Below are positions 1-39,702 of a stretch of DNA of 39,702 bases, piece after piece. Each line of letters opens with the position of its first letter. The first letter of the stretch is position 1. The notes beneath the pieces were generated by a model, which saw only the letters and a program-made list of their open reading frames with translations, searched no databases and had not been told where the DNA came from. A program made the position numbers and the translations under genes. The stretch is taken from positions 1 to 39,702 of the forward strand of contig JANJTM010000075.1 in assembly GCA_024711125.1 (NCBI GenBank). The letters run 5' to 3'. The DNA comes from Rhodothermales bacterium. Lineage in GTDB: Bacteria > Bacteroidota > Rhodothermia > Rhodothermales > UBA10348.

Positions 1-1
1 G

Positions 2-1000
2 CCGCCCCCTCCACCCCCGCCCGCGCGCGAAGAGCCGGCGCGACCGCCGGTCCAGGAGCCTGTACGAACCGAGCCTCCGCCGGTACAGGCGCCCCGCTCC
101 ACCCTCCGCTCGATCGACGCGTCGGCACCTTCGTCCGCTACCGTCGAGGACCGGCTCTCGTTCTCGGTGACCGCTCGCGTTGACGGCCAGGCGGCCTCGC
201 CCACGGTCCGCTGGGTTTTCGGTGACGGTTCGACGGCCGAGGGCCGGTCCGTGACCCACGCCTATTCTTCGCCCGGGCGATTCGAGTGGTCGGTCGTCGT
301 GTCCCTCGGTGAGCAGCAACTCACCGAAGACGGCGTCGTCGACGTGAAAGCCCGGCCGCAACCCCCCGCCGCGCGCGTGGAGCCGCCCGTCGTCACTCCA
401 CCGGTTACGCCACCCCAGGGAGCGGCGCAACTCGACGTGCTGGAGGTCGCCCAGGCCCCCATCCGGCCCAAGGCGGGAGAGGAAATCGTGTTCACCCCGG
501 TGGTACGCGGAACGGCATATGCCTGCTCGTGGGAATTCGGGGACGGCGGCATGGCAGACGTGTGCGAAGCCCGCCACACGTACGCCGAGGCCGGACGATA
601 TACGTTCCGCCTGCGGGTTTCCTCCGGCGGCTCGACGGCGTCGTTCACGAAGGAGGTCAATGTCGAGACCAACCGCTGCACGGCGATCGATCGCCTCCAC
701 TCGGTCAACTTCTTCGTCAACTCGAGCGAACTCATTCCGGACATGCGCAACCTGCTGCGGGAGAACGTCGACCTCCTGATCGGATGCCCCGGGCAGGAAA
801 TCGCGATCGCGGGAGCGGCTACGCCGGACGAGCAGGACGCCGAACGGCTCGCCAACCAGCGTGCGCTGGCGGTGTACCAGTACTACCGGCTCATGGGCAT
901 TCCGTCGAACCGATTCGCCGCGGAGTTCGAGGTCAAGGTAGGCCGCGACGCCAACATCGAGACCTGGCAACAGCGCTACGCACGCACGACGCTTCGCTAG
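2..1000 (+). CDS. PKD-domain / OmpA-like envelope protein (5' partial)
   Basis: The frame is open from the left edge of the window, so the true start lies outside it; the first in-frame GTG, at 167, sits in the middle of a PKD strand and is not a credible start. The visible part opens with a proline-rich linker, followed by two PKD-type beta-sandwich domains (signatures WVFGDG and WEFGDG, each followed by HxY and a GxF/GxY strand). It ends with about 105 residues resembling the OmpA peptidoglycan-binding fold, with a conserved NFFVNSSEL-type strand and an RANQRA-like helix (LANQRALAVYQYY). The likely role is anchoring in the periplasm or at the cell surface of a Gram-negative cell. The stop codon shares a CTAG with the stop of the convergent gene. 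The OmpA assignment is moderate because the domain is divergent. Confidence 0.75.
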   Translation, partial: PPPPPPPAREEPARPPVQEPVRTEPPPVQAPRSTLRSIDASAPSSATVEDRLSFSVTARVDGQAASPTVRWVFGDGSTAEGRSVTHAYSSPGRFEWSVVVSLGEQQLTEDGVVDVKARPQPPAARVEPPVVTPPVTPPQGAAQLDVLEVAQAPIRPKAGEEIVFTPVVRGTAYACSWEFGDGGMADVCEARHTYAEAGRYTFRLRVSSGGSTASFTKEVNVETNRCTAIDRLHSVNFFVNSSELIPDMRNLLRENVDLLIGCPGQEIAIAGAATPDEQDAERLANQRALAVYQYYRLMGIPSNRFAAEFEVKVGRDANIETWQQRYARTTLR

Positions 1001-2061
1001 AAGCCGGAATCCAGCCGGACCGGCTCGTCGATCCGGGCCGGCGGACCCTCCAGCGCCCGGGCTACCAGTGCCCTGAGCGCGGGCACCGACGCCCGGGCCT
1101 CGGGAAATTCCTGGTCGAATCGCTCGAACGTACCGGCCTCGGATCGGCTCAACGCGAAGCGGAAGACATAGTCTCCCCGGGTGGCCAGCCAAGCATCGTT
1201 GCGTCCGAAGCGCACGTCGTTCCAGTGGATTCGGCCCTGCTCATCCGCCTCCAGGGCCTCCCACCCTTTCGAGAACCACGCCAGCCGGGCCACGGCCCGG
1301 TCCCTCTCGTGGCCTTCGAGCAGGTATGACCGCTTGGGGACGGGGATGAAACGGTCTGTCGGCCTCCCATCCAGCAGGCCCTGAAGCCCCACCCAGAGCG
1401 TGTCGCGGGCTTCGGCCACCCCCATCCAGAGAATGGAATTCAGGGGGGTCGGGTTCGTCATGATGTGCTCGGCCCGGATGCCCCGCGCGTCGAGCGCCGC
1501 GCGAAAGTCCCTTTCGACCCATGCCTTGGCGACAAGCGTCCAGGCGAGATACGTGCCCGACAGGGCGAGGCCTACGGCATTCGCGCGGCCGCGCGCCACC
1601 CCCTTGCGTCCACGGAGCACCGACAGGAGCGCGCCGACCGCGAGGGGTGCGGTATACAGCGGATCGATGATGAAGATCGAGTCGAACGAAACCGGGTAGT
1701 CAGAGAACGGCCAGAATACCTGCGTACCGTACACGGTGAAGCTGTCGAGCGCCAGGTGCGTGAACAGGGCAAGGAACGCCAGCAGCGACCAGCCGCCCGT
1801 CGTGGCGCCGCGGGTCCGGTGCAGCCGAGCCAGCAGGGAACCGACGACCGGGGCCATGACCACCGAGAAGACGATGCTGTGCGAAAACCCGCGGTGCACG
1901 GCGATTTCCGAGACCGGATCCAGGAACGGATAGAGCAGCACGTCCAGGTCGGGGAGCGTACCGAGGACCGCTCCCCACGCCGGAGCGACGTTTCCGACCC
2001 GGCGCCCGAGAGCGGCCTCTCCTACGGCGGCACCGAGCGCGATCTGGGTGAGTGAGTCCAT
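997..2061 (-). CDS. YdjM-family membrane-bound metal-dependent hydrolase
   Basis: The 354-residue protein begins MDSLTQIALGAAVGEA and has the motif set of the YdjM/DUF457 family of predicted inner-membrane metal-dependent hydrolases. Seen here are PDLDVLLYP near residue 38 and HRGFSHS near residue 57, which supply the Asp/His ligands of a putative metal site, and HLALDSFTVYGTQ near residue 104. Several hydrophobic segments fill the N-terminal half (about residues 60-170); the C-terminal 180 residues are soluble-looking and charged. The substrate of this family is not established. The gene is convergent with the PKD/OmpA-like gene, overlapping it by 4 bases, and divergent from the metal-efflux operon. 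The ATG at 2061 is the only start that keeps the conserved N-terminus. Confidence 0.85.
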   Translation of the reverse strand: MDSLTQIALGAAVGEAALGRRVGNVAPAWGAVLGTLPDLDVLLYPFLDPVSEIAVHRGFSHSIVFSVVMAPVVGSLLARLHRTRGATTGGWSLLAFLALFTHLALDSFTVYGTQVFWPFSDYPVSFDSIFIIDPLYTAPLAVGALLSVLRGRKGVARGRANAVGLALSGTYLAWTLVAKAWVERDFRAALDARGIRAEHIMTNPTPLNSILWMGVAEARDTLWVGLQGLLDGRPTDRFIPVPKRSYLLEGHERDRAVARLAWFSKGWEALEADEQGRIHWNDVRFGRNDAWLATRGDYVFRFALSRSEAGTFERFDQEFPEARASVPALRALVARALEGPPARIDEPVRLDSGF

Positions 2062-2124
2062 GGCAGTAAGGATTCGGTGCCGGGTCCCGGGAATCTACCC
2101 TACACGGATCCTGCCATTCCCCGC

Positions 2125-2153
2125 TTGCCGACCGATTGAAGGACCGGTATCTA
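2125..2153 (+). promoter_or_regulatory. Candidate sigma-70-type promoter of the metal-efflux operon
   Basis: A TTGCCG hexamer (2125-2130) is followed by a 17-base spacer and TATCTA (2148-2153), giving good -35/-10 boxes with ideal spacing. Transcription would begin near 2160, about 18 bases before the adaptor-gene ATG. The spacing is standard rather than the 19-20 bases of MerR-controlled metal promoters, and only a 4-bp ACCG/CGGT dyad lies in the spacer, so MerR-type control is not indicated. Confidence 0.5.
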
Positions 2154-2177
2154 CGTGGCGGTCATCCGGACTCCGTC

Positions 2178-3353
2178 ATGCTTCGACTTCCTTCCCTCGC
2201 AGGCGTTACGGCCTGCGCCCTCCTGTGGTCCGCGTCCTGCACCGGGGGGACGCCGGGCTCCTCCGCTCCGGAGGCCGAACCGAGGCCGTCCCCGGAACCA
2301 GGCATCGTCCGCCTCGACCCCTCGACCGCCGACAGTCTCGCCGTCCGCGTCCTGACCGTCGCGTACGGTGAGGGCACCTACGAGATCGCGATTCCCGGCG
2401 AGGTGTTGCCCGCCCCGGAGAACTTCGCGATCGTGTCGGCGCCCACGGGAGGACGCATCGCAGCCATCGCGGCGCACGAGGGCGAGTACGTGCGGCGCGG
2501 CCAGATCGTGCTGCAGCTCGAGAGCGCCGAATTCGCCGACATGGCGGCGTCGTATCTCGAGGCACGCGCAGACGTGGCCTTCTACCGCAGCCAGGCAGAG
2601 CGCGCCGCCTCCCTCGTGGAGCAGCAGGTCAGCCCCGAATCGGCCCTCGAGAAGGCGCAGGCCGAACTGTCCCGCGCCGAGGCCCGGGTCAGCGCCGCGT
2701 ACGCGCGGTTGCGCGCCCTCGATGTCACCGACGAGCAGATCGAGGCCTGGCAGACCACGACGCGTGAACGCCCGCTCCTGCCCGTATACGCGCCCATTTC
2801 CGGCTTCATCGACCGGCACGAAGTGGATCTGGGCACGTCGGTCAACGCATACCAGGAAATGCTGTCCATCGTTGACCCCTCGCGTGTGCTCGTGCGCGGC
2901 TTCCTCTCTCCGGACGACGCAACCGCCGCCCGCCCGGGCACCCCGGTCACGATCGAACAGCGGGTAGGCTCGGCCCGCTCCACCGCCGCCCGCATCACGA
3001 CGGTACAGCCCGCGCTCGACGAGGCCAACCGGTCCCTCGTCGTGAACATCCTCACTCCGGCGACCGAGGGCTGGCCCGTACCTGGCCAGGCCGTTCGCCT
3101 CCGCATAGAAGCACGCGCCGAACAGGGATCCATCCGGATTCCGACCGATGCGCTGGTGTACGACGCCGACCGTCCGAGCGTCTTCGTGGAATCGGAGCCG
3201 GGATCCTGGATGCTGCGGGCGATCGAGATCGGGCGCATGACCGAGAGCGAGGTCTTCGTGTTGTCGGGCCTGGCGGCCGGCGATCGCGTGGCGACGAGCC
3301 AGGTGTTCGCGCTCAAGGCCCTGCTCCGCGTCGCCGAGTACGGGGAGGAGTAG
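2178..3353 (+). CDS. czcB: RND efflux periplasmic adaptor (CzcB/CusB-type lipoprotein)
   Basis: Membrane-fusion subunit that links the inner-membrane pump encoded next to the outer-membrane factor of a tripartite heavy-metal efflux system. The 391-residue product starts with a lipoprotein signal (MLRLPSLAGVTACALLWSASC, lipid-attachment Cys21), which decides the ATG at 2178 over an in-frame TTG at 2136. A biotinyl-lipoyl-like segment (SAPTGGRIAAI, EGEYVRRGQ) is followed by a coiled-coil hairpin (about residues 95-160, rich in Ala, Glu and Arg). The second lipoyl half contains PLLPVYAPISGFIDR, and beta-barrel and membrane-proximal domains follow. No His-rich metal-binding tail is visible. The gene ends in GGGGAGGAG, the ribosome-binding site of the pump gene, and is first in the operon. 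CusB-type naming is possible, but the pump motif favours the divalent-cation branch. Confidence 0.92.
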   Translation: MLRLPSLAGVTACALLWSASCTGGTPGSSAPEAEPRPSPEPGIVRLDPSTADSLAVRVLTVAYGEGTYEIAIPGEVLPAPENFAIVSAPTGGRIAAIAAHEGEYVRRGQIVLQLESAEFADMAASYLEARADVAFYRSQAERAASLVEQQVSPESALEKAQAELSRAEARVSAAYARLRALDVTDEQIEAWQTTTRERPLLPVYAPISGFIDRHEVDLGTSVNAYQEMLSIVDPSRVLVRGFLSPDDATAARPGTPVTIEQRVGSARSTAARITTVQPALDEANRSLVVNILTPATEGWPVPGQAVRLRIEARAEQGSIRIPTDALVYDADRPSVFVESEPGSWMLRAIEIGRMTESEVFVLSGLAAGDRVATSQVFALKALLRVAEYGEE

Positions 3354-3357
3354 GTCC

Positions 3358-6300
3358 ATGCTGCACCGGATCATCGACTTCTCCACCCGGCAGCGGTTCG
3401 TCGCGCTGTCCCTGGTGCTGCTGATGGCGGCGGGCGGCGTCGCCTCGCTCTTCCAGCTTCCGATAAACTCGCTGCCCGATGTCACGCCGGTCCAGGTGCT
3501 CGTCATCACGAAAGCCGGCCGCTACTCGCCTTACGACGTCGAGCGGCTCGTGAGTTTCCCGATCGAGACGGCCATGAACGGACTTCCCGAAGTCTCGGAA
3601 GTCCGTTCGATATCGCAGTTCGGCCTGTCTGCCGTGACCGTCGAATTCGAGGAATCGACCGACATCTATTTCGCACGCCAGCTCGTCGGGGCGCGGGTTC
3701 AGGCCGTGGCGGGCGATCTGCCCGAAGGCGTGGACGTTCCCCAGCTGGGTCCGATCTCGACGGCGCTGGGCGAGATCTACCAGTACGTCGTGCACTCCGA
3801 GACCCACAGCCTCGACGAACTGCGCGAGATCCAGGACTGGCTGGTCGGTCCACAGCTCAAGACCGTGCGGGGCGTGACCGAAATCACCGCGTTCGGCGGC
3901 CATGTGCGGCAGTACGAGGTGGTCGTGACTCCCGGCAAACTGCGTGCGCTCGGCATCGGTCTCCGCGACGTCATCGACGCGATCGCCGCGAACAACTCGG
4001 TTTCGGGCGGAAACTACCTCGAACACAACCGCGAGCAATACATCATCCGCGGCTTCGGCCTCATCGCGGGGGCGTCGGACATCGAGCAAATCGTCGTCGC
4101 CCAGGTGGGTTCGAGGCCGGTGTTCGTTCGGGACGTCGGAGAGGTTCGCGCGGGACGGCAGTTGCGCCAGGGAGCCGTGACCAAGGACGGTCACGGCGAG
4201 GTCGTGACGGGTATCGTCATGATGCTGCGGGGCGGCAACGGCCGCCAGGTGATCCAGGACGTCGAGGCGCGCATCGAGGAGATCAACCGGGGGCTCCCGG
4301 AAGGCGTTTCCATCCGCAAGTTCTACGACCAGTCGGATCTCGTCGACCGGACCACGTCGACCATCGAGACCAACCTGCTCGAGGGCGGGTTTTTCGTCAT
4401 TGCCGTACTTCTGCTGATGCTCGGCGAGATCGCGGGCGCGCTCATCGTTGCCTCGGTCATCCCGTTTTCGATGCTGTTCGCCTTCATCGGCATGCGCGAG
4501 TTCGGCCTCGCGGCCAACCTGATGAGCCTCGGCGCCATCGACTTCGGCATGGTCGTCGATGGATCGGTGGTGATGGTCGAGAACATGGTGCACCGCCTGC
4601 ACGAGTCGCACGGGAAGCGCAGTCCGGTGGACGTCATTCGGGAATCGGCCCACGAGGTCGCGCGCCCCATCTTCTTCGGCGTGCTGATCATCCTCATGGT
4701 CTACGTGCCCATCGCGACCTTCAGCGGCACGGAGGGCATCCTTTTCCGCCCGATGGCCATCACGGTGGCGACTGCCGTGTTCGGTTCGCTGCTTCTCGCC
4801 CTCGTCTACGTGCCGGCGCTCGCGACGATCGTGTTCCGACGCGGCATCCGCATGCGGCGAAACTACCTGATGGAGTGGATGCAGCCGCGGTATCGGGGCT
4901 TCCTGCAGAACAACCTGGACCGGACCGGGCGCACGGCACTCATCGCGGTCGGCCTCTTCGTCGCTTCCCTCGCTGTCGTTCCGTTCCTGGGTACCGAATT
5001 CCTGCCCGAACTGGACGAGGGCTCGATCCTCGTCGAACAGGTGCGCATGCCCAGCGTGACGCTTGACGAGTCGGTGGAGAACGCCGACCGGTTCGCGGCG
5101 CAGGTCATGGCGAAGATCCCGGAGGTGCAGTCGGTAGTGCCGAAAACCGGCCGCTCCGACCTCGCCAACGACTGGATGGGCGTACACCAGACGGACGTCT
5201 GGGTGATCCTCAAACCGAGGGAACACTGGCGCCCCGGCATCGAAAAGCCGGATCTGATCGAGGAGATGCGTCCGCTGCTGACCCACGAACCGGGCCTAGT
5301 GTACAATTTCACGCAGCCCATCGCGATGCGGGTCGATGAACTCACGAGCGGCGTGAAGTCTGACCTCGCGGTCAAGATCTTCGGCGAGGACCTCGAGACG
5401 CTGGAGGCGATCGGAAACCGTATTGCGGCCGTACTTCCGGACCTGCCCGGTACCGACAACTTCTTCGTCGAGCGAACGACCGGACAGCCGTATCTCAACG
5501 TCACGATCGACCGGGACGCCGTCGCGTCGTTCGGACTGAACGTCGAGGACGTGCAACAGGTCATCGAGGCCGGCATCGGCGGCCTGCCGGTCAGCGAGGT
5601 GTTCGAAGGGCAGCGAAGGTTCGACATCGTCGTCCGCTATCCGGAGGACGTGCGGGACCGGCTCGGGGTCATCGGCGACGTGCCCGTGCACCTCCCGAAC
5701 GGGGATTTCATTCCGCTCAGCCGGGTAGCCGACATCCGTGCCGAAGAAGGCCCGCGGGAAATCGCCCGCGAAAACGGGTGGAGACGCGTGGTCGTGGGCA
5801 TCAACCTGCGCGACATCGACATCGGTTCGTACGTCGCCGCGCTCCAGGCCTCGATCGACGAACGGGTGGACATCCCGCCGGGCAACTTCATCGCCTACGG
5901 AGGCTCGTTCGAAGACCAGCAGCGAGCGATGACCCATCTCATGATCGTAGTGCCCCTGGCGCTCTTCATCATTCTCGGACTGCTGTACCTGATGTTCGGC
6001 GAGATGCGGTACGCCTGGATGATCTTCCTGAACCTGCCGTTCGCGCTGTCGGGCGGCATTTTCCTCCTGTTCGTGAGGGGTCTCTACCTGTCGGTGTCGG
6101 CGTCGATCGGGTTCGTCGCACTGTTCGGCGTCGCGGTGCTGAACGGTGTCGTGCTGGTCGCGCACCTGAACGGATTGCGGTCGCAGGGGCGCCCGCTGCG
6201 GGAGGCGGTCATCGACGGAAGCGTGGACCGGCTGCGCCCGGTACTGATGACGGCGCTCGTGGCCAGCCTCGGTTTCGTGCCGATGGCGTTCAACGTCGGC

Positions 6301-6447
6301 CCGGGCAGCGAAGTGCAGCGGCCGCTCGCGACCGTCGTGATCGGCGGGCTCATCACGGCGACCGTCCTGACGCTGCGGGTGCTTCCGACGATCTACTACT
6401 GGTTCGAGAAACGCCGCGAATCCCGTCGGCAGGAGGTGGCGCCATGA
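3358..6447 (+). CDS. czcA: CzcA-type heavy-metal RND efflux pump
   Basis: Inner-membrane proton-driven pump that exports metal cations from the periplasm or cytoplasm through the tripartite complex. The length of 1029 residues is normal for the HME-RND family. A first TM helix follows the short N-terminus (LVLLMAAGGVASLFQLPINSLPDVTPVQV). The proton-relay helix reads GAIDFGMVVDGSVVMVEN (about residues 392-409) with Asp395, Asp401 and Glu408. This DFG...DG...EN pattern is the one known from divalent-cation pumps (Zn, Co, Cd, Ni) rather than the Cu/Ag CusA branch. Two large periplasmic loops and a second TM bundle (from about residue 860) complete the usual pseudo-repeat. A strong Shine-Dalgarno sequence overlaps the end of the adaptor gene, and the stop overlaps the next start (ATGA). 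The exact metal cannot be read from sequence. Confidence 0.95.
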   Translation: MLHRIIDFSTRQRFVALSLVLLMAAGGVASLFQLPINSLPDVTPVQVLVITKAGRYSPYDVERLVSFPIETAMNGLPEVSEVRSISQFGLSAVTVEFEESTDIYFARQLVGARVQAVAGDLPEGVDVPQLGPISTALGEIYQYVVHSETHSLDELREIQDWLVGPQLKTVRGVTEITAFGGHVRQYEVVVTPGKLRALGIGLRDVIDAIAANNSVSGGNYLEHNREQYIIRGFGLIAGASDIEQIVVAQVGSRPVFVRDVGEVRAGRQLRQGAVTKDGHGEVVTGIVMMLRGGNGRQVIQDVEARIEEINRGLPEGVSIRKFYDQSDLVDRTTSTIETNLLEGGFFVIAVLLLMLGEIAGALIVASVIPFSMLFAFIGMREFGLAANLMSLGAIDFGMVVDGSVVMVENMVHRLHESHGKRSPVDVIRESAHEVARPIFFGVLIILMVYVPIATFSGTEGILFRPMAITVATAVFGSLLLALVYVPALATIVFRRGIRMRRNYLMEWMQPRYRGFLQNNLDRTGRTALIAVGLFVASLAVVPFLGTEFLPELDEGSILVEQVRMPSVTLDESVENADRFAAQVMAKIPEVQSVVPKTGRSDLANDWMGVHQTDVWVILKPREHWRPGIEKPDLIEEMRPLLTHEPGLVYNFTQPIAMRVDELTSGVKSDLAVKIFGEDLETLEAIGNRIAAVLPDLPGTDNFFVERTTGQPYLNVTIDRDAVASFGLNVEDVQQVIEAGIGGLPVSEVFEGQRRFDIVVRYPEDVRDRLGVIGDVPVHLPNGDFIPLSRVADIRAEEGPREIARENGWRRVVVGINLRDIDIGSYVAALQASIDERVDIPPGNFIAYGGSFEDQQRAMTHLMIVVPLALFIILGLLYLMFGEMRYAWMIFLNLPFALSGGIFLLFVRGLYLSVSASIGFVALFGVAVLNGVVLVAHLNGLRSQGRPLREAVIDGSVDRLRPVLMTALVASLGFVPMAFNVGPGSEVQRPLATVVIGGLITATVLTLRVLPTIYYWFEKRRESRRQEVAP

Positions 6448-7709
6448 CCCGGCCCGTGCGATTCGCCCCCGTGGCAGCCGCGTTGGCGGCGGTGGCCTGT
6501 TTCGCGGTTCCGCCAAGCGCCCATGCGCAATTCCAGGACATCGACCTGCGCGGAGCCGTGGACGTGGCCCTGGCCACGCGGCCCGAGATGCTGGCCGCCG
6601 GAGCGCGCATAGACGCCGCACGGGCTCGCCGATGGACCGACCTGGGCGTGCCGGGACCCTCCGTTTCGTATGCCCGCGAAGGCATCGGCTCTGACCCCGG
6701 GTTCACGGAGCAGCGCGTGGTCCTGTCGCAGGAGATCCCCATGCCGCTGGGCGTGTCGGCGCGGTCGAGGGCCCTCGCGGCGGGCGTGGAGGCCGCCGTC
6801 ATAGAGCGGGAGCTGCTGGCGGCGCAGATCACCGAGGCGGTCAAGACGGCGTACCTCGACGTACTGCACTCGCGGGCCACCCTGGCGCTCCGGGGACGGG
6901 CCGTCGAACTGTCGGCTGCGCTCCTGCGCGCCGTGCGCACGCGCATCGAGGCCGGCGAGGCGGCCGAACTGGACCTTCTCAAGGCCCAGCTGCAGGACGC
7001 CGAGGCCCGAGACCTGCTGGATCTGGCCGAACGCGCGTACCATTTCGCCCGGTACGGGCTCTTCCGATCGATGGGGCTTCCGCCGGACGACCAGCGGTAC
7101 TCCGTCGTATTCGTCGACTCCCTGTCGTTCGTGGACGTTCCGGTGGACCAGGAGTCCGTGCTTGCCGATCTCGGGAAACAACCGGAAGTACGTCTCGCCG
7201 ACGCGCACGCCCGAGTCCTCGGACACGAGGCCCGGGCCGCGAGGTTTGCCTCGTGGCCGAGCCTTTTCGTGTCGTTGTGGCCCCAGGACTTTGGAGAGGG
7301 ATACCGGGACCGGGCTTTCGAGGCGGGCCTCCGCGTGCCGATCACGGACTGGCTCGGAGGAGGAGCGGGCGCGAAGCGCGCCGACGCCGAGCGCCGGGCG
7401 GGCGAGCAGGAACGGGAATCGGTCCTGCTGGAACTGAAGAAGGACGTCGAGCAGCGGTGGCACAGCTACGACATCAGCCGCCGGACCATCCAGCGGTACC
7501 AGCAGTCGCTGCGCGGAAAAGCCGACGACCTCGTGCGCCTCACCCGCGAAGGCTACCTGCTCGGTGAGTTCGACCTCCTCGCCCTGCTCGACGCCCAGCG
7601 CACGTTCGTGGCCAGCGAGGTGCGCTACCTCGACGCGCTTCGCGCCTACCACCTGGACCTGATCCGTCTCGAGCGGTACGCGGGTCGGGAACTGGAGCGC
7701 TTCGAATGA
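6444..7709 (+). CDS. czcC: TolC/CzcC-type outer-membrane efflux factor
   Basis: Outer-membrane channel of the metal-efflux complex. The 421-residue protein has a cleavable Sec signal ending AHAQ at about residue 29. Two TolC-like repeats of long amphipathic helices follow, with EAVKTAYLDVLHSRATLAL and EAGEAAELDLLKAQLQDAEA as recognisable helical motifs, and GEFDLLALLDAQRTFVASEVRYLDALRAYHLDLIRLER near the end matches the conserved C-terminal repeat. The length matches CzcC. The start at 6444 has a near-perfect AGGAGG ribosome-binding site seven bases upstream and overlaps the pump stop by four bases, so translation is probably coupled. A frame extends upstream inside the pump gene but is only a shadow. 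It converges with the DUF5686 gene 12 bases away. Confidence 0.92.
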   Translation: MTRPVRFAPVAAALAAVACFAVPPSAHAQFQDIDLRGAVDVALATRPEMLAAGARIDAARARRWTDLGVPGPSVSYAREGIGSDPGFTEQRVVLSQEIPMPLGVSARSRALAAGVEAAVIERELLAAQITEAVKTAYLDVLHSRATLALRGRAVELSAALLRAVRTRIEAGEAAELDLLKAQLQDAEARDLLDLAERAYHFARYGLFRSMGLPPDDQRYSVVFVDSLSFVDVPVDQESVLADLGKQPEVRLADAHARVLGHEARAARFASWPSLFVSLWPQDFGEGYRDRAFEAGLRVPITDWLGGGAGAKRADAERRAGEQERESVLLELKKDVEQRWHSYDISRRTIQRYQQSLRGKADDLVRLTREGYLLGEFDLLALLDAQRTFVASEVRYLDALRAYHLDLIRLERYAGRELERFE

Positions 7710-7721
7710 GACCTGCCGGGC

Positions 7722-10055
7722 TCATCGGCGACGTACGGCCTGGAACAGCACCGTAACGTGGGGATCGAAAGCGTCTGCCGGGCTGGCGAGATTGATGCGC
7801 AGGGGAAGGCGGACGACGTTCCGCACGAAGATGCCGACCTCGTGCCGCCACCCGACCGGATCTCCCCATGCCCGGCCGTGCCCGGTGAACACACCCCACC
7901 GCTCCGGCCGCTCGGCGAGTCCGAGCCATTCGCCGGCTGCCGGGCCGAAATCGTGCTGCAGGAATACGGCCAGCCACCGTTTGGAGAGCGGCATGCGCCC
8001 CCGGGGCACGCGGAACCCGGCCCCGGGCGCGAGCACACCCACGGCCATGTCGAGAAATCCCTGGCGCTGCGCGGGGATGCCGTCGGTACCCAGGCCAGCG
8101 AACAGGTCGACCCGCAGCGTCGCAGGCTCGGCCCTGCGTCGCTGGAGGGTGGGTACCCGAAGGGCAAGCGCCCCGCTCCACCGCACGTAGTCGAAGTCGG
8201 ATCCCCGCCAACCGGATTGCGCCAGCTCCATCCGCGATCCCGCGTAGAAGCCCCCCCTCGTCCCGGGGAGCGCGGCATCGCCCCGGGACACCTCGAACGC
8301 CACCGAGGTCAGTCCGCCCTCCTCGACGGGCGGGTTCTCCCGCTGCCGGTTCCGGAACAGGAATCCCTCGTGGCCCGATCGTTTGACCGCGGAACGGTGC
8401 CGCTCGGCCGACGCGATCACATCGAACCGCAGCGGCTGGTCGGGAAATGCCCACCCGATGCTTCCGTAGGCCCGGGTCCGATCGAAGTAGTCGTAGTAAT
8501 CGTCCCATCCTGCCCAGGTCGCGAGTCCGAGCTGCAGGCGGTCGCGCGCGACGACTTCGCCCGTAACCGCCGTGAACCGGTCGGCGCCGGCAGCGAGGCG
8601 GAGCCCGGTCTCCGGGGCCCGCACCAACGCGACGGCCCAGGGCCAACCACCCCGGGCCTCCGCGTATCCCGCCGCGGGCCGCAGCGTCCAGGAGCGCGAC
8701 AGGGGCACCTCCGGGCGCAATCCCACCTGCCAACCGTCCACGCGGTTGAACCAGGCCCACGGACGCACCCAGGTGACGGGTCTGCGGTCGGGATCCGCGA
8801 CCGGCCGCTCGGTCACGGGAACGGACAGGTACTGCCGCAGCAAGCCCTCCGCGCGGAATACCACGGGCAACGGCGGCGCCGCGGAGACCCTGCCGAGCGA
8901 AGCGATCTCCTCCTCGGTGAGCGGAACCATGCCCGGATTCCAGTCGAACAGCCACGCCTGCCGGTCGACGTCCGGCGCATCGATTCGTCCGGGCGGCTCC
9001 GCGAAGAGCGTATCGGGCACCGGGATGCGGGTCGCGTGCAGGCTCAGCCCGGAAACCTGTCGAAACCGTGCGGTCGGATACGAAGCGCCCGGCGCGCCGA
9101 AGGTCACACCCCCCTCGGCGCGAAACGCGACCGGCTGCATGCCGCCTCCCATCCGCGTGAACGTCTGCGAGAACTGGACCCACCGCTCGATGACGGGAGG
9201 GGGACCCCTGCGGTCGGCGGCGGGGCGCGCCGCGATTTCCAGCACGTCGAAGGTCGAATCCTCGACCGCCATCATGCCCACCAGGCCCGTCTCCGTCGCC
9301 GATGTCGGGCGAAAGGCCACGTCGAACACCGGTCGCCCGTCCCGCGACCGCACGGCCACGAGACGAAGATCGTAGCGATCTGTCGATTCCGGGTGCAGCG
9401 GCCCGACGAATACGGTGCCGTCGAGCGGCACGTCGTCGTCGTACAGGTTCGGGATCGCCAGCGGACCTGCAAACCGGAAGACCTCCCGACGGGCCGGTCG
9501 CGTCCTCCGGGCCCTGACGATCTCCCGGGGGCCGTCGCCCGCCTTCCACCAGACGGCCGATATCGATTCCTCGAGGCGCACGGGCTCCAGCTCGCGCAGC
9601 AGGGTGAACCTCGTATAGCCCTCGGCATACGCCGTCCGCACGGTATCCCGCCACGCCTGCTTCGCCGCCAACGCCTTGCGTACGATGTCGTAGGCCGGAT
9701 CCTCGCCCGAAACCACGATTTCGCCGAGATCGACCGCTTCCGGTTCGAGCGCGATGTCGAGGGTTCCCGACGGAAATCGCCCGAGCCGCAGCGTGCGCGA
9801 CCGGTAGCCGATGAATCGGGCGGTGAGCACGACCGGCAGGCGCGGGATCGCCAGCGAGAATCGGCCGTCGGCGTTCGTCACCGCGCCCATCGAGAGCGAA
9901 TCGACCTGTACGGTGGCCCCGGGCAGGGCCAGGCCCGTCGAGGCGTCAACGACGCGACCCGACAGGAGCCCCTGGCCGCTGGCGGGCATCGCCAGGAACG
10001 CCAGCGCCGCCAGGAGGCGCCACCGGCAGACGGTACGCGGAATGCGGAGTGCCAT
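7722..10055 (-). CDS. DUF5686 outer-membrane protein with carboxypeptidase-like regulatory domain
   Basis: The 777-residue product has a Sec signal (about residues 1-28, ending ASGQG). A CarboxypepD_reg-like domain follows (about residues 30-105: GRVVDASTGLALPGATVQV, VTNADGRFSLAI), then SGEDPAYDIVRKALAAK, the start of DUF5686. The C-terminal ~450 residues show the alternating aromatic and polar pattern of a beta-barrel (WTLRPAAGYAEARG and many GxY/WxR strands). It ends in VTVLFQAVRRR, ending in a basic tail rather than the usual terminal aromatic residue. The family is widespread in Bacteroidota-like genomes with unknown function; it resembles SusC-type proteins in the regulatory domain but has no TonB plug. 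The start at 10055 is chosen because residues upstream of it are not signal-like. A strong hairpin ends seven bases before the start codon. It is codirectional with, and 67 bases downstream of, the sugar symporter, so the two may form an operon. Confidence 0.85.
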   Translation of the reverse strand: MALRIPRTVCRWRLLAALAFLAMPASGQGLLSGRVVDASTGLALPGATVQVDSLSMGAVTNADGRFSLAIPRLPVVLTARFIGYRSRTLRLGRFPSGTLDIALEPEAVDLGEIVVSGEDPAYDIVRKALAAKQAWRDTVRTAYAEGYTRFTLLRELEPVRLEESISAVWWKAGDGPREIVRARRTRPARREVFRFAGPLAIPNLYDDDVPLDGTVFVGPLHPESTDRYDLRLVAVRSRDGRPVFDVAFRPTSATETGLVGMMAVEDSTFDVLEIAARPAADRRGPPPVIERWVQFSQTFTRMGGGMQPVAFRAEGGVTFGAPGASYPTARFRQVSGLSLHATRIPVPDTLFAEPPGRIDAPDVDRQAWLFDWNPGMVPLTEEEIASLGRVSAAPPLPVVFRAEGLLRQYLSVPVTERPVADPDRRPVTWVRPWAWFNRVDGWQVGLRPEVPLSRSWTLRPAAGYAEARGGWPWAVALVRAPETGLRLAAGADRFTAVTGEVVARDRLQLGLATWAGWDDYYDYFDRTRAYGSIGWAFPDQPLRFDVIASAERHRSAVKRSGHEGFLFRNRQRENPPVEEGGLTSVAFEVSRGDAALPGTRGGFYAGSRMELAQSGWRGSDFDYVRWSGALALRVPTLQRRRAEPATLRVDLFAGLGTDGIPAQRQGFLDMAVGVLAPGAGFRVPRGRMPLSKRWLAVFLQHDFGPAAGEWLGLAERPERWGVFTGHGRAWGDPVGWRHEVGIFVRNVVRLPLRINLASPADAFDPHVTVLFQAVRRR

Positions 10056-10062
10056 GAAACGA

Positions 10063-10091
10063 CGGGGGCGCGACCGATCGGCGCGCCCCCG
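10063..10091 (-). terminator. GC-rich hairpin between symporter and DUF5686 genes
   Basis: Ten-base arms CGGGGGCGCG (10063-10072) and CGCGCCCCCG (10082-10091) pair perfectly around a 9-base loop. On the minus strand the hairpin lies 31 bases after the symporter stop and is followed by TCGTTTC rather than a long T run, so termination may be partial or may need Rho. The proximal arm ends seven bases before the DUF5686 ATG, where the ribosome would bind, so the structure could also limit translation of the downstream gene. Confidence 0.6.
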
Positions 10092-10122
10092 CGAAACTAC
10101 CACCGCAAGCGGAGATTCCGCC

Positions 10123-11724
10123 CTACCACCAGATCGCGTACAGCGCAGCCGTGATCCCGAGGATTCCGAACGCGAGCACCGCGAACACCGGGTCGGTCGT
10201 GCGCCACGTCGAATCGATCGTGATCGCCTTCGCGTCGTCCTTGCCCTTGTTCTCCCACCACGAGATCGCGACGATGAGCACGATCGAGGCGAGGAACGCG
10301 ACGCCCATGCGGTCGATGAAGGGCAGGCCCGGCAGGGCGTACTTCATCAGGAGCGAGAGCGGAATCGACAGCACGGCCGACGTGAGTGCGGCATTGGCCG
10401 TCGATTTCTTCCAGAACAGGCCCATCATGAAGATCGCCAGCACACCCGGACTCACCATGCCCGTGTATTCCTGGATGTACTGGAAGACCTGGTCGAGGCT
10501 CGAGAGCTGCGGGGCGAGCGCGACGGCGATCAGCATGCAGACGATGGCGACCGTCCGGCCGATCCGGACCAGTTGCTTCTCGCTCGCGTCCGTCCGGAAG
10601 TAGTGACGGTAGATGTCCATCGTGAAGATGGTCGCCGTCGAGTTCATCATCGACGCCAGCGACGAGACGATGGCCGCGATGAGCGCGGCGAACGTGAGAC
10701 CCTTGAAGCCGGGGCCCACGTATTCGCGCAACAGGTACGGGTATGCTTCATCGCCCTTGGATATCGGCGCCTCCAGCGCATAGGCCACGATGCCCGGGAT
10801 GACCACGATGAGCGGAAGGAGGAGCTTCAGGTAGCCCGCGAAAGCCACGCCGCGCTGGGCTTCGCGCAGGTCCTTGGCCGCGAGGGCGCGCTGGATGATG
10901 TACTGGTTGCAGCCCCAGTAGAAAAGGTTCGCGATCCACATGCCGCCCAGTAGGACCGAGAGGCCCGGCAGGAGGTCGTAGGCGTCCTTCGTCATGCCCG
11001 CGTCGTCGGTGTACATCAGCTCGCCCTTGAAGAGCACCATGTTGAACCGGTCGCCGGCCTCGGTCAGCAGCTTGCCGAAGCCCGAGAAGGCGCCGGCCCC
11101 GCCGGAATAGGCGTCGAGGGCGAGGTAGGTCGTCATGAGCCCGCCGCCCACGAGGAAGATCACCTGCACGACGTCGGTCCAGGCCACCGCCTTCAGCCCG
11201 CCGTACACCGAGTAGATGCCGGCAAACAGCGCCAGGCCGATCACGCCCGTCCAGAGCGGCACACCCATGATGCCCTTCATCGCCAGGGCGCCCAGGTAGA
11301 GCACCGAGGTGAGGTTCACGAACACGTAGACCAGCAGCCAGAACACCGCGAGCAACGTGCGCACGCGGCTGTCGTAGCGCACCTCGAGGAACTGCGGCAT
11401 CGTGAAGATGCCCTTCTTCAGGTAGATCGGAAGGAAGAAGTATGCGACGATGAGCAGCGTGACCGCCGCCATCCACTCGTAGGTCGCGATCGCGAGGCCG
11501 AGCCGGAATCCGGAGCCCGACATCCCGATGAACTGCTCGGCCGAGATGTTCGACGCGATGAGCGACGCGCCGATGGCCCACCAGGGTAGGGACTTCGACG
11601 CGAGGAAGTAATCCTCGGTGTTCTTTTCGTGGCCCTTCTTCTCGCGGGAGACCCAGAGACCGATGAAGATGATGAGGCCGACGTACCCGAAGAAGACCAG
11701 GTAGTCGATGGTTTCGAAGCCCAT
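10123..11724 (-). CDS. SGLT-type sodium/sugar symporter (SSS family)
   Basis: Inner-membrane Na+-coupled solute importer of 533 residues with about 14 predicted TM helices. The segments SNISAEQFIGMSGSGFRLGL and GLKAVAWTDVVQVIF closely follow the sugar-transporting vSGLT branch of the family, including the EQFIGMSG helix that lines the sugar and sodium sites. A hexose or related sugar is therefore the best substrate guess. The start at 11724 (MGFETIDYLVFFGYVG) gives the usual short periplasmic N-terminus; the much longer upstream frame has no family similarity. A perfect GAAACGTTTC palindrome lies 14 bases upstream of the start. The gene is divergent from the molybdoenzyme cluster. Confidence 0.92.
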   Translation of the reverse strand: MGFETIDYLVFFGYVGLIIFIGLWVSREKKGHEKNTEDYFLASKSLPWWAIGASLIASNISAEQFIGMSGSGFRLGLAIATYEWMAAVTLLIVAYFFLPIYLKKGIFTMPQFLEVRYDSRVRTLLAVFWLLVYVFVNLTSVLYLGALAMKGIMGVPLWTGVIGLALFAGIYSVYGGLKAVAWTDVVQVIFLVGGGLMTTYLALDAYSGGAGAFSGFGKLLTEAGDRFNMVLFKGELMYTDDAGMTKDAYDLLPGLSVLLGGMWIANLFYWGCNQYIIQRALAAKDLREAQRGVAFAGYLKLLLPLIVVIPGIVAYALEAPISKGDEAYPYLLREYVGPGFKGLTFAALIAAIVSSLASMMNSTATIFTMDIYRHYFRTDASEKQLVRIGRTVAIVCMLIAVALAPQLSSLDQVFQYIQEYTGMVSPGVLAIFMMGLFWKKSTANAALTSAVLSIPLSLLMKYALPGLPFIDRMGVAFLASIVLIVAISWWENKGKDDAKAITIDSTWRTTDPVFAVLAFGILGITAALYAIWW

Positions 11725-11737
11725 GGCGGTGCGGATT

Positions 11738-11747
11738 GAAACGTTTC
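11738..11747. promoter_or_regulatory. CG-centred palindrome, candidate LacI-family operator
   Basis: GAAACGTTTC is an exact 10-base palindrome with a central CG, the core geometry of LacI/GalR-family operators. It lies in the 271-base divergent region between the symporter (14 bases before its ATG) and the molybdoenzyme gene. Its position suits repression of the sugar symporter. No LacI-family gene is in the window. I see no convincing -35/-10 pair elsewhere in this divergent region. Confidence 0.35.
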
Positions 11748-11995
11748 CGGCCGCATGGTCGCGCGTGCGCGGCGCATTGTCAACGGCAATCGCCGACCCG
11801 CCCGTCATTCCGCCGGGGTCGCGGCACCGGGATGCGGAATTGGCGCGGTCTGCGGCGGGCGATTCCCTACAGGCGTGAGGGGGCTGGTCCGCCAATCCGA
11901 CGGGGACCCCCTCCGACCGCATCGGGCAGGCCATTTCGGTACCCTTGGTCCCGTCGCGACGACCCCTTGCCACGCGGCGCACGCACACTCCCGAC

Positions 11996-14224
11996 ATGAA
12001 CAATCGGCGCAGTTTCCTGAAGATCGGGGCCCTGGGCCTCGGCGGCCTCGCGGTCGCTCCCACCCTGATGCGCAGGCGGGCCGACGCGTCGGCCACGTTT
12101 CCCGTGCAGCCGGGCGATTCCGTCACGATGACGCCGACGTACTGCGAGATCTGCTTCTGGCAGTGCGCGGGCTGGACCTTCACGAAGAACGGCAGGCCCT
12201 GGAAGATCGTCGGCAACCCGGACGACCGCCATTCGAACGGCCGGTTCTGTACGCGCGGAACGGGCGGAATGGGCGCGTACACCGACCCCGACCGCCTTCG
12301 CACGCCGCTTCTCCGGGTGGAAGGACCCGACGGCCAGCATTTCCGCGAAGCCACGTGGGAAGAGGCCTTCGACTACATCGCCGAAAAGCTGAACCACGTC
12401 CGGTCCACGTACGGCGGCGAATCGCTCGCCATGTTCAGCCACGGCAACGGTGCCACCCACTTCAAGACGCTGACCAAGGCGTTCGGCTCGGCCAACATCA
12501 CGGCACCCTCCTACGCCCAGTGCCGCGGGCCCCGCGACGATGCGTTCCTCCTCACGTTCGGCGAGACCGTCGGATCGCCCGAGCGTACCGACATCGAGAA
12601 TTCGCGGTGCCTGGTCCTGATCGGTTCGCACATCGGGGAGAACCTGCACAACGGGCAGGTCCAGGAGATGGCCACCGCGATCGAACGCGGGGCCGAGATC
12701 ATCGTGGTCGATCCGCGCTTCTCGGTGGCGGCGTCCAAGGCGAAACACTGGCTTCCGATCAAACCGTCGACGGACCTGGCCCTCCTGCTCGCCTGGATCC
12801 ACGTGATCGTCGAGGAAGGGCTCTACGACCGCGAGTACGTGGACCGCTACACGACCGGTTTCGACCAATTGAAAGCCGCCGTGGCGTCGAATACGCCGGA
12901 GTGGGCCTATCCGATCACGACGCTGCACCCGGACGTCATCCGCGAGACCGCCCGCACGATGGCGCGGAACGCCCCGGCGACCCTCGTGCATCCCGGACGC
13001 CACGTGACGTGGTACGGCGACGACACCCAGCGTAGCCGGGCCGTCGCGATCCTGAACGCGCTCCTGGGCAGTTGGGGAAGGAAGGGCGGTTTCTACTTCC
13101 CGAGCGAGGTCGCATTCGAGGACGAGCCGCACCCGCCCTACCCGAAACCGCGCTGGACGTGGGCCGACCTGGCGCCCGACGCGTACCCGTTCGCGTCTTC
13201 GTCGATCGCTTCGCTGATCCGGGACGCGACCGCCGATCCGTCGATGGCGCCCGACAAGCCGATCAAGGCCTGGCTGGTCTACGGGTCCAACCTGATCTAC
13301 GCGCTGCCCGAACCCGAGAAGACCATCCAGGCGATCCAGAACCTGGACCTGCTCGTCGCGGTCGACATCCAGCCCGCGGAAATCTGCGGATGGGCCGACG
13401 TGGTGCTTCCCGAGTGTACCTACCTCGAGCGCTACGACGACATCCGCACCTCGCCGGGTCGCGTGCGGCAGATCGCGCTGCGGGCACCGGCCTTCGAACC
13501 CTCGTTCGATACGAAGCCGGCCGCCTGGATGGTCAAGCAGCTCGCGCCGCGCCTGGGGCTGGAGGCCTGGTTCCCCTGGAACGACATGGAAGAGTGGTTG
13601 GACCGGCGCCTCGCCCAGGTCGGCTCTTCGCTGGAGGAAATGCGGCGGATCGGCGTGAAGACGCTGGACGGCGAGGGTCCTCTCTACCTGGCCGAAGGCG
13701 AAGCGATGGAGTTCAACACGCCCAGCGGCAGGATCGAACTGGCGTCGGAGCAACTCGCGGCCGCCGGATTCGACGCGGTGCCGCGGTACACCCCGCACGA
13801 CGAACCACCCCCGGGCTACTATCGCCTGTTGTCGGGTCGCTCACCGGCCCACACCTTCGCCCGCACGATCAACAACCCGCTGCTGAACGAGATCCAGTCG
13901 GAGAACGACCTCTGGGTCAACACGGTGACCGCAGAGGATTGGGGTCTGAAGAACGGGCAGGAAGTGCGCCTCAGGAACTCGGCGGGACGCATTTCGACGT
14001 TCCCGATCCGCGTCCGCGTGACCGAGCGCATCCGTCCGGACAGCCTGTACATGGTGCACGGCTTCGGCCATACCGAGAAGCTCCTGACGAAGGCCTTCGG
14101 CCGGGGAGCCGACGACAACGAGCTGATCGAGAACGTGAAGATCGACCCCCTGATGGGCGCGACGGCCCGACGCAATACGTTCGTCACGTTCGAGATCGAA
14201 GAAACCGGCGTGGAGGCAGTCTGA
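11996..14224 (+). CDS. Tat-exported molybdopterin oxidoreductase (PsrA/PhsA-like catalytic subunit)
   Basis: Catalytic subunit of a three-part molybdenum enzyme of the polysulfide/thiosulfate reductase type (DMSO reductase superfamily). The 742-residue length suits PsrA/PhsA and is shorter than SoeA or ArrA. A twin-arginine signal (NNRRSFLKIGALGLGGLAV) sends the folded protein to the periplasm. A 4Fe-4S binding motif CX2CX3CX27C is formed by Cys50, Cys53, Cys57 and Cys85. Cys176 in SYAQCRGPRDD sits where the family places its molybdenum ligand. The C-terminal domain (from about 600) has the guanine-dinucleotide-binding fold (LLSGRSPAHTFARTINNP). The start at 11996 is set by the Tat signal; no clear ribosome-binding site precedes it. 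The ferredoxin subunit starts 4 bases after the stop. The direction of reaction and the substrate (polysulfide, thiosulfate, sulfite or other) cannot be decided here. Confidence 0.9.
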   Translation: MNNRRSFLKIGALGLGGLAVAPTLMRRRADASATFPVQPGDSVTMTPTYCEICFWQCAGWTFTKNGRPWKIVGNPDDRHSNGRFCTRGTGGMGAYTDPDRLRTPLLRVEGPDGQHFREATWEEAFDYIAEKLNHVRSTYGGESLAMFSHGNGATHFKTLTKAFGSANITAPSYAQCRGPRDDAFLLTFGETVGSPERTDIENSRCLVLIGSHIGENLHNGQVQEMATAIERGAEIIVVDPRFSVAASKAKHWLPIKPSTDLALLLAWIHVIVEEGLYDREYVDRYTTGFDQLKAAVASNTPEWAYPITTLHPDVIRETARTMARNAPATLVHPGRHVTWYGDDTQRSRAVAILNALLGSWGRKGGFYFPSEVAFEDEPHPPYPKPRWTWADLAPDAYPFASSSIASLIRDATADPSMAPDKPIKAWLVYGSNLIYALPEPEKTIQAIQNLDLLVAVDIQPAEICGWADVVLPECTYLERYDDIRTSPGRVRQIALRAPAFEPSFDTKPAAWMVKQLAPRLGLEAWFPWNDMEEWLDRRLAQVGSSLEEMRRIGVKTLDGEGPLYLAEGEAMEFNTPSGRIELASEQLAAAGFDAVPRYTPHDEPPPGYYRLLSGRSPAHTFARTINNPLLNEIQSENDLWVNTVTAEDWGLKNGQEVRLRNSAGRISTFPIRVRVTERIRPDSLYMVHGFGHTEKLLTKAFGRGADDNELIENVKIDPLMGATARRNTFVTFEIEETGVEAV

Positions 14225-14228
14225 CGCG

Positions 14229-14774
14229 ATGAAAACCCGCCGCTACGCGATAGTCATCGACACGCTGCGCTGCATCGGATGCGCCGACTGCGTGGTCGCC
14301 TGCAAGACCGAAAACGAGGTGCCCGAAGGCTACTGCCGGGACTGGATCACCGAAGCGACGACCGGGACGTTTCCGGAACTGCATACCGAGTACCGGTCGG
14401 AGCGCTGCAACCACTGCTCGAATCCGCCCTGCGTGCATGCCTGCCCCACCGGCGCCAGCTTCGTGGCCGACGGATCGAACGTCACGCTGGTCGACCCGGA
14501 ACTCTGCACCGGCTGCAAGTCCTGCATCGCCGCCTGTCCCTACGACGCACGGTTCGTACTTCCGGAAGGCTACGTATCGAAGTGCACGTTCTGCATGCAC
14601 CGCGTGGAGGTGGGGCTCGATCCGGCCTGTGTTTCGGCCTGCCCGACGCGCTGCATGGCATTCGGCGACTGCAACGACCCCGATTCGGAAGTGAGCCGAC
14701 TCCTGCGCACCCGCACGTGGAAAGTCATCGCGCCCGAAGCCGGCACCGAACCGAACGTCTACTACCTGACCTGA
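14229..14774 (+). CDS. Four-cluster ferredoxin subunit (PsrB/PhsB-like)
   Basis: Electron-transfer subunit of 181 residues with four cysteine clusters in the order expected for PsrB/NrfC-type proteins: CIGCADCVVAC (near residue 16), CNHCSNPPCVHAC (near residue 59), CTGCKSCIAAC (near residue 94) and CTFCMHRVEVGLDPACVSAC (near residue 120). Each pattern supports one 4Fe-4S cluster formed by cysteines shared in the usual crossed manner. It has no signal peptide, as expected for a partner exported together with the Tat-bearing catalytic subunit. Electrons would pass from or to the NrfD membrane subunit. A GGAGG precedes the ATG by about 12 bases and overlaps the end of the previous gene. Confidence 0.93.
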   Translation: MKTRRYAIVIDTLRCIGCADCVVACKTENEVPEGYCRDWITEATTGTFPELHTEYRSERCNHCSNPPCVHACPTGASFVADGSNVTLVDPELCTGCKSCIAACPYDARFVLPEGYVSKCTFCMHRVEVGLDPACVSACPTRCMAFGDCNDPDSEVSRLLRTRTWKVIAPEAGTEPNVYYLT

Positions 14775-14837
14775 GCGAGACCCACGAGGGTGCGCGGCGC
14801 CGCGAACGGCCGCCGCCTGCGCCACGCGAGAACCACC

Positions 14838-15785
14838 ATGGAAGAATTCGTCATCACGCAGAAAGCCAACCCGCACATCGACCCCGGTCTCGCGATCTGG
14901 GGCTGGGAAGTGCCGGTCTACCTGTTCCTGGGGGGCCTGGCCGCCGGGCTGCTGCTGCTCGGTGCCGTGAGCGTGCTGCGCGCAGAAACCGACCGGCCCG
15001 CCGCGCAGCGCCTTCTCGGCCTCGTGACTCCCATCCTGGGCATCGGCATGGGCGCCTTGTTCCTCGACCTGGAACACAAGCTCCATGTCTGGCGCTTCTA
15101 CACCGCCTTCCAGGTGACCGCTCCGATGTCCTGGGGCTCGTGGATCCTCCTCTTCGCGGTCCCGGTGAACCTGCTGCTCGCACTGGGAACCGCCGGCAAC
15201 GCCTTCGGACCGGGCTTCCGGGCCTTCGCCGACCGACTTCCCGCCCTCGCTCCACTCGAAGCGTGGGCCATCGCACGCCGACGCCCGCTAGCCTGGCTGT
15301 CGGTCGCGATCGCGGTGGCGGTGGGCATCTACACCGGCATCCTGCTCAGCGCCTACGGAGCCCGTCCCTTCTGGAACAGCGCCATCCTGGGGCCGCTCTT
15401 CCTCACGTCGGGCGTTTCGGCTGCAGCCGCCGCCCTGCAGCTCGCGGCCCGCACTCACGGCGAACGCCTTCCCTTCGAACGGCTCGACGTAGGGCTCCTG
15501 GTCATCGAACTGCTCCTGATGGGGCTGCTGGTCGTCACGCTCGTCTCCGGCCCCCTGCAGGCACAGCGGGCCGCCGATCTCGTGCTGGGCGGTCCGATGA
15601 CCGTGTATTTCTGGGTGTTCGTCGTCGGCCTCGGCGTGCTGCTTCCGCTCTCGCTCGAGACCTTCCAGCTTCGCGGTTACCGGCTTCCGGTATTCGTGGC
15701 GCCGGCCTTCGTGCTCATGGGGTCGCTGGTGTTCCGCTTCTTCATCGTGGAGGCGGGCCAGGTCACCACCTGGATCGCGTATTGA
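14838..15785 (+). CDS. NrfD/PsrC-type membrane quinone-interacting subunit
   Basis: Polytopic inner-membrane protein of 315 residues, typical for the NrfD/PsrC family, which exchanges electrons with the quinone pool and anchors the molybdoenzyme-ferredoxin pair. About eight to nine hydrophobic helices can be traced. The N-terminus (ITQKANPHIDPGLAIWGWEV, PVYLFLGGLAAGLLLLG) matches the family opening, and DLEHKLHVWRFYTAF with the following SWGSWILL segment matches the conserved loop after the second helix. The start at 14838 (MEEFVITQ) is chosen over an in-frame codon at 14790 because family similarity begins here. It lies 63 bases after the ferredoxin stop and 4 bases before the next gene. Confidence 0.92.
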   Translation: MEEFVITQKANPHIDPGLAIWGWEVPVYLFLGGLAAGLLLLGAVSVLRAETDRPAAQRLLGLVTPILGIGMGALFLDLEHKLHVWRFYTAFQVTAPMSWGSWILLFAVPVNLLLALGTAGNAFGPGFRAFADRLPALAPLEAWAIARRRPLAWLSVAIAVAVGIYTGILLSAYGARPFWNSAILGPLFLTSGVSAAAAALQLAARTHGERLPFERLDVGLLVIELLLMGLLVVTLVSGPLQAQRAADLVLGGPMTVYFWVFVVGLGVLLPLSLETFQLRGYRLPVFVAPAFVLMGSLVFRFFIVEAGQVTTWIAY

Positions 15786-15789
15786 TTCC

Positions 15790-16302
15790 ATGCCGTCCAA
15801 ACCCTATTTCAACCCCTACCTGGCCGGAATCGGCCTTGGCCTGGTCCTGCTGGCCGCCTTCCTCATCTCGGGCCGCGGCCTCGGCGCGTCAGGCGCCATC
15901 ATGCGCACGGTCGTCCAGGCCGAGAAAGCCGTGGCGCCCGGCCACGTGGACGCCAATCCGTACCTGTCGGCCTACGGCGGCGGTGACCGCAATCCCTGGG
16001 ACGAGTGGCTGGTACTCGAGACCCTCGGAGTGCTCGTGGGAGGACTCCTTTCGGGCGCATTCGGAAAGCGTATCCGCCGCGAGATCAACCACGGCCCACG
16101 CATCACCCCGCGGCAGCGGCTCGGCTACGCCCTCGTCGGCGGCGCGCTCTTCGGCTACGGCGCCCGCCTTGCCCGCGGGTGCACCAGCGGCGTCGCCCTG
16201 ACCGGCGGAGCGACGCTGGCCGTCGGAAGCTGGGCCACGATGCTCGCCATCTTCGCCGGTGCGTACGGCCTCGCGTACTTCATGCGCCGCCTCTGGATCT
16301 GA
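15790..16302 (+). CDS. YeeE/YedE-family half-transporter, first copy
   Basis: Membrane protein of 170 residues with about four hydrophobic segments and the motif ARGCTSGVALTGGA (Cys131), the conserved cysteine motif of YeeE/YedE (Sul_transp) proteins. The family includes the thiosulfate importer TsuA, where conserved cysteines relay thiosulfate through the membrane. Full-length members carry two such halves; this gene encodes only one, and the second half is the next gene 22 bases downstream. It starts 4 bases after the NrfD gene, so it is probably in the same operon, which supports handling of a sulfur compound. The loop GHVDANPYLSAYGGGDRNPWDEW is the typical periplasmic insertion of this subtype. 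Confidence 0.88.
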   Translation: MPSKPYFNPYLAGIGLGLVLLAAFLISGRGLGASGAIMRTVVQAEKAVAPGHVDANPYLSAYGGGDRNPWDEWLVLETLGVLVGGLLSGAFGKRIRREINHGPRITPRQRLGYALVGGALFGYGARLARGCTSGVALTGGATLAVGSWATMLAIFAGAYGLAYFMRRLWI

Positions 16303-16324
16303 ACTCCGAAACCCGGTTCCCACG

Positions 16325-16936
16325 ATGTTTCCGCTCGTCGACACCCTCGGATTCGGCACGCCGACCGACTACGTGCTCGCCTTCCTTCTCGGCATCGGGT
16401 TCGGCTTCTTCCTGGAGAGCGCCGGATTCGGCAACGCGAACAAGCTCGCGATGCAGTTCTACTTCCGTGACCTGTCGGTCTTCAAGGTCATGTTCACGGC
16501 CATCGTGACCGCCATGACGGGCCTCGTCGTGCTCTCGTCGGCGGGCCTGCTCGACAGTTCGCTCCTGTATCTGAATCCGACGTTCCTGTGGCCCGGCATC
16601 GTGGGCGGACTCATCATGGGAGCCGGCTTCATCATCGGGGGATATTGCCCGGGCACGGCGCTGGTCGGCGTCGTCACCGGCAAGATCGACGCGATGATGT
16701 CGGTCGTGGGCGGCATGCTGGGCATGGCGCTTTTCTCGGAGACCTACGGCATCCCGGCGATCGCACGGTTCTACGCGCTCGAAACCGAGGGTCTGACCGG
16801 GACCATCACGCTCCCCGAGTGGCTCGGCGTTCGTCCGGGACTCGTGGCCGCGGCCGTGCTCGCGGTCGCCGTCGCCGGCTTCTGGGGCTCGGAATGGGCC
16901 GAATCGTACCACGCGCGAAAGACCGCCCAGGCCTGA
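16325..16936 (+). CDS. YeeE/YedE-family half-transporter, second copy
   Basis: The 203-residue membrane protein has five or so hydrophobic segments and the motif IGGYCPGTALVG (Cys108), the second conserved cysteine motif of the YeeE/YedE family. FGFFLESAGFGNANKLAMQFYFRD near the N-terminus is also characteristic. Together with the preceding gene it would make one complete two-half transporter for thiosulfate or a related sulfur compound. The ATG at 16325 is chosen because residues coded upstream belong to a frame overlapping the previous gene and lack family similarity. One base separates its stop from the next ATG. Confidence 0.88.
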   Translation: MFPLVDTLGFGTPTDYVLAFLLGIGFGFFLESAGFGNANKLAMQFYFRDLSVFKVMFTAIVTAMTGLVVLSSAGLLDSSLLYLNPTFLWPGIVGGLIMGAGFIIGGYCPGTALVGVVTGKIDAMMSVVGGMLGMALFSETYGIPAIARFYALETEGLTGTITLPEWLGVRPGLVAAAVLAVAVAGFWGSEWAESYHARKTAQA

Positions 16937-16937
16937 A

Positions 16938-17513
16938 ATGAAGACGACCCTGCTCGCAATCGCCGCACTGGCCGGCCTGGTCCTCGTACTGTGTCCTTGT
17001 CCGGAGCCCGCGCAGCCGACGCCCCACGAGGCCGGACCGAGGGATCTCGTCGCGCCCGCCACGCTCGTCGATTGGCTCGTTTCGGGCGATCGGCACGTGC
17101 ACCTCGTGGACGTGCGGCCCGTCGCCGCGTTTCTCCGGGCCGGCATCCGTACCGCAGAATCGATGCCCGCCGATTCGATCGATGCCGCGCTGCTTCGGGC
17201 CATCCCGGTCTCGCATCCCGTCGTCGTTTACGGGGATTCGGCGGAGGATGCCCGGTCGGCGTTTTCGCGCATCAAGGCGATCCACGACCGGACCTATCTT
17301 CTCTCGGGCGGATACGCGGCCTGGCGTGACGAGGTGCTCACCGCGGGCGCTCCTCCCGACACTCCCGACGAAGACGCATGGAGCGCGTACCTGACCCGCG
17401 TTGCGCTGGTGAAGTACCTGCGGGGCGAATCCGACGACGCGCCGGCACCGGCGCGCCGTACGGTGCAGCCGACCGCCCGACCGCGCATCAAGGTCGCCAA
17501 CGAGGGCTGCTGA
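16938..17513 (+). CDS. Rhodanese-like protein lacking the catalytic cysteine
   Basis: The 191-residue protein has an N-terminal hydrophobic segment (residues 4-18) ending in LCPCPEP, either a signal anchor or a lipoprotein signal, so it is probably periplasmic. A rhodanese fold follows: HLVDVRPVAAFLRAGI (about 55-70), VVVYGDSAED (95-104) and YLLSGGYAAWRDEV (120-133). In active rhodaneses a cysteine begins the loop after the VVVY strand and accepts sulfane sulfur; here that place is Gly-Asp-Ser, so sulfurtransferase activity is unlikely. Other cysteines are only near the N-terminus and at the last residue (ANEGC). The context, directly behind two sulfur-transporter halves, suggests a binding or chaperone role. 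Its 3' end overlaps the most upstream start of the cytochrome gene. Confidence 0.82.
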   Translation: MKTTLLAIAALAGLVLVLCPCPEPAQPTPHEAGPRDLVAPATLVDWLVSGDRHVHLVDVRPVAAFLRAGIRTAESMPADSIDAALLRAIPVSHPVVVYGDSAEDARSAFSRIKAIHDRTYLLSGGYAAWRDEVLTAGAPPDTPDEDAWSAYLTRVALVKYLRGESDDAPAPARRTVQPTARPRIKVANEGC

Positions 17514-19318
17514 CCCTCCTCGCGGTTCTGGCCCTCGCCGGCTGCCTTCCCGAGCGCCGGCAATCCTCCATCGTCCCGGTCGCCGACGAACGCTGCCTCG
17601 ATTGCCACGCCGACGAGGCCGGGTTCTCTCCTTTCCACCGGCCCGAGAGCATCGGGTGTGTTTCGTGTCACGGGGGCGATGCCCGGGCCGCGGGCGCCGG
17701 CGCCGCCCATGCCGGGATGCGGGCCATCCCGGGCAACCTCGCCGACGCGGCGGTGTCGTGCGGAACCGCCGGGTGCCATCCCGACCAGGTGGCCCGCGTT
17801 GCGACCTCGATGATGGCCACCGCGCGCGGCATCGTCGCGGTCGATCGCTGGGTTTTCGGGGAGCGGGATACGCCGGACCCGGATGCTTACGAAGCGCCCG
17901 CCGGTCGGGCGCCCGACCCGCACGAGGTGCCCGGCTCCATGTCGACCCTGGGCGACTCCCCGGCAGACTCCCACCTGCGCGCGCTGTGCGCCTCGTGCCA
18001 CCTGGGCACGCCCAAGACGACCACGGGTCCCCTTCAGCCGCTGTCGCGCGGCGGGGGATGCCTTGCGTGCCACCTGGTCCACGACGAGGGTGCTACCCAC
18101 GCGCGCCTGACCGTCGACGTGCCCTCGGCCCGCTGTTTCGGATGCCATGCTCGGTCCGGCCGCATCAGCACCAACTACTCGGGATGGCATGAGACCGTGC
18201 TGGGCTACGAAGGCCTCGACCCCCGGGATTCGACCTTCACCATCCTCGCCGACGGGCGAGTATTCGAGCGGATGCCCCCCGACGTGCACCACGAGGCGGG
18301 CATGGAGTGCATCGATTGCCACACCTCGCGCGAGGTCATGGGCGACGGTATCGTGTACGGACACCAGGAAGAAGCGATCGAGACCACGTGTACCGGCTGT
18401 CACTCGTCCGCCCGCCCCGCAACGCTCGCGTGGGACGAACTTGGCGAAGAGGACCGCCGCATCGTGGCGCTGCGCTCGGGCAAGGCCGAAGCGGCGCGCC
18501 GATTCGTCGCGAGCGACCGTTCGGGCCGTGCGCTCATCAACGTATTCCTGGACGAGGAGGGGCGGCGTGTGCTCGAAGGCAAGCTCGACGGGAGGCGCCG
18601 GATGCCGACCGCTCCGGCCGATGCCTGCGCGCGCCCGGGTCACGAGCGCCTCTCCTGCCAGTCCTGCCATTCCGCGTGGAACCCGCAGTGCCTGGGCTGC
18701 CACACCCAGCGCACCGGCGACGGGGAATGGGTGGAACTGCTGTCGGATTTCCGTTCGGACCCGCCGGTACTGGGCGTGCGCGAAACCCCGCCTGCCCAAC
18801 AGGACCCCGCGCCGCCACAGGCGTCGCGCATCGAACCGTTCGCTCCCGGCATGATCATGACGCTCAACCCCGCGCCCTCGCACGGCGACCCTTCGTCAGC
18901 GGTCGGAACGGGATCCTTCCACCGGCTGTTCGCGCCCAGCGTCCCGCATACTACCGCGGCCGTCGGGCGTACGTGCGAATCCTGTCATCTCGACCCGCTG
19001 GCGCTGGGAGTCGGGCGCGGAACGATCACGCTCGGCCCGGACCTGCGCTGGAGGTTCAACCCCGAATACGCCGCCCTTCGCGACGGTCTTCCGGCCGACG
19101 CCTGGACGCCGTTCCTGCGGGATGCGACCCGACCGAACGCCACGCGGACCGACGCCCGTCCGTTCACGCCGGCCGAGCAGGAAGCGATCCTTCGGGTCGG
19201 GGCCTGCCTTTCGTGCCATCCCGGGAACGACCCCCGCTGGCGGAGCCTGTACGACGATTTCGACGCGGCCCTGCGTGCGACGTCGGCCGCCTGCCGCGTG
19301 CCGGTCGGTCGGCCCTGA
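17378..19318 (+). CDS. Multihaem c-type cytochrome lipoprotein (about 12 haems)
   Basis: The product (646 residues from the ATG at 17378) carries eleven CXXCH haem-binding motifs: CLDCH, CVSCH, CASCH, CLACH, CFGCH, CIDCH, CTGCH, CQSCH, CLGCH, CESCH and CLSCH. One CX4CH variant (CGTAGCH) brings the total to up to twelve c-haems. A lipoprotein-like segment (LLTLLAVLALAGC) precedes the haems, so the protein is exported and probably membrane-attached. The start is uncertain: the ATG overlaps the rhodanese gene by 136 bases out of frame, no ATG, GTG or TTG lies between it and the signal, and a CTG at 17510 overlaps the rhodanese stop (CTGA) behind a GAGGG. I keep the ATG because it retains arginines before the hydrophobic stretch. 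It is last in the sulfur/redox cluster and could exchange electrons with the molybdoenzyme or with external acceptors. No close functional match is recognised. Confidence 0.88.
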   Translation: MERVPDPRCAGEVPAGRIRRRAGTGAPYGAADRPTAHQGRQRGLLTLLAVLALAGCLPERRQSSIVPVADERCLDCHADEAGFSPFHRPESIGCVSCHGGDARAAGAGAAHAGMRAIPGNLADAAVSCGTAGCHPDQVARVATSMMATARGIVAVDRWVFGERDTPDPDAYEAPAGRAPDPHEVPGSMSTLGDSPADSHLRALCASCHLGTPKTTTGPLQPLSRGGGCLACHLVHDEGATHARLTVDVPSARCFGCHARSGRISTNYSGWHETVLGYEGLDPRDSTFTILADGRVFERMPPDVHHEAGMECIDCHTSREVMGDGIVYGHQEEAIETTCTGCHSSARPATLAWDELGEEDRRIVALRSGKAEAARRFVASDRSGRALINVFLDEEGRRVLEGKLDGRRRMPTAPADACARPGHERLSCQSCHSAWNPQCLGCHTQRTGDGEWVELLSDFRSDPPVLGVRETPPAQQDPAPPQASRIEPFAPGMIMTLNPAPSHGDPSSAVGTGSFHRLFAPSVPHTTAAVGRTCESCHLDPLALGVGRGTITLGPDLRWRFNPEYAALRDGLPADAWTPFLRDATRPNATRTDARPFTPAEQEAILRVGACLSCHPGNDPRWRSLYDDFDAALRATSAACRVPVGRP

Positions 19319-19435
19319 TCTCTGGACCGGCGGCCGGGACGGCGCGTGGAATCCGCGGGAAGAGTAACCGCGACGGCAGGACTGCGTGTAACGGGAAGCG
19401 GGCGACGTCGCCCCAACCTTCGAACCCCGACTGCC

Positions 19436-20098
19436 ATGACCCCCGAAGAACGTGATCGGGTCCTGGACGGCGCCGTCGCCGCCTGGGAAGCCGATTTCGA
19501 GCATTACTCCCTGGCCGCCGTCGCCGATGCCTCGGGCATCGACGCCGGGACCATACGCGCGGCGATCGGCGACGAACTGGACGTGCAGGCCGCCTGGTAC
19601 GCGCGGGCCGTCGAACGGGTCGGCGAGGCCGCGCGTGCGCTCGAACAGGACACGCCGACCCCGTCGGAAGACCGCATCGGCGCTCGTCTCTACATGCTGT
19701 TCGACGTCTTCGACGAACACCGCGAGTTTGCTCATGCCACGTATTCGAAGCGGGCGGCCTGCTGGGGATCGACCTTCCGCGAGGCCGTGGCCCGCGAGGT
19801 GGCGGCCGTGCTCGACGCGCCGGATGTGCCCGGCGTGAACCGGGCCATCGGGTCCTCGGCCCCCGTGAGGGCTGCTGTCGTGGAAGCGTGCGTGCATACG
19901 ATCGGTCTCTGGATTGACGACGAATCCCCCTCGCGCGAGCGGGCCACCGCCTTGGTGGACCGCCTGGTGAGCTTCGCCGGCACGCTGGCGACCGATCGCA
20001 CGCTCGAGAAAGGCATCGACCTCGTGCGCTACGCGGCCGGGGCCGGGTACCTGCCCTTCGTCGGGGACCTGTTCTCCAAGAAGGGCGGCGACGCATGA
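19436..20098 (+). CDS. TetR/COQ9-like helix-rich protein
   Basis: The 220-residue protein is predicted all-helical. The N-terminal part (YSLAAVADASGIDAGTIRAA, about residues 22-42) looks like a TetR-type helix-turn-helix, and the C-terminal two thirds (FDVFDEHREFAHATYSKRAACW, residues about 80-102) resemble the TetR ligand domain as also found in COQ9. The next gene encodes an ABC1/UbiB-family kinase and their start and stop overlap (ATGA). COQ9 and COQ8/UbiB are partners in quinone biosynthesis, so a lipid-binding role is as plausible as DNA binding. The start at 19436 is preferred to an in-frame ATG at 19346, whose extra 30 residues are low-complexity. The 117 bases before it, after the cytochrome, hold no clear promoter. 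Confidence 0.72.
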   Translation: MTPEERDRVLDGAVAAWEADFEHYSLAAVADASGIDAGTIRAAIGDELDVQAAWYARAVERVGEAARALEQDTPTPSEDRIGARLYMLFDVFDEHREFAHATYSKRAACWGSTFREAVAREVAAVLDAPDVPGVNRAIGSSAPVRAAVVEACVHTIGLWIDDESPSRERATALVDRLVSFAGTLATDRTLEKGIDLVRYAAGAGYLPFVGDLFSKKGGDA

Positions 20099-21495
20099 GC
20101 GACCACCGCACCGGGGAAGCACCCGCGGCCGAGCCAGAGAGCTTTCCATCGTCACGTCTCGCGAGAGGCGCCGTCGTGGCGAAGGCCGGGCTCCAGGTCG
20201 GGGCCAACTATGCGAAGTACCTCGCGCGCCGCGCGGCCCGCTCCGAAGACGCCGGCGAGCTGAAACGCCGCCTGCACGACGAGAACGCCAACGACCTCTT
20301 CGCGCAGCTCGTCAAACTGCGCGGAACCGCGCTCAAGCTCGCCCAGGGCATGAGCCTCGACCCGGGGCTGCTGCCCGAGGAGTTCGCAGGCGTCATGGCG
20401 CAGGCGCAGTACCGGGTTCCGCCCATGAACCGGGCGTTGGTGCGACGCCTCGTGCGGCAGCAGCTGGGTGCCGATCCCGAGGCCGTTTTCGCGTCTTTCG
20501 AACCGGAAGCCGCCGCCGCGGCGTCGATCGGACAGGTGCACCGCGCGGTCCTTAAGGACGGGCGCGAGGTGGCCGTGAAGATCCAGTACCCGAACGTGCG
20601 CCAGACCATCGAGTCGGACCTGTCGATGGCGCGCGCGCTCGCCTCCCGCATCGCGCCCGCACTGCTCGAATCGGGCCGCGTCGAACCCTTCATCGAGGAA
20701 GTGCGCACCATGATGCGCCGCGAGACCGATTACCGGGAGGAGGGCGCAACCATCGAGGTGTTCCATCTCCAGTACGGCAGCGGCCACGTCGTCACCCCGC
20801 GGTGGATCCCCGAGCTGTCCACGGAGTCGGTCCTGGTCATGACCTGGCTCGACGGGGTGCACCTGGACGCCTTCCTGGCCGGCGGGCCGTCCCGCGAGTC
20901 GCGCGACCGGTATGGGCAACTCTTCTGGGACTTCGTCAACGAGCAGGTGGCGTCGAACACCTGCACCGTGCACGCCGACGTGCACCCCGGCAATTTCCTC
21001 TTCCGGGAGGACGGCCGCCTCGGGGTCATCGATTTCGGGTGCATCAAGACCTTTCCGCAGTACTTCCGGGACGCGTTCCTGCGGATCTGGGATGCGCACG
21101 TGCACGGACGCGGGGAACGCCTCGAAGACCTCTACGAGGAGGTCGAGATCTTCCAGGCCGACCAGACCCCGGAACTTCGCGCACGGCTGCGGGGCTTTTT
21201 CGGACGATTCGCGCATGCTATCCTCGCTCCGTACCGGGCGGGGCTGGACGGCGGCGCGGGCGCGTTCGACTTCGGAGACCCCGCGTTCCGGGAGTCCCTC
21301 CTTCCGCTTTTCCAGGAAGCCTCCCAGTTCAACGCGGCCGTCGGCTCGCCTCATTTCGTGTTCGTGAACCGCATCCTCTTCGGCCTGTTCAGCGTGCTCA
21401 GCCGCCTCGGCGCGCGGGTGGATACGCGTGCGAGCGTCGCCGGGATGGAGGCCGCGGTGGCCGAGATCGAAACCCGACTCGGCCGGAGTTCCTGA
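20095..21495 (+). CDS. ABC1/UbiB-family atypical kinase (AarF-like)
   Basis: The 466-residue protein carries the protein-kinase-like core of the ABC1/ADCK family, which supports ubiquinone or other isoprenoid-lipid metabolism by an ATPase-like activity. Visible motifs are KLAQ at 81-84 in the position of the KxGQ motif, the alanine-rich nucleotide loop AAAAASIGQVHRA (139-151), the VAVK lysine (Lys162), the catalytic loop HADVHPGN (293-300) and the metal-binding DFG (313-315). The KxGQ glycine is replaced by alanine. No C-terminal TM pair typical of UbiB is seen, so it is an AarF-like soluble or peripheral form. The start overlaps the TetR/COQ9-like stop, and the hydrolase gene begins 1 base after its stop. 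Confidence 0.9.
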   Translation: MSDHRTGEAPAAEPESFPSSRLARGAVVAKAGLQVGANYAKYLARRAARSEDAGELKRRLHDENANDLFAQLVKLRGTALKLAQGMSLDPGLLPEEFAGVMAQAQYRVPPMNRALVRRLVRQQLGADPEAVFASFEPEAAAAASIGQVHRAVLKDGREVAVKIQYPNVRQTIESDLSMARALASRIAPALLESGRVEPFIEEVRTMMRRETDYREEGATIEVFHLQYGSGHVVTPRWIPELSTESVLVMTWLDGVHLDAFLAGGPSRESRDRYGQLFWDFVNEQVASNTCTVHADVHPGNFLFREDGRLGVIDFGCIKTFPQYFRDAFLRIWDAHVHGRGERLEDLYEEVEIFQADQTPELRARLRGFFGRFAHAILAPYRAGLDGGAGAFDFGDPAFRESLLPLFQEASQFNAAVGSPHFVFVNRILFGLFSVLSRLGARVDTRASVAGMEAAVAEIETRLGRSS

Positions 21496-21496
21496 C

Positions 21497-22414
21497 ATGG
21501 TCAAGCAATCGGCCGTGAACGACGGCGTCGCGCTCGCCATGGGCTGGCTGCTGCGCATGTCGCCCAACATGCCGCCCCGCGTGGCCGCCGGCATCGCGTA
21601 CAAGCTGTTCAACACGCCGGTCGGAGCCCGCACCGAACGCCTCAAGCACCAGCAGCTGCGCGACAGCCGCGCCGTGCTCGCCCGGGCCGAGGCGCTCGAC
21701 CTGTCATGGAAGAAGAGCGTCGTGCGGGTCTACCACTGGAAAGGCGCTCCGGCAGAGCCGGGTCGCGCGGTCCCCCGGGCCCGGAGGAGGGTGCTGCTGA
21801 CCCACGGATGGACGATGGGCGCCCGGTACATGACGGCCTTCGTCGATCCGCTCCTCGCCGCCGGCTTCGACGTCGCCGCGATCGATTTTCCCGGGCACGG
21901 GGCCTCGACCGATACGAAGGCGGCCGCTCCGGAGGCCGTGCGCTCGATCCGGCTCGCCGAGGACGCGCTCGGAGGGTTCTACGCCATGGTCGGCCACTCC
22001 TTCGGGGGCTCGATGATGACGCTCGCCGCCGAGGGCAAGCCGCCGCTGCCGGGTGAAATGGAGGTGGATCGCCTGGTATTCCTGGCAGCGGGCGATCGGC
22101 TCACCGACATCCTGGGCCGGTTCGCCGACGACCTGAAACTGGGTGAGGCCACGCGCGCCCGGGTGATCCGCAAGATCGAGAAGGCGAGCGGAAGGTCGGT
22201 CGCTTCGGTGTCGAACAGCGCGATCCTGCGGGACCTCGGCATTCCGTCCCTCGTCGTGCACGACCCGACGGACCGCGTGGTGCCGTTCGCCGACGCCGAG
22301 CGCATCGCGGCGCAGCCCCGGGTCGAACTCTACCGCGCCGACGGGCTCGGCCACTTCCGCATTCTCGGGTCGAAAAAGGTCATCGACCGGGTCGTGGCGT
22401 TCCTCTCGGCGTGA
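21497..22414 (+). CDS. Alpha/beta-hydrolase family protein
   Basis: The 305-residue protein has the alpha/beta-hydrolase core: the oxyanion segment LLTHGWTMG (about 100-108), the nucleophile elbow GHSFGG (Ser168), an acid in VVHDPTDRVVPF (Asp256 or Asp259) and a histidine in GLGHFR (His286). No signal peptide is seen, so it is cytoplasmic. An N-terminal extension of about 70 residues precedes the core (MGWLLRMSPNMPPRVAAGIAYKLF) and may associate with membrane or lipid. The substrate is unknown; the link to the ABC1 kinase suggests an ester or lipid. The ATG at 21497 follows the kinase stop by one base. It converges with the Gfo/Idh/MocA gene 13 bases away. Confidence 0.85.
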   Translation: MVKQSAVNDGVALAMGWLLRMSPNMPPRVAAGIAYKLFNTPVGARTERLKHQQLRDSRAVLARAEALDLSWKKSVVRVYHWKGAPAEPGRAVPRARRRVLLTHGWTMGARYMTAFVDPLLAAGFDVAAIDFPGHGASTDTKAAAPEAVRSIRLAEDALGGFYAMVGHSFGGSMMTLAAEGKPPLPGEMEVDRLVFLAAGDRLTDILGRFADDLKLGEATRARVIRKIEKASGRSVASVSNSAILRDLGIPSLVVHDPTDRVVPFADAERIAAQPRVELYRADGLGHFRILGSKKVIDRVVAFLSA

Positions 22415-22427
22415 GCTCCCGCGCGGG

Positions 22428-23816
22428 TCAGGCGCCCCCGCGCGCCACTGCCAGCGCCCGCGTCGTGACCCAGTACTTCGTCAGGAGGTTCGTGCGCTCC
22501 CAGTCGGCGATGCGCCCGCGCACGAGATCGGCCAGGTAGCGCTCGGTCACGCGCGCGAAGTGCGCCTCGTGCCCCTCCCGGTATTCGGTCGGAATGACCA
22601 CTTCGACACCGCCGGCGGCCGGCCTTGTCGTGAGGCCCGGCCACCGCTGCGCCAGTCCGGCCAGCGCCTCGTCGACCGCGGCGCCCAGGGCCGCCGCGTC
22701 GGCGCCGGGCGCGGGCTCGACGTACAGCGTCGGCACGAAACCCTGCTCCGCGTCCTGACGGATCACGAGGTGGGCGCCCGACAGGCGCATGCGGCTGAAG
22801 TGCGTATCCCCACCGCCCGGGTTCTCGAAGCCCCAACGCACGGCGATTCGGGCATGGACGCCGCGCACGCGGAAGGTGAACTCCCCATTGGCCGCGACAT
22901 GCAGCACCGAGTCGGGGCCCACACTCGGCGCGAGAAACGCAGGGTATGCGGGCACGTGGGTGATGCGGGTGAATTGTGCCGGAGTGAGATCGGTGTCCCA
23001 CGTTCGGGCCGACAGCACGTCCATGCCGTTCGTGGAATCGGCGTAATCGATCGCCTCGTCCGGGAAGGCCTGCCACAGCACGAGATCCACCAGGTGGGTC
23101 GTGACGTCGGTGATGGCATCCCCCTGCTGCGAAGCGTCCAGGAACCACGCCGGTCGCACGAGCGGACTTCCGGCGACGGTTTTCGCCAGGAAATGCACGC
23201 TCGCCTTCTCGATCGCGGGCTCCGCGGGCGTGCCCTGTTCGAGCGTTCCGAAGAGATCGGCGCGGCGCGCCAGTTCCCGCTGGAGGATCGACGTGATCTC
23301 CCAGCGTTCGGTCATGATGTCGTTCACGACGACTCCCGAGCGGTCGGCCGCTTCGAGCGTGGCCCGCAGCGTCTCGAAATCCTCCGGCCGCACGATCATC
23401 GGCTTGTCGGCGTAGACGTGGAGCCCGGCGTCGACCGCCCGGCGCACGAGTTCGAGCTTGCGCGCGTTGTTGCCGGCCGTCACCACCACGTTGCCCGCCC
23501 GTTCCGACAGCAGGCGATCCATCCAGTCGTCGCCGCGGTACACGACCGACCGCCACCGCGTGGGAAGGTCGGCCCGGCCGTTGAATCCCTCGATCATGGC
23601 CAGGTGACGGTCCAGTTCGGGTCCGTCGGGTCCATAGACATGCACCACCGGATCGACCTGCGGATAGGATTCCTTCTGCACGAGGCCGGCATGAAAGTGC
23701 CCCGGGGCCGCCGTGACCAGGCGCACCTCGCCCGGGGCGCCCGTGAACCGTGCGGGCGCCGGAGCCTCGCTCCGGCAGCCGGCGAGCAGCAGGAGGACGG
23801 TCACGAGTCGTTTCAT
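22428..23816 (-). CDS. Gfo/Idh/MocA oxidoreductase lipoprotein (Oxidoreduct_C type)
   Basis: The 462-residue protein begins with a lipoprotein signal (MKRLVTVLLLLAGCRS, Cys14). The family segment PGHFHAGLVQKE (about 38-49) is followed by the Rossmann-type dinucleotide domain (VVVTAGNNARKLELVRRAVDAG). The ADKP sequence (136-139) stands where the family has its catalytic EKP lysine motif. The C-terminal part (ASQQGDAITDVTTHLVDLVLWQ and later) suits the putative oxidoreductase C-terminal domain PF16490. It probably acts in the periplasm on a sugar or sugar derivative with a tightly bound NAD(P). Its start overlaps the stop of the upstream Gfo/Idh/MocA gene (ATGA); the longer open frame reaching upstream is a shadow of that gene. 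Confidence 0.88.
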   Translation of the reverse strand: MKRLVTVLLLLAGCRSEAPAPARFTGAPGEVRLVTAAPGHFHAGLVQKESYPQVDPVVHVYGPDGPELDRHLAMIEGFNGRADLPTRWRSVVYRGDDWMDRLLSERAGNVVVTAGNNARKLELVRRAVDAGLHVYADKPMIVRPEDFETLRATLEAADRSGVVVNDIMTERWEITSILQRELARRADLFGTLEQGTPAEPAIEKASVHFLAKTVAGSPLVRPAWFLDASQQGDAITDVTTHLVDLVLWQAFPDEAIDYADSTNGMDVLSARTWDTDLTPAQFTRITHVPAYPAFLAPSVGPDSVLHVAANGEFTFRVRGVHARIAVRWGFENPGGGDTHFSRMRLSGAHLVIRQDAEQGFVPTLYVEPAPGADAAALGAAVDEALAGLAQRWPGLTTRPAAGGVEVVIPTEYREGHEAHFARVTERYLADLVRGRIADWERTNLLTKYWVTTRALAVARGGA

Positions 23817-25216
23817 CGCAGGAATTCGAGGCCGCGCACGACCTCCTTCGTATACGGATAGCGCTGCGGGCGCGAGCGCATCGCGTTCGCCTCGTCGTCG
23901 TCCAGGAATCGCTCGGCGACGGGGTCCCAGCGCAGCGTCCGGGGCAGCTTCATCGCGATGTGGGCGACGAGGCACGCGCTGCAGGAGCGGTGCGCGACCT
24001 CGGCAGGGGCCGCGGTGACCGCCCGCGTACGGATGCACTCGATCCAGTTGGCGTGCTGCTCCGGGCTCGCGTACAGGCGCACGTCGCCGGGTCCCAGGAT
24101 GCTGTCGAGGATGCGCGCATCGCTGGCCTGCAGCGACGGCGCCGAGGTTCCCGACACCGGGTCGCTGGCGGTCACCTGGGCCGCGCCGCGCGTCACGAAG
24201 ATCCATCCGCCCTCGCCCTCGAACCGCACCCCGTTCGGGAATTCGCCCGACACGAGCATCGTGACCCCGTTCGCGTACTTCGCCTCGACATGGAACGGCC
24301 CGTGCACGTTCCAGAGCCCCTCGGTCGGGAATTCGGCCGTCGCGCGTACCTCGATCGGCCCCGTGAACTCCGTTCCCATGCCCCAATGCGCGGTATCGAT
24401 GTGGTGCGCGCCCCAGCCGGTGATCATGCCGGCCGAGAACTGCTCGCAGCGCAGCCATCCGCCCCGTCCGTAGCCCTCCACCGGGTGCACGCGGTCCTCG
24501 GTGTACGGCACGACGGGCGTCGAACCGAGCCACAGGTCGTAATCGAAATGGGGCGGAACGGGTTGCGGAGTCGCCTTTCCGCCCGCGGGATCCCCCGGAA
24601 GACCCACCCGCACCGTGTGGAGCGCCCCGATGCGCCCGCTGCGGACGAGCTCGCAGGCCCTGCGGAACTGGGGCCACGGATCGTCGCTGCGCTGCTGGCT
24701 TCCGATCTGGAACACGGTGCCCATGCGGTGGCAGACGTCCGACAGGATGCGCCCCTCCTCGATGGTGACCGACATCGGCTTCTGCATGTAGATGTCCTTG
24801 CCCGCGAGCGCCGCCTCGACGGCCGGCAGGAAATGGCCGTGGTCAGGCGTGGAGATCACCACCGCGTCGATGTCGTCCCGCCGCACGACGTCGCGGTAGT
24901 CGTGGATCATGCGCACGTCGACCGTTCGCCCGCCTCCACGCCCGCCCGCGTAGAAACGCTCCACGAACTCCTTCCCCTCGGCCATGCGCCGGTCGTCCAC
25001 GTCGCACACGGTCGTGACCCGGACGCCGGCATGCTTCAGCACCTCGGGCAGGTCGTGGTCGCGGGCGATGCGCCCCGTTCCGATCTGCGCGATCTGGATC
25101 GTATCGCTCGGCGCCGGTCGTGCGAAAACGGTGGACGGAACGATGCTGGGCGCCAGGACGGCGCCGGCGGCCGCCGCGGCGCCACGGCGGATGGCCTGCC
25201 TTCGGTTCATCATCAT
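23813..25216 (-). CDS. Tat-exported Gfo/Idh/MocA oxidoreductase
   Basis: The 467-residue protein carries a twin-arginine signal (NRRQAIRRGAAAAAGAVLAPSIV) for export with its bound cofactor. The Rossmann motif GTGRIA (46-51) and the conserved CDVDDRR strand (71-77) support NAD(P) binding. QKP (145-147) occupies the EKP position, keeping the catalytic lysine while Glu is replaced by Gln. The C-terminal half (WDPVAERFLDDDEANAMRSRPQRYPY) is typical of Planctomycetes/Bacteroidota-type members. It probably oxidises or reduces a sugar at a ring carbon. Three consecutive ATG codons (25216, 25213, 25210) with GGAGA just upstream make the exact start ambiguous; the first overlaps the ThuA-fusion stop by four bases. 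It is the middle gene of the unit. Confidence 0.9.
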   Translation of the reverse strand: MMMNRRQAIRRGAAAAAGAVLAPSIVPSTVFARPAPSDTIQIAQIGTGRIARDHDLPEVLKHAGVRVTTVCDVDDRRMAEGKEFVERFYAGGRGGGRTVDVRMIHDYRDVVRRDDIDAVVISTPDHGHFLPAVEAALAGKDIYMQKPMSVTIEEGRILSDVCHRMGTVFQIGSQQRSDDPWPQFRRACELVRSGRIGALHTVRVGLPGDPAGGKATPQPVPPHFDYDLWLGSTPVVPYTEDRVHPVEGYGRGGWLRCEQFSAGMITGWGAHHIDTAHWGMGTEFTGPIEVRATAEFPTEGLWNVHGPFHVEAKYANGVTMLVSGEFPNGVRFEGEGGWIFVTRGAAQVTASDPVSGTSAPSLQASDARILDSILGPGDVRLYASPEQHANWIECIRTRAVTAAPAEVAHRSCSACLVAHIAMKLPRTLRWDPVAERFLDDDEANAMRSRPQRYPYTKEVVRGLEFLR

Positions 25217-27195
25217 CGGTCTCCGTTGACGACCCATCGCAGTCCCCCGAGCACGTGGCGCAGGAAGACCGGGTCCTGGTAGTGCTCGATGCGGTGACCG
25301 AGCGAGGTGTAGAACTGCCGCCCCCCGTCGAACGCCTGGTACCAGGCGATCGGGTAGCGGTCGGCGAAGAGCGTACCGGGCATGGGCTCGCGGTCGCCGT
25401 CCTCGACCGTGACGAGGTCGGCCGCGAGCAGCACCCGGATGGCCGGATTCAGTTCGTCGAGGAAGTAGCACTCGTCGTCGGCGATCGCCCAACGGCGCGG
25501 GAGGAAGGCCGTGGCGGGGTGCCCCGCGTCGACCACCTCGGCCGTGAAATCCTGCCGGGGCGCGTGGCGCACGAAGTTTCCGCCCAGGAGCGCCGAAAAC
25601 CAGGGCCAATCGCGTTCGCTCCCGCTGGCCGAGTGGATGCCCACGATTCCGCCCCCGCCCCGTACGTACGCCTGCAGCGCCTCACGTTGGGCGTCCGTGT
25701 CGAACGTCTCGTTGTTCGTGTTGGAGAAGACGATCGCGTCGAACCGGGCCAGGTTCTCCGGCGTGAAGACCGCCGGGTCGTCGGACGCCTCGATCTCGAA
25801 CCCGTTCGCGCCGGCCAGCCCGCGCATCGCGGCGATGCTGTACGGGATGTTGTCGTGTACGTAGCCCTTCCCGTTCTTCGTGTACACGAGTACACGCCGC
25901 CCCTCGAGCCCCGCGGGTCGCAGCGTCACCGAGGGGGGTTCGGCCCAGTCGGCCCAGAGCGTCTCGGCCTCCTCGGCCGACATCGGCCCGTCGAACGTGA
26001 CGATGCGGTAGCGGAGGGTTTCCGGGCGGCCCGGGACGATCACCCAGTCGGTCTCCTGCGCCGGGTTGAAGTTGACGAAGATGTTCTCGACGCCGTCGTG
26101 TTCGCCGGTCGGCCAGACGCGCAGCCGTTCGGGATGGTCGTGGTTGGTCGGTGCGGCAAGAAGGAGGAAGCCGGACGATCTTTCGTTGGCGCCGGTCTCG
26201 CCCTGGACCATCAGCCATCGGGCCCGGGTGGTGTTGGCCGACGACTTGTCGTGCCCTTCCGAGGTCAGCAGTGTGGAGTTCGCGTCGCCCCACTCGGCGC
26301 GCCCGCGAAGCCCGATGCCCTGGTAGCGATACGCGAGAATGCGCAGGGCCGAATCGCTCGCCGCCGCGATCGTCGAGGTGAAGTCCACGACATTCAGCGG
26401 CCTTTGCGCTCCCGTTCTCCACGCACGCACGTCCCAGCGTTCGCGCAGCGCCACCTTCTCTTCCCCCGAGGTGAAATCGACGTGGTCGAGCGATGCCGTG
26501 AACCCCGCGACCACGGGTCCGGCGATGCGGGAGAGCACGGCGACCGGCCGCACCGTCCCCTGTCCGCTGCCCAGGTTCCAGAAATCGACCGTCCGCCCCT
26601 CGAACACGGTCTGCGTCCACGGATTCCACAACCCCATGTGGTGCAGGTGGTCACCGGGACGGGTGCGCGTCAGCTCCTCGCCCGAGGGGCTGCGCAGGGG
26701 GTGGATGTAGCCTCCGCGGGCAAAGAGCGGGTTCGAGCCTTCCGGTGCCGGGTCGATGGCGTGGCGGTAGGCCAGCACCTCGGTCCCATCGGCGACCAGG
26801 CGTGTGGCACCCCCGTCGCTGGCCGCGGCCATGCGCATGTTCGCGGCGCCGGCAGCGCCTTGGCCCGTCGCGACTGCATCGCGCCCCTCCCGCGCTCGCA
26901 CCTCGAACGCCCGCACGGCGCCCACCGGGGTCGTACCGTCCAGCACGAAGGCGAGCCGCGGCGGGTCGCCCGCGAGCACCTGGGCCGGAACGCAGCGTTC
27001 CGCGCCGCCGGTCACCTCGACGAGGGCGAGCTCCCGGGCGGCGCCCGGTAGACCTTCCAGCGACACCAGGACGGGGGTATCCACGCGATCGTGCCCCCCG
27101 GCCTCCACCGAGATCACGGCCAGAACCCGTTCCTGGGCCGACGCCGGCGCGACCAGCAGAAATGCGAGCAGGAAGACGAAACGAGAGAATGACAT
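25213..27195 (-). CDS. DUF6807 (PmoA-like) - ThuA fusion protein
   Basis: Exported protein of 660 residues with a Sec signal (MSFSRFVFLLAFLLVAPASAQ). Residues about 100-400 match the DUF6807/PmoA-family pattern (RGGYIHPLRSPSGEELT, GDHLHHMGLWNPW, ERWDV). Residues about 433-660 form a ThuA domain (RRVLVYTKNGKGYVHDNIP, GGGGIVGIHSASG, PIAWYQAFDGGRQFYTSLGH). ThuA proteins belong to the trehalose-utilisation group and work with Gfo/Idh/MocA dehydrogenases on 3-keto-glycosides; the two oxidoreductases downstream fit such a path, and the fusion would place both activities in the periplasm. The start at 27195 is fixed by the signal peptide; an apparent 86-residue upstream extension is repeat DNA. It is first in a three-gene ATGA-coupled operon. 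Confidence 0.88.
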   Translation of the reverse strand: MSFSRFVFLLAFLLVAPASAQERVLAVISVEAGGHDRVDTPVLVSLEGLPGAARELALVEVTGGAERCVPAQVLAGDPPRLAFVLDGTTPVGAVRAFEVRAREGRDAVATGQGAAGAANMRMAAASDGGATRLVADGTEVLAYRHAIDPAPEGSNPLFARGGYIHPLRSPSGEELTRTRPGDHLHHMGLWNPWTQTVFEGRTVDFWNLGSGQGTVRPVAVLSRIAGPVVAGFTASLDHVDFTSGEEKVALRERWDVRAWRTGAQRPLNVVDFTSTIAAASDSALRILAYRYQGIGLRGRAEWGDANSTLLTSEGHDKSSANTTRARWLMVQGETGANERSSGFLLLAAPTNHDHPERLRVWPTGEHDGVENIFVNFNPAQETDWVIVPGRPETLRYRIVTFDGPMSAEEAETLWADWAEPPSVTLRPAGLEGRRVLVYTKNGKGYVHDNIPYSIAAMRGLAGANGFEIEASDDPAVFTPENLARFDAIVFSNTNNETFDTDAQREALQAYVRGGGGIVGIHSASGSERDWPWFSALLGGNFVRHAPRQDFTAEVVDAGHPATAFLPRRWAIADDECYFLDELNPAIRVLLAADLVTVEDGDREPMPGTLFADRYPIAWYQAFDGGRQFYTSLGHRIEHYQDPVFLRHVLGGLRWVVNGDR

Positions 27196-27198
27196 GGC

Positions 27199-27272
27199 GG
27201 TGCGATCGGGCCTCCACAGAATATGCGAAACCGGGTACCGGCTCAAGTGCGGTCGGGAGGTGCGATCGGGCC
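27199..27272. repeat. 14-bp direct repeat before the DUF6807-ThuA gene
   Basis: GGTGCGATCGGGCC occurs exactly twice, at 27199-27212 and 27259-27272, with a 60-base period. Each copy contains the palindrome CGATCG. The first copy begins 4 bases upstream of the ATG (minus strand), covering the ribosome-binding region. This could be a regulator site or a small duplication. Confidence 0.55.
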
Positions 27273-27328
27273 ACCGCTCGCGACGGCGGACCCCCCACGA
27301 TTCCGCCCCTCGCAGGAGGGCAAAGTGT

Positions 27329-27466
27329 AATTCCGCCCCCATATTCCACTTCCGGGGCCGTTTTTCGCGCGCTGAGGTGGAATTCCGCCCCCATATTCCA
27401 CTTCCGAGGGCGTTTTTCGCGCGCTGAGGTGGAATTCCGCCCCCATATTCCACTTCCGAGGGCGTT
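27329..27466. repeat. 52-bp tandem repeat, 2.65 copies
   Basis: Copies run 27329-27380, 27381-27432 and a partial 27433-27466. The two full copies differ at 2 of 52 bases. Each unit begins AATTCCGCCCCCATATTCCA and contains CGTTTTTCGCGCGC. At the unit junction GTGGAAT (27377-27383) and ATTCCAC (27395-27401) form a 7-bp stem with an 11-base loop. A decayed piece (ATTCCGCCCC, then GAGGGC) lies just before, from 27300. Because 52 is not a multiple of three and neither strand has stops inside, the minus-strand frame stays open and mimics a repetitive protein start; it is not coding. Confidence 0.9.
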
Positions 27467-27838
27467 AGCGTTCCCTCTCAGGCCACCTTCCGCACGAATC
27501 GCCGCGCAATATCCGATTGCGAGCGCTGGGCGGTCGCACACCCGGGGGTGGGTCGTGTCGATACCATCCCCTGCCGATCGTTCCGCACTGGAGTCGACGA
27601 GGGCCGTAGGCCGGACCACACGCGGTGCACGGGATCGCACGGGCGATGCGGCAGGCCTGTCGCATTCGAATGACGGCCGACCCGATCCGTCCCGGCCGGT
27701 TTCCGTGTCTACAAGATGCCGTCTGCTTCTTGCCACCTGGCTCTCGCCGGCACCGAACGCGCCGGACGCGCCGTGCGCACCCAGAAGCCGGCCGTGGTAC
27801 GATGAATCCCGCAGCTCCTTGATGCGGAAGCGGGGTTC
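27467..27838. other. Non-coding stretch between tandem repeat and PPDK_N-nucleotidyltransferase gene
   Basis: These 372 bases hold no credible gene: the small frames present lack ribosome-binding sites and any recognisable domain. Right at the repeat edge GAGGG and CCCTC form a 5-bp stem around CGTTAGCGTT. Further on, GCAAT ATCCG ATTGC (27506-27520) is a 5-bp inverted repeat. The promoter of the minus-strand ThuA operon should lie here or inside the repeats, but I cannot place -35/-10 boxes. No tRNA or intrinsic terminator is evident. Confidence 0.6.
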
Positions 27839-30580
27839 CTACCGCGCCGCCACCTCCAGCTTCAGCGCGAATTCCGCCCCGCCCTCGATGAGCAGGGCGT
27901 GTCCGCGTCGGTGCGCGAGGTCATCGTCCGACACGAAATCCACGTCGATCAGCTGCTCGGCCGTGTACCCCGTGCGCAGGAAATTGACCTCGGCGAGGGC
28001 GCGGCTCCACCCGTCGATCCAGGTCAGCAGCTTCTCGCGCTGCCGCTCGGTGCCCGAGAAATGCACGAGCAGGTCCAGGTCGCTCGCCGGACCGGCGCTG
28101 CCCTTGCAGACGCTGCCGGTAACGTACATGGCCTTGACACCCAGCCGCGACGCGGGCACCGTCTCGGCGATGCGCTCGGCCATCAGGCGCCGCCAGCGGG
28201 CGTGATCGTCCGACGTGAGATCCACCTCGAAAGGCTTCAGCCGCTGCTCCCCGTGCCCCGGAGACGCGGAAGACAGCAGCGCCACGGCCACGTCCACGTC
28301 TGCGTTCAGCAGCAGGCGCACGACCTGCCCTCCCGTCACGCGGCGCACGTCGATGACGCGCACGACGTCCTTCAGGTGCTCGTACTCGGGCAGCAGTTCG
28401 GTCAGGATCGATTCCGATTGCTCGAAAAACTCGCGGTTGAACAGCGCGCCGCGGTCGTCGGGGTAGATCGGCAGGTAGCGGATGTCGGCTTCGACGAGAT
28501 CCAGGAAGAAGTGCGTTCCGAAACTCGGCTCGGGCGTGTAGTTGCCGCGCCGCCAGGCCAGTTCGATGAGCGCCGCCGTGTTGTTGATGTCGCCGTATCC
28601 GACCGACACGCCGAGCTTGATGTCGCCGCGACTGCCCCAGCGGCCCGGCCCGATCAGCGCGAAATGCCGCCTGGGCAGCATGTGGTTGAGCCGTCCGACC
28701 GCGCGCGCGACATCCTTGAGGTCGGCCAGCGTCTGCAGGTTCGCGTACCCTTCCGGATCGACGTAGACCAGGTGCGTCAGGTCGGGTACGCGCCCGTTCG
28801 ACACGTAGCGGTTCGCGAGGAACAGCGTACGTTCGGGCGGAAGCTGCCTCGGGATCGGAGCCGGCTCGGCCGCCAGCGACGAGCTGAGCGCGCGGCACTG
28901 CAGCAGGTAGAGGTCCTTGCCGTCGCTCGCGAACTCGATGTCGACCGGGTACCCGAGCGTCTGCTCGAGAAACTGCAGCAGGGCGGCGATCTGCCCCACT
29001 ACCTCCCCGTCCTCGATCAGACCCGCGAACGTGACGGCCACCTCGTCCTCGCCGAAGTCGGGCTCGAGACCCACCGGCCGGCGCACGTAGCCGCCCGAGG
29101 TCATCGACACGATCGAACGCACGGCCGGATAGCGGTAGCCTGCCTCGGCCAGCAGCTCGTGGATCGAGACCGTCTGGAACCGGTTTTCCTCGAGGTTGAT
29201 GACGTCGGCCTTCTGCGGCGAGTAGCGGATGATCTCGTCGTGGCTGACGTTCACCCGCAGTCCGGGCTGCCCGGGCGCGATCAGCACGGGGTAGTCGTCT
29301 CCGAGCCGGTCCACGGCCCGCGTGCCCAGCCCCGGTACGATGCGGATCAGCCCGTCCTCCCGCCGTATGCGGGGCGACCAGCGGAACTCGTTGCGCGAGA
29401 AGGCCACGCCGGCATAGGCCGGCAGGTAGTAGCGGCCCATCTGCACGCCCACCACCTGCTGGATCATGACCCCCATCTCCTCGTGCACGTCGAGCAGGCC
29501 GCGCTCGGCGCGGTACTCGATGGGGTCGGGCCCGAAGATCGAAGAGTAGACCTCGGCGATCGCGTCGAGAAGGGCCGACAGCCGCTCCTGCCGCGTGCCC
29601 CGGTTCGCGAGGAAGAGGCTCTTGTACTTGCCCGAAAACGCCGCGCCGACCTGGTCCTCGAGCAGGCTCGACGAGCGCACGATGAGCGGAAAGTCCCCCA
29701 GGTCGTCGAGGGCCGCCATCACCCCGTTCACGAGCTCGGTCGGAAAGCGGGAGTTCTTGAAGATGGTCACCAGGTGCGGGTAGTCGGCCCGCACGCGCTC
29801 GATGTCGAGGTACTTCTGGGAGTGGACGTCCTCGAGGTTGTTGTGGCGCAGGAATTCCAGTACGCCATCGCTCGTGACGTACCACGTCTTGGGCGTCTTG
29901 ATGCGGGCCAGCTCGGGCCGGTCGGCCCCGAGGGTACGCAGCATCGTGCTGGCCAGGAACAGGCCCGAGCTCTTTCCGCCCAGCTTGCCCCGACTTCGCG
30001 ACGTGTGCACCACGCGCCGCATGAGATCGGCGAAGTCGGCCACGCTGACCCGGTCCTTGAGAAGGCCCAGGAACGCCAGGTTCTCGCTGAAAACGCGGCG
30101 AAGCAGCGAGGCCCCGAGGCCACGCCTGAGGGACTGCGACAATGCCGCCTCGTCGAAATCGGCCCCGGCGAACTGCTGCAGCGACGTCGCGATCTCGTGC
30201 ACGCCGTACTGCGCGAGATCGAGGATCTCGATGAGGTCGGCCGCGCGGTCCTCCTCGACCCACGTCGCGATCAGTCGGCAGATCTCCTCGCCGTCGAACT
30301 GCTCGGCCGCGATGCGGAAAGCCGCCTCGGTGTGCGACGCGACATCGTACGGGATGTGGCGGGGCAGCGGACGGTTCTGGTCCACGTCCTGCCCCGCCAC
30401 GGACACGTCGCCGACGAACGCCTTCAGCAGGTCGATCGCCTCGTCCACCCCCCGCCAGCAGAGGTGGTTGATCATCTTGCGCGTGATCGTCGCGAGGAGT
30501 GCCGCGTCCTGGCCGCGGATCTCCTCGAGGCGGCGACGCCACGCGGCGTCACCCGTCGGGGGCGCCGCCGTTACAGCCAT
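27839..30580 (-). CDS. PEP/pyruvate-binding (PPDK_N) domain - nucleotidyltransferase fusion
   Basis: The 913-residue cytoplasmic protein has an unrecognised helical N-terminus (1-190). A PPDK_N/PEP-synthase ATP-grasp-like domain follows: GGKSSGLFLA (201-210), LIVRSSSLLEDQVGAAFSGK (299-318) and DIEFASDGKDLYLLQCRAL (547-565). A further unassigned region extends to about 790. The C-terminus is a nucleotidyltransferase domain with GSVCKG (822-827), SDLDLL (833-838) and a likely third acid in LIDVDFVSD (877-885). The phosphohistidine swivelling domain and PEP TIM barrel of true PEP synthase are absent, so it is not a PEP synthase. It starts inside the glutamate dehydrogenase gene (10-base overlap), so the two are cotranscribed. 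It may bind ATP and modify a protein or small molecule; the function is unknown. Confidence 0.88.
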   Translation of the reverse strand: MAVTAAPPTGDAAWRRRLEEIRGQDAALLATITRKMINHLCWRGVDEAIDLLKAFVGDVSVAGQDVDQNRPLPRHIPYDVASHTEAAFRIAAEQFDGEEICRLIATWVEEDRAADLIEILDLAQYGVHEIATSLQQFAGADFDEAALSQSLRRGLGASLLRRVFSENLAFLGLLKDRVSVADFADLMRRVVHTSRSRGKLGGKSSGLFLASTMLRTLGADRPELARIKTPKTWYVTSDGVLEFLRHNNLEDVHSQKYLDIERVRADYPHLVTIFKNSRFPTELVNGVMAALDDLGDFPLIVRSSSLLEDQVGAAFSGKYKSLFLANRGTRQERLSALLDAIAEVYSSIFGPDPIEYRAERGLLDVHEEMGVMIQQVVGVQMGRYYLPAYAGVAFSRNEFRWSPRIRREDGLIRIVPGLGTRAVDRLGDDYPVLIAPGQPGLRVNVSHDEIIRYSPQKADVINLEENRFQTVSIHELLAEAGYRYPAVRSIVSMTSGGYVRRPVGLEPDFGEDEVAVTFAGLIEDGEVVGQIAALLQFLEQTLGYPVDIEFASDGKDLYLLQCRALSSSLAAEPAPIPRQLPPERTLFLANRYVSNGRVPDLTHLVYVDPEGYANLQTLADLKDVARAVGRLNHMLPRRHFALIGPGRWGSRGDIKLGVSVGYGDINNTAALIELAWRRGNYTPEPSFGTHFFLDLVEADIRYLPIYPDDRGALFNREFFEQSESILTELLPEYEHLKDVVRVIDVRRVTGGQVVRLLLNADVDVAVALLSSASPGHGEQRLKPFEVDLTSDDHARWRRLMAERIAETVPASRLGVKAMYVTGSVCKGSAGPASDLDLLVHFSGTERQREKLLTWIDGWSRALAEVNFLRTGYTAEQLIDVDFVSDDDLAHRRGHALLIEGGAEFALKLEVAAR

Positions 30581-31857
30581 CCGCGGTCCCGGCAGGCCCG
30601 GGCGACGCGGTCCACCGCGATGACGTAGGCGGCGTCACGCATCGGGAGGCCACGCTTCTTCGACAGCGTGGCGACGGCGTGGAAGGCCGACGTCATCTTC
30701 TGGTCGAGCTTCGTCAGCACCTCCTCCTTCTCCCAGTAGTAGTTCGTGTTCGACTGCACCTGCTCGAAGTACGAGCACGTGACCCCGCCCGCGTTCGCGA
30801 GGAAGTCGGGCACCACGAAAATGCCGCGCTCGTCGATCACCTTCGAGGCACCGTTGGTCGTCGGACCGTTCGCGCCCTCCACGATCACCTTGACGCGCGG
30901 CTTGATGCGGCCCACGTTCTCGTCGTTGATCTGGTTTTCGAGCGCGCACGGCATCAGGACGTCCACGTCCTGCTCGATCCAGACGTCGCCCGGCAGCACT
31001 TCCATGCCGAGTGCGGCCGCCTTCTCCTTGTCGATCTCGCCGAACCGGTCGGCGATCGAGATCAGTTCCTCGAAGGTCAGCCCGCTCTCGCGGCGGAAGC
31101 AGTAGGCCGTGTGCTCGGTGTGGTTCCAGGAGGAGACGGTCGTGACCTTTCCGCCCATCTGGGTGTAGAGCTGGATCGCGTACTGCGCGACGTTGCCGAA
31201 TCCCTGAACGCTGGCCTTCGTGTTCGCGATGTCGACGCCGAGCAGTTTCAGCGCCTCGCGCAGCGTGTAGATCACGCCGTACCCGGTCGCCTCGGTGCGT
31301 CCGAGCGAACCGCCCATACCCACCGGCTTGCCGGTGATGAAGCCCGGTTGCCGTGAGCCCGTGATCGTTTCGAATTCGTCGAGCATCCACAGCATGTGCT
31401 GCGGGCTCGTCATCACGTCGGGGGCCGGCACGTCATTGTCCGGGCCCATGTTGCGGGCCAACTGCCGGATCCAGCCGCGGCAGATGCCCTCCTGCTCCCG
31501 CTGGCTCAGGTGGTGCGGGTCGCAGATCATGCCGCCCTTTCCGCCGCCGAGCGGGATATCGACCACGGCGCACTTCCACGTCATCCACATGGCGAGCGCG
31601 CGCACCGTGTCGACCGTTTCCTGCGGGTGGAAGCGGATGCCGCCCTTCGAGGGGCCCCGCGCGTCGTTGTGCTGCACGCGGAAACCGCGGAAGACCTTCA
31701 CCGTCCCGTCGTCCATGCGCACCGGGATCGAGATCGAGTATTCGCGCATCGGGTAACGCAGGAGTTCGCGCGTTCCCTCGTCGAGGCCGAGAATATCCGC
31801 GGCGCGGTCGAACTGGCGCTGCGCGGTGACGAACGGGTTGTAGGCTTGGTCAGACAT
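30571..31857 (-). CDS. gdhA: Glutamate dehydrogenase
   Basis: Catalyses reversible oxidative deamination of glutamate to 2-oxoglutarate and ammonium in the cytoplasm. The 428-residue length suits the hexameric GudB/RocG/archaeal-type enzymes. The substrate site is clear: GFRVQHNDARGPSKGGIRFH (58-77, Lys71), TWKCAVVDIPLGGGKGG (93-109, Lys95 and the catalytic-region Lys107) and PAPDV with Asp147. The Rossmann motif VQGFGNVAQYA marks the NAD(P) domain; cofactor preference is not decided. The C-terminus shows GANGPTT and NAGGVTCSYFEQVQ, both family hallmarks. The start at 31857 (MSDQAYNPF) is supported by family length; the upstream frame is non-coding. It overlaps the PPDK_N fusion gene by 10 bases. 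The 188 bases before it contain a CG/GC-centred dyad. Confidence 0.95.
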   Translation of the reverse strand: MSDQAYNPFVTAQRQFDRAADILGLDEGTRELLRYPMREYSISIPVRMDDGTVKVFRGFRVQHNDARGPSKGGIRFHPQETVDTVRALAMWMTWKCAVVDIPLGGGKGGMICDPHHLSQREQEGICRGWIRQLARNMGPDNDVPAPDVMTSPQHMLWMLDEFETITGSRQPGFITGKPVGMGGSLGRTEATGYGVIYTLREALKLLGVDIANTKASVQGFGNVAQYAIQLYTQMGGKVTTVSSWNHTEHTAYCFRRESGLTFEELISIADRFGEIDKEKAAALGMEVLPGDVWIEQDVDVLMPCALENQINDENVGRIKPRVKVIVEGANGPTTNGASKVIDERGIFVVPDFLANAGGVTCSYFEQVQSNTNYYWEKEEVLTKLDQKMTSAFHAVATLSKKRGLPMRDAAYVIAVDRVARACRDRGWL

Positions 31858-31988
31858 GACGGTTGAAATCGGGTGGCCCCGGGAGCGGAGCGCCGCGCGA
31901 TGACCGAGCGCACAGCAGGCCCCAACGGCGACGGCCGGACCGCGAAGGTCGAGCCAGGGGTTCGCCGTCCCCGGGAGGCGTATGATAC

Positions 31989-32002
31989 TGGAAGCGCTTT
32001 CG
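31989..32002. promoter_or_regulatory. cre-like dyad upstream of glutamate dehydrogenase
   Basis: TGGAAGCGCTTTCG contains the perfect palindrome AAGCGCTT and agrees with the catabolite-operator pattern TGNAANCGNTNNCA at every fixed base except the last. It lies about 130 bases upstream of the glutamate dehydrogenase ATG, between that gene and the GH9 gene. A LacI/CcpA-type regulator could bind here; none is encoded in the window. Confidence 0.35.
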
Positions 32003-32045
32003 ACGCGCACCCGTCAAATCGTGAAACCCGCTGTAAGGTTCGCCC

Positions 32046-34553
32046 TCACCGCGTTGTCGGGGGCGTCCTCCCGAACTCGCGCTGGGCCGCCAGCGCGAGG
32101 AACATGAAGTGCGAGGCGCCGCCGCCCATGACGTACTCCACCTGCTGCCAGAGGTAAGGCCACTCCTTCAATTCGGGAAAATCCGGGCGGATGAGCGCGG
32201 TGCCCGACACCACGCCGCCCGGGATGTACGACCAGTCGGCCCGGTTCAGGCCGTACCCCACGGTCGCCGAACGCGACCCGACGCCCGAGACGAACGACGA
32301 CGTGTTGGAGCCGGGGTGAACGCCGAGCATGAAATTCAGCGCATTGAGCAGGTATTCCGCCGAGACCGATTCCGGGAAGGCCCGTCGCAGAAACGCCTGG
32401 CGCACACCGAACTCCTGGATGCCCCAGCCCGCACCCCAGATGTGCGGTCGGTAGGGTACGCCATAGGGCGATTCTCGCTGCGCCTCGACGATCCGCGCCT
32501 GCTCGGCCGCCACCGCCGACCGCAGCGCCGCTTCGAAGTCGGGAGCATCGAGGAGCTTGATCGCCCGTCCGATCGCCCAGGCGGTCGACCCGGCACGCGA
32601 CAGCACGTGCTCCCGCAACGAGAGCAGGGCGTCCCGGTATGCGGGCTTGCCCGTCGTCAGCAACAGCTCGGTCGCGGCAAGCACCCTTCCGTCCGAAGCT
32701 CCCTCGCGGGGCATCGACCAGAGCGCTTCGGCAGCCGCAACCGCCTCTGCGGCCAGCGCATCGTCGTAGCCGCGCAGCACCCGCCCGGCGATGGCTAGCG
32801 CCGCGATGCCCTTGTACTCGTGGCCCGCGTTCGTCTCGGTGAAGACCCACCGGTCGTCGGGCACCCCCGAATGCGTCGCCGTGCGCTCCCCGGGCGCCAA
32901 CGACGGGTCGTATCGCAGGTTGTCCGTGGAATTGGCCACGTCTCCGAGCAACACGTACTGCGGAAGGGTCGGAACGATGACCCCGCGGTAGAGGCGACCC
33001 AGCGCGCGGTAGCCGCCCAGCACCGTCAGCACGCCGTGCTCGACCTGCTGCAGGAGGTCCGGGCGCCCGTCCGGACGGTGGATGCGGACGAGGCGGGCCT
33101 CCTGGTCGATGGACGTATCGTCATGCCGCACATCGAACTCCTCGTACGTAGCCGCCAGGACCCATACCTCGTCGGCCTGCGACTCGATGCGCAGGTCGTC
33201 GTCGCCGGCGTCGTGCCACCCCCCGACGTCGAGGTGGTCCAGGCTCGTCCCCGACCCGATGTCGACCAAAAGGTCCGGGCCCTGCACGTACCCGTCGAAG
33301 TGGTTCGAATCGGCGGGCGCGAGCCGCGCGTCGTCTGCGTGGCAGAGGCCGTGCCACACCCGGTACTGCTCCTCCACCCGCACGTGGCACATCTGCACCG
33401 GGAGGAAGTATTCGAGGGTGGGCTGCCAGACGTCGCGATCGAACACCCGCTCGTCGATGCGGAAGGGTCCGGACCGCTGCGACCGGAACTCCACTTCGTA
33501 AAGCCCCGCCTCGGTCACGGCCGAGAAGTCCAACACGCGATAGCCGTACCGCAGGAAGCCCCCCCACCGCGAGGCTTCGGCCTCCAGGACCGTCGCCCGT
33601 GACCCGTCGGCGCCGAGGCGCACCAGGCGAGCCGTACCCGTCCCTTCATCGCGCGCATCGAGTTCGAAGATCGCCCGCTTGGATTGCGCCGGGTGGTATC
33701 CGACCTGGGAGACCTGGACGACGGGCGGCGACATCCAGCCCTCGATCGAGTGCGGACGCAGGATCCACTCGATCGCGCCGGTCGTCGCCCCGGCAGGCAC
33801 CGGCGAGCGCACGACGAACCACCCGTTGTTGTGCTGTACCCGACCGTCGTAGAGCGACAGGTCACCGGTGAGGCTTTCGATCGTCAGCCGCAGTGCGTCG
33901 TCCTCGGCCGCGACGGTGAGCACCGGACCATCGGCGAACGGAACCGGCTCGGCGAACGGCATGGGATCGGGCACTCCAAGCGCCGCGCCCGCCACCGGGC
34001 CGTTCGGCTGGCGCGGAAAGTGACCCGCGGACCCGCCGAGCATCCAGGTCTTTCCGAAGAACGCGCCCGGAAAGAGTTCGAGGTTGAACCCGATCCGGCC
34101 GACCCATTCGGCCGGAATCGGAGCATCCAGGTCCACCGTTACCCGTACGGCTTCCCCTTCTGCCCGGGTCGTCACCCGGTACGAGAACGCAAGGTCCGGG
34201 TAGCGTATCGGGTTGAAGCCCGTGCGGTTCTTCGACGGATCCGGATAGGCGAGCGTGGCCGTGATGCTTCCGGCCTCGAAATCCACGCTCCGGTCGGTCT
34301 GCGCGGGGATCGGCGACCACTGGCCGGGCGTCGTCTCGAGGCGGAGGTCGCCGTTCGTGGCCGTACGCACGCCGTGCTGGATCAGGCTGACTCCGCCCTG
34401 GTGCCCGTCCGGATAGATGTCCTGGAACGCCATTACGTCCACCGACCCGGTCGAGAAATACTCCCGGTCGCCCAGCGTGAAGCGTGCCGATTGGGCATGA
34501 ACCAACGTGGGCGACAACAGGCAGCAAAACAGGAAGAATCGGCAGATCTTCAT
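32046..34553 (-). CDS. Secreted glycoside hydrolase family 9 protein (endoglucanase-like)
   Basis: The 835-residue exported enzyme has a Sec signal (MKICRFFLFCCLLSPTLVHAQ). An N-terminal domain of about 250 residues, which I do not recognise, is followed by the GH9-associated Ig-like domain CelD_N (about 278-370, VSQVGYHPAQSKRAIFEL). The catalytic (alpha/alpha)6 barrel has GGWHDAGDDD (444-453) with the catalytic base region Asp448/Asp451, and a late motif with Glu806 (WQQVEYVMGGG) in the place of the catalytic acid. Family members hydrolyse beta-1,4-glucans or related beta-glycans. No dockerin, CBM or sorting domain is seen at the C-terminus. The late motif deviates from the usual NE signature, so specificity is open. 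It is divergent from the next gene across 141 bases. Confidence 0.87.
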   Translation of the reverse strand: MKICRFFLFCCLLSPTLVHAQSARFTLGDREYFSTGSVDVMAFQDIYPDGHQGGVSLIQHGVRTATNGDLRLETTPGQWSPIPAQTDRSVDFEAGSITATLAYPDPSKNRTGFNPIRYPDLAFSYRVTTRAEGEAVRVTVDLDAPIPAEWVGRIGFNLELFPGAFFGKTWMLGGSAGHFPRQPNGPVAGAALGVPDPMPFAEPVPFADGPVLTVAAEDDALRLTIESLTGDLSLYDGRVQHNNGWFVVRSPVPAGATTGAIEWILRPHSIEGWMSPPVVQVSQVGYHPAQSKRAIFELDARDEGTGTARLVRLGADGSRATVLEAEASRWGGFLRYGYRVLDFSAVTEAGLYEVEFRSQRSGPFRIDERVFDRDVWQPTLEYFLPVQMCHVRVEEQYRVWHGLCHADDARLAPADSNHFDGYVQGPDLLVDIGSGTSLDHLDVGGWHDAGDDDLRIESQADEVWVLAATYEEFDVRHDDTSIDQEARLVRIHRPDGRPDLLQQVEHGVLTVLGGYRALGRLYRGVIVPTLPQYVLLGDVANSTDNLRYDPSLAPGERTATHSGVPDDRWVFTETNAGHEYKGIAALAIAGRVLRGYDDALAAEAVAAAEALWSMPREGASDGRVLAATELLLTTGKPAYRDALLSLREHVLSRAGSTAWAIGRAIKLLDAPDFEAALRSAVAAEQARIVEAQRESPYGVPYRPHIWGAGWGIQEFGVRQAFLRRAFPESVSAEYLLNALNFMLGVHPGSNTSSFVSGVGSRSATVGYGLNRADWSYIPGGVVSGTALIRPDFPELKEWPYLWQQVEYVMGGGASHFMFLALAAQREFGRTPPTTR

Positions 34554-34694
34554 GGTGGGGCACGCGGATTCGGTCCGTGGCCAAGTTGCGGCTCCGCATC
34601 CGGCCTGCAAAGCGAATTCTTGATTCCGAGCCGTATTCCCGGTAGGATGGGTCTGCCTGCCGCTCTCCTTCGCGACCCCACACGCACCGCCCTC

Positions 34695-35669
34695 ATGAAC
34701 CGTCTCCACCTGCGCCTCGACTGGGTACTTGCGGCCTTCTTCGCCGTGATGAACGTGTCCGGCATCGACCCCGTCGATCCCCCCGCCGCGCCCTGCCGGG
34801 GTGGCGTACTGTACGGAACCGTCTGGGGTATCACGACCGATTCGCGTTCCGGAGCCGGAACGGCCGTATATGCCCTTCGAACCGACCGTACGGCCATCCT
34901 CGGATCAGACCGCGCCGACGCGTCTGGGCGATACCGGATCTGCGGTCTTCCCCTCCACACGCGGTTCGACCTCGTGGCCGTGCCGACGGATGCCTCGGCC
35001 GGCGTGTACATCGAGACCATCACCCTTTCGCTGGCCGGAGGCCAGCAGAGAAACGTGTATCCGACACGCGCCCTGCAGCGCCTGCCGGACCTGATCCTGC
35101 GGCAGGGTCCCACGATCGCCACGACCCGACCGGCTACGGAGGGCCGCGCGCCCGCCCTCCCGGAACGGGAAACCGTGGTCGGCTCGCAGATACGGCGCAT
35201 CAGCGAAGCCGAAGCGCTCGCCCGGGCGGCCGCGCAGGTACCGGCCGTCGCGGCCGCACCGGTTTCCGCGCCCCCGGTAGTCGCGCCCGCTCCGACCGTG
35301 GATTTCCTCGGGAACCGCGTCGAAACGCCGGACGGGTCGCTGCGGGTCGTCTCGGGTGACGGTCTGCTGATGTACTTCTCGGGCGACGAACCCAGGTACA
35401 TGCAACTGCGCGTGAGCGGGACCGACGGCCATGGCTGCTATTTCGAGTTCGACTGGGGCATCGACGACCAGGAACTGTTCGCCGAGCCGGACGGCTGGGT
35501 GCTCGCGTCGCCCGCGTGGGGGCATATCCGTATGCAGCGTTCGGGCGAGGACCGCGTCTCGCTCGACCTCGCCGAGGTCTACACGCCCGTGTGCCGCACC
35601 CGCTCTGCCGACGGCACGCCGCTGACCTGGCAGCGCGGCCACGACGGCTGGCGCCGAACTATCCGGTAG
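34695..35669 (+). CDS. Exported protein of unknown function with carboxypeptidase-regulatory-like domain
   Basis: The 324-residue product starts with a hydrophobic signal (LDWVLAAFFAVMNVSG). Residues about 36-105 look like a carboxypeptidase-regulatory-like beta sandwich (GGVLYGTVWG, GSDRADASGRYRICGLPLHTRFDLVAV). A Pro/Ala-rich linker (about 175-200, VPAVAAAPVSAPPVVAPAP) follows, then a C-terminal region of about 125 residues with no recognised family (HGCYFEFDWGIDDQELFAEP). It is probably periplasmic or surface-exposed. The ATG at 34695 is chosen because the signal begins there; an in-frame ATG at 34648 would add 16 unremarkable residues. Direct similarity to a characterised protein is not recognised. 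Confidence 0.72.
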   Translation: MNRLHLRLDWVLAAFFAVMNVSGIDPVDPPAAPCRGGVLYGTVWGITTDSRSGAGTAVYALRTDRTAILGSDRADASGRYRICGLPLHTRFDLVAVPTDASAGVYIETITLSLAGGQQRNVYPTRALQRLPDLILRQGPTIATTRPATEGRAPALPERETVVGSQIRRISEAEALARAAAQVPAVAAAPVSAPPVVAPAPTVDFLGNRVETPDGSLRVVSGDGLLMYFSGDEPRYMQLRVSGTDGHGCYFEFDWGIDDQELFAEPDGWVLASPAWGHIRMQRSGEDRVSLDLAEVYTPVCRTRSADGTPLTWQRGHDGWRRTIR

Positions 35670-35689
35670 CTACACCGGACAGGTTTCTG

Positions 35690-35695
35690 TATACT
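35690..35695 (+). promoter_or_regulatory. Possible -10 box of the two-component operon
   Basis: TATACT, preceded directly by TG, lies in the 102-base gap before the histidine kinase gene, about 76 bases upstream of its ATG. The base composition is distinctly AT-rich for this genome. No good -35 hexamer is found at 16-18 bases, so the call is weak. Confidence 0.25.
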
Positions 35696-35771
35696 CGACG
35701 GACCCGGGCAGACGGAAGTCCCCGGTCCCGCATGCGGTCGTGCAGCCCCGTCGTCGACACATCGCTACCCG

Positions 35772-37481
35772 ATGATCGTGCTGGCTCCCGTACACGTTCT
35801 CGTGGATCCGGCATCGCGGGAGCGATTTTCGGCCGTGCCCGGGTACCGTCCATGCGAGCGGGTGCCCCCTGCATCCGACCTCGAGCCGTTCGTGTGCGAT
35901 CCGCGCGTCATGCCCGGGTCCGTCCCCGCCGATCGGTCATACCCGTGGATCGTCCTGGTGCGCGGGAACGACGCCGCGCAGACCCTGGACTGGCTCGAGC
36001 GGGGGGCCGACGAAGTATTCGTGGACAAGGACGAGCCCGATATCGCCCGCCACCTCGCACCGGTGATCCGGTCGGCGGCCGTGCGCCGGGCCGCACAGCG
36101 GCGCACCAGGGCGTCGGAACGGTCCTACCGGGCGATGGTCGAGAGTGCGCTGGACGTGTTGACGCTCATCGATGACCTCGGCACCATCCTGTACGAGAGT
36201 CCTTCGATCCTGCCGATGCTCGGACATGATCCGGCGGCGCTCGTCGGACGCAATGCGCTCGAATTCGTTCACCCCGGCGATCGCGCGCGCATTCTGAAAC
36301 TGCTCGGCGAGGGGCGGTCGATCGCCCGCTTTGAAGCGACGGCCGAATACCGGTTCCTCCACGCGGACGGGACGTGGAGGTCCGTCGAGAGCCGCGCCGT
36401 GAACCGTCTCGGCGAGCCGGGTATCGACGCGATCGTGGTCGTCACGCGTGACGTCCACGATCGCAGGGCGACGGAACAGCGACTCCGCGACAGCGAGATT
36501 CGCTTCCGCACGCTCTTCGAACAATCGCCGGAAGCCGTCTTCGTGGAGTCCCACGACGGACGGGTACTCGACGCGAATCCCCAAGCCTGCCGTCTGCACG
36601 ATGCAGACAGGGAATGGCTGGTCGGAAGGTCGGTGCTCGAACTGGTTCCTGAACGTTTCGTGGGCACCGTGGCCGGCGAATTTCCTCGGGTCGTCGATGG
36701 GACCCTCGCTCGGGGCGAGGGATGGAGCCTGACGAGGACCGGGAAAGAAGTGCCGGTCGAATTCTCGGTTGGCCATATCGAGTGGAGCGGTGAACCGGCG
36801 CTGCTTCTCCATGTGCGAGATATCAGCCGGCGGCGTGCCACGGAGTCCCTGCTCCGCTTGCTCGGATCGCATCAGCAGGGGCGCATCGAGGCGGAACGTG
36901 CGCGCATGGCCCGCGAGGTGCACGACGTGCTCGGCCAATCGCTCACCGCCCTGAAGTTCGACGCGGCGCGCATCGCGCAGTCGGCGGAACGGGCCGTAGC
37001 CTCGGACCTGGAGGTCCTTTCCTCGGAACTCGACCGTACGCTGTCGATCGTCCGTCGCATCGCCGCCGACCTGCGACCCGGCATCCTCGACGACCTGGGC
37101 CTGACGGCGGCCGTGGAGTGGCTTGCTCGACGGTTTGGCGAACGAACCGGGCTTCCGTGCGTCGTCGCCGGCACGGTCGAAGGCGTACCGCTCGATCCGG
37201 ACCGGTCCATAGCCCTGTTCCGCGTGGTCCAGGAGCTGTTGACCAATGTGGCCCGGCATGCCGACGCGAAGACGGTCGCGATCGTGCTGTCGAGCGACGC
37301 CGACACGCTTCGCATTCGCGTGGAGGACGACGGACGGGGTTTCGACCATGGCGCACCGGCCTCCAACGCCCACCTGGGGCTTCTCGGCATGCGGGAACGC
37401 CTGGGGCCCTGGGGAGGCACCCTCGCGTACGAACGAGTCGAACCCAGCGGGACCCGCGCCCTCATAACCCTGCCCCTGTAG
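35772..37481 (+). CDS. PAS-PAS sensor histidine kinase (NarL-system type)
   Basis: Cytoplasmic sensor of 569 residues without TM helices. Residues 1-100 resemble a receiver domain (WIVLVRGNDAAQTLDWLERGADEVFVDKD) but the phosphoacceptor region is degenerate. Two PAS domains follow at about 115-235 and 240-355. The HisKA_3 dimerisation domain (about 375-440) contains REVHDVLGQSLTALKFD with phospho-acceptor His384, and the HATPase domain has the N box QELLTNVARHA (487-497) and the DDGRGF box (519-524). It passes phosphate to the response regulator encoded 9 bases downstream. The ligand of the PAS domains is unknown. No strong ribosome-binding site precedes the ATG at 35772. Confidence 0.92.
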   Translation: MIVLAPVHVLVDPASRERFSAVPGYRPCERVPPASDLEPFVCDPRVMPGSVPADRSYPWIVLVRGNDAAQTLDWLERGADEVFVDKDEPDIARHLAPVIRSAAVRRAAQRRTRASERSYRAMVESALDVLTLIDDLGTILYESPSILPMLGHDPAALVGRNALEFVHPGDRARILKLLGEGRSIARFEATAEYRFLHADGTWRSVESRAVNRLGEPGIDAIVVVTRDVHDRRATEQRLRDSEIRFRTLFEQSPEAVFVESHDGRVLDANPQACRLHDADREWLVGRSVLELVPERFVGTVAGEFPRVVDGTLARGEGWSLTRTGKEVPVEFSVGHIEWSGEPALLLHVRDISRRRATESLLRLLGSHQQGRIEAERARMAREVHDVLGQSLTALKFDAARIAQSAERAVASDLEVLSSELDRTLSIVRRIAADLRPGILDDLGLTAAVEWLARRFGERTGLPCVVAGTVEGVPLDPDRSIALFRVVQELLTNVARHADAKTVAIVLSSDADTLRIRVEDDGRGFDHGAPASNAHLGLLGMRERLGPWGGTLAYERVEPSGTRALITLPL

Positions 37482-37490
37482 AGTAACGAA

Positions 37491-38129
37491 ATGCCGATCC
37501 GTGTCCTCGTTGCCGACGACCACGCCATCGTGCGGCGGGGCATCGTCCAGATCCTGACGCAGCACCCCGGTATCGAGGTCGTCGGTGAAGCCCAGGACGG
37601 CGCCGAGATGCTGAACCTCGCGCGGGAGAAGACGGCCGACATCGCCATTCTCGACCTGAACATGCCGGGACCCGGCGGCCTTGCCGTGCTCTCCCAGCTC
37701 AGGGCGGAGCATCCGTCGCTGGCCGTGCTCGTTCTGTCCATACACGACGAGGAACAGTACGGGACGCGGGTCATCCGGAGCGGGGCGGCAGGGTACCTGG
37801 CCAAGAACGCGGCCCCCGAGAACCTGGTGGACGCCGTGCGCCGCGTGGCTGCCGGCCACCGCTACATCAGCGCCGACCTGGCCGAGGCGATGCTCAGGCA
37901 GCTCGAATCGAACGAGCAGGACCCGCACGTCACCCTGTCTGACCGCGAATTCCAGGTCTTCCACGAGCTGGCCATCGGGCGGACCGTTTCGGAGATCGCC
38001 GATACGCTCTCGCTCAGCGTCAAGACGGTGTCGACCTATCGATCCCGGGTTCTCGAGAAGCTGGGGCTGCGGACCAACGCCGATCTGGCCCGATATGCGG
38101 TCGCCAAGGGTCTCGTCGGCACGGTGTAG
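37491..38129 (+). CDS. NarL/FixJ-family response regulator
   Basis: The 212-residue protein has an N-terminal receiver (acidic pair Asp9/Asp10, phospho-acceptor Asp55 in AILDLNMPG, Ser83 and Lys105) and a C-terminal LuxR-type helix-turn-helix (about 147-212, LSDREFQVFHELAIGRTVSEIA, then SVKTVSTYRSRVLEKLGLR). It is the DNA-binding partner of the upstream histidine kinase, with a 9-base gap. Targets are unknown; the repeated CCGACGT elements and palindrome just downstream, before the lipoprotein gene, are candidates. The start is supported by GAGTAACGA before the ATG. Confidence 0.95.
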   Translation: MPIRVLVADDHAIVRRGIVQILTQHPGIEVVGEAQDGAEMLNLAREKTADIAILDLNMPGPGGLAVLSQLRAEHPSLAVLVLSIHDEEQYGTRVIRSGAAGYLAKNAAPENLVDAVRRVAAGHRYISADLAEAMLRQLESNEQDPHVTLSDREFQVFHELAIGRTVSEIADTLSLSVKTVSTYRSRVLEKLGLRTNADLARYAVAKGLVGTV

Positions 38130-38158
38130 GACTTGGCTTACACGAATCTCGGAGCGGT

Positions 38159-38226
38159 CCGACGTCCGGTTTGGGCGGCGTCCTAGGTGAGTTCACCTTA
38201 CGTCGGTGTAGGTTTTTCCCCGACGT
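38159..38226. promoter_or_regulatory. Cluster of inverted repeats upstream of the Ala-rich lipoprotein gene
   Basis: CCGACGT occurs at 38159-38165 and 38220-38226, and its complement ACGTCGG at 38200-38206. The last two form a 7-bp stem with a 13-base loop containing TTTTT. Between them AGGTGA-GT-TCACCT (38185-38198) is a 6-bp-arm dyad. The arrangement, 60-140 bases before the lipoprotein ATG and directly after a response-regulator gene, suggests operator sites or a leader structure. No clear -35/-10 pair was identified. Confidence 0.45.
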
Positions 38227-38296
38227 TGTTGCGGTCGGTGCCGGGCAGCATCGGCGCGCCGCACGCAGAAACGAGTGCAACCAACCGACCAATCCT

Positions 38297-39577
38297 ATGC
38301 GTACCAGCATCACCTCCATTGCCCGCATGACATTGGGCCTGGCCTTCGTCGTCCTGGCGGCTGCCTGTGACTCGGGCGGGACCTCGGCCGGTACGGACGA
38401 CCTGCGGGTATCGGGGGTCGTCACCGACGACACCGCGTCCAAATCAGGCTCCGTGGCCGCGAAATCCGGCGGATCGGCCGGGGAGGTCGAAGACGCCGCC
38501 GTGACCGGTAGCGAAGTGGATGATAACGGAACCGTCAGACCCACAGGCGACGAGACCCGGACCAACGAGCGCGGCGAGTACCTCCTGGAGTCCTCCGCGT
38601 CGACCGACTTCATGATCGTTACGGCTACCCGCGGGGACTTCGCGTCGCGCGTCCTCGTGGATACCCGGGTGCAAGGAACGGTCAGGGCGGCGTCCATGAC
38701 GGACGAAACCTCTGCCGAGGCCGACGTCTTCGTCGAATCGCGCCGCCAGGGAGAGGCGACGGTCACCGCGGCCGACGTCGCCGCGTACGTGACATCCGAG
38801 GTGGCGACGGAACTCCGTTCCGGCACCGAGACGGCCGCTCGCGTGGCGGTGGCCATCGGGAGCGCCGAACGGGCTCGACGAACCTACGCGTCCGAGAACG
38901 GCTCCGTCGACGACGAAAAGACCCGCCGGGAGGAAGAGGAAGCGTACCGTGAATACCAGGCCTCGATGTCAGGCCACGCGTCGGCCTCGGCCGCGTCTGC
39001 GGCCCGGGCCCGACTCGAAAGCCGTGTCGCCGCCTCGCTTTCTGTAGGAGGAACCCACGTCCGCGTGAGGGCCGAGGCCGACGAGACCGCCCGGGCTGCC
39101 CTGGTTGCATTCACGGCCAACCTGGAGGCCCGCGTCCGGTTCGCGCTCCGCAGACAGGCCGAACTGAACGCGGCCGCGTCGGCGAGCGCTGCGGTGGAAG
39201 CGGCACTGCGCGCGGAATCGCAGGCCCGCGCCGACGCCGCAGCCGCGGCGGGAGCACGGCTCCGGGCCGCCATCCGCGTCGGTGAAGGCGATGCCGCGCT
39301 GGCTCAGGCCTGGGCCGAATTCCGCTCCGATATCCGTGGGATCGTCGCGGCCCAGCTGGGGATCCCGACCACGACCGTTTCGGCCGCCGTAACGGCCCTT
39401 GCCACCGTGGACGCCGCCCTGGAGATCGCACTCCAGGGTTCCACGACGGTCGACGCCATCGTCGACGCGAAGGCGGAATATTACTCGCAGGCCGAAAGCC
39501 GGCTGAAGACGGCACTGGGCGCGACGGCCCAGGCCGATCTCGGCGCGAGCATCCTCGCCGTCGTGGAAGCCCGGTAG
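38297..39577 (+). CDS. Alanine-rich lipoprotein of unknown function
   Basis: The 426-residue product starts with a lipoprotein signal (LGLAFVVLAAACDSGG, Cys24). A short beta-rich segment resembling a carboxypeptidase-regulatory-type fold (LRVSGVVTDDTASKSG, then RTNERGEYLLESSASTDFMIV, about 35-125) is followed by about 260 residues very rich in Ala, Arg and Glu. This part is predicted as long amphipathic helices (ARARLESRVAASL, AAVEAALRAESQARADAAAA), perhaps coiled coils. No known family is recognised. It lies 167 bases after the response regulator and may be its target. The ATG at 38297 is set by the signal; an upstream in-frame ATG at 38171 adds 42 non-signal residues. Confidence 0.8.
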   Translation: MRTSITSIARMTLGLAFVVLAAACDSGGTSAGTDDLRVSGVVTDDTASKSGSVAAKSGGSAGEVEDAAVTGSEVDDNGTVRPTGDETRTNERGEYLLESSASTDFMIVTATRGDFASRVLVDTRVQGTVRAASMTDETSAEADVFVESRRQGEATVTAADVAAYVTSEVATELRSGTETAARVAVAIGSAERARRTYASENGSVDDEKTRREEEEAYREYQASMSGHASASAASAARARLESRVAASLSVGGTHVRVRAEADETARAALVAFTANLEARVRFALRRQAELNAAASASAAVEAALRAESQARADAAAAAGARLRAAIRVGEGDAALAQAWAEFRSDIRGIVAAQLGIPTTTVSAAVTALATVDAALEIALQGSTTVDAIVDAKAEYYSQAESRLKTALGATAQADLGASILAVVEAR

Positions 39578-39600
39578 GCGAAGCGGGCGTGATCGCGGGC

Positions 39601-39630
39601 GGGGGGCGGGGCGCCGCCCCCGGCCCCCCC
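39601..39630. other. GC hairpin and homopolymer-rich tail at the window end
   Basis: GGGGC (39608-39612) and GCCCC (39616-39620) pair around GCC, and the flanking runs of six G and seven C can extend the stem across a small bulge. It lies 24 bases after the lipoprotein stop, where a terminator would be expected, but no T run follows. The sequence after it to 39702 is unusually rich in C and G runs, so an assembly artefact at a contig end is also possible. Confidence 0.35.
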
Positions 39631-39702
39631 CTCCCTGGTTAACCCCCACAAGCTCGGCATGGCCCCCCCCCCACCACCACCGAACCGCCGGGTGGCGCCG
39701 TG

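What the first reader, a model, noticed from the sequence alone, without database searches (positions are those of the whole stretch)
11996..19318. Seven-gene sulfur-type redox cluster ending in a 12-haem lipoprotein
A PsrABC-like molybdoenzyme (Tat catalytic subunit, four-cluster ferredoxin, NrfD) is followed with gaps of 1-63 bases by two YeeE/YedE half-transporters, a cysteine-less rhodanese and a multihaem lipoprotein. Known PsrABC/PhsABC systems pass electrons between quinone and a sulfur compound; a dedicated sulfur transporter and a many-haem exported cytochrome in the same run are not standard parts. I infer a module that takes electrons from thiosulfate, sulfite or polysulfide (or delivers them) and wires them to a haem conduit or surface acceptor.
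Basis: partly seen in the sequence, partly recalled or inferred. Interest (0 to 1): 0.62.

Follow-up and report, generated by a model that had tools for sequence, protein, structure and literature searches.

The report
PsrABC sulfur reductase with tethered sulfur-relay
A bacterium of the Bacteroidota carries a polysulfide/thiosulfate-reductase-type enzyme in one operon with a split sulfur transporter and an odd rhodanese that has lost its catalytic cysteine but ends in a conserved glycine-cysteine tail, which looks like a swinging arm that hands sulfur from enzyme to transporter; a 12-haem cytochrome is an optional add-on.

Summary
Observation real. 11996-17513 is a PsrABC-type molybdoenzyme (closest solved relative Thermus Psr, 869 bits, the next 261) followed by both halves of a YeeE/PmpAB sulfur transporter and a rhodanese-fold protein. 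This six-gene order recurs in 64 of 80 related loci across Bacteroidota, Calditrichota, KSB1 and Marinimicrobia; 15 of the other 16 are cut by a contig end. The arrangement was noted once before (PMC6338057). The "cysteine-less" rhodanese lacks only its active-site Cys: 75 of 81 copies end at or one residue after a conserved Gly-Cys. In other Bacteroidota the same PmpAB + Gly-Cys rhodanese cassette sits beside octahaem tetrathionate reductase, with the rhodanese often fused to the transporter half, or beside a secreted SseA-type rhodanese that keeps its catalytic Cys. Most likely the Gly-Cys tail is a sulfur-carrying arm between periplasmic sulfur enzyme and transporter. The 12-haem protein is ExtM-like (Geobacter selenite/tellurite cluster). 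In 296 genomes it occurs only with this PsrA clade (9 of 22; 0 of 274 others), but it is an accessory; in relatives it is fused to cytochrome b beside a Rieske protein, so it probably belongs to a quinol-oxidising branch. Substrate, direction and surface acceptor remain unshown.

The parts
11996..14224 (+). PsrA/PhsA-type catalytic subunit (Mo-bisMGD, one 4Fe4S, Tat signal MNNRRSFLK)
   Evidence: PF00384, PF01568, PF04879; NCBIfam PhsA 462 bits, below cut-off 694; profile vs Thermus Psr 2vpw 869 bits, next best 261; 47.6% identity to 2vpw over 719 columns, Cys176 = Thermus Cys173
14229..14774 (+). PsrB-type four-cluster ferredoxin subunit
   Evidence: PF13247 and others; 19 Cys
14838..15785 (+). 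PsrC/NrfD-type membrane quinone subunit
   Evidence: PF03916 141 bits
15790..16302 (+). PmpA-like C-terminal half of a YeeE/YedE transporter; its only Cys (131) invariant in 78 of 78
   Evidence: PF04143 positions 177-309; family description in PMC11582611
16325..16936 (+). PmpB-like N-terminal half of a YeeE/YedE transporter; its only Cys (108) invariant in 73 of 73
   Evidence: PF04143 positions 4-159
16938..17513 (+). Rhd-GC: membrane-anchored rhodanese-fold protein without the active-site Cys, ending in Gly-Cys (Cys191)
   Evidence: PF00581; AlphaFold2 pLDDT 89 and Foldseek hits to rhodanese domains; 75 of 81 homologues end at or one residue after Gly-Cys
17378..19318 (+). ExtM-like 12-haem c-type cytochrome, lipobox LAG|C at ~17543; start codon uncertain (ATG 17378 or a non-ATG start near 17507)
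   Evidence: NCBIfam NF040943 ExtM 224 bits over 13-582, below cut-off 800; 12 invariant haem motifs in nine sequences

Best explanation
The operon makes a menaquinone-linked PsrABC complex whose Tat-exported catalytic subunit acts on sulfane sulfur (polysulfide, persulfide or thiosulfate) in the periplasm. It also makes a sulfur-handling cassette: a split YeeE pore (PmpA+PmpB, one essential-type Cys each) and a membrane-tethered rhodanese-fold protein (Rhd-GC) whose working cysteine has moved from the rhodanese loop to the last residue of a flexible tail. I propose that the terminal Cys carries sulfur as a persulfide, much as Sud does for Wolinella Psr and SoxY does in the Sox pathway, presenting it to the PsrA active site and exchanging it with the PmpAB Cys relay, so that periplasmic zero-valent sulfur is both respired (to sulfide) and imported. 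The ExtM-like 12-haem cytochrome is an optional second redox branch, probably fed from quinol. Shown by sequence: gene content, conserved order, loss and relocation of the Cys, one invariant Cys per transporter half, fusion of Rhd-GC to the transporter half in related operons. Inferred: persulfide on the tail, transfer to PmpAB and PsrA, reductive direction, the cytochrome's electron source.
For: PsrA profile vs Thermus Psr E 2.5e-260. Clade of 98 block-type PsrA sequences, SH-aLRT 95, with the Thermus and g38 PsrA (no transporter or rhodanese found beside the latter) outside. Six-gene order in 64 of 80 loci, 15 of 16 exceptions cut by contig ends. 75 of 81 rhodaneses end at or one residue after Gly-Cys and no active-site Cys column exists. 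Rhodanese fold with a lower-confidence tail. Same cassette beside octahaem tetrathionate reductase, with Rhd-GC fused to PmpB in one ORF (L152, L153, L156, L157, L159), and beside a secreted SseA-like rhodanese that keeps a single Cys in the canonical loop YCHIGQQA (L149-L151). Above 77 bits every Rhd-GC hit in 296 genomes is beside Psr, OTR or an SseA-type gene, apart from one on a separate contig of a Psr genome. Literature: split YedE1E2 imports zero-valent sulfur and both Cys are essential (PMC10812762); PmpA/PmpB anatomy (PMC11582611); Sud presents polysulfide to Psr (PMC2628731).
Against: No biochemistry for any member. Psr, Phs and Sre cannot be told apart by sequence (PMC8359478), and Psr-type enzymes may run in reverse. 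A transporter that imports zero-valent sulfur is not needed for purely periplasmic sulfur respiration. The periplasmic side of Rhd-GC rests on weak charge bias. 6 of 81 copies lack the Gly-Cys end and L112 lacks the transporter.
Confidence: 0.5

Rival explanations
1. Oxidative mode: PsrABC oxidises sulfide (or persulfide) to zero-valent sulfur, electrons enter menaquinone and leave through the ExtM-like cytochrome or an oxidase, and Rhd-GC plus PmpAB import the sulfur for a cytoplasmic persulfide dioxygenase.
For: Split YedE imports but does not export zero-valent sulfur (PMC10812762); the genome has a metallo-beta-lactamase + rhodanese protein next to a second YeeE locus (G000:C49); reverse Psr is proposed in the literature (PMC5688066; PMC8359478); the cytochrome occurs only in genomes that have this PsrA.
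Against: The sister cassette with octahaem tetrathionate reductase is reductive by family. Bacteroidales isolates (Marinifilum, Carboxylicivirga, Sunxiuqinia) carry the block without the cytochrome.
Confidence: 0.2
2. Thiosulfate (or tetrathionate-derived thiosulfate) reductase: PsrABC splits thiosulfate to sulfide and sulfite, and PmpAB moves thiosulfate rather than zero-valent sulfur.
For: Best NCBIfam model is PhsA (462 bits); full-length YeeE/TsuA proteins take up thiosulfate; the cassette recurs beside tetrathionate-reductase-family cytochromes, whose product would be thiosulfate.
Against: The score is well under the PhsA cut-off (694). The transporter is the split PmpAB type, for which zero-valent sulfur uptake has been shown; the full-length homologue YedE3 did not do this.
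Confidence: 0.17
3. Selenium/tellurium oxyanion system: the operon is a relative of the Geobacter ext cluster (rhodanese ExtH, 12-haem ExtM, Rieske/cytochrome b ExtO/ExtP).
For: The cytochrome matches ExtM end to end, and in relatives it is fused as ExtP-ExtQ-ExtM beside a Rieske protein.
Against: ExtM score 224 against cut-off 800. The ext cluster as described contains a porin and no PsrABC or PmpAB (PMC5877670). Most PsrA-block genomes have no ExtM. The ext function itself rests on a porin (ExtI) mutant.
Confidence: 0.08
4. The cytochrome is a chance neighbour: the functional unit ends at 17513.
For: Only 8 of 80 loci have it within 10 kb; 13 of 20 named block genomes tested lack it; its position and orientation vary.
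Against: In 296 genomes all 9 with the cytochrome have the block-type PsrA, Fisher p = 1.2e-11, not corrected for shared ancestry; in 8 of the 9 the two lie at one locus; in the window the reading frames overlap.
Confidence: 0.15

Closest known systems
Thermus thermophilus / Wolinella PsrABC and Salmonella PhsABC
   Same: Tat-exported Mo-bisMGD subunit, four-cluster ferredoxin, NrfD anchor; all four Fe-S Cys and the Mo-ligand Cys aligned to Thermus Psr
   Different: Own clade, about 46-50% identical to Thermus Psr in the members measured, nearly always with PmpAB and Rhd-GC downstream; below the PhsA cut-off
psrABC - DUF395 pair - rhodanese cluster of 'Ca. Thermonerobacter thiotrophicus' (PMC6338057)
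   Same: Same six-gene arrangement with a MerR regulator in front; its psrABC is most similar to that of Melioribacter roseus and Ignavibacterium album
   Different: Described in passing as transporter and sulfurtransferase; the passages seen do not mention the missing active-site Cys, the Gly-Cys tail, the OTR/SseA counterparts or a 12-haem cytochrome
PmpAB / YedE1E2 split zero-valent sulfur transporter
   Same: Two ~170-200 aa halves matching the C and N halves of YeeE, one conserved Cys each
   Different: Followed by Rhd-GC here, even fused to it in related operons; no persulfide dioxygenase at this locus
Sud (Wolinella polysulfide-sulfur transferase)
   Same: Rhodanese fold, proposed sulfur carrier for Psr
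   Different: Sud works through the rhodanese-loop Cys (own knowledge); Rhd-GC has none there and ends in Gly-Cys; membrane anchored
SoxY with SoxT (YeeE family)
   Same: Exported carrier with a Cys near the C terminus working with a YeeE-type transporter
   Different: Different fold (rhodanese), bare terminal Gly-Cys instead of GGCGG, no Sox enzymes
Geobacter ext cluster, ExtM
   Same: 12-haem cytochrome with end-to-end similarity; rhodanese, Rieske and cytochrome b neighbours in relatives
   Different: Far below the ExtM cut-off; no porin, ExtK/L/N/S; tied to PsrABC instead

Membership tests
PsrABC/PhsABC (complex iron-sulfur molybdoenzyme) | Catalytic subunit with Molybdopterin, Molydop_binding and Fe4S4 domains, Tat signal, Cys ligand to Mo | tested here: met
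PsrABC/PhsABC (complex iron-sulfur molybdoenzyme) | Four-cluster ferredoxin and NrfD membrane subunit encoded next | tested here: met
PsrABC/PhsABC (complex iron-sulfur molybdoenzyme) | Polysulfide or thiosulfate reductase activity | not testable with these tools
   sequence cannot separate Psr, Phs and Sre (PMC8359478)
PhsA thiosulfate reductase (NCBIfam NF012032) | Score over the curated cut-off of 694 bits | tested here: not met
   462 bits
PmpAB / YedE1E2 split YeeE transporter | Two short proteins matching the N and C halves of PF04143, one conserved Cys each | tested here: met
   definition
PmpAB / YedE1E2 split YeeE transporter | Uptake of zero-valent sulfur | not testable with these tools
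   shown only for proteobacterial homologues
Rhodanese / Sud sulfurtransferase | Rhodanese fold | tested here: met
   PF00581 over cut-off; AF2 + Foldseek
Rhodanese / Sud sulfurtransferase | Catalytic Cys in the active-site loop | tested here: not met
   no Cys column in the active-site loop
SoxY | SoxY fold with C-terminal GGCGG motif | tested here: not met
   rhodanese fold; ends in Gly-Cys, with at most one residue more
ExtM (NCBIfam NF040943) | Score over cut-off of 800 bits | tested here: not met
   224 bits in the window, 242-258 in the relatives scanned
ExtM (NCBIfam NF040943) | 12 haem sites | tested here: met
   11 CXXCH + 1 CX4CH, conserved
Geobacter ext cluster | ExtH-S gene set (porin, ExtKL, ExtN, Rieske ExtO, cytochrome b ExtP, ExtS) next to ExtM | tested here: not met
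   absent in the window; relatives have Rieske plus ExtP-ExtQ-ExtM fusion only
YTD cluster of sulfur disproportionators | YedE with TusA and DsrE | tested here: not met
   no TusA or DsrE in the block; definition

The most novel reading that the evidence does not exclude
Rhd-GC is a new class of periplasmic sulfur carrier: a rhodanese fold that moved its catalytic cysteine to a C-terminal swinging arm and is dedicated to a split YeeE pore, forming a plug-in sulfur-relay module shared by three different periplasmic sulfur enzymes (PsrABC, octahaem tetrathionate reductase, SseA-type rhodanese).
Probability: 0.5. Interest if true: 0.75.

Novelty: new variant of a known kind. Interest (0 to 1): 0.6.

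Why it matters
How periplasmic sulfur enzymes hand sulfane sulfur to YeeE-type transporters is an open question; for SoxT it is only suggested that SoxY passes sulfur along the pore cysteines (PMC11582611). Here the presumed hand-over partner is in the operon, fused to the transporter half in related operons, with a single candidate cysteine at the end of the chain, so the question becomes a one-residue experiment. The module is common in anaerobic Bacteroidota, Calditrichota and Marinimicrobia, several of them cultured, and psr genes of Marinimicrobia are already cited as evidence of sulfur cycling in oxygen-poor waters.

Tried and rejected
AlphaFold2 of the 12-haem cytochrome (pLDDT 44) is unusable and no fold search was made from it. 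PDB sequence search with the cytochrome gave only local haem-region matches to NrfA-type enzymes. The own genome's only ExtP-like cytochrome b (G000:C54) is part of a ferredoxin/FlpD/SCO locus, not an ExtP partner. The YTD and MOLY disproportionation clusters were considered as matches; YTD is rejected on gene content, and MOLY is described only as molybdopterin oxidoreductases MolyABC without transporter or rhodanese. The promoter/terminator scan gave nothing above chance. One crystal-structure paper of YeeE is not held.
Full report
WHAT IS THERE. The seven genes described at 11996-19318 are real and in one run on the + strand. Gaps are 4, 63, 4, 22 and 1 bases; the cytochrome frame overlaps the rhodanese gene. 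The first three genes are a complete molybdoenzyme set: a Tat-exported catalytic subunit, a four-cluster ferredoxin and an NrfD protein. The next two match complementary halves of the sulfur-transport family PF04143 (C half first, then N half), followed by a rhodanese-domain protein and a 12-haem cytochrome. The contig ends at 39702. The genome (3.79 Mb) belongs to the GTDB phylum that holds Bacteroidota records: one member of the phylum sample, G006, has the same contig as a named 'Bacteroidetes bacterium' locus (L125 = L081).

THE ENZYME. A profile of eight catalytic subunits matches Thermus thermophilus Psr (2vpw) with 869 bits; the next best solved protein scores 261, and ArrA 204. The window protein is 47.6% identical to Thermus Psr over 719 aligned residues, with all four Fe-S cysteines and the Mo-ligand cysteine aligned. 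Among NCBIfam models PhsA is best (462 bits) but below its cut-off; TtrA scores 43 and ArrA 158. In a tree of 105 sequences the catalytic subunits that come with transporter and rhodanese form one group of 98 (SH-aLRT 95). Thermus Psr and a group from one genus (g38, whose three inspected loci have PsrABC without transporter or rhodanese) lie outside. The window's sequence is on a long branch nearest Calditrichota (quick method, long branches flagged).

THE CORE IS SIX GENES. Eighty related loci were taken from named genomes (Bacteroidales, Marinifilum, Carboxylicivirga, Sunxiuqinia, Calditrichota, KSB1, Marinimicrobia, one 'Deltaproteobacteria' MAG). In 64 the order PsrA-PsrB-PsrC-PmpA-PmpB-rhodanese is complete; 15 of the other 16 are cut by a contig end and only L112 is a true exception. 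The arrangement is not new: PMC6338057 describes psrABC with a two-gene DUF395 transporter, a rhodanese and a MerR regulator in 'Ca. Thermonerobacter', with psrABC closest to Melioribacter and Ignavibacterium.

THE TRANSPORTER HALVES each contain exactly one invariant cysteine: Cys131 in 78 of 78 C halves, Cys108 in 73 of 73 N halves. This is the PmpA/PmpB anatomy (PMC11582611). A split YedE1E2 pair of this type imports zero-valent sulfur in E. coli, needs both cysteines and does not export (PMC10812762).

THE ODD RHODANESE. It is not cysteine-less. It has lost the cysteine of the active-site loop, and the homologues show no cysteine column there either, while 75 of 81 homologues end in Gly-Cys or have one residue after it (GGC, EGC, KGC, GGCS, GGCG), after a lysine/proline-rich stretch. 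The window protein ends ...KVANEGC. AlphaFold2 gives a confident rhodanese fold (pLDDT 89) with a lower-confidence tail (62 in the last block), and Foldseek finds rhodanese domains. I call it Rhd-GC.

THE CASSETTE IS REUSED. Rhd-GC was sought in 296 genomes of the phylum. Of the 54 best hits, 22 lie beside this PsrA, 23 beside an octahaem tetrathionate-reductase-family cytochrome, and 9 elsewhere. Of those 9, five are SseA-type loci (read), one is on a separate contig of a Psr genome, and the three weakest (61-66 bits) were not read. Twelve loci were read. In the octahaem operons (TIGR04315 584-602 bits, cut-off 375; 420 bits to Shewanella OTR 1sp3) a cytochrome b561 and PmpA follow, and PmpB is fused to Rhd-GC in one 394-400 residue protein ending in GGC (GGCT in L152) in five loci. 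In a second set a secreted two-domain SseA-like rhodanese precedes PmpA-PmpB-Rhd-GC. In three of these it has a single Cys, in the canonical loop YCHIGQQA, and in L150 a SufS-family desulfurase follows. So a normal rhodanese and a loop-Cys-less, tail-Cys rhodanese sit side by side, and the tail-Cys one can be part of the transporter polypeptide. This is the strongest reason to think that the tail, not the loop, does the sulfur chemistry and that it serves the transporter.

THE CYTOCHROME. It matches ExtM of the Geobacter selenite/tellurite cluster from end to end (224 bits, cut-off 800) and has 12 conserved haem sites. In the 296-genome sample full-length homologues occur in 9 genomes, all among the 22 with this PsrA (Fisher p = 1.2e-11, ignoring shared ancestry). 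It lies at the PsrA locus in 8 of the 9; in G116 the two are on different contigs. Among 20 named genomes with the block 7 have it (one of these matches is a fragment and one is a weaker, more distant match). So in this sample the cytochrome occurs only with the module, but the module does without it. Placement varies: downstream in the window, upstream or divergent elsewhere. In many relatives it is fused behind a cytochrome b (ExtP-ExtQ-ExtM) and preceded by a Rieske protein and sometimes MobA, which suggests electrons from quinol rather than from PsrB. The window genome has no such partner at the locus, and its only ExtP-like cytochrome b belongs to another system. A link to a surface acceptor is untested.

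MOST LIKELY FUNCTION. A quinone-linked Psr-type reductase works with a tethered sulfur relay: Rhd-GC's terminal Cys carries sulfane sulfur between the PsrA site and the PmpAB pore. Shown: gene content, conservation, cysteine relocation, fusion to the transporter half. Inferred: persulfide on the tail, periplasmic location (net charge +1.9 before and -0.2 after the membrane helix on average; mixed in the fusions), reductive direction, sulfur import as by-product or sulfur source. Sequence cannot separate polysulfide from thiosulfate (PMC8359478), and the reverse direction is possible. The Sud precedent (a rhodanese presenting polysulfide to Psr, PMC2628731) and the SoxY/SoxT precedent make the relay plausible without making this protein a member of either family.

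Noticed in passing
L152:7961-9160(-), L153:7139-8332(+), L156:7028-8209(-), L157:7097-8284(+), L159:7668-8849(-): Single proteins fusing the N half of YeeE to a loop-Cys-less rhodanese with a C-terminal GGC tail (GGCT in L152), in operons with an octahaem tetrathionate-reductase-family cytochrome and cytochrome b561; 23 of 43 such octahaem loci in the phylum sample have Rhd-GC nearby.
   Followed up: partly
L148-L151: PmpA-PmpB-Rhd-GC (ending VRMGC or MRMGC) with a secreted SseA-like rhodanese before them; the active-site Cys was confirmed in L149-L151 (not checked in L148), and a SufS-family cysteine desulfurase follows in L150: a third context of the cassette.
   Followed up: partly
L044:6574-7989 (G000:C44): The window's own genome encodes an 8-CXXCH-motif cytochrome with a C-terminal T9SS sorting domain (26.1 bits, cut-off 23), i.e. 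possibly a surface cytochrome.
   Followed up: no
L043:6398-8467 and G000:C49:113948-114961: Second YeeE locus of the genome next to a metallo-beta-lactamase + rhodanese protein (persulfide-dioxygenase-like) and an ArsR-like regulator.
   Followed up: partly
L146:7540-9678(-) (G000:C54): Fusion of cytochrome b, ferredoxin clusters and an FlpD domain next to a SCO1 protein; unusual quinone-linked redox protein.
   Followed up: no
L038:2631-3915(-) and second Rhod copies in several loci (e.g. L061, L071, L083): Tandem second Rhd-GC paralogue with its own GGC end directly behind the first.
   Followed up: no
L112: Marinifilum sp. N1E240 has a divergent PsrABC without transporter, with rhodaneses upstream, one ending SGGC.
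   Followed up: no
window 17378-17543: The cytochrome gene has no ATG/GTG/TTG close to its lipobox; either a ~57-residue signal from ATG 17378, read inside the rhodanese gene, or a non-standard CTG start near 17507.
   Followed up: partly
window 10126-11730(-), 19436-20098, 20095-21495, 3358-6444: Neighbours: divergent sodium:solute symporter, a TetR-type regulator (weak Pfam match), ABC1-type kinase and an RND efflux pump; no sign that they belong to the module.
   Followed up: no
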